Shown here one piece after another: positions 1 through 64,000 of a DNA stretch of 64,000 bases. Source of the DNA: Mycobacterium sp. (lineage in GTDB: Bacteria; Actinomycetota; Actinomycetes; Mycobacteriales; Mycobacteriaceae); the NCBI RefSeq assembly GCF_029961025.1, contig NZ_JASBVP010000003.1, positions 1 through 64,000 on the forward strand, in the 5' to 3' direction. The notes under the pieces are model-generated. The model was not told the origin of the DNA. It did no database searches and saw only the letters and a list, made by a program, of their open reading frames with translations. How positions within the stretch are numbered: position 1 is the first letter of the stretch; every line of letters starts with the position of its first letter. A program made the position numbers and the translations under genes.

Positions 1-50
1 CCTTGTCGGCGTTCTTCCCGCCCCGCCAGGCTTCCTTGTTCAGAGGCCTC
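1..50 (+). mobile_element. Terminal 50 bp of an IS1182-family element (rest lies upstream of the window)
   Basis: Bases 1-50 are the exact reverse complement of 51645-51694, the end of the intact IS1182-family element; followed by CTAG (51-54) as at the intact copy. Confidence 0.85.
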
Positions 51-1710
51 CTAGGCGCCAGAGCAGCCAATCCAAGGCGCGGAATGGCGCCAGCTCGGCC
101 GGCTCGTGCAGCTTCCAGATCTGGCAGCGCGGCGTGCGCGAACGGGTCGCTTTGAGGATCCCGTTGACCGCGCGCCGCGCGGCTTCATTGGCGGCCTCCA
201 TGGTCGCCAGGTCGGTGTGGGTGCGGACGTAGTCGGCGGCGAGGAACAAGTTGGGTATCCGTGTCTCCGCGTCCGGCCGGTTGACCCAGGAGCCGGCGGT
301 GTTGACCAGCAGCGGCTCAAGGTTGACCGCGTCATGGGGGTTTGGGAACACGATATCTGGGTCAAGGAACCAGTCGACCACATCGGCCTGGGGCAGCGTG
401 GCGGCACCGAGATGGTCCACCATCTGTCCCCACACTTCCTCGCGGATCTCGTCTTTGGTGCAGGCATGCGCTACCTTCCCGGTGCGTGAGCCGGGGCGGT
501 CCCACTCGGAGACGTCGACCGACAGGATGCCGGCGACGTTGCCGTCGCCGCGCTGGGTGAGGTCGACGCCGGGCCAGAACTGGGCCTGCGAGATCGCGGT
601 CAGCGCCCACTCGGAGTCGATGAAGATGGTGTGACCCTTCTGCAGCGGGATGTCGCGCTTGAGATAGAACATCACACCGTTCATCCAGCGCACGACCAGC
701 GGCGACAGCGCAGCCAGCCGCGGCTCAGCCGCGCGGAGGGCCGGCGAGAGCAGCAGCCGCAGCCGCTCGATCGGCATGGCGGCCACATAGTAGTCGGCCT
801 CCACCCGCCGGGGCCCGGTCGCAGTCTGCACGGGCAAACTCTGCACGGTCACGCCGGTGATGCTGTGCCCGTCGCAGTCGATTCCGGCGATCTCGCGACT
901 ATCGTGCAGGACAACTCCGAGGCTGCGCAGGTAGTCGGTCCACGGGTCGATCCAGACCTCGCTGGTCGGGCCGTCCAGCACCCGGTCCACGTGCTCGCCG
1001 CGGCGCATCATGCTCATCAGCAGCTGACACAGGATCAGCCCGCCCGTGCGTGCCGACATCTCACGCGCCCGCGCGGCAACCAGCGTCCGGGTCAGACCGT
1101 CGCAGCAAAACTTCTGAAACGCCGCGGACCGTCGCTGGGCATCGGTGTATTGCCACCAGCTCATCTGCTCGAACTCATCGAAGCGGCGGGCGTCGCACGA
1201 GCCGAGCAATCTCAACAGCTTGTCGATGAACACCGACAGATCGTCAGGGTGGAGGCCCAGGCGGGTGCCGAATTCCCACATGAACCGCATCGCGACTTCG
1301 ACGTCGGTCATCGACGATGGCATTTGCGCCGGCGCGATGAGCTCAGGGTTCCCTTCGATTTGCGCTATCAGGATCCGAGTCGCCTCGACGAGGTGGTCGG
1401 CCACATGCTTCCCGCCTTGCTTCGCGTCCGGGATCCGCGCCATCGTGTCCGGCAAGTGGCGATAGAAGCCGGGAAAGAATCGGAAGCCGTGCTCGGCCGG
1501 CAGGGCCGAAGTTCCGGTGCCCGATCCCGGCTTGGGGATTGAACGCGCCTTGCCGCCGAACGCGTCGCGCCGCTCGTAAACGGTCACCTGGAATCCACGT
1601 TCGGCGAGCTCCTGCGCCGCGCTCAGACCCGCCACTCCCCCACCCAGCACCGCCACAGATGTCACGGGTTGACGATATGGGTAATTAAGGGTCGGCGTTC
1701 GCGTTTTCAC
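40..1710 (-). CDS. FAD-dependent oxidoreductase (phytoene desaturase / hydroxysqualene dehydroxylase-like); last codons derive from the adjacent IS end
   Basis: N-terminal Rossmann motif VAVLGGGVAGLSAAQELAERGFQVTVYERRDAFGGKARS; stop codon lies inside the IS terminus. Confidence 0.8.
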   Translation of the reverse strand: MKTRTPTLNYPYRQPVTSVAVLGGGVAGLSAAQELAERGFQVTVYERRDAFGGKARSIPKPGSGTGTSALPAEHGFRFFPGFYRHLPDTMARIPDAKQGGKHVADHLVEATRILIAQIEGNPELIAPAQMPSSMTDVEVAMRFMWEFGTRLGLHPDDLSVFIDKLLRLLGSCDARRFDEFEQMSWWQYTDAQRRSAAFQKFCCDGLTRTLVAARAREMSARTGGLILCQLLMSMMRRGEHVDRVLDGPTSEVWIDPWTDYLRSLGVVLHDSREIAGIDCDGHSITGVTVQSLPVQTATGPRRVEADYYVAAMPIERLRLLLSPALRAAEPRLAALSPLVVRWMNGVMFYLKRDIPLQKGHTIFIDSEWALTAISQAQFWPGVDLTQRGDGNVAGILSVDVSEWDRPGSRTGKVAHACTKDEIREEVWGQMVDHLGAATLPQADVVDWFLDPDIVFPNPHDAVNLEPLLVNTAGSWVNRPDAETRIPNLFLAADYVRTHTDLATMEAANEAARRAVNGILKATRSRTPRCQIWKLHEPAELAPFRALDWLLWRLGGL

Positions 1711-1727
1711 CCGTCGTCAGCCAGCAA

Positions 1728-4700
1728 ATGGCACGATATCGACGTGAAGGACCGCGGGGCGGGATGCGCGAGAAGCGTGCACGCCCGTATTGCCTACCGG
1801 GTGTTGGCGAGGTTGACGCGTTACCGCAGCACGGTCACGTTACGGTGTGTCGACGGCCATCTCGCAGCCGAGGCAGTGCCACGGCGGCCGTGACATCGTG
1901 TCGAGTGTGTGGCGCCGAATTTCGCGACAGCGACACGAAATTCTGTTACAGGTGCGGGGCGTCAACCGCACCGCCGGAGTACAAGCAGGTGACGGTGCTG
2001 TTCGCCGACGTCGTGCGCTCGATGGGCATCGCCTCGGCGGTAGGTGCGGAGCGGTTGCGCGAGATCATGACCGACCTCGTCGACCGCGCAACCACGGTCG
2101 TAAAGCATTACGGCGGCAGGGTGGATAAGTTCACCGGCGACGGCATCATGGCAGTATTCGGGGCGCCGGCGGCGCTGGAGGACCACGCCATCCGCGCTTG
2201 CTTGGCGGCCTTGGATATCCAGGCAGAGACTGCCAAACTGGCCCACGAGGTCGAGGCGCGCGACGGCATCGCCCTACAGCTGCGGGTGGGACTCAACTCG
2301 GGTCAGGTGATCGCCGGGGAGATCGGTTCGGCTGCTTTGGGCTACACCGCGATTGGTGAGCAGGTGGGGATGGCTCAGCGGATGGAGTCGGTGGCCCCGC
2401 CCGGCGCTGTGCTACTCAGCGCATCCACCGCGCGCCTGGTGGAGGGCGTGACGGTGCTCGGGGAGCCGCAGATGGTGCGCATCAAAGGCGCCGATCAACC
2501 GGTTTGCGCCCAGCGGTTGTTGGGCTCGTCGCAACGGCGTCTCGCTGTCGCGCGGGCCGAGTCGAATCTGATCGATCGGCGCAGGGAACTAGCCGCCGTC
2601 GAGAGCCTGCTGGAGCGCGCCATCGATGGTCACGGTGCGGTGCTGGGCGTGGTGGGCTCACCGGGCATCGGCAAGAGCCGTCTGGTGCGCGAGGCCGCTG
2701 CGTTGGCAGCCACCCGGGGTGTCGACGTGTTCACCGCGTTCTGCGAATCGCACGCCAGCGACGTTCCGTTTTACGTGGTGACGCGGCTGCTGCGGGCGGC
2801 CACCGGCGTAGCTGGACTGGACGGCCCGGCCGCCCGCGCCCAGGTGCGGGCCCGGGCTCCCGACGCCGAGCCTGAGGATCTGGCGATCTTCGATGACCTG
2901 CTGGGCATCGCCGATCCCGATGTCGCGTTCCCGAGGATCGATCCGGATGCGCGGCGGCGGCGGTTGACCGCATTGGTCAAATCCGCGTCGCTGGCCCGTG
3001 ACACCCCAGCGGTCTATGTCGTCGAGGACGCGCACTGGATCGATGAGGTCAGCGAGTCGATGCTGGCCGAGTTCCTCACGGTGATCCCCCGGACGCCCTC
3101 ACTGGTACAGGTCACCTACCGCCCCGAATATCGCGGCGCGTTGAGCCGGGTGGCCGGTGCTCAGACCATCGCCCTTGGGCCGCTGAGTGATCCGGAGACC
3201 ACAGAGCTGGTCTCGCAGCTGCTCGGGCCGGATCCCTCAGTCGGCGCGGTGGCCGCCTTGATTGTCGAGCGGGCCGCCGGTAACCCATTTTTCGCCGAGG
3301 AGATGGTGCGGGAGTTGGCCGAACAGGGCGTGCTCACGGGCGGCCGCGGCAACTATCAGTGCCACACCCACGTGGCTGATGTCAGCGTTCCGGCCACCCT
3401 GCAAGCGACCATCGCTGCCCGCATTGACCGGCTGCAGCCGGAGGCCAAACAAACGCTGAGCGCCGCGGCGGTGATCGGGTCGGTGTTCGACACCGACCTG
3501 CTGACCAGCGTGGGCGTCGACCCGACCTATGACGAGCTGCTCAGCGCCGAGCTGATCGGTCAGGTGAAGTTCACCCCGCGCGCCGAATACGCTTTCCGGC
3601 ACCCGTTGATCCGCAAGGTTGCCTATGAGTCACAGCTCATATCCGAGCGGGCCCGGTTGCACCGACGGCTCGCCACCGTGATCGAAGAACGCGACCCGCA
3701 GTCGCGCGAGGAGAAGGCGGCCTTGATCGCCGAGCACCTGGAGGCAGCGGGGGATCCGCACGCCGCCTACTCGTGGCATATGCGCGCCGGAACATGGGCG
3801 TGGAACCGGGACGTGGTGGCAGTCAGAACGAGTTGGCAGCGGGCGCGTGCTGTCGCGGACCGGCTGCCCGCCAATGACCCAGACCGAACCGCAATGCTGA
3901 TCGCATCCCTTGCGCAGCTGTGCGCAACCAGCTGGCGGGTCGGCGGCTCGGCGTCCGAGGCCGGCTTAGAACAACTGCGCGAGCTGTGCACCGCGACCGA
4001 CGACAAAGTCTCGCTGGCGATCGGCATTATGGGCCAGCTGATGGAGCTGACCATCCACGCCCGCCGCGGCGAGGCCGAGCAAGTCGCCGCGGAGTTCGTC
4101 AAACTTCTTGAGTCGATAGGTGATCCGACGATCACGGTCGGACTGTCGTATGCGGCCATCTTCGCCAAGTATGAGGCTGGCGAGATGGCCGATGCCCTCC
4201 GGTTGACCCAGCGTGTAATCGACCTGGCCGACGGCGATCCCACCATGGGAAACCTGATCTTCAGCTCACCGTTGGCGTTCGTCACCACGGTGCAGGGCCT
4301 GCTGGAATGCTTTGTCGGGCGTCCGGGCTGGAAGGAGCGCATGGACCGGGGGGTAACCCTTGCCCGCGCGTACCCAGACGTGCACGTGGCGACCGTGATG
4401 TACAAATACGTGGCCATTGCCGACGGGGCGCTGCTGCCCGACGCGGCGGCGTTGCGGGACACCGCCGCGGCGCTGCAGGTTGCGGAGCAATACGGTGACA
4501 ATTTCGTGTTGGCCCTGGCTCGCCTCACCCGTGGCCTCACCCTGATCCGTCGGGGCGGCCCCGAGCATGAACGCGGCGTCGAGCTACTCTGCCAGGTCGG
4601 AGCAGTCACACTGGCCGCTCAGCTGCTGGTAGACACCGAGATCGCGTGCGAGAAGGCGCGAACCGGCGACCTCGACGGTGCCATCGAGCTGGCACGCACG

Positions 4701-5015
4701 GTCGTCGAGAAACAGTATGATACTGCAACGATGATGTGGCGCGGGCCCGCCACAACCGTCCTGGTCGAAGCGCTGCTGCGCCGCGGCCGAGGCGCCGACC
4801 TGCAGCAGGCGCAGGCCGTAATCGAGCGGCTGGCGGCGGTTCGGACCGACCCGGGCCTCGTCGTGCACGAGTTGCCGCTGCTTCGGCTCCGCGCCTTGCT
4901 GGCACGCGCACAAGGCGACGAGATCACCTACCGCGACTTCGCGGACCGCTACCGCGCCACGGCTACCTCGCTCGGCTTTGAGGGTCATATGGCACTGGCC
5001 GATGCGATGACATGA
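1728..5015 (+). CDS. Class III adenylate/guanylate cyclase domain plus AAA ATPase/TPR-like regulator with N-terminal zinc ribbon (true start probably near 1893)
   Basis: CRVCGAEF..KFCYRCGA zinc ribbon, VTVLFADVVRSM and GGRVDKFTGDGIMAVFG cyclase motifs, GSPGIGKSRL P-loop. Confidence 0.85.
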   Translation: MARYRREGPRGGMREKRARPYCLPGVGEVDALPQHGHVTVCRRPSRSRGSATAAVTSCRVCGAEFRDSDTKFCYRCGASTAPPEYKQVTVLFADVVRSMGIASAVGAERLREIMTDLVDRATTVVKHYGGRVDKFTGDGIMAVFGAPAALEDHAIRACLAALDIQAETAKLAHEVEARDGIALQLRVGLNSGQVIAGEIGSAALGYTAIGEQVGMAQRMESVAPPGAVLLSASTARLVEGVTVLGEPQMVRIKGADQPVCAQRLLGSSQRRLAVARAESNLIDRRRELAAVESLLERAIDGHGAVLGVVGSPGIGKSRLVREAAALAATRGVDVFTAFCESHASDVPFYVVTRLLRAATGVAGLDGPAARAQVRARAPDAEPEDLAIFDDLLGIADPDVAFPRIDPDARRRRLTALVKSASLARDTPAVYVVEDAHWIDEVSESMLAEFLTVIPRTPSLVQVTYRPEYRGALSRVAGAQTIALGPLSDPETTELVSQLLGPDPSVGAVAALIVERAAGNPFFAEEMVRELAEQGVLTGGRGNYQCHTHVADVSVPATLQATIAARIDRLQPEAKQTLSAAAVIGSVFDTDLLTSVGVDPTYDELLSAELIGQVKFTPRAEYAFRHPLIRKVAYESQLISERARLHRRLATVIEERDPQSREEKAALIAEHLEAAGDPHAAYSWHMRAGTWAWNRDVVAVRTSWQRARAVADRLPANDPDRTAMLIASLAQLCATSWRVGGSASEAGLEQLRELCTATDDKVSLAIGIMGQLMELTIHARRGEAEQVAAEFVKLLESIGDPTITVGLSYAAIFAKYEAGEMADALRLTQRVIDLADGDPTMGNLIFSSPLAFVTTVQGLLECFVGRPGWKERMDRGVTLARAYPDVHVATVMYKYVAIADGALLPDAAALRDTAAALQVAEQYGDNFVLALARLTRGLTLIRRGGPEHERGVELLCQVGAVTLAAQLLVDTEIACEKARTGDLDGAIELARTVVEKQYDTATMMWRGPATTVLVEALLRRGRGADLQQAQAVIERLAAVRTDPGLVVHELPLLRLRALLARAQGDEITYRDFADRYRATATSLGFEGHMALADAMT

Positions 5016-5049
5016 CGGTGCTTCCTTGGAACCCGAGGCCGGCGCCTGG

Positions 5050-5925
5050 CTAACCGTCGACTGATTTACCGGGTCCCTCGTTGTCGGCACAGTGGGCACG
5101 CAGAAAGGGGATGACCGTCGCCGCAACAGCTTTCGGATCATCGAGATATGGGAAATGGCCGGAGTCTTGCAATATTTCAATCTCGGCATCCGGAAACACC
5201 TCGCGTTGCCGCGCGGCCAGCGTTTCTGAAATGAAGATATCTCGAGCACCCCACACCACCAGCGCGGGACGCCGCAGGGGCAGCAGCGCGCGGCGAAACT
5301 CGGGGGCCTGCTGCGCGAGATCTGTGGCGCGGTAAAGTTTCAGCACCGCGCGACGGGTCTGAGGAGAAAGATTATCCCACATAGCGCGAAGGGCTTCCTC
5401 TGGAATCCTGCGCTTGGCACCCAACCGCATCGTCAGCCTCAGCGCCGGGTAATTGAACGTCCGCATGAACGCCTCGCCCACCCATTTGCGGCGCCACATG
5501 CGTGCGAAGAAGTGCCAGCGGTAGTCGAAGAACACCCCGGCGTTGGTCAGCACCACACTCGCGAAGCGGTCCGGATGCCCTGCGGCCCACTGCAATCCCC
5601 ATGGCCCACCGAAGTCATGGAGCACCAAATGAGCGCGGTCCACACCCAGGGCATCGAGCACACCGGCGAGGTGGTGCGCGTATCCCGGAACCGTGTAGTC
5701 GAAATCCTCGGGCTTATCGGCACGCCCGAAGCCCGGCATGTCAGGAGCCAGAGCACGCGCGAACGCCCCAACCCGCACAAGTAACGGCACGAATTCCTTT
5801 GTCGGACCGGGGTTCCCGTGAACGAATACCACGGCTTGAGCGCTGTCGGGCGGCCCCGCCTCCCATACCGGGGAGCACACCCCGTTGATCGCTACGTCTT
5901 TCGACCGCACGTCGGCATTAACCAC
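5050..5925 (-). CDS. Alpha/beta hydrolase
   Basis: VVFVHGNPGPTKEF, HLVLHDFGGPWGLQ nucleophile-elbow region, C-terminal DSGHFPYLDDP. Confidence 0.85.
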   Translation of the reverse strand: MVNADVRSKDVAINGVCSPVWEAGPPDSAQAVVFVHGNPGPTKEFVPLLVRVGAFARALAPDMPGFGRADKPEDFDYTVPGYAHHLAGVLDALGVDRAHLVLHDFGGPWGLQWAAGHPDRFASVVLTNAGVFFDYRWHFFARMWRRKWVGEAFMRTFNYPALRLTMRLGAKRRIPEEALRAMWDNLSPQTRRAVLKLYRATDLAQQAPEFRRALLPLRRPALVVWGARDIFISETLAARQREVFPDAEIEILQDSGHFPYLDDPKAVAATVIPFLRAHCADNEGPGKSVDG

Positions 5926-5927
5926 AG

Positions 5928-7325
5928 CTAACTACCTGAACCTAGCCCACTGGCCCTTTCATCGGCGCTGAGCGCGGTTGTCTTTCGGCGTCGGGTCGCC
6001 GTCGCGATACGAAACACAATGGAGGGGCGCAGCAGGCGAACCGGGGAGTCGACCATACCGATAACTTTGAGGAATTGATCGGCAACGATCACATCCGATT
6101 CAGCGGCGGTGAGAACCCGCTCGATATAGGCGTTCGTGATCCGAATCGACGGCGTGCGCGGTCCCACCACTTCCGGCAGGGCCAGATCGGAGCCGACCGC
6201 CGTCTGCCAGGCCACCCGCACCTTCCTGGCGACTGCACGGTAGAAGCGGCGCGACAGCTCACGATCCCCGCTGCGGAGACACTCGCGCAGGATGATCGCT
6301 TCGATGGCGGCGACCGTCATGCCCTGTCCATAGATGGGGTTGAAGCTGGCGATCGCGTCGCCGAAAACGAGCAGACCCTTGGGCGCCCGGCGCATCTTGT
6401 CATAGCGCCGCCAGCGGTTCGATGAAACGTGGCAATGAGCGACCTCCCCGAGCGGCTCGGCCACCCGCACGGCGGCCACAGCATGCGCGGGTGCGAATTC
6501 TGCGGCGAAAGATAGCATTTTGGCGTGTTCGCTGGGCGGCTCGAGGCCTGCCATGCCACCGAGGGTGAGCAGCCACGTGTCGTTCTCATAGCCGACCAAA
6601 ACGAAAATGCTGGGCCGGCCCGGCTGCGGAAAAACGACGATGATGTCTTCTCGCAGAGTGCCCGGTGGGATTCGCAGCGGTTGGCTGGCATACGCCAGAT
6701 GCACCGCCCGCTCGTCCTCCCGGGGACGCCCGTAGCCGAGTTCCTCCAGGAAGGCCGGTAAGTGCGAGCCTCGGCCGGTCGCATCGACCACCAAATCCGC
6801 TGACAACGTGGTCTGGCCGCTGCTGTCACGGCTCACCAGCCGGGCCCCGGTGACACGGCCACGATCCGCGGTGGATGTCAACCCCACCACCTCGTGGCCG
6901 TCAAGGATCGTCACGTTCGGAAGGGCCCGCACCCGTTGCCGCACCTTGCTTTCCAGCAACAGCCGACTCGGATAGTAGTTCGCCATCAACTGCGGGTTCG
7001 GCACACGGCCGGACCTGACCACCTGGTGGCCCGCGGTCGACAGGCACAGCCTCGTAAGGTCCCCATCGCTCCACACCGAAACACCCTCGCCGACGAGCTC
7101 CACCAGGAAGCCGGGGAACAACTCGGCCAAGATCTGCGAACACCGCGCGAGGAGAACGTGCGCATGCCTGCCCTGTGGAACGCCGCGCCGATGGACAGGG
7201 CCCTCGGGGAGCACATCTCGCTCGATGACCGTGACAGCTCGATAGAAGTCGGCAAGCACTCGGGCCGCGAGCAGACCAGCCATGCTGGCGCCCAGAACGA
7301 TGGCACGCCGACCCAGTTCCGGCAT
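5928..7325 (-). CDS. FAD-dependent monooxygenase (aromatic hydroxylase / geranylgeranyl reductase-like)
   Basis: RRAIVLGASMAGLLAARVLADFY..ERD FAD motif; KGLLVFGDAIASFNPIYGQGMTVAAIEA; probable operon with 5050-5925. Confidence 0.85.
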   Translation of the reverse strand: MPELGRRAIVLGASMAGLLAARVLADFYRAVTVIERDVLPEGPVHRRGVPQGRHAHVLLARCSQILAELFPGFLVELVGEGVSVWSDGDLTRLCLSTAGHQVVRSGRVPNPQLMANYYPSRLLLESKVRQRVRALPNVTILDGHEVVGLTSTADRGRVTGARLVSRDSSGQTTLSADLVVDATGRGSHLPAFLEELGYGRPREDERAVHLAYASQPLRIPPGTLREDIIVVFPQPGRPSIFVLVGYENDTWLLTLGGMAGLEPPSEHAKMLSFAAEFAPAHAVAAVRVAEPLGEVAHCHVSSNRWRRYDKMRRAPKGLLVFGDAIASFNPIYGQGMTVAAIEAIILRECLRSGDRELSRRFYRAVARKVRVAWQTAVGSDLALPEVVGPRTPSIRITNAYIERVLTAAESDVIVADQFLKVIGMVDSPVRLLRPSIVFRIATATRRRKTTALSADERASGLGSGS

Positions 7326-7863
7326 TGCGCATCCCCTAACTGTGGCAAGGGGTCGTCCCTTATCTTGGCCGAAGCCGACCTGCCAGAACTAGTCTCCCTG
7401 GATTCGGGCTGCCGGCTAGAGTAAACGACTACCTCATTTGAGCCCTAGCGGCACCTGCGCCGAGCTCGTCGCCAGGTGTGCGGCGTCATCGGTGACCTGG
7501 TCGACTTTGCTGCGGCGCGCAAGCATCGACCGGCGCCGACCAAGGTCTCCGAGGCCGCCGTCAGCGGTTGCCACAGCTTCACACCCGATCTGCTGGTCAA
7601 TTGCACCGGCAGATTCGTTCGCGTGGCATCCAGTGACCGCGAAGGGATCGCGTATCGCACCCGGGCGCACAGAGCTGGAAGATCCGCTCCGGTCGAGACA
7701 GGTCACGAGCAGCTTAAGCCCGTCCGGCCCGACTGAGAGGAGCTTTCAAGCGAGCCATTGCTGGTCAGCGGCTCGCATCCGTGTCTTGCTCACTGGCCCC
7801 CTTTGGCGTCGCCATGCTCGTGACGACGCCGGGGGCAAGCGACGAACCGCGATCGTTAGCGGT

Positions 7864-8175
7864 TCAGCTGATCGACTCCCTGAACTGCGCACCCGCCTGC
7901 AGCGCCTGCGCCCACTCGGCGATGTCGACGACCGGGTAGATCTGGTAATCGAGCATTGCGCCGAATTTGCTTGGTCCGTCGGCCAAGTCCGCAGGATTGT
8001 CGGTCTCGACGACGGAGAACCCTCCGGCGCCGTCGAGCCGGCCGACGAATTGGTGGAAGGTTGTGCTGGCCGGTGGCGTCCACTTTGCATAGAGTTCGAG
8101 GCCGCGCCGTACGGCCGCTTCGTTCTCGGCCGCCGAGCCGTTTAGGCGCAACGTCCAGGCAACTACATACTTCAT
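7864..8175 (-). CDS. Small DUF3303-like domain protein
   Basis: MKYVVAWTLRLNGSAAENEAAVRRGLELYAKWTPP...; ATG at 8173-8175 preceded by purine-rich RBS (aaggaggatgaa). Confidence 0.6.
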   Translation of the reverse strand: MKYVVAWTLRLNGSAAENEAAVRRGLELYAKWTPPASTTFHQFVGRLDGAGGFSVVETDNPADLADGPSKFGAMLDYQIYPVVDIAEWAQALQAGAQFRESIS

Positions 8176-8192
8176 TTCATCCTCCTTGGGAT

Positions 8193-8780
8193 TCAGGTGG
8201 TGTTGACGGTGCTTGGGGTGCGCGCGTGAACGCGCACATAGATCGGCGCTGCGGCGACGGTGGTGAACGGCACCGCGAGCGGAAAATCCCCTGCGAGGGA
8301 GCGGATTTCGATGCTCCGGATGATGGTGGCCAGCGCGAGAGTGGCTTCGAGTATGGCGAAGTGGTCGCCGATGCACGACCTCGGCCCACCCCCGAACGGG
8401 ACGTATTGCCAACGGTCGCGGCCCTTGGAATTTTCGGGGCTGAAACGGTCGGGGTCGAACACCAGTGGGTGATCCCACAGTGTCGGGTCACGGCGCACAC
8501 CGTACGCGCCGTAGAGGACCAAGCTGCCCGCCTCGACCCGGTGGCCGTCGATCTCGATGTCCTGGCCCGGTGACGTGCCGGTGTCGGCAACCATCGGGGG
8601 GGCGCGCAGTGGCCGCAGTGACCGATTGGCGATGCACTCAAGGGCCCGCATCCCGCAGCGTTTCCATCCCGGTGTGAACCACCCTCAGCGCCTTGAGCCG
8701 CTGCCGATACGGCAGTGGATTCCTCGGCGCCAGAGACAACGCAACCACATCAGTCTTCGAGCATCTCGACCATGTCAGCG
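8193..8780 (-). pseudogene. Cytochrome P450 remnant (C-terminal heme domain retained, N-terminus lost/frameshifted)
   Basis: FGGGPRSCIGDHFAILEATLALA heme-binding signature and DPDRFSPEN; upstream sequence gives METLRDAG in another frame and no full-length ORF. Confidence 0.75.
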
Positions 8781-9487
8781 CCTCCGCGCAACGATCCACG
8801 GACCGCCCTGACGATCCCCTGTACTCGGCTCAGCTGTTCGATGCGCTGCTGCGATGCCGACGCAGACGGCGCACGAACCTTGGCTGCCACCGTAAGGGCC
8901 GGGCCAGAATGAGGGCTAGAGTAGTCGGCTACGCGTCTCCTCCCGCCCGCTTACGGCACTGGGCAAGCAGCCCTGGGCCCGGCGGCGGAACCCGGGCGTG
9001 CGCGGGGCGCGGGTTGCTGCCAGTGTGGAGGCGCCCTGGCAGGCCAGACGGCGACGGCCGGGCGAAAGTTGGTGACATGCCTGGCCACCTCTACCAAATC
9101 GCCAGCTTCGAACCACGGCGAGGGTAAGGACTTACCGGCAACGACCGCTGCGGGCCGTCGCAATAAGCGTGACCGTGCGGAACGAGGTTGGGTCGGAGAA
9201 GAACGCTTGCGTCACCCTGTGGTGACGCCGAGCGGCCAACACCTTTGTCAAACTGGGAGGGCAGATGACGTCGACACAGGCCGGTTATCGCGACAGTTTC
9301 AGTGCCTCCCAGGGATTTTGATCTAGAGAGGGCCAGCGATACCGAGAGAGCAAAGTACGGCATTCTGCGCCTCCACGAGCTTCCGGAATTAGAGGAGCGG
9401 GGATCGACGCCACATGAGGTGTCCGCTTCATCAAGCCAAATTTCAAGCCGCGCGAATACAATCACCCTCTGATGAACACCGGCGGTG

Positions 9488-9529
9488 CCAAGGTTGAGGA
9501 CCTGTCTCCCAAGGTTGAGGACCTGTCTC
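9488..9529. repeat. Perfect 2 x 21-bp tandem duplication (ccaaggttgaggacctgtctc)
   Basis: Direct reading of the sequence. Confidence 0.95.
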
Positions 9530-9948
9530 CCAGTCCCGGCTCTGTCGGGTGCGAGGTGGATCCGCCGGGATGGGGTTCCGCGCTAACCGCGATCACTTTG
9601 CCGCAGTGCACGGGGCGTTCAATGTTCCAGACGTCGAGCCGCCGTGGCTATTAGCGCAATCCCGCGTCGAATTGAGCTTGTGACCGCGGGTTGGTAGCGC
9701 CGATTGGCTTCGAGGCAGCATCCTCCAAGCGGGCTGCGCATGCGCCGTCACGCCCGGCGTCGCCCTCGCTGACAACCAGTAGTCGCCGCGAGCCGAGCAG
9801 CTGTCATCGGGCCTGGCGTACCGTTGGGCACTGCACACGAGTAGGCGATTACGCTAGACCGGCTTGACCGGCTGGCGGAAGTTTAAAGCCGAGTTACCAC
9901 GAAACGGGGAGTTGCCCCCATGCCGGGGTTGCATGCAATGAGGCCCAC

Positions 9949-10767
9949 ATGAATGTTTCCACGTCTCCACGTGTATCACCTGTCGTCGGCTCAGCCCTGC
10001 CCACGCCGGTCGCCGATGCCCAGCCAGAACAGTCGGCAAGACTCATACCGCCAGCCGCGGCGGGGCGAGGAGTCCTCGACGGGGCGTTCGCTCTCTTGGA
10101 TGCCCTTGCTCACGTCGATGAGGGTCTTGGGTTGACCGCACTGGCCCGCGCAAGCGGGCTTGCTAAAACGTCCGCGCATCGGCTCGCCAAACAACTCGTC
10201 ACGCTCGGCGCGGTGCAGTGCGCCGAGCACCGCTACTATGTCGGGCCGCGGATGTTGCACATCGGGCAGCGCTGGCAGCCGGACCCGCTGCTGCGGCGCT
10301 GCGCGCAGGCGCCGGTCCACACTCTTGCTGTGCAATCGCGCGCCATGGCGTCGCTGCGGGTCCTGCATGAACAGCGACTCCGGTATGTCTGTACCGCTGT
10401 GCCCCACTGCCACGCGTACATGCTCGACCCCGCCGACCCCGAATCGATCGCGCGCACCGCCACCGGACGTGTCCTCTACGCGGCCCAGCCCCACAGCGAC
10501 GTTATGCTTCCTGACTGCTGGACCCGACGCGAATGGCGCAACCTTCGCGAGTCCCTCCGCGAACCGCGCGCGACAGTGATCGACCATCAGGACGCGGTTG
10601 CCGGCACGTGTTGTGTATCGGCGCCCGTGTGGTGGCCGAATGGGGCCTGCGCCGGCGCAGTCACCGTCACAGTCCACGCAAACGATCTACCCGCCAGCCT
10701 GCCCGCACTGGTGTCCTACACCGCGTGCCGCATCAGCGCCGCCCTTCGGCAACTAAAGCCGAACTAA
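9949..10767 (+). CDS. IclR-family transcriptional regulator
   Basis: ALLDALAHVDEGLGLTALARASGLAKTSAHRLAKQLVTLGAV winged helix; IclR ligand-domain layout. Confidence 0.85.
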   Translation: MNVSTSPRVSPVVGSALPTPVADAQPEQSARLIPPAAAGRGVLDGAFALLDALAHVDEGLGLTALARASGLAKTSAHRLAKQLVTLGAVQCAEHRYYVGPRMLHIGQRWQPDPLLRRCAQAPVHTLAVQSRAMASLRVLHEQRLRYVCTAVPHCHAYMLDPADPESIARTATGRVLYAAQPHSDVMLPDCWTRREWRNLRESLREPRATVIDHQDAVAGTCCVSAPVWWPNGACAGAVTVTVHANDLPASLPALVSYTACRISAALRQLKPN

Positions 10768-10827
10768 CGCGTGGGTGTTCCCGAACGCCACACCCTTGGT
10801 TCGCCTAGCCAGACCAGAGGTTTTCTG

Positions 10828-12252
10828 GCTCTTCGCAGTTGAGGGTGAAGAGGTGGTCGGCGCGTCGCTGCCGGGATAGGGGTCGAGGTCTCCCGAGGAT
10901 GAGGATTCCTACGCATCTTAACTGGGAGACCTCGACGTGCCTGACGCTACCGTCGCTTGCCCCGATCTGACCATCTGCCGCCTTGATGAGCTCGGGCTGG
11001 AGGTGACCGGACAACGCCTGCAACCTGATCGGGCGGTGCTGGCGTGCCGGATCAGCGATGACGACTCGTGGTGTCGCCGCTGCGGGGAACGGGGCAGCGT
11101 GTGTGACAGCGTCACCCGTCAACTTGTGCACGAGCCATTCGGATGGCGGCCCACGACCTTGCTGGTCACCGTGCGCCGGAACCGGTGTGCCGGCTGTGCG
11201 CATGTGTGGCGCCAAGACAGCAGCAAGGCCGCCGAGCCACGGGCCAAGCTCTCCCGCCGGGGGTTGCGCTGGGCGCTTAAAGCCCTCGTCTGCCAGCACC
11301 TGAGCATGGCGCGGGTCGCCGAGGCGCTGGCGGTGTCGTGGAAGACCGCCAACAACGCGGTGCTCACCGAAGGCCAGCGGGCACTCATCGCTGATCCGGC
11401 CCGCTTCGACGGGGTGGCGGTAATCGGGGTCGACGAACACGTGTGGCGCCATACCCGTCGTGGCGACAAGTACGTCACCGTCATCATCGACCTGACCCCC
11501 GTGAGGGATAAGACCGATGCGGCCTGACTCTTGGACATAGTTGAGGGCCGCTCGAAGCGAGCTTTCCAGCAGTGGCTTGCCCAGCGTGAGCAGTCCTGGC
11601 GTGACAGCCTGGAAGTTGTCGCCATGGAGGGCTTTTCCGGGTTCAAGACCGCCACCGCCGAAGAGCTGCCCGACGCGGCGACGGTGACGGGTCGATCCCT
11701 TTCATGTGGTCCGGGTTGGCCGGCAACGCCCTCGACGAGTGCCGGCGCCGGGTCCAGCTGGGCACCTGCGGGCACCGCGGCCGCAAGACCGACCCGCTCT
11801 ACGCCTGCCGGCGGACCCTGCAGACCGGGGCCGATCTGCTCACCGACAAGCAGAAAGCCCGGCTGACGGCCCTGTTCACCCTCGATGCCCACGCCGAGGT
11901 CGAAGCCACCTGCACGATGTATCAGCGCGCCGTGGCCGCCTACCGAGAACCCGACCGCAAGAAAGGCCGCGCCATGCTGGAAGCGCTGATCGCCACACTC
12001 AGCACCGGTGTCCCCAAGCCCCTACAGGAACTGATCACCCTTGGCCGCACGCTGAAGAAACGCGCCGCCGACATCCTGGCCTACTTCGACCGGCCCGGCA
12101 CGTCCAACGGCCCCACCGAAGCGATCAACGGCCGCCTCGGACACCTCCGAGGATCCGCCCTGGGATTTCGCAACCTCACCAACTACATCGCCCGATCGCT
12201 ACTGGAAACCGGCGGATTCAGAGCCCGACTACACCGTCATTCATGAAGAGCC
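10828..12252 (+). mobile_element. ISL3-family insertion sequence, transposase inactivated
   Basis: Ends ggctcttc../..gaagagcc; flanking 8-mers ggttttct (10820-10827) and ggtttgct (12253-12260) match 7/8; transposase pieces 10937-11527, 11531-11700 and 11704-12246 in different frames. Confidence 0.85.
10937..12246 (+). pseudogene. ISL3-family transposase, broken by an in-frame stop (about 11525) and a frameshift (about 11690-11705)
   Basis: CRRCGERGSVCDSVTRQLVHEPFGWRPTTLLVTVRRNRCAGC zinc-binding N-terminus; C-terminus PTEAINGRLGHLRGSALGFRNLTNYIARSLLETGGFRARLH. Confidence 0.85.
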
Positions 12253-12619
12253 GGTTTGCTCTCGACACTTGCGCATCGCGCGCATGGGTCTCGGAGTGGC
12301 TAATCCCGTCGCGGGCCGCTAACCGACGACCGGCCCGCAGCTTCGACCACAGCGCGGGGCCCGATAAGTCGATAGGAGCGGCCCTGACCACAACGTCGCA
12401 ACCGGATCACCCGCGGGAGAGGACATCAGTGGCTACCTCACCTGACGGACGGCGATGGTTACCTCCATTGCGAGCTGCCCAACAGCGCCACGGGCGCGTT
12501 GTACATCGCCGCAACCGGGCCGGCCACCGCCGCGATCCCGAAGGCGCGTGCGGCCGGCTGTGGAGCAACGCGGGAGGAGGTCTTGACCACCATCCTGGGT
12601 ACGCCCCACCCGAAAACCC

Positions 12620-12813
12620 AACGCGTGCCGTGGTACATCGTCATCATGACGATCTCGGCAGCTATTTTCGTATTCGGCGCTCTTGCCTTTGTGTTGATCC
12701 TGTTTGCAAGGAGTGCTGAGGCACCGCTGGCTCTAGCCACCACCGCCCCTGGGTGGCATTGTCGGACTCGTCGCGACGTTGCCCGTCGGTCGCCGTCAGC
12801 GTTGAGTCGCCTC
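12620..12813 (+). pseudogene. Remnant of a small integral membrane protein
   Basis: VPWYIVIMTISAAIFVFGALAFVLILFARSAEAPLALATT then, in another frame, GGIVGLVATLPVGRRQR-stop. Confidence 0.4.
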
Positions 12814-12910
12814 AGCTGCGACGCCAAGGCACATCGTCCATCCGGCCTGACGTCACTCATCTGGACGCTGTTCGCCATGAATATGTCAGAAACTCGATCG
12901 GGCGGACCTT

Positions 12911-13753
12911 TTACGATGAAACCAGCTCGATGGACCAGAAATCACTGGCTAAATGGGCCCCGTTGATTGGAGAGGTATCCGAGCTGGCCGTGGTTCCGGT
13001 CATGTATTGGTAGGGCATGTAGAAGTAGCCGCTGTCTCCCCACGACGGGCCCCACGAGTTGCGGACGATGACCTGGCTTTTGGGATCTGAGTAGCCGACG
13101 GCGACAACGGCGTGACCGCCGACGGTGGCCTCACCTGGCTGGGGCATCGGCATAACACCTGTTTGGGCAACCGCCGGAGATTCGAAGCTTTCGTAGACGG
13201 TGAACCCGAACACGACCGCAAGACTTGAGGATATCGCGTCCTTCAGGTCCCCCAACGTCTGCACCCCCAAGTACTGCACAGCCTTGTCCGTCCGCGCGGC
13301 GACGTAGCAGCGTTTCGGTGGCTTTACCGCGAACATCCCGATGTCGTAGGGCCACAAGGTTTCCGGGCAGACACCATCGGTGTTGACCACTTTGATGCCG
13401 TCCCTGATGACCGCGCCGGAATCACTGGAGACGGTCCCTTCCAGCGCACGTTCGTTGTAATAGATGAACAGGCGTGCCGGCACGAAGTCGCTCAAGCCCT
13501 GTCGGTCGCGTTCGTACTCCATCGCAGCGGCTATGGCGTTGCCCGTGCAAGATCCAAGCTGGCCCTGGTCATAGACCGCAGGCATCGATGGACGCAGGTC
13601 ACACTCGGGCGGCAGGGCGCCCGTGAGTCGCCTGGTGTACTGTTTGTCGCGGGCGTCGGGCAGCTGGGGCCGCCAACCATAGCCACGAACATGACTGAAG
13701 TCAGGAGCCAATCCATCGCGCTTGATGCGCTTGGACTCGCGTGAAACTGTCAC
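12911..13753 (-). CDS. C1 family (papain-like) cysteine peptidase, no obvious signal peptide
   Basis: Catalytic Cys in DQGQLGSCTGNAIAAAMEYE, His in VGGHAVVAVGYSD, Asn in VRNSWGPSWGDSGYFYMPY. Confidence 0.9.
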   Translation of the reverse strand: MTVSRESKRIKRDGLAPDFSHVRGYGWRPQLPDARDKQYTRRLTGALPPECDLRPSMPAVYDQGQLGSCTGNAIAAAMEYERDRQGLSDFVPARLFIYYNERALEGTVSSDSGAVIRDGIKVVNTDGVCPETLWPYDIGMFAVKPPKRCYVAARTDKAVQYLGVQTLGDLKDAISSSLAVVFGFTVYESFESPAVAQTGVMPMPQPGEATVGGHAVVAVGYSDPKSQVIVRNSWGPSWGDSGYFYMPYQYMTGTTASSDTSPINGAHLASDFWSIELVSS

Positions 13754-13939
13754 TGTGCCCTCCTCATGCGGAAACTTGCGGCATCTTGACGCTGGGCCAT
13801 GCCCGCACCGTTGACGTCGTGGATGCGACGTTACGTGAGCAGGTTGCGTCGTTTCTCGCGAAAGCTATTCGGTTGTCCGTTCTGGGCCTGCAGCGTTGGT
13901 CGGGCAATTCGATAACCTGCGCGAGACTCCATTGCACGT

Positions 13940-13982
13940 CGATCGGCCAGTTCTGGCAAGAGTGTGGTCCGCTGGGCGGACC
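13940..13982 (-). promoter_or_regulatory. Shared upstream module copy 1 (GGTCC-N7-GGACC-N3-CTCTTGCC), reading toward the papain gene
   Basis: Reverse complement GGTCCGCCCAGCGGACC ACA CTCTTGCC; same layout at 17721 and 20463. Confidence 0.7.
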
Positions 13983-15318
13983 GAGATCCAATCTGATCAC
14001 CTGCACCTGATTCCGGTCTAACCCCGGTCTAACCCCAATGCCGGGTAGTTAAGGCGCCGCAGAAGCTGTCAATGTCACACGCGGGGCATATGGGTCTCGT
14101 GTTGCTAAGGATATGGGTGCGACTCCTGGTAGAAGAACGGTCGACGAAGATCCACTTCTGCCACCGAGGAGTCGCAGTGCCGAATTCTGCCATGTCCGCG
14201 TCTCGTGAGGAGCTTTTCGCTGCTGGTCATCTGGGCGAACTCACCTGGCAGATCCCGGTTGAGCTGGTGGACGCGGTGCTGGCCGAGACCGGCAGCGTCC
14301 AACGGCGGCTGCGTGTGCTGCCGTCACGGGTGGGGGTGTATTTCGTGCTCGCGCTGTGCCTGTTCCCCGGGCTGGGCTACCGCAAGGTCTGGGCCAAGCT
14401 CACCGCCGCCCTACCAGGCCGCAAGCCGCTGTCGGGCAAGGCGCTTCGAGATCTGCGTCGCCGTCTGGGGGCAGCGCCGATGCGGGCGCTGTTTGAGGTG
14501 CTGGCCGGTCCGGTCGCCGCGCCGCACACCCCCGGCGTGCGATTCGGGCGTTTCCGTACTGTGGCGTTCGACGGGTGTGTGTCGTTCAAGGTCGCCGACA
14601 GCGACCGCAACCGGTCGTGGCTGGGCAAGCTCAAGGCCGCGCTCGGGACCACCGGCTATCCGGTAGTGAGGCTGATGACCCTGGTGGAGACCGGTACCCG
14701 GGCATTGCTGGGCGCGGTCTTCGGGCCGACCGCCACCAGCGAGACCGACTACGCGTGCAAGCTTTTTGGACTGCTCGGCCCTGACATGCTGGTGCTGGCC
14801 GACCGCGGGTTCAACTCCGAGGCATTCCTGACCGACCTGGCCGCCACTGGCGCGCACTTCCTGATCCGGCTGACCATCACCCGCCGGCTACCGATGCTGG
14901 CGCGCCTCGACGATGGCTCCTATCTGTCGCGCATCGGCGCGCTGCCGGTTCGGGTTATCACCGCCGAGGTCACCGTCACCTGCGCCGAGGGCACCCGCTA
15001 CACCGCAAGCTACCGGCTGGCCACCACCCTGCTCGACCCACGCCGCTATCCCGCCCACCGGCTCGGGGCCCTCTACCACGAACGCTGGGAACACGAGATT
15101 GCCTACCTGGCGCTGCGCCACACGCTCGCCAAGGGCCGGGTCCTGCGATCCACCGACCCAGCCGGACTCGAACAAGAAATGTGGGCACTACTGGCCCTAT
15201 ACCAAGCGCTGCGACGCGCCATGGCCACCGCTGTCGAATCCCGCCCCGGCCTCGACCCAGACCGGGCCAGCTTCACCACCGCACTCGAAACCGCCAAAAA
15301 TCTCCCAGTGAGGCCAGC

Positions 15319-15391
15319 CTCGGACCGCCGAGGTGGGTGGTCGGGTTGGGTGGGTCGTTGCGGTTGGCTGGTGGTTGAGTGGCGGTCCGAG
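15319..15391 (+). other. Left-end structure of the unassigned element: 11-bp inverted repeat enclosing a canonical G4 motif
   Basis: CTCGGACCGCC (15319-15329) / GGCGGTCCGAG (15381-15391); GGGTGGTCGGGTTGGGTGGG at 15335-15354; smaller hairpin CCTCGG-ACCG-CCGAGG nested at the left. Confidence 0.75.
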
Positions 15392-15466
15392 CCTGCCCTC
15401 ACGCTCCGAAGCCGCCGCCAGGCTGGGCGCTGGTCAGGATCGCTTTGACCGAGCAGGCTGAGGATC

Positions 15467-17086
15467 ATGGCTGCGGTTGTGACGGTCAACGATGTCCTTG
15501 ATGGGCATGTGGTCCTGGATGTGGAGTGCATGGATCGGATCTATCTGAACGGCTATGTGCCTAATCTGCAGGTGGGCGGGCAGGTGGTGTCGTTTATGAC
15601 CGCGCATCTGGGCTATCCGATCCCCTCTCCGGCGATCATTGAAAAGATCGGCGCGACGTTTCGCAAAGCTGTGGAGCGCTTCGCCGTCGGCAATGAGATC
15701 CCGCTGGTGCGGTTCTCCAAGGACGACCGCAAGATCGAGGTGATGCGCCCATATCTGGCTCGCCAGGCGCGCACCGGCCAATCCGGCGTGGCCGCGATCG
15801 GCACCGCCCAGGAGTTTCAGAACGTGTTCGCCTCGGCAAAACATATCGGCAACAACGGTGTTCCATGGTTTTCGTTTTGCAAGGCCGACCGGCGGGTGTC
15901 GTGTTTTTATTTGTATGTCTGGGATGTCGATTTCGGGCCGGCGTTCATCAAGGTCTGCACCTATTTCCCCTACCCGATCAAGGTGTGGCTCAATGGCCAC
16001 GAGTACGCAAAACGCCAGGCCAGCCAGGCCGGTATCGATTTCACCGAGCTGTCCAACGGGTTTGCCAGTTGTGCGGATCCCGTCGCGCTGCAAGCCATCT
16101 GTGACCGGCTGGGCCCAGGGGCGATCATGGTGTTCTTCGAGCGTTGGATGAGCCGGCTGCCATTGCCGCTGACCGATACCGATCGCGCCGCGGGCTACTG
16201 GTGGGAACTGTCGATGCGCCAGATCGAGGTCTCACGCACCCTGGTGTTCGACGCCCCACGGCACGCCCGCTCGTTTTTTGAATCCTTGGTCGCCGACAAC
16301 CTCGACATCGGCCGCCCCGACAGTGTGGAACTGATCTTCCACGGCCCCCGACGCCCGGGCAGGCCCCCAAAAATCGACTGTGTGCCAAAAACGAAGATCG
16401 TCACCCGCGGCACCGACGTGACCGTCAACGCCTTCTACAAAAGCTCGCGCATCAAGCAGTACTTGAAACACGAGCGGGCGCTGCGGGTCGAGACCGTCAT
16501 CAACTCACCCGATGACCTGCGCTGCCAGCGGCGCCTGGTCCATCTCGACGAGCTGGCCGCCCGCGCACGTGCAATCAATCGCCGCCTGCTCGATACTGAA
16601 CGTGTCGGCCAGGGCTGTGTCCTTGCGAGTCCAGCCTTTGAGCGGATCGCGCGGCCCACCCTCACCGAGGATGGCAGGAGGACCCCGGCCTTACGGTTCG
16701 GCGATCCTCGGGTAAAAGCCCTGGCCGGCGCCCTGTGCACGACGATGCTCGCCGTCACCGGCATCACCAACAAGAGCCTGCGCGCCTTGATGACCGGACT
16801 GCTCGACGGCACCGCCTACACCATGAACCAGGCCAGCTACGACCTGACCCGGTTACGTGTCAACGGCCTGATCACCCGAATCCCGGGCCGCAACCTGTAT
16901 CGCCTCACCCCCGACGGGCTGCGGTTCGCGATCTTCTACACCAAACTGCACAACCGCCTGCTGCGCCCCCTCCTCGCAGCAAACCAACCACCTGCACCAC
17001 CGGCACTGCGAAACGCATTGCTTACCATTGAAACTCACGTCACTGAACGCATCGACAACGCCCGCCTCCTGCCAAGGGCCGCCTGA
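15467..17086 (+). CDS. 539-aa protein of the unassigned mobile element; candidate transposase/recombinase of unknown mechanism
   Basis: Only long ORF of the element; identical protein encoded by copy 2; C-terminal part resembles a winged-helix region (TNKSLRALMTGLL..MNQASYDLTRLRVNGLITRIPGRNLYRLTPDGLR). Confidence 0.75.
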   Translation: MAAVVTVNDVLDGHVVLDVECMDRIYLNGYVPNLQVGGQVVSFMTAHLGYPIPSPAIIEKIGATFRKAVERFAVGNEIPLVRFSKDDRKIEVMRPYLARQARTGQSGVAAIGTAQEFQNVFASAKHIGNNGVPWFSFCKADRRVSCFYLYVWDVDFGPAFIKVCTYFPYPIKVWLNGHEYAKRQASQAGIDFTELSNGFASCADPVALQAICDRLGPGAIMVFFERWMSRLPLPLTDTDRAAGYWWELSMRQIEVSRTLVFDAPRHARSFFESLVADNLDIGRPDSVELIFHGPRRPGRPPKIDCVPKTKIVTRGTDVTVNAFYKSSRIKQYLKHERALRVETVINSPDDLRCQRRLVHLDELAARARAINRRLLDTERVGQGCVLASPAFERIARPTLTEDGRRTPALRFGDPRVKALAGALCTTMLAVTGITNKSLRALMTGLLDGTAYTMNQASYDLTRLRVNGLITRIPGRNLYRLTPDGLRFAIFYTKLHNRLLRPLLAANQPPAPPALRNALLTIETHVTERIDNARLLPRAA

Positions 17087-17109
17087 AAACTCAAGACAAC
17101 CTCAAAGTC

Positions 17110-17130
17110 CTAGCGACCAAGGGTCGCTAG
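17110..17130 (+). other. Right-end hairpin of the unassigned element
   Basis: CTAGCGACC-AAG-GGTCGCTAG, perfect 9-bp stem with 3-nt loop; same hairpin at 30338-30358 in copy 2. Confidence 0.9.
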
Positions 17131-17720
17131 TCAACGCCGTCAACGTGACCGACGACACCGACCTCGTCGGCCACATCGGCCGCGCCGTCCTGGCCGATCT
17201 GCTCCCGCCGCGGCGGCCCCGCACCAGCGTCCGCAAGGTCAAATCTCCCCTGTCGCGCTACAACAAAAAGGACCCCTACCGGCCCGAAAACAGCACCACG
17301 ATCACCAGCCTGACCATGACCATCAACGACCCCGAACCCAAACACGCGACACGCGAACCGAAGTCCTTGACAACCGCCCTGGGGCCTTAACTACCCGGCA
17401 TTGGGTCTAACCCGAGGTTGCTGCTCGCAACTTCGGTCTAACCAGCCGGTCACCAGCGGCGTCACCCGCTTCGACGCCGACGCCGACTACCGCACCTGCA
17501 CCGCTGCCGACGGCAGCCCGAGCGCGGGGCGTCCGGCGATCGTCGCCAGCGGTACGGGGCGCATTCATCGCTGCCGCCCACCGTCCCCACCGCGCCAGCG
17601 AGCAACGTTCGCTGGAGAGCGACACCGACAGCGACACCGGTGGCTGGTGCAATACGCCGCGCTTCAGCCCTAAGGTTCCGCCTACAGATCACGGGCGGAC
17701 AGCAAATCGTTTTGTACGTC

Positions 17721-17760
17721 GGTCCGGTCAGTGGACCGGACTCTTATGCGGCGCAGCTCG
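17721..17760 (+). promoter_or_regulatory. Shared upstream module copy 2, upstream of the tyrosinase gene
   Basis: GGTCCGGTCAGTGGACC GGA CTCTTATG..TCGACA..TAATAGA. Confidence 0.65.
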
Positions 17761-17943
17761 ACAGACTCGTAATAGAACCGCATTACAGAGATGGCCGTCG
17801 CCGATTCCCGGAGCCGCACTACCGATTCCAGTTAGGGGGCCATTCAGTGTCACGGTCTGCGGGCATGGTCTGCGACATTATCGGCGCGCTCATGTACCCC
17901 GGAGGGCTACGGCAGTCAGGGAAGAAGTGAAGGGGAGCTAAAA

Positions 17944-18762
17944 ATGGCCAAGCGGCAATCGCTAGCCAAACACCGGCCACCGCCGATGACAATGGCGATG
18001 CCAACGACCTTCGCCCAGCAGCTGCAGTTGACGCTGCCACAGCTAAGGCCCCGCCTGCGCCTGCCGCCCTGGTTTGAGTTCCTGTTCGTTCGGGATCGCA
18101 AGGACCAAGCGGTGCTGAGCGATACCGAGAAGGCGCGCTTTACCTGCGCGCTGGACACGCTGATCGCAAACGGCACCTACGGTAACCTGGTCGCGGTTCA
18201 CGCCGACATGAGCCACCTGATGCATGGCACCCGGCGTTTTCTGCCGTGGCACCGCGTTTACCTGGTCCAGCTTGAGCGGGCAATCCAGGCGATCCACCCG
18301 GATGTGACCATCCCCTACTGGGACTGGACCAAGACCGCAGAAGAAGGTATTCCACCGTGGCTCACCTCGTTCACGCCGACCGTCCCCCTGCCAAACGGTC
18401 AGACGATCTCGGTTATCCGCTCACCGGGAACATCCGCCGATCTCGCGACGGTGGTGTCGAACATTCCGACGATCATGAACGGTGGCACTTTCGATAGCTT
18501 CTGGCAGCCGCTGGAAGCCGTCCATGGCGGACTACACGTGTGGGTCGGCGGATCGATGGCCAGCATCCCCACGGCTCCGGCGGACCCGATCTTCTGGATG
18601 CATCACGCCAACGTCGATCGCTTGTGGTGGGACTGGCAACAGGCCCATCCGGGCATCAACCCCGACTTGACCGGGGCGGGCCTGTCCACTGTCATGGACC
18701 CCTGGTCGACGACCGAACCAGAGACGCGAGACATCGCGGCCATGGGCTACGCGTACGTGTGA
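17944..18762 (+). CDS. Tyrosinase (common central domain) copper oxidase, no obvious signal peptide
   Basis: HGTRRFLPWHRVYLVQLERAIQ..PYWDWT CuA region and DPIFWMHHANVDRLWWDWQ CuB region. Confidence 0.93.
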   Translation: MAKRQSLAKHRPPPMTMAMPTTFAQQLQLTLPQLRPRLRLPPWFEFLFVRDRKDQAVLSDTEKARFTCALDTLIANGTYGNLVAVHADMSHLMHGTRRFLPWHRVYLVQLERAIQAIHPDVTIPYWDWTKTAEEGIPPWLTSFTPTVPLPNGQTISVIRSPGTSADLATVVSNIPTIMNGGTFDSFWQPLEAVHGGLHVWVGGSMASIPTAPADPIFWMHHANVDRLWWDWQQAHPGINPDLTGAGLSTVMDPWSTTEPETRDIAAMGYAYV

Positions 18763-18783
18763 CGGCACAGGAGGTGATCGCCA

Positions 18784-20103
18784 GTGGTGACGGGTCTGGC
18801 AGGTGTGGACCACATCGTGGTGCTGATGCTAGAGAACCGGTCATTCGACCATATGCTTGGATTTCTTTACCGGGATAGCGGCAATGTCTCTGCGCGCGGG
18901 GACCCATTCGACGGGCTGACCGGAACCGAGGCCTGCCCAGGTGTCGACGGCACACCGGTGCAGGTCTTCGAGGTCACCCCGACCACGGCGAACGCGTACT
19001 TCCTTCCCGGCGCGGACCCGGGCGAGGGGTTTCTGGCCACCAATGCCCAATTGTTCGGCACCACATCGCCGCCCGTGGGTGCGATTCCCTCGATGCGGGG
19101 ATTCCTCACCGACTACGCGCAAACCCTGCACACTCGAGCCCAACAAGGCTGGTATGTGGTCTCTGGGACCACTGCCGAGTTGATCATGGGCTGCCATACG
19201 CCGGCGACGCTGCCGGTGCTGAGCGCGCTGGCCCGCGGCTACGCGGTGTGTGACCGCTGGTTCGGCTCGGCGCCCACCGAAACCATGCCTAACCGGGCAT
19301 TCGCGTGCGCGGGCACCAGCCAGGGGCACCTCGACGACGTCACCAAGTCGTTCACTGTGCCCAGCATCTTCGGGCTCTGCGGCCAACACGGAATCTCCTG
19401 GAAGCTGTACGGCTACAACCGTAAACCGTTGACCCGGTTGAACTTCCCCGACACCACCAACGCGCCAGCGGCTAATATCGGGCTGTTCAGCGATTTTCAA
19501 AGCGACGCCGCCGCAGGTGCATTGCCCGCATTCGCATTTCTGGAGCCCAGCTGGAATTCGACGGGCAACAGCCAACACCCCAACTATAACGTCGCTCTGG
19601 GCGAGCAACTGATCCTCGATACCTACCGCGCGCTTGCTGGGGGCCCCAAGTGGAGCCAGACGTTGCTGGTGGTTACTTACGACGAGCACGGTGGCTGCTA
19701 CGACCACGTCCCGCCCCCTGCCACCGCCACCCCGCCCGATGACAGCATCGGCGAATACGGCTTCGACTTCACTCGCTTCGGCCCCCGCGTGCCTGCTGTC
19801 TTGGTCAGCCCGCTGATCGCCGCCGGAACAGTCTTTCGAGTGCCCAAGTCAGCCACACCACTGGATCACACCAGCATTCTGGCCACCGTCGAGCACCGCT
19901 TCTCGCTACCAGCCCTGACCCGTCGAGATGCCGCAGCGCCCGATGTCGGTGCTGTGCTGACGCTGTCCGACGTGCGTACCGACGACCCGCTCGCCGGTGT
20001 GAGCGCCCCCCAGCCGCCGCCCATCCCAACCGAATTGGCCGGCAAGCCGGCGCATCTGGACGAAATCCGCACCGAACTCGAAGCGCGCCCGACATGCAGA
20101 TAA
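18784..20103 (+). CDS. Phosphoesterase / phospholipase C-like protein (PF04185 type), no obvious signal peptide
   Basis: DHIVVLMLENRSFDHMLGF; VTYDEHGGCYDHVPPP; PLDHTSILATVEHRF. Confidence 0.92.
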   Translation: MVTGLAGVDHIVVLMLENRSFDHMLGFLYRDSGNVSARGDPFDGLTGTEACPGVDGTPVQVFEVTPTTANAYFLPGADPGEGFLATNAQLFGTTSPPVGAIPSMRGFLTDYAQTLHTRAQQGWYVVSGTTAELIMGCHTPATLPVLSALARGYAVCDRWFGSAPTETMPNRAFACAGTSQGHLDDVTKSFTVPSIFGLCGQHGISWKLYGYNRKPLTRLNFPDTTNAPAANIGLFSDFQSDAAAGALPAFAFLEPSWNSTGNSQHPNYNVALGEQLILDTYRALAGGPKWSQTLLVVTYDEHGGCYDHVPPPATATPPDDSIGEYGFDFTRFGPRVPAVLVSPLIAAGTVFRVPKSATPLDHTSILATVEHRFSLPALTRRDAAAPDVGAVLTLSDVRTDDPLAGVSAPQPPPIPTELAGKPAHLDEIRTELEARPTCR

Positions 20104-20177
20104 CCGAATCCCTTCGCCCATCAATCGTTTGAGTGCGGCGTCTACATCGCGTCCGCTACCTACAGGATAGGAACACG

Positions 20178-20516
20178 ATGACCACGCCGAGTCCACCGCT
20201 GCCGCAGCAGATCTACCTCATTCGCCACGGCGAGAAACCGGACGACCCGCCAGCCCCGTCGCCCGGCCAGCCCACGCCGCCATCGGGTCCCCCGTTCGGG
20301 GTCGATGTTGACGGCAACCAGAGCGTGCATTCCCACTACGGGTGGTCGGGGATTGTCGGCGGTCGGGGTTATGGGCGGTCAATCCATCTCGGCAGACCGC
20401 CATCGGGCAGCAGGAGACTTCGCGATCCCTTGCTGAGTGAAGTTGGCAATCGATCGGATTCCGGTCCACTGAGCGGACCGCGCTCTTGCCCAATCAGGCT
20501 GCTCGACGCGCAATAG
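20178..20516 (+). pseudogene. Truncated histidine phosphatase family protein
   Basis: MTTPSPPLPQQIYLIRHGEKPDDP..PFGVDVDGNQSVHS then unrelated residues; much shorter than the family. Confidence 0.6.
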
Positions 20517-20520
20517 ATTT
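20463..20520 (+). promoter_or_regulatory. Shared upstream module copy 3, upstream of glgX
   Basis: GGTCCACTGAGCGGACC GCG CTCTTGCC..TCGACGCGCAATAGA; aligns without gaps to the papain-side copy over about 55 nt. Confidence 0.7.
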
Positions 20521-20637
20521 CGCCCCTCGCGGAAATAACCGCGCCAGCGTTCTCGCCAAGGAGACTTAGGAGGAGTTGGCTCGAATGGTCAACGCATCAA
20601 AGGCGGAAGCACGGCTGGCGCGGACCCAGCCCGAACG

Positions 20638-22788
20638 ATGACACAGCCCGTCACGGTCGCACCCGGCCACAATCCGATCGAGTTTCACCCGGGCCAGCCG
20701 TCGCCGATGGGCGCAACGCCCGACGCGGAAGGCACGAATTTTGTGGTCTACTCGGCCTCGGCGAGCGAGGGCGGGGTCAGCTTGTGCCTGTTCGCCGATG
20801 ATGGCTCCGAGACCCGGCTGCCGATGACCGCGCGCAGCGGCGACGTCTGGCACGCCTATGTGCCCGGCATCCGTGCCGGGCAGCGCTACGGTTACCGGGT
20901 CAGCGGGCCCTGGAATCCAGGTGCGGGGCTGTGGGCCAATGAGGCCAAGCCGCTGCTGGACCCGTGGTCGAAGGCCATCGACGGCGGCTATGACGGTGAC
21001 TCGTCGGCGTGCGCGCATCTGCCCGGTGACCGCACCAACCCCGACCCGCGCGACTCGGCGCCGCACACCCCTCGCTCGGTGGTGGTCGACCCGAGCTTCG
21101 ACTGGGGTGACGACACACCGCCGGGCATCGCGCTGGCCTACTCGATCATCTACGAAACACATGTGCGAGGCCTGACCAAAGAACACCCCCAGGTGCCCGA
21201 CCCGCTGAAGGGCACCTACGCCGGGCTGGTGAGCGACCCGATCATCAGGCACCTCACTTCGCTGGGGATAACCGCCGTCGAACTGATGCCCGTGCACCAA
21301 TTCCTGCCCGCCGCAAGGCCGGTGCCGGCGGGGCTGACCGACTACTGGGGTTACATGACCGTAGGATTCTTCGCGCCCCACGGCGCCTACAGTTCGGTCG
21401 GCACCCGGGGCCAGCAGGTCACTGAGTTCAAATCGATGGTCAAGGCGCTGCAGCGAGTGAACATCGAAGTAATCCTCGACGTGGTCTACAACCACTCTGC
21501 GGAAGGCAATCCCGACGGGCCGTCGGTGGCGTTCCGCGGCCTGGACAACCCCGCCTACTACTGGCTCGACCCCACCGACCCCAGCAATTACTACGACTAC
21601 AGCGGCACCGGCAACACGCTCGATGTCGGCGAACCCGAAGTGCTGCTGCTGATCCTGTCCAGCCTGCGCTACTGGGTCAGCGAAATGCACGTGGACGGCT
21701 TCCGATTCGACCTGGCCGCCGTGCTGGCCCGCCAGGAGGGCAATCTGGAGAAGTTCGCAGCGTTTTTGGACCTGATCTATCAGGACCCGGTAATCTCACA
21801 GGTCAAGCTGATCGCCGAACCGTGGGACGCCGACGGCGGCTACGTGCTGGGTCAGTTCCCGCCGCCCTGGGCGCAGTGGAACGACCACTACCGCGCCAAC
21901 GTGCGAGACTTCTGGCGGGCACAGGCCGGCATCGGTGACTTGGCCACCCGGCTTGCCGGCTCGGCTGACGTGTTTGCACGCGCGGACCAATCGTCGGAAT
22001 CATCGATCAATGTCGTCACCTGCCACGACGGCTTCACCCTAGCCGACCTAGTTTCGTACAACGGCAAGCACAATCAGGCCAACGGCGAGAACAACCGCGA
22101 TGGCAGCGACGACAACCGGTCCTGGAACTGCGGCGCGGAGGGGCGCCCTACCGATCCGGCTATTGTGGCGCTGCGCGCCCAGCAGAGGCGAAACTTCCTG
22201 GCCACCATGCTGATCTCCCTAGGGGTGCCGATGATTTTGAGCGGCGATGAGATCGGGAGCACCCAGCAAGGTAACAACAACGCCTACTGCCAGGACAACG
22301 CCATCAACTGGTACGACTGGGACCTGGACCAGGAGCGCCGGGATCTGCTCGCGTTCACAGCCCGCGCGATCGGACTCCGCAGGGAACACCCCGTGTTTCG
22401 GCGCGGCAGCTTCTTGACCGGCCAGCAGCCACGGCCCAGCAGCAGCGTGGACGTGGCCTGGTTATGGACGGATGGCACGCCGATGACCTTGGACCGCTGG
22501 AACTCCGGATCGCTGGCATTTGCCGTGTGGCTCAACGGCGCCGCGCTGACCGACACCGATACCGACGGGAAGGTGATCACCGACGACACCTTCATGATCT
22601 TGTTCAACGCCTCGTGGAACCCCCAAGTCTTCACCCTGCCGTCGTCCAGCCTCGGCGCCACGTGGATGCCGGTACTTGACACCACGCAGGCCACCGGATC
22701 ACCGGCGCCGTCGTCAACCGCGGTGCCCGCCGACTCGGGCTACACGTTGAGCTCATGCAGCCTGCTGGTGCTGCGCAGAACAGAGTGA
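20638..22788 (+). CDS. glgX: Glycogen debranching enzyme (isoamylase type)
   Basis: GH13 motifs VILDVVYNHSAEGN, DGFRFDLAAVLAR, IAEPWD, VTCHDGFTLADLVSYNGKHNQANGENNRDG. Confidence 0.92.
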   Translation: MTQPVTVAPGHNPIEFHPGQPSPMGATPDAEGTNFVVYSASASEGGVSLCLFADDGSETRLPMTARSGDVWHAYVPGIRAGQRYGYRVSGPWNPGAGLWANEAKPLLDPWSKAIDGGYDGDSSACAHLPGDRTNPDPRDSAPHTPRSVVVDPSFDWGDDTPPGIALAYSIIYETHVRGLTKEHPQVPDPLKGTYAGLVSDPIIRHLTSLGITAVELMPVHQFLPAARPVPAGLTDYWGYMTVGFFAPHGAYSSVGTRGQQVTEFKSMVKALQRVNIEVILDVVYNHSAEGNPDGPSVAFRGLDNPAYYWLDPTDPSNYYDYSGTGNTLDVGEPEVLLLILSSLRYWVSEMHVDGFRFDLAAVLARQEGNLEKFAAFLDLIYQDPVISQVKLIAEPWDADGGYVLGQFPPPWAQWNDHYRANVRDFWRAQAGIGDLATRLAGSADVFARADQSSESSINVVTCHDGFTLADLVSYNGKHNQANGENNRDGSDDNRSWNCGAEGRPTDPAIVALRAQQRRNFLATMLISLGVPMILSGDEIGSTQQGNNNAYCQDNAINWYDWDLDQERRDLLAFTARAIGLRREHPVFRRGSFLTGQQPRPSSSVDVAWLWTDGTPMTLDRWNSGSLAFAVWLNGAALTDTDTDGKVITDDTFMILFNASWNPQVFTLPSSSLGATWMPVLDTTQATGSPAPSSTAVPADSGYTLSSCSLLVLRRTE

Positions 22789-23016
22789 CGATCTGCAGTC
22801 GTTGCATCTTTTCAGCGGCGGCAACACTTGCAAGCAGTGAACGACCCAGATATCAGAAAGGACCGGCACAGGCACCTAGTGTCACGCATTCGGACAGGGA
22901 GATCACTCGAGAGAAAGCAAAAGCTATAGGCGATACGACAGCGCAGATCAGCCAAGCAGATAAGAGCACAAGCCGCTGTGACCAAAAAATCCGCCCAGTA
23001 GAAAAGGAAAGGTGTA

Positions 23017-23256
23017 ATGGCAGGAGACCGACAACCAATCAATCAGCCGTCGATGGCACCTACGACGAAGGTCACCTCCGGGGGCGTGTCCGGCGCACTG
23101 ACCGTCCTGGTGGTGTGGATCCTCGGTCTGCTGCACGTGGCCGTGCCCCCTGAGGTTGCCTCAGCACTCACGGTCGTAATCTCAGTAGTCACCAGTTACT
23201 TTGTAAGGCAACGTGTTCCGACCGCCACTAACAACCGTAGCGCAGGTTATGGCTGA
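23017..23256 (+). CDS. Small holin-like membrane protein
   Basis: 79 aa: APTTKVTSGGVSGALTVLVVWILGLLHVAVPPEVASALTVVISVVTSYFVRQR; two hydrophobic stretches resembling phage-type holins. Confidence 0.5.
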   Translation: MAGDRQPINQPSMAPTTKVTSGGVSGALTVLVVWILGLLHVAVPPEVASALTVVISVVTSYFVRQRVPTATNNRSAGYG

Positions 23257-23617
23257 GCAGCCGGTGATAAAAGCAGCAGCGCGACAAGGCGGCCTATCCC
23301 GATAACGCTAGCGGGAAGCGGTCTGCGACGTGCGGGCCTTGCGTAGTGAGGATCGCATGATTCGAAGTAGGGCGTTGCTGCTGGGCAGCGGCAACTCCTT
23401 AACAAGCGCGTGCCATGGCTGTTCGACATGATCGAATTCTCTGGCCATCCCGCCGGCGCCTGCTATTCGCCTCAAAGCACGGCGACCAGAAGCGGGAGAA
23501 GGAGCGTCGCTGCTCGGCGACTGCACTCGCGGCGACCTATAGGCATCGCACAGGCGCAAAGATCCTGAGGGGCAGTCGCGTACGAGCATTTGGAGACGCC
23601 TCGGCCACTCGCGGTTA

Positions 23618-24150
23618 CCCGCCCAGGCCCGCCGCCGAGAGGACCGCCCACAGGATCTCCGGGTGACGGTTGGCGCTGTGCGCACCGCTGAATGCCGAAA
23701 GGTTAGCGCAGATCACGCCATTGGCATCGACGTCATAAAAAGTTCCGCGCTGGAAGCCATAGGGCTTGCCGGCGGCCTGCAGCACGACGCCGAGCAGGGG
23801 CGGGTTCTGCTGATATCCGTCGTGGCCCATGGTCCCCGGCGATAAACCGAATCGGTGGCCGATTCGCTGTCTTGGTTGGCGAGTATGCTGGCCGCCGGAT
23901 ACCACCAGCCGAGGGCGCGGTCGGCACTGCTGAAGGTGGCCAGCAGCGGGCCGTCGACCCGGTCGCCGCTGCCGGCCAGCGCTCCGGCACGGTTTTTCAT
24001 CTCGTAGTAGCTCATCGTGGGCAGGACTTCTCGCGCTCCGTTCCACAACCCGGCGAACGGGTTTCCGATGCCCTCGACGTTGCGTGCACTTAAGGGATCC
24101 ATCGCCGCAGAGTGTCCGAAAGCGGTGGCGGTGTCGACGGTCACGAGCGC
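23618..24150 (-). pseudogene. Decayed alpha/beta hydrolase-like gene with internal deletion and frameshift
   Basis: GNPFAGLWNGAREVLPTMSYYEMKNRAG | ALAGSGDRVDGPLLATFSSADRALGWWYPAASILANQDSES (one frame), then GKPYGFQRGTFYDVDANGVICANLSAFSGAHSANRHPEILWAVLSAAGLGG (another). Confidence 0.55.
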
Positions 24151-24199
24151 GGGCTCGCGGCGATGTGGCGCGGCGATGCGCGTGGTCTGCGGCTGGATC

Positions 24200-25375
24200 G
24201 TGACGCATTTCAGGAGGCGCGGGCGGCTCGGCACGCAGCTGCCGATCGACATCGACGGGGATACCCGCCCGCCGCGGCAGGTGGTGGAAGGCGCGGTCGG
24301 CGAGGTGGCGATGCGGCTGACCGCGCCGCGGGCGGTGCATCAGCGTGAGGGCCACGAACGCTACACCCTCGACTGCATCCTGGCCGAAGAAGTGGTGCTG
24401 CTGGATCAGGTCGACGCCCGCGGCCCCCGCGCCCAGCTGTGGGTTACCCAGCGCGACACCGCGGGGCTGTCGGCGGATGAGAAACGCGCCGTAGAGAACG
24501 TCGCGACCTCGCCGTGGCCGGTGTGCCCGCTGGCTGTGCCGGCCGGGGCGGGCAAGACCAGTTCGATGGGCGCCCTTGGAGGCGGCCGCACACCGCTCCA
24601 ACCGACGTGTTGTGCTATTGGCGCCGACCGGAAAAGCCGTCGACGTCGCCGTGCGCGAGGATGTCGGCGACACCGGTTACACCGTCGCCAAGCCCTCAAA
24701 TCGTTGGGTGACGAAACGCTGCGACTGGATCGGCGCACCGTGGTGGTCGTCAACGAGGCGGGCATGGTGGGCACCGACGATCTGCGCCAACTCCTCACCG
24801 CGAGAACAGGCGCCGGGGTCAAGACCGTGCTCGTCGGCGACGCCCACCGGCTCGCCCCGGTAACGGCCCGCGGCAGCATGTTCGCTCAGCTCTGTTCGGA
24901 TCTGCCGTGGGCGCAGCGCCTCTCGGAAGTGTGGCGGATGCGCGACCTGAACGAACAGGCCGCGTCGCTGGGGTTGCGTGATGGTGGGCTGGCCCCCGTC
25001 AGGCGGGCTGTCGAGTGGTACCGCAGTCATGAGCGACTGCACACCGGCGATGAGATCGCCATGGCCCACGACGCCCTGCAGCGGTATCGTGCCGACACCG
25101 CGGCTGGCGAGGACGCCCTGCTAGTTTGCGCGTGTGGCCGCGCGCCGCCTCGACGACGGTGCCCGCGCCGCCTTCAGCGGCGACTACTTCCGCGGCCACA
25201 TCACTCACGGCTATGCGGTCACCATGCATTCCGCGCAGGGCGTCACCGCCGACACTATCCATGCCGTGCTCGGCGAGAACACCACCCGCGCGCTGCTGTA
25301 CGTCGCGATGACCCGCGGCCGCGGGTCCAACACCGCCTACCTACGCGCCCAGGAGATCCACCGGTCCAGGGCCTC
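24200..25375 (+). pseudogene. MobF/TraA-type conjugative relaxase-helicase remnant with multiple frameshifts
   Basis: [107 protein letters not shown], spread over different frames. Confidence 0.8.
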
Positions 25376-25409
25376 TTTGCCTTCCTCGCCTGTGACCGAA
25401 AATACATGT

Positions 25410-25650
25410 CGCAGGAGACTCTTTGAGCAGATAGGCGCGGTCCGCGGCATCGGCGGACACATGAGTGAGCTGCGCGCAGCGTTCGGCGCCCAGGGCGTCA
25501 AAGAAGCGCACGCAGGGTAGCGGTGTCGCACCCGGGCGCCGCCCACACCAGCCGGCCACCGTCGTGATCAACCACCACCGTGATTCTGTGGTGGCGCTTG
25601 TAGGAGATTTCATCAATGCCGATCCGGCGCCTGTCCGCTTATCGACACCC
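25410..25650 (-). pseudogene. ISL3-family transposase fragment (central DDE region)
   Basis: Minus strand reads RIGIDEISYKRHHRITVVVDHDGGRLVWAAPG and then [31 protein letters not shown]. Confidence 0.7.
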
Positions 25651-25925
25651 AGCAGCCCACGCCATAACCTCACAGTGCGCACGTCGTTGCCCGCTCCTTT
25701 GGTTCCTGACCTTCGACAAGCCAGAATCCTTAAGCGACAACGACGTGCGCCCTCTCAGAACAGCAGCCCGCCCACGGAAATGCCAGAAGAGCCGGAGAAT
25801 TCCGCAATTCAGGTAGTTCAAATTCGGCGATAGAGTAGTCCGTTACGCGTTTCTTGCACCCACCGCGCACCTATAGTTCGGACTCAACTTGATGGTTGCA
25901 TGGTTCTTGAGCGCGGGAGGATCCC

Positions 25926-28900
25926 ATGAGTGGCGTGACGTTGAGCACTGCGACTTGGACGCCGATCGGGCCCGCGCCGGTCAATACCGCCGATGCACGC
26001 AAGATGATCTCCGGACGGGTTCAGGCCGCGGCGACTGATCCAACCGCCCCCGACACGGTCTATCTCGGCGCTGATGGTGGTGGCGTCTGGAAGAACATCA
26101 ATCCGCCGAGCTGGACTCCGCTCACCGACCAGCAGCCAAGCCTGCAATTCGGCACCGGCTTCAGCTATCACCCGCTCGTGGTGCATCCGGCGGAACACAA
26201 TCTGGTGCTCGGACTCGTTAGCGGGCCGGGGGCCGGGATCCTCAAATCCACCAATGCAGGCCAGGACTGGCAATTGCTGGCCAACAGCCAGTTCAACGAT
26301 CAACAGCTGCTGTCGCTGGCGGTGCATCCCACAGACACAAACACGATGTTCCTGGCCGCGGGATGGGATGGGGCGTGGAAATCCATAGACGGCGGAACCT
26401 CCTGGAAGCAGATCAGCGGCGGACTGCCCGCCAACGGATTCGTGTGTGATCTCATCATCGCCAACTTCGACCCGAGCACTCTCTACGCCGCGGTGATCGG
26501 GTTCAGGAGTGCAACGCAGCAGGCCCAGAACGGCGTGTACCAGAGCACCGATGGCCAGGGGGCGGTGTGGACGCAGTTGAGCGGAGGACTGCCCAGCGGC
26601 GCCGCGCTCGGCGTCCAGGACGCGAAAGGCAACACGGCCGACGGCGCGGTTCGGATCGAATCAGGCAGCGGCGCGGGCGTGGTCTACGTGTCCATGCTGA
26701 CGGTTGGCACGGACCCGACGAAGGGGGTGACCGCAGTCCAGCGCTTCCGCACCACCAATGGCGGCACGAACTGGTCACCCCTCGCGGCATCTCCCGGAGG
26801 GCTTGAAGCTCGCTCATGGCATCTGCTTTTGGCGGTCGATCCCGGAAACGACAATCACATCTTCGTCAACGACGCCTACTCACTGTTCGAGAGCACCAAT
26901 GCCGGCCAGAACTGGGCGCCGGCCGATGCCGGCATTGGGTACGACTACGTGAACCTGACGTTCGACGCCAACGGGCAGGCGGTGGTGACGGGAGACCAAG
27001 GAGTGTGGCGCTACGACGCGGCCACACAGAGTTTGACTTCCCGCATTGAGGATCTTGAGGTCTCCGAGTTCTACACGATATGCCTTGACCCCAGCACCGC
27101 GGGCGTCGCCTACGCCATCGGGCAGGACATCGGCTCGGCCAAGTTCTCCGGCCAGACCGAATGGCAGGCCATAGGCGGTGTAGGCGAGACCGGCAAGATC
27201 GTCGTCAACCCCAATAACACCAGCGAGCTTTTCGGATTCAATCCGCTCGACACCAACAACTTCGTTGTGACATCTCCGGATGCGGCTAAGACGTGGAAAA
27301 CGGTGTTTCCGGCCTCGAAGCTCAGTGCCGCTTTCCTTAAGACGTACAACACATCGGGCGGTTATGCTTTTGCCTATTTGTCGCAGAAGGCGTTCGCCAT
27401 GGACCCGTCGAATCCCGCGCGGCTTCTGGTCGTCGCTGACCGCGTGTTCGAGACCACCAACTCAGGCGCTAGCTGGAACGACATCAGCGGGGTGCTCTCG
27501 CAAGATAAGAACAACCCCTTCGTCGCCGCCCTGGCGATCGCGCCCTCGGACCCCAATACGGTGTATGCCTCCACCCAGGACGGCCACCTATGGGTGACCC
27601 ACGACGATGGCGCCACCAAGTGGACGCAGCTCGACACTGGACTTTCCGGAGTTGCCATAGATATTCGCGTCGATCCCAACGACGCTAACCACGCGTTCGC
27701 GGTCGCCGGCAACAATGTGTGGCATCTGCCGTCGTCGGCGACTACCTGGGTCAACATAACCGGCAGCATCCCTAACGATCTCGGCCTGTACACCGTGTTC
27801 GTATGGTGGCAGCCGACGGGCTCCACGCTGTTCGTGGGCACCGATCGCGGGATCTACCGATCCGACGACATCGGCGCCACCTGGGCGAAATGGGTTGTTG
27901 CGGGGCTGCCGAACGTGCGGGTCAATGACCTGCAAGGCGAGACGCTGAACGGGCAGCTGCTGCTGGCGGCCGCAACGTTCGGCCGAGGCGCGTGGGAGAT
28001 CCCGGTGGTGGCGCGCGCGGTGAATTTCGAGCTGCATCGTGACCACTATGGGCAAGACGAAATCGACGCACTGCGCAACCAGTCCCTCACCCACGACGCG
28101 GTTGTCGGCGGTGGACCAGCCCAATCGCCTATCTGCGTGACGGTGGACGGGTTCACCGCCCGCGAGCTCGGCGTCACCGGCCCCGGGTCGTACACGGTCG
28201 GCCCACAAATCACGTTCAACCCCCCGACCGGTGTGAACGGCGGACTCCCGGTGAACCCTGTCAGCCTGGACTCGACCGAAGGCTCCTTCCCACCAGACGA
28301 CCTGCAGCGCTTCAGGTTTCACTACAACGTCGACTTCGGCACTGACGACAGCGCATTCAACTTTTCGGGCTTGACCGAGGAGGTGGACCTTTCCGCCACG
28401 TACCAGGGTTTGACCGCGCAGGGACAGGTCACGTTCATGAAACAGCCTGACCCCTTCATCATGCAGGGCGCGCAAACTTGGTGGCTCAGCTCCGACGTGC
28501 GACTCATCCAGGTGGCCCAAGGCGACAGCGCATTCGGCGTGCCGATGGGCACCGACCCGTTCCAATTCCTCCAAGAGCTCACTACTACTCTCACCAAATA
28601 CCAGGGACGGGTTCCCGTTGGCGGGGGCGTTATTGAGTCGTTTGACGACAATATCGACGAACAGCAGGAAATGATCACGGTCGCGCCCCTGGTTGAGCGC
28701 GGGTTCTTAAACTTCGTTCCGGTATTCAATTTCGCGATCGCGCGAGTGCATTACCAGGCCCTGATCCAGCCAGCCAGCCACGTGCGGGTGTTCTTCCGGC
28801 TGTTCGGGGGCAATAGCACCGACACGAGCTTCCATGTGGGTTCGACTTACCGGCGGGTCCCGGCCACCTACCCGGTCCCGCCGGCGAACTACGGCCAACC

Positions 28901-30341
28901 AGTCACCGCGACCGGCGGTGTCGTCGGCTCCGAATATGTGTCATTGCCATGCTACGGGGTTCCGCGACAAGCCCCTGACCAATCCGGCAACCCCGGCACG
29001 CTGCCCGCCAAGCAGTTCGACACCTTTAACGACCTCACCCTTAACGCCACCGGAGGACCCGTTCAGGACACCTTCTACGGGGCTTTCCTCGACATCAACC
29101 AGTCCGCCAACGCGCTGCCCCACCCTGTGCCCGCCGGCAACCCCGATGGCCCGTGGCCACCCGGCACAGCGGGAAACAGCGATCTGGAGCCGCTGGCAAA
29201 GGCGTTTGCTCGCAACGACCACCATTGCGTCGTAGCTGAGATCGCATTCGACCCCGTGGCCATCGCGGACGGCACCCAGCCGTTCAACTCCGACAAACTT
29301 GCCCAACGCAACCTCGCCTGGAGCACGGTCGCCAATCCCGGCACCCACGCCTCTCGCATCGCTTTCCAGAACTTCGAGGTGCGACCCTCCCCGGTGTCGC
29401 TGCAGGCGGGTGATACGCCCGACGAAATCCTGATTGACTGGAACACCGTCCCCGCGGGCAGCACCGCCGAAATCTATCTGCCCGCTGTTGATGCTGACGC
29501 GGTCATCGCCACCGCCGACCGACTCTATCCCCATCGGCTGACCCGGGTCGACGCGCACACAATCGGCGTCCCAGCTGGTGGGCTCACCTACATCCCGCTG
29601 CCCACCGGTGTGGCTGGCGGCGCCAACTTCGCCGGCCTCATCTCCGTGGAGCTTCCAGCGGGCATCCGGGCCGGAGAACTCCACACACTCACCGTTCACC
29701 AACTAACCCGCGCGACAGCTGACATCACGCCGCCGCCGCCACCACCGCAAATCCAGATCGAAGCGGTCGTCGCGAGAAACAACAAATCGAGTGATCCCAG
29801 CAACACGATCAGTTGGCGCACGGTGCTCGGCAGCTTCCAAATCAATGTGCCCGTGAGCACCAAACAGCTCATGCTGCCAAAGGAAGAGATCCGGCTGTCG
29901 ATCTTCCGCTGGATCGCCCAATCAATCGCACCAAGCGAACGCTGGTACCCCGTGTTTCAACGCTTTCTGGGTCTGCTGGCCAACAAGGTCGCCGACCTCG
30001 GCGGCAATCCCGACCAAATCACGCCATCCGCCAACGGCTTCGACGGCATCCCCGGCAAGCACAAACCCCGCCCGCCGGTGCATGAAGGGTTCGAATATGG
30101 CGGTGTCACCGGCAAGATCGACGGTCTGCTGTTCGACCACTTCGGCGATTTCGAAGGCTTCGTGCTCGAACTGTTCCACGGGACTAAGCGCAAATTCGCC
30201 AGCCGACAACGCGACATCGAAACCCTCGCCCGCGCCGCGTTTGAGCACCGCACTCTCGTCACCGTCAGTCACACAGAACATGACCCCGAAGCCGTATGCA
30301 CACTCGCGTTCAGAACACGCGCACCGTGGCGCCATGACTAG
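25926..30341 (+). CDS. Large (1471 aa) BNR/sortilin-type beta-propeller (exo-sialidase-like repeat) protein; C-terminus altered by the copy 2 element
   Basis: Repeated ..STNAGQDW, SIDGGTSWKQI, TTNGGTNWSPL, TTNSGASWNDI, SDDIGATWAKW motifs; TAG stop belongs to the element. Confidence 0.8.
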   Translation: MSGVTLSTATWTPIGPAPVNTADARKMISGRVQAAATDPTAPDTVYLGADGGGVWKNINPPSWTPLTDQQPSLQFGTGFSYHPLVVHPAEHNLVLGLVSGPGAGILKSTNAGQDWQLLANSQFNDQQLLSLAVHPTDTNTMFLAAGWDGAWKSIDGGTSWKQISGGLPANGFVCDLIIANFDPSTLYAAVIGFRSATQQAQNGVYQSTDGQGAVWTQLSGGLPSGAALGVQDAKGNTADGAVRIESGSGAGVVYVSMLTVGTDPTKGVTAVQRFRTTNGGTNWSPLAASPGGLEARSWHLLLAVDPGNDNHIFVNDAYSLFESTNAGQNWAPADAGIGYDYVNLTFDANGQAVVTGDQGVWRYDAATQSLTSRIEDLEVSEFYTICLDPSTAGVAYAIGQDIGSAKFSGQTEWQAIGGVGETGKIVVNPNNTSELFGFNPLDTNNFVVTSPDAAKTWKTVFPASKLSAAFLKTYNTSGGYAFAYLSQKAFAMDPSNPARLLVVADRVFETTNSGASWNDISGVLSQDKNNPFVAALAIAPSDPNTVYASTQDGHLWVTHDDGATKWTQLDTGLSGVAIDIRVDPNDANHAFAVAGNNVWHLPSSATTWVNITGSIPNDLGLYTVFVWWQPTGSTLFVGTDRGIYRSDDIGATWAKWVVAGLPNVRVNDLQGETLNGQLLLAAATFGRGAWEIPVVARAVNFELHRDHYGQDEIDALRNQSLTHDAVVGGGPAQSPICVTVDGFTARELGVTGPGSYTVGPQITFNPPTGVNGGLPVNPVSLDSTEGSFPPDDLQRFRFHYNVDFGTDDSAFNFSGLTEEVDLSATYQGLTAQGQVTFMKQPDPFIMQGAQTWWLSSDVRLIQVAQGDSAFGVPMGTDPFQFLQELTTTLTKYQGRVPVGGGVIESFDDNIDEQQEMITVAPLVERGFLNFVPVFNFAIARVHYQALIQPASHVRVFFRLFGGNSTDTSFHVGSTYRRVPATYPVPPANYGQPVTATGGVVGSEYVSLPCYGVPRQAPDQSGNPGTLPAKQFDTFNDLTLNATGGPVQDTFYGAFLDINQSANALPHPVPAGNPDGPWPPGTAGNSDLEPLAKAFARNDHHCVVAEIAFDPVAIADGTQPFNSDKLAQRNLAWSTVANPGTHASRIAFQNFEVRPSPVSLQAGDTPDEILIDWNTVPAGSTAEIYLPAVDADAVIATADRLYPHRLTRVDAHTIGVPAGGLTYIPLPTGVAGGANFAGLISVELPAGIRAGELHTLTVHQLTRATADITPPPPPPQIQIEAVVARNNKSSDPSNTISWRTVLGSFQINVPVSTKQLMLPKEEIRLSIFRWIAQSIAPSERWYPVFQRFLGLLANKVADLGGNPDQITPSANGFDGIPGKHKPRPPVHEGFEYGGVTGKIDGLLFDHFGDFEGFVLELFHGTKRKFASRQRDIETLARAAFEHRTLVTVSHTEHDPEAVCTLAFRTRAPWRHD

Positions 30342-31142
30342 CGACCCTTGGTCGCTAGGACTTTGAGGTTGTCTTGAGTTTTCAGGCGGCCCTTGGCAGG
30401 AGGCGGGCGTTGTCGATGCGTTCAGTGACGTGAGTTTCAATGGTAAGCAATGCGTTTCGCAGTGCCGGTGGTGCAGGTGGTTGGTTTGCTGCGAGGAGGG
30501 GGCGCAGCAGGCGGTTGTGCAGTTTGGTGTAGAAGATCGCGAACCGCAGCCCGTCGGGGGTGAGGCGATACAGGTTGCGGCCCGGGATTCGGGTGATCAG
30601 GCCGTTGACACGTAACCGGGTCAGGTCGTAGCTGGCCTGGTTCATGGTGTAGGCGGTGCCGTCGAGCAGTCCGGTCATCAAGGCGCGCAGGCTCTTGTTG
30701 GTGATGCCGGTGACGGCGAGCATCGTCGTGCACAGGGCGCCGGCCAGGGCTTTTACCCGAGGATCGCCGAACCGTAAGGCCGGGGTCCTCCTGCCATCCT
30801 CGGTGAGGGTGGGCCGCGCGATCCGCTCAAAGGCTGGACTCGCAAGGACACAGCCCTGGCCGACACGTTCAGTATCGAGCAGGCGGCGATTGATTGCACG
30901 TGCGCGGGCGGCCAGCTCGTCGAGATGGACCAGGCGCCGCTGGCAGCGCAGGTCATCGGGTGAGTTGATGACGGTCTCGACCCGCAGCGCCCGCTCGTGT
31001 TTCAAGTACTGCTTGATGCGCGAGCTTTTGTAGAAGGCGTTGACGGTCACGTCGGTGCCGCGGGTGACGATCTTCGTTTTTGGCACACTGAATCGCCCTG
31101 GAAATGCTGGAGGCTCCAGACCTTGGAATCGAGGATGGAGTC

Positions 31143-31490
31143 ATGCCGAAGAAACAGTCACCGCCGAGCAAGCCGACGAGTCGCCGCTACAGCGCCGAGC
31201 AAAAGGCCGGAGCGGTACGGATGGTCCGGACATTACGGGCGGAGTTGGGTAGCGACCACGGCGTTGTCGCCCGGGTCGCCGATCAGCTTGGCTACGGGGT
31301 GGAGTCGGTGCGGACCTGGGTGCGCCAGGCCGACATCGACGACGGCTATCAGCCCGGGGTGTCGACCACCGAGGCGCGACGCATGAAGGAACTCGAACAG
31401 GAGAATCGAGAACTCAAGCGCGCCAACGAGATACTGAAACGAGCGGCGAGTTTCTTCGGGGCGGAGCTCGACCGCCAACACAAGAAATAG
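31143..31490 (+). CDS. IS3 transposase OrfA (helix-turn-helix)
   Basis: SRRYSAEQKAGAVRMVRTLRAE..ELEQENRELKRANEILKRAASFFGAELDRQHKK; OrfB is in the -1 frame. Confidence 0.85.
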   Translation: MPKKQSPPSKPTSRRYSAEQKAGAVRMVRTLRAELGSDHGVVARVADQLGYGVESVRTWVRQADIDDGYQPGVSTTEARRMKELEQENRELKRANEILKRAASFFGAELDRQHKK

Positions 31491-31543
31491 TCGACTTCAT
31501 CGACGCCAACCGGGAAGAATTCGGGGTCGAGCCCATCTGCACC

Positions 31544-32407
31544 GTGCTGCACAGCGCAGGCGTGTCGGTGGCCCCGAGCACCTACTACGCTGCCAAGAAA
31601 CGCGGCCCGTCGAAACGAGCCTGCCGGGATGCGGTCATGGGTCCGGTCCTGGTCAAGCTCTTCGAGGACAACTACAGCGTCTACGGCGCCCGTAAGCTGC
31701 ACAAAGCCGCCGTCAGGGCCGGCCACGACATCGGCCGCGACCAGGTAGCGCGGCTGATGCGCGCCGCCGGCATCGCCGGGGTGCGCCGCGGCAAGAAGGT
31801 CCGCACCACCCGACCTGAAGAAGGTGCCCAACGCCACCCGGACCTGGTCAAGCGGAACTTCACCGCAGACGCCCCCAACCAGCTGTGGGTGACCGATCTG
31901 ACGTTCGTGCCCACCTGGGCTGGGGTGGCCTACGTCTGCTTCATCATCGACGTGTTCAGCCGGATGATCGTCGGCTGGCGGGTGGCCTCGAACATGCGCA
32001 CCACGATGGTGCTTGATGCCATTGAGATGGCCCGCTGGTCGCGCGGAGCTGTGTTGGCGGGCTTGCGCTGTCACTCAGACGCCGGCAGCCAGTTCACCTC
32101 GCTTCGCTATACCGAGCGCCTCGCCGAGATCGGCGCAGTGCCCTCGATCGGCACCGTAGGCGACAGCTACGACAACGCTCTGGCCGAGACCGTCAACGGC
32201 TACTACAAGGCCGAGCTGATCTACGGTCCCGCGCGGCCCGGCCCGTGGAAGACCGTCGAAGACGTCGAGCTAGCCACCCTCGGCTGGGTGCACTGGCACA
32301 ACACCGCCCGGTTGCACGGCTACCTCGGCCACCTACCGCCAGCAGAATTCGAGGACACGTTCTACGCTGGCAGACGGACCGACCAAGCCCTGGTCGGAAT
32401 CCAATAA
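31544..32407 (+). CDS. IS3 transposase OrfB (rve integrase domain)
   Basis: PNQLWVTDLTFVPTWAGVAYVCFIIDVFSRMIVGWR..HSDAGSQFTS..DSYDNALAETVNGYYKAELI. Confidence 0.93.
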   Translation: MLHSAGVSVAPSTYYAAKKRGPSKRACRDAVMGPVLVKLFEDNYSVYGARKLHKAAVRAGHDIGRDQVARLMRAAGIAGVRRGKKVRTTRPEEGAQRHPDLVKRNFTADAPNQLWVTDLTFVPTWAGVAYVCFIIDVFSRMIVGWRVASNMRTTMVLDAIEMARWSRGAVLAGLRCHSDAGSQFTSLRYTERLAEIGAVPSIGTVGDSYDNALAETVNGYYKAELIYGPARPGPWKTVEDVELATLGWVHWHNTARLHGYLGHLPPAEFEDTFYAGRRTDQALVGIQ

Positions 32408-34013
32408 ACCGAGCCTCCATCGAACCCAGGGCGGTTCACACAGTCGATTTTTGGGGGCCTGCCCGGGCGTCGGGGGCCGTGGAAGATCAGTTCCACACTG
32501 TCGGGGCGGCCGATGTCGAGGTTGTCGGCGACCAAGGATTCAAAAAACGAGCGGGCGTGCCGTGGGGCGTCGAACACCAGGGTGCGTGAGACCTCGATCT
32601 GGCGCATCGACAGTTCCCACCAGTAGCCCGCGGCGCGATCGGTATCGGTCAGCGGCAATGGCAGCCGGCTCATCCAACGCTCGAAGAACACCATGATCGC
32701 CCCTGGGCCCAGCCGGTCACAGATGGCTTGCAGCGCGACGGGATCCGCACAACTGGCAAACCCGTTGGACAGCTCGGTGAAATCGATACCGGCCTGGCTG
32801 GCCTGGCGTTTTGCGTACTCGTGGCCATTGAGCCACACCTTGATCGGGTAGGGGAAATAGGTGCAGACCTTGATGAACGCCGGCCCGAAATCGACATCCC
32901 AGACATACAAATAAAAACACGACACCCGCCGGTCGGCCTTGCAAAACGAAAACCATGGAACACCGTTGTTGCCGATATGTTTTGCCGAGGCGAACACGTT
33001 CTGAAACTCCTGGGCGGTGCCGATCGCGGCCACGCCGGATTGGCCGGTGCGCGCCTGGCGAGCCAGATATGGGCGCATCACCTCGATCTTGCGGTCGTCC
33101 TTGGAGAACCGCACCAGCGGGATCTCATTGCCGACGGCGAAGCGCTCCACAGCTTTGCGAAACGTCGCGCCGATCTTTTCAATGATCGCCGGAGAGGGGA
33201 TCGGATAGCCCAGATGCGCGGTCATAAACGACACCACCTGCCCGCCCACCTGCAGATTAGGCACATAGCCGTTCAGATAGATCCGATCCATGCACTCCAC
33301 ATCCAGGACCACATGCCCATCAAGGACATCGTTGACCGTCACAACCGCAGCCATGATCCTCAGCCTGCTCGGTCAAAGCGATCCTGACCAGCGCCCAGCC
33401 TGGCGGCGGCTTCGGAGCGTGAGGGCAGGCTCGGACCGCCACTCAACCACCAGCCAACCGCAACGACCCACCCAACCCGACCACCCACCTCGGCGGTCCG
33501 AGGCTGGCCTCACTGGGGGAGTAACCATGAAATACATCCCGGAGCAGCACGGAGCGAGGAGTCGTGAGCGGACCCCGAAGCGATGCGAACGCGATGCGCA
33601 CAAAACCGCGGCGATGCGGGGTCATGTTCTACCGTTCGCCGTGAAGGACTTCAGGGCCCACGTCCGCGAGCTCAAACCAGCAACCCTCCGGGTTATCAGC
33701 CGAACGCTTCCGCCGATTGAGCGCGGATTCCGCAACCCCGACAACTCCGCCCCCCGGATACCATTCCACTGTACTGGCCAACAACGGACCGCAACCCAGA
33801 CTTCAGGCTGATTGCCCGGTCAAAATCGAAGAGCGCTTATTGGGGCAGCTCAGCGCCCCAGCCAGAGAGCCTAACGACTCATCAGCCTGCTCGCCGAACA
33901 CCGCAACCACCGTACATTCGACCGAACTCCCGGACCGAACAATGCCAAAGGCGGCCCAAGAACAGCTGCTGAATTCGGGCCGCTAATCCGAAAAAGCAGG
34001 TTATAGTCGGCCG

Positions 34014-36629
34014 GTGATCAGCAGCCATTCGTTTCCAGGGCGTGACAGCGAATTAGCTGCTATTCGCCGCGCACTGAGCGGGGTTGGCAATTACTCCGGC
34101 GTCGTCATTGTCGGAGCCGCCGGCGTGGGCAAGACACGACTCGCGCGTGAAGTGCTGGCCCGCGTCGAAGCGTCAGGTGAGCGGACATGCTGGATTGTGG
34201 GTACCCAGTCCGCGCGCCAGCTCCCACTGGGTGCGTTCACGGCATCCATATGCAACACCATGTCCAATCCGATATCTGACGTGCGGCGCGTCATCAATTC
34301 CTTTATCACGCAACAACGTCAGGGTCGTGTGCTGATCGGGGTCGACGATGCGCACCTTCTCGACGGATTATCGGCGCACGTCGTACACCAGCTGGCCCAG
34401 GCCCGTGGGACACGGCTGGTGGTCACGGTGCGCACCGGCGGGGACGAGCCCGATGCGATCACCGCGCTGTGGAAAGATGACCTGCTCGCCCGCCTAGACC
34501 TCCAACCGCTGTCGGCTCCGGACACCCACCGCCTGATCGAGGCCAGGCTTGGCGGCGCGGTGGATAGTCGCAGCGCCAAGCGGTTCTGGAAACTGACCGG
34601 AGGCAACGCGCTGCATCTGCGGCAACTGCTCAAGGATCAGATCGCCGCCGGAGCAATACGGCAGGTCGCCGGGGTGTGGATGTGGGACGAGCGCGTCGCG
34701 GTATCCTACAGCATCGGCGATATGGTCGGTCGGCAATTGAGCCGGCTCGCCCCCGATGTGGCGCTGGTCGTCGACACGTTGTCGCAATATGAGCCGCTGG
34801 CGGTGGACGTGCTCTGCGACCTGGTGCACCGCCGCGATCTCGAGGCGGCCGAACAGATGAACCTGGTCACCGTGGAACGCAGCGGCTCCAAGCTGATGGC
34901 CCGACTGGCACATCCGCTGTTCGGTGAGCTTCGGCGGGCCGCGGCCAGCGAGATGTATCTGTCACGAATCCGCGGCAAGCTGGCACAACGGCTGGCCAAA
35001 GACATCGACGCCGACCTGGAGGCTACGGTGCGCCGGGCGCTGCTGGCCCTCGAATCAGACCTTCCCCCCGACCCGCACCTGTTCTTGGAGGCGGCGCGGT
35101 TGGCGATGACGCTGCTCGACCTGGACCTGTCCGACCGATTCGCCGCTGCCGCAGCCGATGCGGGGGTTAGCGAGGCTGTCGGCCTGCGCGCGATAAGCCT
35201 GGCCGGGCGCGGGCATGGCGAGCAGGCCGAGACGGTCCTAGCCGGGATCGGCGTGGATGACCCCGACGGACATCACTGGGCGACCGTGCGGGCGGCGAAC
35301 CTGATCTGGAATCTCGGCCGACCCCGGGAGGCGTCGGCCATTCTCGACGCCCTGGCATCCACGCGGGAATCCGCGGCGCAACGGGCCGAGCGCGCCGCGG
35401 TCGAATCCTGCGTGGATGCGGTGATGGCCCGCTGCGAAACCGCGGCGGAGAAGGCAGGGAGGGCGCTGCGTTCGCCGACACTGCCCGACTTTCACGCCAT
35501 GCTGGCGTCCATCGCGCTGACCATCGCTCAGGGCGCGCTCGGCAGACTTGATGACATCACCGATGTCGTGGTGGAGGCCATCGACCGCGCGATCACGTCG
35601 TTTCAGGCGTCGCCGATGAGGTTCTGGTATGGCGCCGTCTACGCGCGCGCCTGCCGGTTGAACGGGCGCATCGACGAATGCGTGCGCTCGGCCAAGCAGC
35701 TATCCGAGTCGGTACGCGACTTTCCCGGTCTTGCCTATGCGAACCTTGCATTCTTGCTGGGCCACGCCGAGTTGGTTCGCGGGGAGCTTCCCGCTGCAGT
35801 GAAACTTCTGCACGAGGCGCTGGCCGGGGCGGAAAAGCACAGCGTCACAACCGGTTTACGGCTGGCGAGCTGCTTCGCGTTGGCCGAAGGCCACGCCAAG
35901 CTGGGTCAGCCGGATGCCGCGAATGCCGCGATCGCCGAAGCACGGCAATGTGTGCCGGCCGACCACCTGTTCATGCAGACCGGTCTGGCGGTGGCCAGCG
36001 GCTGGGCACTGGCGGCCAGCGGCTACCTGAGCGACGCGATCTCGGTTGCCCGTGCTGCCGGCGAGGATGCGCGCAAGCGCAATCAGCCAACGCATGAACT
36101 GGCCTGCCTGCAGGTGGCGGCTCAATGGGGCGACACGTCGGGGGCGACACGCGCGCGTGAACTGGCCAATGAATTATCGCTTCCCCTTGCTGATGCCGTT
36201 GCGCGGCATACGGAATCGTTGCGCGCCGACGACGGGGAGGGTCTGCTCGCGGCATCGGCCGACTACCGGGCCCTCGGCGATCGTGCCGCCGCCGCCGACG
36301 TCGCCGCCCAGGCGGCCGTGGCGTTCAGCCGCCACCAGCAGCGCAAGCGCAGTCTGCATGCCGCAGCGTCGGCGCAGCAGCTGGCCACCGACAGTGGCGG
36401 GCTGTGCACGCCTGCGCTGCGAAATCCCATAGGCCAACCGGTGACCGGCCGTCAGCGCGAGGTCATCGAACTGGTCGCCGCGGGGTTATCCAACAAGCAG
36501 ATCGCCGAGCGGCTCGTCATGTCGGTGCGCACCGTTGAGGGGCACGTGTATCGCGCGTACCAGCGCCTGGGAGCCGGGTCGCGCGAGGAGCTGGTCGAGA
36601 TATTGCGAGCCGGCCCGGGTGGCTCATAA
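34014..36629 (+). CDS. MalT-like AAA/LuxR-family transcriptional regulator
   Basis: VIVGAAGVGKTRLAREVL P-loop; C-terminal HTH PVTGRQREVIELVAAGLSNKQIAERLVMSVRTVEGHVYRAYQRLG. Confidence 0.9.
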   Translation: MISSHSFPGRDSELAAIRRALSGVGNYSGVVIVGAAGVGKTRLAREVLARVEASGERTCWIVGTQSARQLPLGAFTASICNTMSNPISDVRRVINSFITQQRQGRVLIGVDDAHLLDGLSAHVVHQLAQARGTRLVVTVRTGGDEPDAITALWKDDLLARLDLQPLSAPDTHRLIEARLGGAVDSRSAKRFWKLTGGNALHLRQLLKDQIAAGAIRQVAGVWMWDERVAVSYSIGDMVGRQLSRLAPDVALVVDTLSQYEPLAVDVLCDLVHRRDLEAAEQMNLVTVERSGSKLMARLAHPLFGELRRAAASEMYLSRIRGKLAQRLAKDIDADLEATVRRALLALESDLPPDPHLFLEAARLAMTLLDLDLSDRFAAAAADAGVSEAVGLRAISLAGRGHGEQAETVLAGIGVDDPDGHHWATVRAANLIWNLGRPREASAILDALASTRESAAQRAERAAVESCVDAVMARCETAAEKAGRALRSPTLPDFHAMLASIALTIAQGALGRLDDITDVVVEAIDRAITSFQASPMRFWYGAVYARACRLNGRIDECVRSAKQLSESVRDFPGLAYANLAFLLGHAELVRGELPAAVKLLHEALAGAEKHSVTTGLRLASCFALAEGHAKLGQPDAANAAIAEARQCVPADHLFMQTGLAVASGWALAASGYLSDAISVARAAGEDARKRNQPTHELACLQVAAQWGDTSGATRARELANELSLPLADAVARHTESLRADDGEGLLAASADYRALGDRAAAADVAAQAAVAFSRHQQRKRSLHAAASAQQLATDSGGLCTPALRNPIGQPVTGRQREVIELVAAGLSNKQIAERLVMSVRTVEGHVYRAYQRLGAGSREELVEILRAGPGGS

Positions 36630-37075
36630 TCTGTCTATTTCTCGTGACATGCGGGAGCGCTCGAGGTACCAGCTGTGAGCGTAGTGGGGTCACGGGGCGG
36701 CGGGCGCAAGGCGGCGGCGACACGAAGCGCGCCGATAATTCGGCGGGTGATCTTGGACCGTGGCCGCGCGGCTGCCGCGGTGCCGAATATCACCTCCTGC
36801 TCAGTGATCAGAACCGGTGGCTGTGGGTCGGTGACCAGGGCCAGGGGCTGTGATAGCCGACATTACCTACGGTCGGTTGGGTGCCGGTGATGGCATCCTG
36901 CGTCGTCTCGATGGGCAGTCTTGGGATCGGGATGCCCGTTGCCTTGGCATCTCTAATATAGGTGCCCAGGCCGACCGCTGGCCCAGTAGCTCCACGAGTC
37001 GGTCCGCGAGATGCCGATCATGCCAGCGTCCGGCACGAACTGTGCCGGCACCGGTGCCGGTGGCTCGCGCCGGGA

Positions 37076-38248
37076 TTAGCTGCACAGCGGATCGTGCTGG
37101 ATACGTTCCGGCGGCGCGCCTTTGGCGATCAGCGCGGCCTTGGTGGCGCGTACCATGGCCGGTCCGCCGCAGATCAAGATCTGGCGGTCGCTCCAACTGC
37201 CGTATTTGGTCACCACTTCGGGTAGTCGACCCGTCTGGCGCACGTGCAGCCCGCGCGGGGGTGTGCAATCGGGATAGTCCGCCGCCCATGGCGGGTTATC
37301 GGTGTACTCCGACACCGGGGAGACCGATAGCCACGGATTGTGCGCGGCGATCCGCCACAGTGTGGGCAGGTCGTAGAGCTCGCACGGGTAGCGGCCACCG
37401 AAGAACACGTGCACCCGGGGGTTCACCCCCCATCGGCTGAGGTCCATGATGATCGAGCGCAACGGCGCCAGACCGGTGCTGCCGGCCACCATCAGCACGT
37501 CACCCCCTTCTCGGTCGACCTGCAGGCCGCCGTGGGGGCCGGACAACCGCCACCGGTCGCCGGGCCGGGTCTCAGCCACGATGGCGGGGCTGACCAAACC
37601 ACCCGGAACTGCCCGCACGTGAAATTCGATACCGCCGCCCTCGTCGGGCGGGATGGCCGGTGTCAGGTATCGCCAGCGCCGCGGGCACTGCGGGATCGCG
37701 ACGTTGACGTATTGCCCGGGGCAATAGTCCAGCGGACGGTCCAGCTGCAGCCGCACCACCGCCAGATCGCGGGAGACCCGCAGGTGCTCGACCACCGTGC
37801 CGTCGCACCAGGGCGGCCCGTCGTCGGCATCGGCGGCCCCGCTCATCACCCCGGTGATCAGGTGGAGCGACTGGCGGGCCGCGTCGTCGACGGCATCGGT
37901 CCAGGCGGCGCCCAACTGGCTGCGCAGCGTTTCATATAACGCTTGGCGCATGGTCCGGTAATGGGCTTCGGTGACACCGTATTTGCGGTGATCCCGCCCC
38001 AGCTGGGCGAGAAGCGCCACCGGTTCCTGAGCCCGCTGCGCGACCAGCTGGCCGTACACCCAGCTCAGCGCGTGGGCGAAGGCCGCTCGTTGATGACCCA
38101 TGTCGGGCGGGAAGAGATCACGCAGCGACACGTCGCGGGCGAACCAGTGGGTGTAGAACCGCCCGATCAGCCCCTGGGCCTCGCAGGCATGCTCCTGACA
38201 GAAGGCTTCGTGCAGCACCCGCAGCGCATCCCGGTCCTCGAGGCCCAC
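37076..38248 (-). CDS. Globin plus FAD/NAD oxidoreductase (flavohemoglobin-like, Rv0385 type)
   Basis: N-terminal globin-like segment; [50 protein letters not shown] reductase motifs. Confidence 0.85.
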
Positions 38249-38460
38249 GGGCGCCGATCTTAAGCCGCGGTGCTACCCGGCGAAGAACCGCCGCTCCCGA
38301 AGGCACCGTGCAGCGCCCCACGGGTTTGGGCCGCCACCCCTTATCGAGCCAGGCGGGTGGTCGGCGCCCGACTAAACCTGAGCGGAACAGACTCAACATT
38401 GACGGCGTTGAACAACCGGACAAGCATTTTCGACATCCTTTGACCCGGACGGAGGCCGTT

Positions 38461-41007
<2,547 letters not shown>

Positions 41008-41111
41008 GCCCGGCGGGCTGCACCGCCACGGCCGGTTACGGGCAAACCTTAATTCGGTTGTGACCTGCTCGCATTCCCGGTAGCGGGCTTCCAGCAGCTA
41101 GGCTACTGGGG

Positions 41112-41999
41112 ATGGTGCCGCTGTGGTTCACGCTGGCCGCGCTGTGTTTCGTGGGCGCGGCCGTGCTGCTGTACGTCGACATCGATCGACGCCGCGGGCG
41201 CAGCAGGCGGCGTAAATCATGGGCACGATCGCATGGATTCGACTACGAGCGGGAATCCGCCGACCTGATCAAGCGCTGGAAACGCGGCGTGATCTCGACG
41301 GTAGGCGAGGTCTCGGCCCGCAACGTCGTGCTGGGTCAGATCCGCGGCGAGGCGGTGTTCATCTTCGACCTCGAAGAGGTGGCTACCGTGATCGCGCTGC
41401 ATCGCCGGGTGGGCACCGGCGTCGTCATCGATATGCGGCTTAAAGGCCTGAAAGAGCCGCGAGAGAACGATATTTGGCTGCTCGGCGCGATCGGGCCGCG
41501 GATGGTGTACTCCACCAACCTGGATGCGGCCCGGCGGGCCTGCGACCGGCGCATGGTCACGTTTGCCCATACCGCCCCGGACTGCGCCGAGATCATGTGG
41601 AACGAGCAGAACTGGACATTGGTCAGCATGCCGATCTCCAGCACCCGCGCCGACTGGGACGAGGGTCTGCGCACGGTGCGTCAATTCAACGATTTGCTGC
41701 GGGTATTACCGCCGTTGCCGCAGCAGGCCGGACACTCGCCGCCGACGGCGCGCCGCAACGGGGCACCCAGCCGCCCGCTGGCACCGGCCGGCCGGGCGGA
41801 GCCGGCAGGGCGGGCGGAGCCGGCGCCCAGGCATGCCCAACGGGACCCGGGCGTCGCGCAGCCGGACACGGTTCACCGTGAGCCGCCGGGGGAGGAGCCC
41901 GCTCACCGAGACCGCCGACCCGGAAATACCGCCGGAAACATCGGGCGCCCCCCGTCACCGGGACGCAACGGCCGTCACGCCCCGCACTACCAGCTCTGA
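41112..41999 (+). CDS. Conserved mycobacterial membrane protein (Rv0383c type)
   Basis: One N-terminal TM segment followed by conserved soluble domain; located after clpB. Confidence 0.7.
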   Translation: MVPLWFTLAALCFVGAAVLLYVDIDRRRGRSRRRKSWARSHGFDYERESADLIKRWKRGVISTVGEVSARNVVLGQIRGEAVFIFDLEEVATVIALHRRVGTGVVIDMRLKGLKEPRENDIWLLGAIGPRMVYSTNLDAARRACDRRMVTFAHTAPDCAEIMWNEQNWTLVSMPISSTRADWDEGLRTVRQFNDLLRVLPPLPQQAGHSPPTARRNGAPSRPLAPAGRAEPAGRAEPAPRHAQRDPGVAQPDTVHREPPGEEPAHRDRRPGNTAGNIGRPPSPGRNGRHAPHYQL

Positions 42000-42051
42000 T
42001 AGAGCACAACCGCATCCCGGGGCGGCCGCGGCGTTCGCTACGCTGGCGGTG

Positions 42052-42828
42052 ATGCCTCGCCCCGTCGCCCTGATCACCGGACCCACGTCCGGAATCGGCG
42101 CCGGTTTCGCGCGACGGTACGCCGCCGAGGGCTATGACCTGGTGCTGGTGGCCCGCGGCGTTGACCGGTTGACGCAATTGGCGGGCGAACTGCGCAACGA
42201 GGCGGGCCGTGCCGTTGAGGTGCTGCCCGCCGACCTGGCGGATTCCACGGACCGCGGCAAGGTCGCCGACCGGCTGGCCGCCGGGGTGCGGGTGCTGGTG
42301 AACAACGCCGGTTTCGGCACGTCGGGTGAATTCTGGGTCACCGATCCGACCGTGCTGCAAGCGCAGCTGGATGTCAACGTGACCGCTGTGATGCAGCTGA
42401 CCCGGGCCGCCCTACCACCGATGCTCGAGGCGGGTGCCGGCACGGTGATCAACATCGCCAGCCTCGCCGGCCTGCTGCCGGGCCGCGGGTCGACGTATTC
42501 CGCGTCCAAGGCGTGGGTGGTGGCGTTCACCGAGGGCCTGGCCGGTGGGCTCAAGGGTACCGGGGTGAGCGTGCATGCGGTGTGCCCGGGCTTCGTGCGC
42601 ACCGAATTCCATCGCCGCGCCGGGATCGACATGGGCTCGCTGCCGTCATTCCTGTGGCTCGAGGTCGAGGACGTGGTGCGGGAAAGCCTGGCCGACATCG
42701 CTCGCGGCAAGGTGATCAGCATTCCCGGTGTGCAGTACCGAGCGCTGGTCGCCGCCGGACGACTGGTGCCGCGAAGCCTGGTGCGGAAAGCGGCCAACGT
42801 GATCGGCGGGGGCCGTGGCCGCACCTGA
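42052..42828 (+). CDS. Short-chain dehydrogenase/reductase
   Basis: MPRPVALITGPTSGIGAGFARRYAAEG; VNNAGFG; YSASKAWVVAFTE. Confidence 0.9.
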   Translation: MPRPVALITGPTSGIGAGFARRYAAEGYDLVLVARGVDRLTQLAGELRNEAGRAVEVLPADLADSTDRGKVADRLAAGVRVLVNNAGFGTSGEFWVTDPTVLQAQLDVNVTAVMQLTRAALPPMLEAGAGTVINIASLAGLLPGRGSTYSASKAWVVAFTEGLAGGLKGTGVSVHAVCPGFVRTEFHRRAGIDMGSLPSFLWLEVEDVVRESLADIARGKVISIPGVQYRALVAAGRLVPRSLVRKAANVIGGGRGRT

Positions 42829-43375
42829 GTTGACCGTCACGGACCGCGACGAGCTGGCCGAGCTGGTGCGCCAGCTCTCGGTGATGCGCGGCCGATTCAC
42901 GTTGGCGTCGGGCCGGCAAGCCGACTACTACGTCGACCTGCGCCGGGCCACGCTACACCACCGGGCCGCCCCGCTGATCGGCCGGCTGATCCGTGAGCTC
43001 ACCGACGACTGGGACTACGCGGCGGTGGGCGGACTCACCCTGGGCGCCGATCCGGTGGCCTTTGCGGTCATGCACGCACCCGGACGCCCGATCGACGCCT
43101 TTGTGGTACGCAAGTCGGTGAAACCCTATGGCATGCAACGCCTTATCGAAGGGGCCGACGTTTGTGGACAGGCGGTTTTGGTGGTCGAGGACACCAGCAC
43201 CACCGGCGCTTCGGCGTTGCGGGCGGTGCGCGCCGTGCGCGAAGCCGGCGGTGCGGTGGTCGGCGTGGCCACCGTTGTGGACCGCGCCACCGGTGCCGCA
43301 GAAGCCATCCAAGCCGAGGGCCTGGCCTACCGCAGCCTGCTGGGCCTGGCGGACCTGGGGCTAGAGCATGGCTGA
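42815..43375 (+). CDS. pyrE: Orotate phosphoribosyltransferase
   Basis: FTLASGRQADYYVDLRRATLHHRAAPLIG; VLVVEDTSTTGASALRAVRAVREAG. Confidence 0.93.
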   Translation: MAAPELTVTDRDELAELVRQLSVMRGRFTLASGRQADYYVDLRRATLHHRAAPLIGRLIRELTDDWDYAAVGGLTLGADPVAFAVMHAPGRPIDAFVVRKSVKPYGMQRLIEGADVCGQAVLVVEDTSTTGASALRAVRAVREAGGAVVGVATVVDRATGAAEAIQAEGLAYRSLLGLADLGLEHG

Positions 43376-43383
43376 GCTGTTGG

Positions 43384-44028
43384 GTGTGTGAGCCCGGCCC
43401 CACCGAATGGGGCGTACCGGCCGCCGGTGTGGGCCCCTGGACGGGTCCGCTGCCCACCGACCCGCGCTACGACCCGGTGCTGTTGCGTGAGGGGGACACC
43501 CGAAACGTCGTCGACGCTTACCGTTACTGGACCCGGGAGGCGATCATCGCCGACATCGATCAGCGGCGCCACCCGCTACATGTGGCGATCGAGAACTTCG
43601 GACACGACGCCAACATCGGTGCGGTGGTGCGCACCGCCAACGCCTTCGCCGTGGACACCGTGCACATCGTCGGCCGGCGGCGCTGGAATCGCCGCGGCGC
43701 CATGGTGACCGACCGCTATCAACGACTGTGCCACCACGACACCGTCGCCGACCTGCTGGGCTTCGCGGCACACGCCGGCCTGACTGTGGTCGCGGTCGAC
43801 AACGTCCCGGGTGCCGCGCGACTGGAGCAGACGACTTTGCCGCGACGCTGCCTGATGATCTTCGGACAGGAAGGCCCCGGCCTCACCGACGAGGCTCGCG
43901 CGGGCGCGGCGTTGACGGCCTCGATCGCCCAGTTCGGCTCCACCCGTAGCATCAACGTCGCCGTCGCCGCCGGCATCGCGATGCACACCTGGATCACCCA
44001 GCACGGGGATCTCGGGCGGGCCTGGTAG
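43384..44028 (+). CDS. SpoU/TrmH-family RNA methyltransferase
   Basis: VAIENFGHDANIGAVVRTANAF; LMIFGQEGPGLTDEA; SINVAVAAGIAMHTW. Confidence 0.9.
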   Translation: MCEPGPTEWGVPAAGVGPWTGPLPTDPRYDPVLLREGDTRNVVDAYRYWTREAIIADIDQRRHPLHVAIENFGHDANIGAVVRTANAFAVDTVHIVGRRRWNRRGAMVTDRYQRLCHHDTVADLLGFAAHAGLTVVAVDNVPGAARLEQTTLPRRCLMIFGQEGPGLTDEARAGAALTASIAQFGSTRSINVAVAAGIAMHTWITQHGDLGRAW

Positions 44029-44084
44029 GGCGCCGGCTCAAGCAGCCGCTGACCGAGCGCCACGGCCGTCGAATGGGCTCGGAC

Positions 44085-44189
44085 GGCGTCGAGTGTGCAC
44101 CCTTGGCGTCGAGTGTGCGCAGATGGCGGGATTTCGCCCCCGGTTTTCCCGCCCAGGGTGCACAGTCGAAGCCCAGGACGCACGGTCGA
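44085..44189. repeat. Intergenic cluster of four imperfect 10-16-mers around TCGA(G/C)TGTGC, two direct and two inverted
   Basis: ggcgtcgagtgtgcac (44085), ggcgtcgagtgtgcgc (44105), gtgcacagtcga (44158), gcacggtcga (44180). Confidence 0.75.
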
Positions 44190-44268
44190 TGTGGGCGGCC
44201 CAGCCGTACTGCGACCTGCTTTTGCCGGCGCACCCGCACCCCGGGTCCCGCTGGCAGGATCGGCACAC

Positions 44269-45396
44269 ATGGATCAGACATGGGCCAACCGCGCGGCCAG
44301 CGCCGAGGCTGCCGTCGCGAAGCGACATCTGAAACGGCTCTGGGGGCTGCCCGGTACTCAATTGGGGGTGGTGGCCTGGCCGGCGGCCCGGCGGGACCGG
44401 TGGTTCGGCAGCTGGCATTACTGGTGGCAGGCGCAGCTGTTGGATTGCCTGGTCGACGCCCAGCTGCGGGATCCCAAACCGGAGCGGCGCACCAAGATCC
44501 GTAGGCAGATTCGCACCCACCGGCTGCGCAACGTCGGCCGGTGGATCAACGACTATTACGACGACATGGCGTGGCTGGCGCTGGCGCTGGAGCGCGCCGC
44601 CCGGGTGGCCGGCGTCAACTGCCGACGCGCGCTGGACACGCTGACCAACCAGTTCCTGCACGCCCCGATGTCCGAGGACGGCGGCGGTATCCCCTGGCGC
44701 AAACGGGACCAGTTCTTCAACGCCCCCGCCAACGGTCCGGCGGGAATCTTCCTGGCCCGCTACGGGGATCGGCTACGACGGGCCGAGCAGATCGCCGATT
44801 GGATCGACACGACCCTGATCGATCCCCAGACACACCTGGTGTTCGACGGCGTCAAAGCGGGTTCGCTGGTCCGCGCTCAATACACCTACTGCCAGGGAGT
44901 GGTGCTCGGGCTGGAGACGGAGCTGGCGGCACGCACCGGCTCGCAGGCCAGGGAACGGCATGCCGAGCGGGTGCGCCGGCTGGTCGCGGCCGTCAGTGAA
45001 CACCTGGCGCCCAATGGGGTGATCCGGGGCGCCGGCGGCGGTGACGGCGGGCTGTTCGCCGGGATCACCGCCCGCTATCTTGCGCTGGTGGCCACCACGC
45101 TGCCGAAAGACACCGCCGGGGACGTCGCGGCCCGCGAAACGGCTCGCTCGCTGGTGCTGTCCTCAGCGCAGTCGGCGTGGGACCACCGGCAGACGGTGAA
45201 CGGGTTGCCGTTGTTCGGCGCGTTTTGGGATCGCACGGCCGAGTTGCCCACGGCGGATGGCCCGCCGGCGAAGTTCGTCGACGGGGCGGTGGTGGGCTCC
45301 GAGGCGGCCGAACGCGATTTGTCGGTGCAGCTCTCCGGCTGGATGCTAATGGAGGCTGCCGGCACCGTCACCGACTTTCCAAGGAGGCCCCAGTGA
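44269..45396 (+). CDS. GH76-family glycoside hydrolase (Rv0365c type)
   Basis: [61 protein letters not shown]. Confidence 0.85.
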
Positions 45397-46742
45397 GCAA
45401 AGTCCACTCCGATCCCGGGTCCGCCCTGCACGGCCTGCTCAAGGACGGCATGATCATCGCTGCGGGCGGATTCGGTCTCTGCGGCATCCCGGAGAACCTG
45501 ATCCAGGCCGTGGTAGACAGCGGCGTCCAAGGCCTCACCATTGTCGGAAACAACGCCGGCGTAGACGATTTCGGCATGGGCTTGCTGCTTAAGGAACGGC
45601 AGGTGAGGAAGGTGATCGCCTCCTATGTGGGCGAGAACAAGGAGTTTGAACGCCAGGTGTTGGCCGGAGAACTGGACCTCACCCTGGTCCCGCAGGGCAC
45701 ACTGGCGGAAAAGTTGCGGGCCGGCGGGGCGGGCATTCCCGGTTTCTACACCCGCACCGGTTACGGCACCCCGCTCGCCGAAGGCAAGGACACCCGGGTG
45801 TTCGACGGTACCGAGTACCTCCTCGAAGAGGGCATCCGCGCCGATCTGGCCCTGGTCAAGGCGTGGAAAGGGGATGCCGCGGGCAACCTCGTCTACCGTA
45901 AGACGGCCCGCAACTTCAACCCCATGATCGCCACCTGCGCCGCGGTGACGGTAGCCGAGGTGGAGGAGTTGGTCGAGGTCGGCGATTTGGACCCCGACGC
46001 GATCCACACCCCCGGCATCTACGTGGATCGCATCATCGAGGGTCGCCACTATGAAAAACGCATCGAGTTCCGCACGGTGAGCGACGGTGCCGCACCCAGG
46101 ACGGCCAATCCGGTCCGCGAGCGGATGGCCCGGCGCGCCGCCGCGGAACTGCGCGACGGCTATTACGTCAACCTGGGTATCGGCATTCCGACGCTGGTCG
46201 CCAACTTCATTCCCGAGGGCATCAACGTGACTTTGCAGTCGGAGAACGGACTGCTTGGCATCGGCCCCTACCCGACCGAGGACACGCTAGACCCCGATCT
46301 CATCAACGCCGGTAAGGAGACCGTCACCAGCCTTCCCGGCTCGAGCTTTTTCAGCAGCGCCGATTCGTTCGCGATGATCCGCGGCGGCCACATCGATCTG
46401 TCGATCCTGGGCGCCTTGCAGGTCGCCGAGAACGGCGACCTGGCCAACTGGATGGTGCCGGGCAAGATGGTTAAGGGACCGGGCGGCGCCATGGACCTGG
46501 TGTCGGGAGTCAAGCGGGTCATCGTTGTCATGGATCACACCGCGAAAGACGGCAGCCCCAAGATCCTCAAGCGATGCACCCTGCCGCTGACCGGCACCGG
46601 GGTGGTGGACATGATCATCACCGACCTGTGTGTCTTCGACGTCGAGCCCGGAACCGGTCTGATCCTCAAGGAACTGCATCCCGGGGTCACGGTTGAGGAG
46701 GTGCGGGCCAAGACGGCCTGCGACTTCAGCGTCGCGCTCTAA
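45393..46742 (+). CDS. 3-oxoacid (succinyl) CoA-transferase, A and B domains fused
   Basis: A domain [21 protein letters not shown] domain [45 protein letters not shown] start overlapping the GH76 stop. Confidence 0.92.
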
Positions 46743-46749
46743 GCGACGC

Positions 46750-47463
46750 TTATGCGGCTTTTTCGGGAACGACGAGCGTCTCGGTTTTGGGTGCGCGCCG
46801 GCGCTTGAGGTAGGCCCGGCCCGCCGACGTCAGTGCCGGCAGCAGCGACACGACCAGGATGCACCAGACGATCAGCTCCAGGTTCTTGTTGACGAACGCC
46901 ACCGTGCCCAGGAAATAGCCCAGCAACGTTGCGCCCGCGCCCCAGGCGACACCGCCGATGATGTCGAAGCCTAAAAACACCGGATACCGCATATACGAGA
47001 CACCGGCGACTACCGGCACGAACGTTCGCACGATCGGCGCGAAACGCGCCAAGATGATCGTCACCGGGCCGTATTTCGCAAAGAATGCGTGCGACTCGGT
47101 CAGATAGCGCTGCTTGAAAAACCGTGAGTCTTCTTTTTTGAACAGCGCCGGCCCGATCCGCCTGCCGATCAGATACCCGCTCTGATCACCCAGAACCGCA
47201 ACCACCGCGACGCAGCTGGCCAACACCCCGATGCTTACCGGCGGGTGCGCACTCGCAGTCAACAAGCCGCCGGTGAACAGCAACGACTCACCGGGTAGCA
47301 GCGGAAACAGCAGCCCGGTCTCGATGAACACGATGAGCAGAATCCCGGGCAACACCGCGTGCCGGAACACGCCATCGACGCCGAGCCAGTACATCGGATC
47401 GAGCAGGTCGGGCAAGGCCGCCACGGTGGTGGTCACCGGTCCTGCGGCTGCGAGGGCAATCAT
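46750..47463 (-). CDS. DedA/SNARE-associated family membrane protein (Rv0364 type)
   Basis: IETGLLFPLLPGESLLFTGGLL; RFAPIVRTFVPVVAGVSYM. Confidence 0.9.
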   Translation of the reverse strand: MIALAAAGPVTTTVAALPDLLDPMYWLGVDGVFRHAVLPGILLIVFIETGLLFPLLPGESLLFTGGLLTASAHPPVSIGVLASCVAVVAVLGDQSGYLIGRRIGPALFKKEDSRFFKQRYLTESHAFFAKYGPVTIILARFAPIVRTFVPVVAGVSYMRYPVFLGFDIIGGVAWGAGATLLGYFLGTVAFVNKNLELIVWCILVVSLLPALTSAGRAYLKRRRAPKTETLVVPEKAA

Positions 47464-47625
47464 GAGTTCCCAAGATACCGGGGCTGATGAGTGGGTCTTG
47501 GACAAGGCGCGGGGCCGGCGGGCTGTTTCCGCCGGCGCGGTGTTGGGATACTGAAGCGATACGGTCCCACGTGATCATCACGTGCAGTCACCGGAGCAGC
47601 TCGAAACGTCTGAGGAGGAACCTCC

Positions 47626-48663
47626 ATGCCGATCGCAACACCCGAGGTCTACGCGGAAATGCTGGGCCGCGCCAAGGAAAACTCGTATGCATTTCCAGCC
47701 ATCAACTGCACGTCCTCGGAGACCATCAACGCGGCCATCAAAGGCTTCGCCGACGCCGGCAGCGACGGCATCATCCAGTTCTCCACCGGCGGCGCGGAGT
47801 TCGCCTCCGGCCTCGGAGTGAAAGACATGGTGACCGGCGCGGTGGCGCTGGCCGAGTTCGTTCACGTCATCGCGGCGAAGTACCCGATCAACGTCGCTTT
47901 GCACACCGACCACTGCCCCAAGGACAAACTCGACAGCTATGTGCGCCCGTTGCTGGCGATCTCCGCCGAACGCGTGGCCGCCGGCAAGAATCCGCTGTTT
48001 CAGTCGCACATGTGGGACGGCTCGGCGGTGCCGATCGATGAGAACCTCGCCATCGCTCGGGAACTGCTCAAAGCGGCGGCCAGCGCGAAGGTCATCCTCG
48101 AGGTCGAGATCGGCGTGGTGGGCGGTGAAGAGGACGGCGTCGTCGGTGCAATCAACGAGAAGCTGTACTCCACCCCGGAAGACTTCGAGAAAACGGTCGA
48201 GGCGCTGGGCACCGGCGAGCACGGCAAGTACCTGCTGGCCGCCACGTTCGGCAATGTGCACGGCGTCTACAAGCCCGGCAACGTCAAACTGCGCCCGGAA
48301 ATCCTGGCCCAGGGCCAGAAAGTGGCCGCGGCCAAGCTGGGCCTGCCCGAGGACGCCAAACCGTTCAGCTTCGTCTTCCACGGCGGCTCCGGGTCGGAAA
48401 AGTCGGAGATCGCCGAGGCGGTGCGCTACGGCGTGGTGAAGATGAACGTCGACACCGACACCCAGTACGCGTTCACCCGCCCGGTCGCCGGGCACATGTT
48501 CACCAACTATGACGGTGTCCTCAAGGTGGACGGCGACGTGGGGCGCAAGAAAGACTACGACCCGCGCAGCTACCTCAAGAAGGCCGAGGCGTCGATGACC
48601 GAGCGGGTGATCGAGGCCTGCAACGACCTCAAGTGCGCCGGAAAGTCCTTAGGCACAAGCTAA
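47626..48663 (+). CDS. fba: Class II fructose-bisphosphate aldolase
   Basis: ALHTDHCPKDKLDSYVRPLL; FQSHMWDGSAVPIDENL; FVFHGGSGSEKSEIAEAVRYGVVKMNVDTD. Confidence 0.96.
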   Translation: MPIATPEVYAEMLGRAKENSYAFPAINCTSSETINAAIKGFADAGSDGIIQFSTGGAEFASGLGVKDMVTGAVALAEFVHVIAAKYPINVALHTDHCPKDKLDSYVRPLLAISAERVAAGKNPLFQSHMWDGSAVPIDENLAIARELLKAAASAKVILEVEIGVVGGEEDGVVGAINEKLYSTPEDFEKTVEALGTGEHGKYLLAATFGNVHGVYKPGNVKLRPEILAQGQKVAAAKLGLPEDAKPFSFVFHGGSGSEKSEIAEAVRYGVVKMNVDTDTQYAFTRPVAGHMFTNYDGVLKVDGDVGRKKDYDPRSYLKKAEASMTERVIEACNDLKCAGKSLGTS

Positions 48664-48673
48664 TTGGTGGAAG

Positions 48674-49540
48674 CTAATTGGTGGGGGACTGACAGATCTC
48701 CCACTGGTTGTCGCGAAATTGCAAATCAAAGCTGCGGGCTGAACGGACCTGCGGATCATAGGCCATGAACGTGGTGACGTTGGCTTCCGCGTGTTCACCG
48801 TTGACGACGACCTGATCGATGCTGGCGATCACCGGGTACTGCTTGGCCGCCGAAACCCGGTGGTAGGTGTCCGCCCAGGCACGCTCGTCGTAGTTCAGGT
48901 AGTTGTCGCGGGTGTTGCCGCAGGTCAGACTGCGCAACGTGGCCAGGTCGCCGGTTTGCATCGCGACATCGAAGCGCTGGATGGTGGCACGGACCTGGTC
49001 TTCCGGCGAGGCCTTCGGCGCCCGGTGACGGGTCAGCAGCACAGTGCCCAGCACCGCGATCGCGGCTACCGCCAGAATGACCAGCACCAGGGCGAGCACC
49101 CAGCCCCAGTCCCAGTGACGCGACGGACGCAGCTTCGACCCGAGCTGAGGCGGGATCAATTGCGGCATCGCCCGTTTCGGGGCAAAGTGGGGCGCACGTC
49201 CGGTATCGATGATCTCGGTGGCGGGTTCCGGTGCGGCTTTGATGACGGTGGTCTCTTTGGCGTCGAAACCCGGGGCGGTGAATCGGCGTTCCCCCGGCTG
49301 GCGCTGCGGCTTCGTGACGCCGGGCGTGATCGCCGGCTCCTGTCTGGCCATCACCTCGGTCGCGGGCTCGGCGTCACCGGGCGCCGCCGGCTGCTTTTCG
49401 GTTGCGTCCTCGCCGGGGTCCGCGGTCGGCTCGTCGGCCGGGCGGGCTTCGGGCCCCAGCGGTTCACCCGGCATAGCGCCCGGGCCCGCCGCGGAGGGGT
49501 CGGGCGGGTCCTTGCGGTCGGGCCCTGATGGGTTGGACAT
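48674..49540 (-). CDS. Pro-rich membrane protein with C-terminal DUF4878-like domain (Rv0361 type)
   Basis: MSNPSGPDRKDPPDP.. Pro/Glu-rich N-terminus, TM WVLALVLVILAVAAIAVLGTVLLTRH, then conserved domain. Confidence 0.75.
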   Translation of the reverse strand: MSNPSGPDRKDPPDPSAAGPGAMPGEPLGPEARPADEPTADPGEDATEKQPAAPGDAEPATEVMARQEPAITPGVTKPQRQPGERRFTAPGFDAKETTVIKAAPEPATEIIDTGRAPHFAPKRAMPQLIPPQLGSKLRPSRHWDWGWVLALVLVILAVAAIAVLGTVLLTRHRAPKASPEDQVRATIQRFDVAMQTGDLATLRSLTCGNTRDNYLNYDERAWADTYHRVSAAKQYPVIASIDQVVVNGEHAEANVTTFMAYDPQVRSARSFDLQFRDNQWEICQSPTN

Positions 49541-49657
49541 GGGCGTTGCAATCCTCCGGCTATCCGGTTCGCTACTCGAGCTTAGCGACCCGGCAGGAGG
49601 CTGGACGCGATCACCGAGCACCCGGGTAACCGCGCGGCAAAACGGCACAATGGAGCC

Positions 49658-50071
49658 ATGACGCCGACGGGTGATCTCCTGCAACCCGATCCGATCCTGT
49701 TGCCCGGCGATGGCGGGGCCGAGGCCGATCTGCAGGCCGGCAAGGACCCGGCCGTCGTCGCGGCGGCGCATCCGGCGGCATCCGCCGCCTGGGCGGTGTT
49801 GGCCGACGCGGCGCTGGCCGACGGCGCGGCGGTCACCGCCTACGCCTATGCCCGCACCGGATACCACCGGGGTTTGGACCAGCTGCGCCGCAATGGGTGG
49901 AAGGGTTTCGGCCCGGTGCCGTATTCGCATCGGCCCAACCGGGGCTTCCTGAGATGTGTGGCCGCGCTGGCGCGGGCGGCGCAGGCCATCGGCGAGACCG
50001 ACGAGCACGCGCGCTGCCTGCAGCTACTGGATGAGTGTGACCCCAACGCTCGGTCCGAGCTGGGCTTGTAG
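49658..50071 (+). CDS. DUF3151 family protein (Rv0360c type)
   Basis: HPAASAAWAVLADAAL..AYARTGYHRGLDQLRRNGWKGFGPVPYSHRPNRGFLRC. Confidence 0.85.
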   Translation: MTPTGDLLQPDPILLPGDGGAEADLQAGKDPAVVAAAHPAASAAWAVLADAALADGAAVTAYAYARTGYHRGLDQLRRNGWKGFGPVPYSHRPNRGFLRCVAALARAAQAIGETDEHARCLQLLDECDPNARSELGL

Positions 50072-50104
50072 CACGGGGCGACTCGTCGCCTGTCGGGCAA
50101 GGCT

Positions 50105-50884
50105 TTAAAACCAGGCGCTCCAGAACCGGGTCAGCTCGTTGCCGGCGCCGGCCAGCGCCGCGGGCACTCCGGAGAGTTCGAAGAAGAAGCCCACGACCCC
50201 GAAGAACCACCGGTTGAGCGCCGGCGCTACGAACAGCACCAGCAAAAACAGCAGGCCGTAGGGTTTGAACTGGTCCAGCGCGTGCTGGGTTTGCGGGCTC
50301 AGATGGGGCTCCAGTGCGTCGTACCCGTCCAGGCCGGGGATCGGCAGCAGGTTCAGCACCACCGCGGTGACCTGGAGGAATCCCAGAAACGCCACCCCCG
50401 CCCACAGCACCGGATGCGCCGGGTCATACCACAGTCGGGTCGCGGTCAGCAGCGCCACCGCCAGCAGCAGGTTGGTCGACGGCCCGGCCAGCGCGACCAT
50501 GGTTCGGCGCGCGGTCCTCATGTACGAGGTGCGCAGGTATACCGCGCCCCCCGGAAGGCCGATCCCGCCCAGCGCGATGAACAGCATCGGCAGGCCCAGC
50601 GAGAGCATCGGATGGCTGTAGCGGCGGGGATCCAGGGTGAGATAACCGCGCAGCGCGACATCGCGATCGCCGAACCGCCACGCGGTGACCGCGTGGCCGA
50701 ACTCATGCAAGCACAGCGACACCAGCCAGCCGGCGATCACGAAGATGAATACCCCAACATAGGCCAGCGGGCGGACGCTTGCCCCGGCCAGCCACGCCAG
50801 CGCACCACCCAGCGCCGTTACTCCGACGATCGCCCAAAAGATCGGGCTCGGTCGCACCGATTCGTGCACCCCACGGAAATTCAC
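50105..50884 (-). CDS. Site-2 protease family (M50) membrane peptidase (Rv0359 type)
   Basis: LCLHEFGHAVTAWRFGD (HExxH-like motif) and NLLPIPGLDGYDAL. Confidence 0.9.
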   Translation of the reverse strand: MNFRGVHESVRPSPIFWAIVGVTALGGALAWLAGASVRPLAYVGVFIFVIAGWLVSLCLHEFGHAVTAWRFGDRDVALRGYLTLDPRRYSHPMLSLGLPMLFIALGGIGLPGGAVYLRTSYMRTARRTMVALAGPSTNLLLAVALLTATRLWYDPAHPVLWAGVAFLGFLQVTAVVLNLLPIPGLDGYDALEPHLSPQTQHALDQFKPYGLLFLLVLFVAPALNRWFFGVVGFFFELSGVPAALAGAGNELTRFWSAWF

Positions 50885-50893
50885 CTCTCGAAC

Positions 50894-51583
50894 CTACCGG
50901 ACCAGCAGCCATCCCTCGGTGTGCCGATAAAACGTCGAGCGCCTGATCGGCCGCGAGGAGCGGACTCCGTCGCGCAGCATCACGGCCCCGGTGCTGCCCA
51001 GCTGCGCCGCCCGCCCGGCCTGCCAGCGCGGCGACCAGCCGCGCCCACCCAGCACCCGGGCCCGCAGGCCGGGCAGCGTTGCGGTGGGCTCGATGCGCAC
51101 ACCGGCGACATCACCGTCGAAGAGCACGGTGTCGTCGACGACGGCCTCGCCGCGCAGCTGCCGCCCTTCTTCGGGTGGTAACCACACAGCGCTGCCGACG
51201 ATCACCGTGCCCGTCTCGTCACGGATCAGCGGCGCCCGGCGGGCGCTGCCGCACCGTGCCCGCCGGGCCGCTCGTCGGCCGGCCGGTAACCGGTAGGCCC
51301 GGGTTGCCGCGGTGTGACGCACCGGCGTGTAGCCGACCTCGACACCCAGCCGGTCGGTGCGCAACAGCCGGGTTAGCACCGCCGCCAGGTCGGCGTCGGC
51401 GCCCACCACCACCAGCCGGCGGTAGCCACCGATCACGGTGTCCAGGTCGGCCCGCACCCCGGCGGGCAGCACCGGCAGGCCAACCAACGGCCCGGGGATT
51501 TCCCCCCCGAACCACAGCACCGCGATGTCGGCGTTGTCCACCGTGATGTTCAGCGACTCCTTCCCACTCCAGCCGGTTCTCAA
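50894..51583 (-). CDS. Conserved hypothetical protein (Rv0358 type)
   Basis: Position divergent from purA and next to the M50 protease gene; coding-like ORF. Confidence 0.6.
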   Translation of the reverse strand: MRTGWSGKESLNITVDNADIAVLWFGGEIPGPLVGLPVLPAGVRADLDTVIGGYRRLVVVGADADLAAVLTRLLRTDRLGVEVGYTPVRHTAATRAYRLPAGRRAARRARCGSARRAPLIRDETGTVIVGSAVWLPPEEGRQLRGEAVVDDTVLFDGDVAGVRIEPTATLPGLRARVLGGRGWSPRWQAGRAAQLGSTGAVMLRDGVRSSRPIRRSTFYRHTEGWLLVR

Positions 51584-51644
51584 TACCGGTGTTTGAGCTG
51601 CGGGGCTTGAGCAGCACAGCTCGGCTTCCCGTCGGGGTCTCTAG

Positions 51645-53693
51645 GAGGCCTCTGAACAAGGAAGCCTGGCGGGGCGGGAAGAACGCCGACAAGGCCGTTT
51701 CTTCGGCAGTAGGTCAGACCTGACTGGTCGACAACGTGGTCGTTCTTCCCGCCGATTCCAGTTTGGGTGAGGTCGTCGAGATGGGCAAGGGGGTGGGCCG
51801 TGGCCGTCAGGCCAGGGCCCAGGCCCCGTCTGTGCGGGTCAGGCCGCTATTGATGAGTGTGCGCAGATTGATTGCGGCGCAACGCAATCGCAGCCAGGCG
51901 TGGTTCTTCTCGACGCCGTGGTAGCGCAGTTTGATCCGCCGTCCACGGTTGGTGGCGGTCCAGGCGACGATCCGCTCGACCGTCGAACGGGTGGGGTAGG
52001 CCTGCTTGAACTCCGGCGTGCGGGCTTGTGCTCGTGCGTCGCGCAGCAGCTGCTCGTGCGGGTGGATGCTCATCGCGCGACCGTCTTTGGCCGTGGTGCA
52101 GCGGGCTCGCAGCGGGCACTCGGCACAGACCGCGCCGAAGCTCACCGCGCGCTTGGCGGTCATGGTGCGGGTATGCCCGCCCGGGCAGGTGACGGTCCCG
52201 GCCCGCTCGTCGATGGTGAAGTCATCGAGGGTGAACCCACCTGGCACCGCGGGGACCAGCGGCTTGGGCTTGATCACGGTGTGGTGCCCAGCGCGCTGGT
52301 AGGCGGCACGCGCGGCCCCGGTGCCATACGCCGAATCGCCATACACCTCAAGACCGCCACCCCGCGCGGTGTGGGGTTGGCCAGCATCGATAGCCCCGGC
52401 GGCGACCATCGAGGTGACCGCGTCGACCGCAGCGGCCACGCCGGCGGCCACCTGGTGGGATTCGCCCATTTCCGCTGGTACAGCGCTATCCGGTTGGGCC
52501 GAACCATGATCAGCGCCGAGCGCCCCCGCCTCGGGCTCGGCGACACCGGGTTGGCTGTCCACACGCGCGGCCCCGGCCCCGTCGTCGCTGTCGTTGCCGC
52601 TGGGTTGGTAGCGGTCGCGGGCGATCAACTTCTGGCCGACCACGGCGTCGCTGTGCTCTTCTCCGGCCGCCTTGGTCAACTCGGCGTCGGTGATCAAGGC
52701 GGTCTCGGGCTCGGCGACCAGGTGCCCACGGAACCCGTCTTTACGGTGGGACTTCGACTTACGGGTGTGGCGGGCCTCGGTGTCCACGGTGGAGATGACA
52801 CGATCCGGCGCGACCCGCCGCGCGATGCGCCACCGCCCGTCGGTGCCATCAGAGCCCTCGGCGGGCTCCACGTCTTGGCCGGCGACCAGCGCCAACAACC
52901 CCAACGCATCCGCGGCAGCGTCGGTACGCGCGGGCGCATCCGGCCCGGCCAGCTCGGCCAGCACCGCGGTCGCGTCGTTGACCAGATCCGACACCAACCC
53001 CTGCTTGGCCACCGGGTCATCCCAATCGATGTCGGGCTTGCCCGCCTTGGAGTAGTCCAGCTTGGCGACCCGCTCGATCACCGATTGCGCGCCCGGTACC
53101 AGCCGGGCCACCTTGCGCATCGCCGCCACCAGTTGGGTCACCGTGTCCTGGGTGGCCACCGCGTCGTCGAACACCGTCGAATCCACGCACCGTTTACGCC
53201 GCCCCCGCAAAAGCCCGGTCTCGGCGATGACCCGCGCGACCGCATCGAACACCCGGTCAGGTTGATCAGAGGCAGCGATCCGCTTGCGCCAATACACCAG
53301 CGTCGACGGGTCGAACGAGGTCTGCGTTAACGAGCGCCCGCAGGCCACCTTCCAGCGGATGTCATACCGCAGCGCCTCCGCGGTCTGCGGATCCGACAGG
53401 TCATAGAGTTCCTTGAGCACCAGCACCGACCCGATCAGATCCGCCGGCAGCGAAGGCCGCCCGGTCGAAGAGGCGAACAAATCCGCGATGAACGAATCCG
53501 GGAACAACTCATGACGATGCTCGGCCAAAAACGCGAAGATGCTGCCCGCCGGCACCAGCTCCCCGACCAGCGCCTGCGCGTCCAACAACTCCCGATCCGA
53601 CCGCGTAACCCCTTGCACCACAACATCATCACAGACCACATCGGGCTCAGTCGTCAGACACGCCCAGCGCTGGACGGGTTATTCAGCGCCGTC
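51645..53693 (-). mobile_element. IS1182-family insertion sequence, apparently intact, flanked by CTAG on both sides
   Basis: Imperfect ends gaggcctctgaacaagg / gggttattcagcgccgtc; CTAG at 51641-51644 and 53694-53697; full transposase ORF. Confidence 0.85.
51807..53639 (-). CDS. IS1182-family transposase
   Basis: [112 protein letters not shown]. Confidence 0.93.
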
Positions 53694-53761
53694 CTAGGGT
53701 CCACGCCGTCGCCGGGCTAGTGTTGGTCACCGGCTGGACCACAATAATTGGGGGTAGCAGC

Positions 53762-55060
53762 ATGCCGGCAATCGTCCTGATCGGCGCCCAGTGGGGTGAC
53801 GAGGGCAAAGGAAAGGCCACCGACCTGCTCGGCGGGCGCGTGCAGTGGGTGGTGCGCTACCAGGGCGGCAACAACGCCGGGCACACCGTCGTCTTGCCCA
53901 CCGGGGAGAACTTCGCGCTGCATCTGATCCCGTCGGGCGTGTTGACCCCCGGCGTCACCAACGTCATCGGCAACGGCGTGGTGGTCGACCCCGGCGTGCT
54001 GCTCGACGAGCTGCGGGGCCTGGCGGACCGCGGTGTCGACACCTCCCGGGTGCTGATCTCCGCCGACGCGCACCTGCTGCTGCCGTATCACGTCGCCATC
54101 GACAAGGTCACCGAGCGTTACCTGGGCACCAAGAGGATCGGCACCACCGGCCGCGGCATCGGGCCCTGCTACCAGGACAAGATCGCCCGCATCGGGGTCC
54201 GGGTCGCCGACGTGTTCGACCCGCCCCTGCTAGCGCAAAAGATCGAGGCCGCACTGGAATTCAAGAATCAGGTGCTGGTCAAGATCTACAACCGCAAGGC
54301 GCTGGAGCCGGCGCAGGTCGTCGACGCGTTGCTGGGGCAAGCCGAGGTGTTCAAGCACCGGATCGCCGACACCCGACTGCTGCTCAATGCCGCGCTGGAG
54401 CGCGGCGAAACCGTGTTGCTGGAGGGCTCGCAGGGCACGCTGCTCGACGTCGACCACGGCACCTACCCGTATGTGACCTCGTCGAACCCGACCGCGGGCG
54501 GCGCGGCGGTCGGCTCCGGCATCGGTCCCACCCGGATCAGCACCGTGCTGGGCGTCCTCAAGGCCTACACCACCCGGGTGGGCTCCGGTCCGTTTCCCAC
54601 CGAGTTGTTCGACGACAACGGCGAATACCTGGTCAAAAGCGGTGACGAGTACGGGGTGACCACCGGCCGGCGCCGCCGCTGCGGCTGGTTCGACGCGGTC
54701 GTCGCCCGCTACGCCACCCGGGTCAACGGGATCACCGACTACTTTTTGACGAAGCTCGACGTGCTCTCCAGCCTGCAAACCGTGCCGGTGTGCGTGGGCT
54801 ACACGATCGACGGCAAACGCACCTATGAGATGCCCATGACGCAAAGCGATCTCGCTCGCGCCGAGCCGATTTACGAGGAGCTGCCCGGCTGGTGGGAGGA
54901 CATCTCGGCGGCACGGGAGTTCGATGACCTGCCGGCCAAGGCGCGTGACTACGTCTCACGACTGGAAGAGCTTGCCGGAGCGCCGGTTTCGTGTATCGGG
55001 GTAGGGCCTGGCCGAGACCAGACCATCGTGCGCCGCGATGTCCTGGCGGCCCGCCGATGA
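53762..55060 (+). CDS. purA: Adenylosuccinate synthetase
   Basis: [63 protein letters not shown]. Confidence 0.97.
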
Positions 55061-55124
55061 CCGGAGTCGCCGGGTCGCCGGCGCGGTGGTGAGTTGGAGG
55101 GTGCCGCCGCGCGGAGAGCTCGCG

Positions 55125-55613
55125 CTACAGGGCGCGCAGCAGCGCCTTGCGGCCCTTCACCCGCAGCGTGTGCGCGGTGGAGTTGCGCAGCGCCTCGATT
55201 CGCGCGGCCATCTTGGCACCCAGGTCGGCCAGTTGCTCGTCGGTGACGTGCACGGACGGCGGGAACGGGATCATGTCACGCTCCTCCTCGTCGGCGTGCG
55301 CCTCCAGCGTGGTTGCGAACGTGCGCCATTCGTCGTCGTAGTTGGGCGCGGCCGGCGGGGTGTGCAGCAACGTGGAGAGCGCATCGATGACCTGGCGATG
55401 CTCGGCGTGGGCGACGGCAACCAGGGAACCGGCGCCCGCCGCCAGCGCCGGGTAGTACAGGTCATCCTCGATCCGAAAGTGGATATCCAATTCGACGAGC
55501 AGCTGGTCGAGGTAGTCCTGTCGTTCGGGGGCCGTCGGCGGGGTTTCGCCGATCTTTTTGACCAGTCCCTTCAGCGTCTTGTGATGCTCTTGCAGCACGG
55601 TGTAGGCGTTCAC
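55125..55613 (-). CDS. Hemerythrin HHE-domain protein
   Basis: MNAYTVLQEHHKTLKGLVKKI..ELDIHFRIEDDLYYPAL..HAEHRQVIDAL..HADEEERDMIP. Confidence 0.88.
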   Translation of the reverse strand: MNAYTVLQEHHKTLKGLVKKIGETPPTAPERQDYLDQLLVELDIHFRIEDDLYYPALAAGAGSLVAVAHAEHRQVIDALSTLLHTPPAAPNYDDEWRTFATTLEAHADEEERDMIPFPPSVHVTDEQLADLGAKMAARIEALRNSTAHTLRVKGRKALLRAL

Positions 55614-56593
55614 TTGGCCACTCCTTTCGCGGCGCCGAGCGCATGCGAGTCGGCTGCGCGCACTTCGACCATTCCGTTGTTGATCCGTGTCTGATAGCGC
55701 GGCAGCGGCGCCGCCGACGGACCGCGCAGCACCGCTCCGGTCTCGGCGTCGAAGCGTGAGCCGTGCCAGGGGCAGACGATCCGCCCCCGATCGACCCAGC
55801 CGTCGCTCATCGGGGCGGCCAGATGGGGACAGAGCTCCCCGAACGCGGCCACCTTCCCGTCGACGCCGACCCGGCACACCACCAGTCCGACACCGTCGAC
55901 CTCGACACGCCGCGGCTTGCCGTCCGTCAGGGACTCCACCGGCAACACCGGTGTCCAGTCGGTGGTGCGCAACCGCCTGCCGGACTGGTCGATGCCGATT
56001 CCCGACTCGAACACCAGGGCTCCGCCCAGGTAGCTGCCGCTAAGGGTGATGCCGTAGCCGAGGGCGCTGAACGCGATGCCCCGCAGGTGGCGGCCCCGGC
56101 CGCGATCCCGCCAGGACATCACGTACAGGCCGGTCGCCAGGAGGTTCACGACGCCGTGCACCGCCCCGACTCGGCGCTCCTCCTGGTGGGTGTGTTGCCA
56201 GTCGCTGACACCGGTGACCGCGGCGGCAAGGTTGGCCAGGATGCCCAACCCGAGTGCTTGCCGGGCAAACCGCGACGCGTCGACGAGCTCCGACTTGGGC
56301 CGGCCCGGCAGCAAACTCAGCGCGTCCAAGCCGACCGCAGTCCCGATCGCTCCACTGGTCAGCGACGCCAACGGTGGGTGCAGCGGGTGCCCCAGCCAGA
56401 CGCCGTTGAGAAAGTTCGCGACCCCGTCACGGGCGTTACCCAGCGAGTTGAACGCGTAGCTGAGCAGGTGCTCGAAGCGGTAACTCGGCCGGTCCAGCCA
56501 CTCCTGGCGGCCGATGAACGCCAGCACCCGCCTGCCGAATTTGTGGTCCTGAGTTCCACGCGACCGCAAAACCATCCTCATGCCCTCCCTCAA
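55610..56593 (-). CDS. DUF2231-like membrane domain fused to a Rieske [2Fe-2S] domain
   Basis: Rieske motifs CPHLAAPMSDG and CPWHGSRFDAETG; N-terminal TM region WLGHPLHPPLASLTSGAIGTAVGLD. Confidence 0.88.
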   Translation of the reverse strand: MREGMRMVLRSRGTQDHKFGRRVLAFIGRQEWLDRPSYRFEHLLSYAFNSLGNARDGVANFLNGVWLGHPLHPPLASLTSGAIGTAVGLDALSLLPGRPKSELVDASRFARQALGLGILANLAAAVTGVSDWQHTHQEERRVGAVHGVVNLLATGLYVMSWRDRGRGRHLRGIAFSALGYGITLSGSYLGGALVFESGIGIDQSGRRLRTTDWTPVLPVESLTDGKPRRVEVDGVGLVVCRVGVDGKVAAFGELCPHLAAPMSDGWVDRGRIVCPWHGSRFDAETGAVLRGPSAAPLPRYQTRINNGMVEVRAADSHALGAAKGVAK

Positions 56594-56760
56594 CTGCGGT
56601 CAGAAATCATAATGCGGCACACCGGGTTCGCTACGTTGCGGTCACGGTCGGCGGCCGCCGGAGGCGGCGGCGGCCCTCTGCGCCGGGCCGCGCGGGGCAT
56701 CCCCTCTATCCTTGAGCGGCATGGGGGATGGCGCCCGGACCGGGATGTGAATTCACGGCA

Positions 56761-58080
56761 ATGACTGAACGACGAGATCTTTCCCGCGGGCATCCCGGAA
56801 ACCACGAGGGCCGGCGCGACGAGACCGAAACGACGAACATTGCGGTGAACCAGCGGGCTCCCGGCGAGTCCGACGACGAGCCGCCCGGGCATCACCCCAG
56901 GGTGATGCTGCTCGGTTCCACTGAGCTGAGCCGCGAGCTGGTGATCGCCTTTCAGCGCCTGGGGGCCGAGGTGATCGCCGTCGAGCGGCACCCGGGCGCC
57001 CCCGCACACCGGCTAGCCGATCGGTCACTGGTGGTCGACACGACCGACACCGAGGAGCTGGCCACGGCGATCGGGCGGCTACGGCCGAATTTCGTCGTGA
57101 CCACGACCGTCGAAGTGGCCACCGAAGCGCTGAACGCCGCTGCCGAACTTGGATTCACCGAGGTTGTCCCCAGCGCCCGCGCGGTGCGGTTGACCGCCGA
57201 CCGCGAGAGCCTGCGACGGTTGGCCGCCGACGAGCTCGGCCTGCCCACCGCGCCGTTCTGGTTCGCCGGATCGCTGGATGAACTCAAGTCGGTGGCCGCC
57301 TACGCCGGGTTTCCGCTATCGGTGACGCCGGTGGCGGCGACGGCCGCCACGGAGCGGTCGGTGCTGGCGGGGCCGGACGACATCGAGCCGGCCTGGCAGC
57401 GCGCGGTGGCCGCCAGCGGCCAGGGTGCTCACCCCCGGGTGCTCGCCGAGACCGTGGTGGAGATCGACTTTCGGGTCACCCTGCTCACCGTGCGCAGCTA
57501 CGGTCCGGCAGGGCCGATGATCGAATTCTGTGCACCGATCGGGCATCGCGAGGTCGCCGGCGGGGTGCTGGAATCCTGGCAGCCGCAAGAGTTGAGTGCG
57601 GCGGCGATGGGCGTGGCCAAGTCGATTGCGGCGCGTATCGTCAAGGCGCTCGGCGGGCGCGGGGTCTTCGGGGTCGAGCTGATGGTCAGCGGCGAAGAGG
57701 TGTACTTCTGCGATATCACCGCACTCCCTTATGAGAGCGGCCTGGTGACACTGCGCACCCAGCGGCTATCGCAGTTCGAGCTGGCGGCCCGGGCGACTCT
57801 CGGTCTGGCGGTGGACACCATCATGATCTCACCGGGGGCCGCGCAGCTGATCTATGCGGGCGATTACGCGTCCGCTTCACCGCCCCTGGCGGGGACCCCC
57901 GCGCCGGTCACCCTGGCCGACGTGCTCGCCGTGCCGGAAAGCGACGTCCGGATGTTCGGCGGTGTGTCGGGCGGGTCCAGCTGGCTTGGCGTCGCGCTGG
58001 CGACCGCACCCGACGTCCGGACGGCCCGGGAGCGCGCCCGGCGCGTGTCGGCAGCGCTGCATCGGCTGCCGCGGGCGTGA
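56761..58080 (+). CDS. purT: Formate-dependent phosphoribosylglycinamide formyltransferase
   Basis: VMLLGSTELSRELVIAFQRLGAEVIAVERHPGAPAHRLADRS; ATP-grasp region ending GVFGVELMVSGEEVYFCDI. Confidence 0.93.
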   Translation: MTERRDLSRGHPGNHEGRRDETETTNIAVNQRAPGESDDEPPGHHPRVMLLGSTELSRELVIAFQRLGAEVIAVERHPGAPAHRLADRSLVVDTTDTEELATAIGRLRPNFVVTTTVEVATEALNAAAELGFTEVVPSARAVRLTADRESLRRLAADELGLPTAPFWFAGSLDELKSVAAYAGFPLSVTPVAATAATERSVLAGPDDIEPAWQRAVAASGQGAHPRVLAETVVEIDFRVTLLTVRSYGPAGPMIEFCAPIGHREVAGGVLESWQPQELSAAAMGVAKSIAARIVKALGGRGVFGVELMVSGEEVYFCDITALPYESGLVTLRTQRLSQFELAARATLGLAVDTIMISPGAAQLIYAGDYASASPPLAGTPAPVTLADVLAVPESDVRMFGGVSGGSSWLGVALATAPDVRTARERARRVSAALHRLPRA

Positions 58081-58116
58081 GGGAGGGCATCGGCACGATA
58101 TGCGAGACTCGGGACA

Positions 58117-58527
58117 GTGAGTTACGCCGGCGATATCACCCCGGAGCAGGCCTGGAAGCTGCTCTGCGAGCACCCCCGGGCGGTGCTGGTCGACGTGCGA
58201 ACCGAAGCCGAATGGTGCTTTGTCGGGGTGCCCGACCTGTCGAGCCTGGGCCGCGACATTGTGTGCGTCGAGTGGAACCGCATCGACGGCTCGCGCAACG
58301 AGAACTTCATCACCGAGTTGTTGGAGCAAGTCCCCGCCACGGGCGACCCGGTGGTGTTCATCTGCCGCTCGGGTCATCGGTCCGTCGGTGCCGCCGAGGC
58401 CGCCACCGCGGCCGGTATCACCCCCGCCTTCAACGTGCTGGACGGTTTCGAAGGTCACCTCGACGACGCGGGTCATCGCGGCAGCACCGGATGGCGGGCG
58501 GTCGGGTTGCCCTGGAGGCAGTCGTGA
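58117..58527 (+). CDS. Rhodanese-like domain protein (Rv0390 type)
   Basis: LLCEHPRAVLVDVRTEAEW; active-site loop VFICRSGHRSVGAA. Confidence 0.92.
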   Translation: MSYAGDITPEQAWKLLCEHPRAVLVDVRTEAEWCFVGVPDLSSLGRDIVCVEWNRIDGSRNENFITELLEQVPATGDPVVFICRSGHRSVGAAEAATAAGITPAFNVLDGFEGHLDDAGHRGSTGWRAVGLPWRQS

Positions 58528-58572
58528 TGCGGGCGACGATGCGGAGCCCAGCGATGAGGAGGAGCGACTCAG

Positions 58573-59793
58573 ATGACTGACCAGCGTTCGATCCGCACCC
58601 CGGCGCCGCTGCCCGGCGATGTCAGCCAGGCCACCCTCGGGGTGCGTGGCGGGCTGTTGCGGTCCGGGTTCGACGAAACCGCCGAAGCGATGTATTTGAC
58701 GTCCGGTTATGTCTACAAGTCCGCCGCAGACGCCGAGAGGGCCTTCGCCGGTGAAGCCGACCGCTACGTGTACTCGCGCTACGGCAACCCGACCGTCACC
58801 ATGCTTGAGGAACGGCTGCGGCTGATAGAGGGAGCCCCGGCGGCGTTCGCCACCGCCAGCGGGATGGCGGCGGTGTTCGTTTCCCTGGGTGCGCTGCTGG
58901 GTGCCGGTGACCGGCTGGTCGCGGCGCGCAGCCTGTTCGGGTCGTGCTTCGTGGTGTGCAACGAGATCCTGCCGCGTTGGGGCGTCGAGACCGTGTTCGT
59001 CGACGGCGATGACCTGTCGCAGTGGGAGCGGGCCCTCTCGGTGCCCACTCAGGCGGTGTTCTTCGAGACCCCGTCCAATCCCATGCAATCGCTGGTCGAC
59101 ATCGCCGCGGTGACCGAGCTGGCTCATGCCGCCGGGGCGAAAGTGGTGTTAGACAACGTTTTCGCTACCCCTATCCTGCAACAGGGCATCCCACTCGGGG
59201 TTGACGTAGTGGTGTACTCCGGCACCAAGCACATCGACGGGCAGGGGCGAGTGCTGGGTGGGGCCATCCTCGGCGACGAGCAGTACATTGACGGCCCGGT
59301 GCAGAAGCTGATGCGCCACACCGGCCCGGCGATAAGCGCCTTCAACGCTTGGGTTTTGCTCAAAGGCCTTGAGACGCTTGCTATTCGGGTTGAACACTGC
59401 AATAGCTCGGCGCAGCGGGTAGCCGAGTACCTACAGGGGCATCCGGCGGTGAGGTGGGTCCGCTACCCCTACTTGACGTCTCACCCCCAATACGACCTGG
59501 CCAAGCGTCAGATGTCCGGAGGCGGGACCGTGGTCACCTTCGCACTCGACGTCCCCGAAAGCGTCGGTAAGCAGCGGGCCTTCGAGGTGCTGGACAAGCT
59601 GCGGCTCATCGACATCTCCAACAACCTCGGTGACGCGAAATCGCTCATCACCCATCCGGCGACCACGACCCATCGGGCGATGGGCCCGGAGGGGCGGGCC
59701 GCGATCGGCCTGGGCGACAACGTGGTCCGTATTTCCATCGGCCTGGAAAGCACCGAGGATCTGATCGCCGACCTCGACCAGGCCTTGCGCTAA
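58573..59793 (+). CDS. metZ: O-succinylhomoserine sulfhydrylase
   Basis: DRYVYSRYGNPTVTMLEERL; VYSGTKHIDGQGRVLGGAIL PLP-Lys region; between rhodanese gene and a terminator-like hairpin. Confidence 0.93.
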   Translation: MTDQRSIRTPAPLPGDVSQATLGVRGGLLRSGFDETAEAMYLTSGYVYKSAADAERAFAGEADRYVYSRYGNPTVTMLEERLRLIEGAPAAFATASGMAAVFVSLGALLGAGDRLVAARSLFGSCFVVCNEILPRWGVETVFVDGDDLSQWERALSVPTQAVFFETPSNPMQSLVDIAAVTELAHAAGAKVVLDNVFATPILQQGIPLGVDVVVYSGTKHIDGQGRVLGGAILGDEQYIDGPVQKLMRHTGPAISAFNAWVLLKGLETLAIRVEHCNSSAQRVAEYLQGHPAVRWVRYPYLTSHPQYDLAKRQMSGGGTVVTFALDVPESVGKQRAFEVLDKLRLIDISNNLGDAKSLITHPATTTHRAMGPEGRAAIGLGDNVVRISIGLESTEDLIADLDQALR

Positions 59794-59831
59794 ACGGTAT
59801 GGATGGGCACCGGCCACGCCATACCGTTTAG
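59790..59831. terminator. Terminator-like hairpin containing the metZ stop codon
   Basis: Perfect 13-bp inverted repeat CTAAACGGTATGG (59790-59802) / CCATACCGTTTAG (59819-59831), 16-nt loop. Confidence 0.7.
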
Positions 59832-59933
59832 CTGTTTGCCGGTCTCGTCGAGAAGACCGGGTGAACCCCTGCAATGCCGCGCAGACCGGACGATATCGGG
59901 TTTTACGGGGGGACCGTTTAACCGGCCCCACAC

Positions 59934-60401
59934 ATGGACCATTATCAAGACATGAGTGAAACACCTGACTCCCCGGCCCCACCGCAGCCGACTTCGGTCG
60001 CCCCACCGACGTTGCCACCGAGTGGTCCGCCAGGAGCTGCGGCGCCGTGGCAGGCGCGACGGCCGAGCGGGCTTTACAAGGTTGCGGCGTGGGTCGCAAT
60101 TGTCGCTGGCGTTGTCTTCATCGTCACGGTGATCTTCTTCAGTGGCTTTACGCTTGGTAGGCACTCTCACGGGTATTACTACCAGCATCCTCGCCACGGC
60201 ATGTTCATGCCCGGCGGGCCGTCCGGCGGGCCCCCGATGGGCCCCATGGGCCCGGGGCAGTGGCTGTTCGTCTTTCCCGGTGGACCGCCCGGTCCCATGG
60301 GACCGGGCATGGGACCGGGCATGGGACCCGGCATGGGACCGGGCATGGGACCGGGCGGTACCGCAACCACCAGTCCGACCACTCCCGCGCCGCGTCCCTA
60401 G
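59934..60401 (+). CDS. Pro/Gly/Met-rich single-TM protein with GPGM repeats
   Basis: TM VAAWVAIVAGVVFIVTVIFFSGFTLG; C-terminal GPMGPGMGPGMGPGMGPGMGPGG. Confidence 0.6.
   Translation: MDHYQDMSETPDSPAPPQPTSVAPPTLPPSGPPGAAAPWQARRPSGLYKVAAWVAIVAGVVFIVTVIFFSGFTLGRHSHGYYYQHPRHGMFMPGGPSGGPPMGPMGPGQWLFVFPGGPPGPMGPGMGPGMGPGMGPGMGPGGTATTSPTTPAPRP
60295..60356. repeat. 12-bp tandem repeat (catgggaccggg), about 5 units, in-frame
   Basis: Direct reading; encodes (GPGM)n. Confidence 0.9.
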
Positions 60402-60494
60402 GCTTAGCCCTAACGCTGAACCCGGCCGGCCGGGCGTTGCCGATCGGCGGGTGCCCGGCTTCTGTTTCGCCGGCGGGGTTGGCATGATCGTGCC

Positions 60495-60923
60495 ATGAGC
60501 ATCGAAGTCGTCTACACCGCAGAATCCACGGCGACCGGCGGCGGCCGCGACGGTCATGTCAGGTCAGCGGATGGCCGCATCGACTTCGACACGACACCGC
60601 CGAAAGAGATGGGCGGCAGCGGCGAGGGCATCAACCCCGAACAGCTGTTCTCGGCCGGATACGCGGCCTGCTTCCTCGGTGCGTTGCGGCTGGTGGCTCG
60701 AAACGCCGGTGTCAAGCTTGACGACGCGACCTCCGTGACGGTCCAGGTGGGTTTCGGCAAGGACTCCGAGGGCGGGTTCGGGCTGACCGGGAACATCGTC
60801 GGCTACCTGCCGGGCCTGCAGCAGAGCGTCGCCGACGATCTGATGCGCCAAGCCCACCAGGTGTGCCCGTATTCCAAGGCCACCACCGGCAACGTGGACG
60901 CGACGATCTCCGCGCGGGTGTAG
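60495..60923 (+). CDS. ohr: OsmC/Ohr-family organic hydroperoxide resistance protein
   Basis: GINPEQLFSAGYAACFLGALRLVA; QAHQVCPYSKATTGNVDATI. Confidence 0.93.
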   Translation: MSIEVVYTAESTATGGGRDGHVRSADGRIDFDTTPPKEMGGSGEGINPEQLFSAGYAACFLGALRLVARNAGVKLDDATSVTVQVGFGKDSEGGFGLTGNIVGYLPGLQQSVADDLMRQAHQVCPYSKATTGNVDATISARV

Positions 60924-60925
60924 CG

Positions 60926-61597
60926 GTGATCGTCCCGGGCTGTCACGGCACGGCCGCAGCTGTCGTCGCGGCGGGGTGGCTGGCGCTGTTGGCGACGGGT
61001 CCGGCGGTCTGCGCGACGGCGGCCGGGCCGTCGGAGCCGGGCGTGGTGAACTACGCGGTGCTGGGCAAGGGGTCGGTGGGCAACATCGTCGGCGCGCCGA
61101 TGCGATGGGAATCGGTGTCGACCGAGCCGTACCAGGCGTATTGGGTCGATGATCCGGTCTGCAACAACTGGGCCGATATCGGGCTGCCCGAGGTGTACAA
61201 CGACCCCGACCTGGCGTCGTTCAACAGCGCGGTCACCCAGACGTCGGCGACCGACCAGAGCCACTACGTCAAGCAAGCCGTCGGGGTGTTCGCCACCACT
61301 GACGCCGCGAGCCGAGCCTTCCATCGCGTGGTCGATCGGACCGTCGGCTGCTCCGGGCAAACGACCGCGATGCACCTGGACAACGGCACCACCCAGGTGT
61401 GGTCGTTCCAGGGCGGGCCGGCGACCGCCACCGACGAGGCCTGGACCAAACAGGAAGCCGGTACCGACCGTCGCTGCTTCACCCAAACCCGTCTGCGGGA
61501 AAACGTGCTGCTGCAGGCCAAGGTTTGCCAATCGGGCAACGGCGGCCCGGCGGTCGACGCCCTGGCCGGAGCCATGCAGAACACCCTGGGCCAGTGA
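60926..61597 (+). CDS. Exported sensor-domain protein (PknH-like extracellular domain)
   Basis: N-terminal hydrophobic signal; DPVCNNWADIGLPEVYNDPDLASFNSAV; paired Cys pattern of PknH_C-type domains. Confidence 0.75.
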   Translation: MIVPGCHGTAAAVVAAGWLALLATGPAVCATAAGPSEPGVVNYAVLGKGSVGNIVGAPMRWESVSTEPYQAYWVDDPVCNNWADIGLPEVYNDPDLASFNSAVTQTSATDQSHYVKQAVGVFATTDAASRAFHRVVDRTVGCSGQTTAMHLDNGTTQVWSFQGGPATATDEAWTKQEAGTDRRCFTQTRLRENVLLQAKVCQSGNGGPAVDALAGAMQNTLGQ

Positions 61598-61764
61598 TGC
61601 GGTGCCAAGTTGAGCATTCGCTGCTCGGCGGATCCTGCCGATATCGGCACGACGATATCGGTAATGTGTCGATGCCCTCTGAAAGAGGAGCCGGGTGGGT
61701 ATTGTGCGGCTAACCGCGCAACGGTCCGCGACGGATAAAGCGCGGACCTGAGGGGGTTAGGGAC

Positions 61765-63042
61765 ATGGCGTTGGTGCCACAGCTGGATAGTTCCTGCGCG
61801 GCGGACGAGTTGGCCGGCTCGCAGGCCGCCGCGGACTACATCGCCGCCACCTGCCTGACCGACGCCTCGCCGGGACGGGTCGGCCTGGAGGTGGAGGCGC
61901 ACTGCTACGACCCGGCCGACCCGCATCGCAGACCGGGCTGGGAGGAAATCACCGACGTCCTGGCGGGGCTTCCGGTGCTGCCGGGAGGCAGCGCGGTCAC
62001 CGTCGAGCCCGGCGGTGCCGTGGAGCTGTCGGGTCCGCCCGTCGAGGGTGTCGCGGCGGCGATCGACAACATGATCTGCGATCAGGCGCTGCTGCGGGCG
62101 GCGTTCAATGAGGCCGGTCTGGGACTGGTGTTGTTGGGCACCGACCCGCTGCGACCGCCGCAGCGCGTCCACCCGGGCGCGCGCTACCGGGCTATGGAGC
62201 AGTTTTTCGCTGCCACCGGCACCGGGGCGGCCGGTGCGGCGATGATGACGTCGACCGCGTCGATCCAGGTGAATCTCGATGCCGGACCGCGGGCGGGGTG
62301 GGCGGCCCGGGTCCGGCTGGCACACGCGCTGGGGCCCACGATGATCGCCGTGGCCGCCAACTCACCGTTGCTGGGTGGGCGATTCTCCGGCTGGCTGTCG
62401 ACTCGTCAGCGGGTGTGGGGTGAGCTGGACTCTGCGCGCTGCGGACCCGTTTTGTCCGTCAGCGGCGAGGATCCCGCCACCGATTGGGCGTGTTATGCGC
62501 TGAAAGCGCCGGTGATGCTGGTGCATAACTCCGCGAGCGGCGGCGCCGTTCCGGTGACGGCGTATGTGCCGTTCGCCGACTGGGCCGATGGGCGGGTCCC
62601 GCTGGGCGGGCGCCGTCCCACCGCAGCCGATCTGGACTACCACTTGACCACCCTGTTCCCGCCGGTGCGCCCGCGCGGCTGGCTGGAGATCCGTTACCTC
62701 GACGCCGTTTCCGATGCCCTCTGGCCGGCGCTGGTGTTCATGCTGGTGGTGTTGCTCGACGACCCGGGCGCCGCCGACGTCGCGGCCGAGGCTGTCGAAC
62801 CGGTTGCCACCGCCTGGGACACCGCGGCGCGGATCGGCCTGCGGGACCCCCGCCTGTATGCGGCCGCCCACCGGTGTGCGGTCGCCGCCGCCGCGCGGGC
62901 ACCCGCGGAATTGAGTGAGACGATGCACCGGTTGGTCTGCACCGTTGAGCGGGGCCGCTGCCCGGCCGACGAGTTCGCCAGGCAGGCGATCACACACGGC
63001 GTCGCGCCTGCGGTCACCCGGTTGGCTCAGGGGTGCCGATGA
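61765..63042 (+). CDS. egtA: Glutamate-cysteine ligase of ergothioneine biosynthesis
   Basis: [38 protein letters not shown]; overlaps egtB. Confidence 0.92.
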
Positions 63043-64000
63043 GCCTTCGAGAAGAGCTGGCCCGCGATCTGACGCGGGCTCGCGAGCGGACGCTGCGGTT
63101 GGTCGATTTGGATGACGCCGAACTCCGCCGCCAGTATGACCCGTTGATGAGCCCACTGGTATGGGATTTGGCGCACATCGGTCAGCAGGAAGAACTGTGG
63201 CTGCTGCGCGGCGGCGACCTCAACCGGCCCGGGATGCTGCCGCCCGAGATCGACGGCCTCTACGACGCGTTCGCCCACCCCCGGGCCGGCCGCGCGAGCC
63301 TCCCGCTGTTGCCTCCCGGTCCGGCCCGGGCGTACTGCCGGGCGGTGCGCGCCGCCGCGATGGATGCCCTGGATGCCCTACCCGAGGACAGCGCGGCCGG
63401 GGACGCGGGGTTTGCGTTCGGCATGGTCGTCAGTCACGAACATCAGCACAACGAAACCATGCTGCAGGCATTAAACCTGCGTGCGGGTGCGCCGCTGCTG
63501 CGGTCGACGGCCACGCTGCCGGCCGGGCGTTGCGGGCTGGCCGGAACGTCGGTGCTGGTGCCCGGGGGCCCGTTCGTGCTCGGCGTTGACGCCGAGAGCG
63601 AGCCGTTCTCGTTGGACAACGAGCGCCCCGCTCACGTGGTCCACGTCCCGAGCTTTCGGATCGGCAGGGTGCCGGTCACCAATGGCGAATGGCAACGCTT
63701 CATCGACGACGGCGGCTACCGGCAGCCGCGGTGGTGGTCGGCGCGCGGCTGGGAACACCGGCGGCGGGCCGGCCTGACCGGGCCGCAGTTCTGGAACCCC
63801 GACGGTACCCGCACCCGGTTCGGTTATCTGGAGGAGATTCCCGCCGACGAGCCGGTCCAGCATGTCAGCTACTTCGAAGCCGAGGCCTACGCCGCCTGGG
63901 CGGGCGCTCGGCTGCCCACCGAAATCGAATGGGAGAAGGCGTGCGCCTGGGATCCCGCGACCAACACCCGCCGCCGGTACCCCTGGGGATCCGAGGAACC
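63039..64000 (+). CDS. egtB: Hercynine sulfoxide synthase (partial, runs off the window)
   Basis: [72 protein letters not shown]; not in the supplied ORF track because it has no stop in the window. Confidence 0.93.

Follow-up and report, generated by a model that had tools for sequence, protein, structure and literature searches.

Two Copies of One Segment and an Interrupted Gene

In the 64,000-nucleotide stretch of Mycobacterium sp. DNA analysed here (the window), a gene for an IS4-family transposase is interrupted by a 1.8-kb segment, and the same segment is found again elsewhere in the window. What is this segment, where exactly was it inserted, and could its one long gene move it? A first-pass annotation made from the sequence alone had proposed an undescribed mobile-element family with structured ends, neither terminal inverted repeats (TIR) nor target site duplication (TSD), and an insertion logic resembling that of IS91 or IS200/IS605. 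As described below, this general view is well supported, and the target and the right border had to be corrected.

The features of the locus are listed in Table 1. Copy 2 is itself interrupted by an IS3-family element; when this is set aside, it is identical to copy 1 over the full element, as had been noticed. The match consists of an exact prefix of 1080 bases and an exact suffix of 750 bases, overlapping by 5 bases at the IS3 insertion, which shows the TSD CAC. An ALIL pseudoknot (programmed frameshift) lies at 31445-31576 in this IS3. It was the only Rfam match, and a group I or group II intron or another known RNA was therefore rejected as an explanation of the segment. A third copy with 99.5% identity is present on another contig of the same genome (C15:9306-11101), together with two relics of the 3' end elsewhere in the genome. 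At one relic position (G000:C12:98363-98458), two diverged 17-nt units stand in tandem. With identical copies at unrelated sites, the 1.8-kb element is genuine and mobile, and it transposes as one unit with ends that are fixed and non-identical. No TIR was found and no target base is duplicated, as the first reading had it.

Table 1. Features of the element and its surroundings in the window
Feature	Position	Strand	Evidence
Element copy 1, 1822 bp	15305..17126	+	identity to copy 2; empty-site comparison with IS4 and IS630
Putative transposase, 539 aa, winged helix at C-terminus	15467..17086	+	alignment, models, pN/pS
5' end, CCAG-T-GAGGC/GCCTC hairpin and CGGACCGCCG	15305..15333	+	kept in 24 homologous left ends
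3' unit CTAGCGACCAAGGGTCG	17110..17126	+	tandem or solo in other genomes
CTAG target of copy 1, kept on 3' side	17127..17130	+	IS4 junction, IS630 empty site
IS4-family transposase, interrupted, 5' part	14072..15304	+	45-52% homologues span the junction
IS4-family transposase, interrupted, 3' part	17127..17390	+	IS4 homologue comparison
Element copy 2, IS3-containing	30342..33516	-	100% identity to copy 1 outside IS3
CTAG target of copy 2	30338..30341	-	sequence
IS3-family element within copy 2, CAC duplication	31089..32438	+	sequence; ALIL pseudoknot match

The Target Site Is CTAG

Insertion had been placed upstream of GTCA, with the right border at 17129 (1825 bp) and with CTC^GTCA and CCC^GTCA as the empty sites. 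However, homologues of the IS4 transposase have exactly one codon more at the junction than the site reconstructed in this way, and when CTAG is restored there, the residues K-N-L-L-V-N align to R-D-Q-V-I-H of the homologues. In M. pyrenivorans, an IS630 gene has a homologous element at its stop codon: an intact, 93%-identical IS630 has ACA followed by CTAG, and the occupied gene has ACA followed by CCAGTGAGGC. The arrangement ACA-CTAG is also found in most IS630 homologues, including those on three Rhodococcus plasmids, although 2 of 19 homologues from genomes have CCAG at this site, which counts against the CTAG rule. Furthermore, on a plasmid of M. riyadhense, the last base of the first element is separated from CTAG by a cousin of 26% identity.

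Taken together, the IS630 empty site, the IS4 junction and the nested cousin indicate insertion directly 5' of CTAG with nothing duplicated, or else one base in, since C^TAG would be indistinguishable. The same comparisons assign the left CYAR to the element, which thus contributes a C[CT]A[AGC] of its own on the left side, with CTAG remaining at the right; retention of the left flank as the target, in the manner of IS608, agrees with neither the IS630 empty site nor the nested cousin and was rejected. Because the target is CTAG and is kept intact on the 3' side, the borders of copy 1 are 15305-17126, a shift of 3 nt on the right, and because CTAG was the target in the IS630 gene before insertion, the empty sites in the window become CTC^CTAGTCA and CCC^CTAGTCA. 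The GTCA at copy 1 is the G of CTAG followed by a chance TCA; other copies have CTAG, then C, G or T, and then anything.

The nested cousin (NZ_OY970457.1, L083:7660-9491) represents a second element family, which has long GC-rich end hairpins and also obeys the ^CTAG rule. A left end similar to that of this cousin follows the element at another locus (L010). Two copies in P. kunmingensis have 46 bp of left flank in common. Read-through was rejected as the cause, because the stretch resembles the end of a target repeat with CTAGTGTCCCC...GGGGGACACTAG ends; this small MITE-like repeat (L011:1729-1837 and L012:1690-1837) was seemingly the target of both copies.

Hairpins at Both Ends

The proposal of hairpin ends is borne out. 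The 3' hairpin, CTAGCGACC-aag-GGTCGCTAG, is strong (z -6.3; equalled in 0 of 200 shuffles) and is flush with CTAG in the window copies, and the right ends of nearly all homologues stop at CTAG. At the other end, the readable left ends of homologues have the form C[CT]A[AGC]-N-(GAGGC..GCCTC or GGGGC..GCCCC), with 98.9% of cells in the helix paired and one compensatory pair, in one clade. The end patterns gave 11 and 20 matches in 17 genomes, versus 0 for reversed control patterns. Two independent insertions in Burkholderiales, with 91.7% and 94.3% identity in two aligned pieces, have identical limits and unrelated flanks.

Distribution of the Family

Relatives with 41-84% identity were found in Mycobacterium/Mycolicibacterium, Pseudonocardia, Rhodococcus, Arthrobacter, Cryobacterium and other Actinomycetota, and, within the same range of identity, on plasmids of Burkholderiales (Caballeronia and Paraburkholderia). 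Carriers make up about 3% of the genomes sampled at the family, order and phylum level. Many copies are decayed, as is expected for a mobile element; in Candidatus M. methanotrophicum (L018/G1156), one genome has 28 matched segments of the family, mostly decayed. The intact copies show purifying selection (pN/pS 0.26-0.48). No viral or phage relatives were found, and our literature search found no described family that matches the element. It appears to belong to an uncatalogued transposon family, with no model in Pfam, NCBIfam or PHROGs.

The 539-aa Protein

The only long gene of the element encodes the 539-aa protein, and the open reading frame is present as annotated in the first pass. A Pfam search up to an E-value of 10 gave one weak match, to a C-terminal winged helix, and this domain resembles MarR/ArsR regulators. 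Such a likeness would suit a cargo protein or a regulator, with the element being moved by a transposase encoded elsewhere. We consider this very improbable, because the gene is the sole one between the fixed ends, because gene and ends are conserved together from mycobacteria to Burkholderiales, and because the protein is under purifying selection.

Searches of NCBIfam, PHROG and PADLOC found no matching family, and PDB sequence searches gave nothing significant. A defence system was also rejected, as no PADLOC model fits. The protein did not match the Pfam families Y1, Y2/Y2_Tnp, Zn_Tnp_IS91 or Transposase_20/DEDD, and it has no HUH, DDE, DEDD or recombinase signature. The IS110/IS1111 elements, common in mycobacteria, often have neither TIR nor TSD and are similar to the present element in this respect; they differ from it in the DEDD/Transposase_20 transposase, to which the 539-aa protein has no match.

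The first-pass annotation saw no clear catalytic signature in the protein. This is correct with regard to HUH, DDE and the recombinases, but an invariant KxYxK...LRxE set had been overlooked. In an alignment reaching down to 24% identity, D23, Q252, E254, K330, Y332, K334, R340 and E342 are among the invariant residues, with the motifs QxE254, K330xY332xK334 and L339R340xE342. In the first structure model, Y332 and E342 are on adjacent strands, predicted with low confidence. Both models are of low quality (mean pLDDT 57 and 43), and the second, for which AlphaFold was given more rows, was the worse one. In Foldseek, the winged helix was matched, and the rest of these poor models had no significant PDB or viral match.

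One explanation of these results is that the element belongs to IS91 or IS200/IS605 and has diverged strongly, with its HUH domain hidden. The similar insertion logic, with hairpin ends and no TIR or TSD, agrees with this explanation. However, Pfam Y1, Y2 and IS91 remain unmatched, no HxH is conserved among the invariant columns of either alignment (A1 or A6), and Y332 lies on a predicted strand in the low-confidence model, whereas HUH tyrosines are helical. We therefore regard a hidden HUH domain as improbable.

Possible Mechanism of Transposition

The IS200/IS605 elements have a tetranucleotide target and hairpin ends and form no TSD, as is the case here, but their target word is on the 5' side and that of the present element is on the 3' side; their Y1 transposase is also not matched. 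IS91, ISCR and IS1294 (HUH Y2) are closer: they too have no TIR or TSD, a preferred tetranucleotide target and two different structured ends, and in IS1294/IS91, which has no direct repeats and the target GTTC, look-alikes of ter equal the target word (PMC5714925, PMC6052338). In IS91 and ISCR, the tetranucleotide (GTTC for IS91) is likewise retained beside one end. They differ in the target (CTAG here, GTTC/CTTG there) and in the protein, which here is unrelated, with a C-terminal winged helix and no match to HUH or to Pfam Y2/IS91. The element thus works like IS91 and yet, by the test of its protein, is not a member of IS91. Helitrons also lack TSD and have a 3' hairpin close to a terminal CTAG (PMC4778049); in contrast, they insert at AT, while CTAG is the target of the present element, which has no helicase and a protein of 539 aa instead of about 1500.

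We think it probable that the element is an autonomous one-gene transposon, whose transposase nicks a single strand through Y332 in an IS91-like rolling-circle process. The 539-aa protein would be the transposase. Y332 would nick one strand at the junction between the 3' hairpin and CTAG, which would act as the origin, and also at the 5' CYAR-hairpin, which would act as the terminator; the cut strand would then be joined to a CTAG target that has itself been nicked, following the rolling-circle scheme for IS91.

The last 17 nt of the element (CTAGCGACCAAGGATCG and variants) may be related to this process. Wherever these units occur, in tandem or solo, in element-bearing genomes, CTA(G) adjoins them. 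At some copies they are repeated in tandem 2 to 7 times, and in several element-bearing genomes solo units are found beside CTA(G) without the tail of the element (G1154:C77:55138, G215:C78:585, G442:C131:12282, G442:C274:8896 and G1160:C55:94647). The CTAG adjoining the last of these resembles the stop codon of a gene. Two routes to the 17-nt units are possible: transfer from the outer CTAG that ends at the inner CTAG, or excision via the inner CTAG. In the proposed single-strand process, an early stop at the CTAG right before the 3' hairpin would transfer the 17-nt unit alone, and such transfers could account for the 3' units in tandem as well as for the solo ones.

An alternative is site-specific recombination of double-stranded DNA. 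Here, the protein would cut the element out as a circle and recombine the two versions of a 4-bp core, CYAR in the element and CTAG in the target. This alternative also predicts the solo units, which would result if excision took place between the core on the left and the inner CTAG, and the left CYAR and the right CTAG are indeed near-identical 4-bp words, CTAG being palindromic. Nevertheless, the left word is set by the element independently of the target, the strong terminal hairpin of the window copy is on the 3' side only, and the protein has no match among the tyrosine recombinases, the serine recombinases or the IS110 DEDD family. Double-strand recombination is accordingly unlikely in our judgment, though less so than a hidden HUH domain.

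A Possible Relationship to Rep_trans Initiators

The catalytic domain may be distantly related to the Rep_trans (TBP-fold) initiators and not to HUH; this is the weaker part of the proposal. The Rep_trans initiators have, in this order, D46, D142 (RxD), R189-x-Y191-x-K193 and E214 (RxE), and their tyrosine is part of a beta strand. An archaeal branch described recently, Rep-Arvir, could be recognised by structure only and has a MarR-like winged helix. The 539-aa protein appears similar to Rep_trans (PF02486) and Rep-Arvir in the order D ... (R/Q)x(D/E) ... (R/K)xYxK ... RxE and in the strand position of the tyrosine as placed by the low-confidence model, and to Rep-Arvir also in the winged helix. 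These proteins are initiators of plasmids, phages or conjugation and not transposases, and no sequence homology to them was detectable.

The PF02486 profile did not match the protein, and no Rep_trans was found among 297 genomes in actinobacteria. The 539-aa family conserves neither motif II nor the glutamate (E) in YxKxxE, hhalign against a small Rep_trans alignment gave a probability of 0.2%, and Foldseek of the poor models found no significant match to the catalytic domain. Because the missing motif II and the hhalign and Foldseek comparisons fail to confirm the relationship, it is only tentatively that we suggest here the first transposon family with a Rep_trans-like, TBP-fold, single-tyrosine rolling-circle transposase, independent of HUH. 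Tyrosine-mediated single-strand transposition as such is held with somewhat more confidence.

The uncatalogued transposon family spans two phyla, and the simple rule of insertion before CTAG, which is sometimes the stop codon of a gene, allows the element to be annotated anywhere. The solo 17-nt units are a trace of its activity that can be read from genomes. Furthermore, if the tyrosine and TBP-fold reading is true, rolling-circle transposition would have arisen at least two times, with unrelated enzymes.
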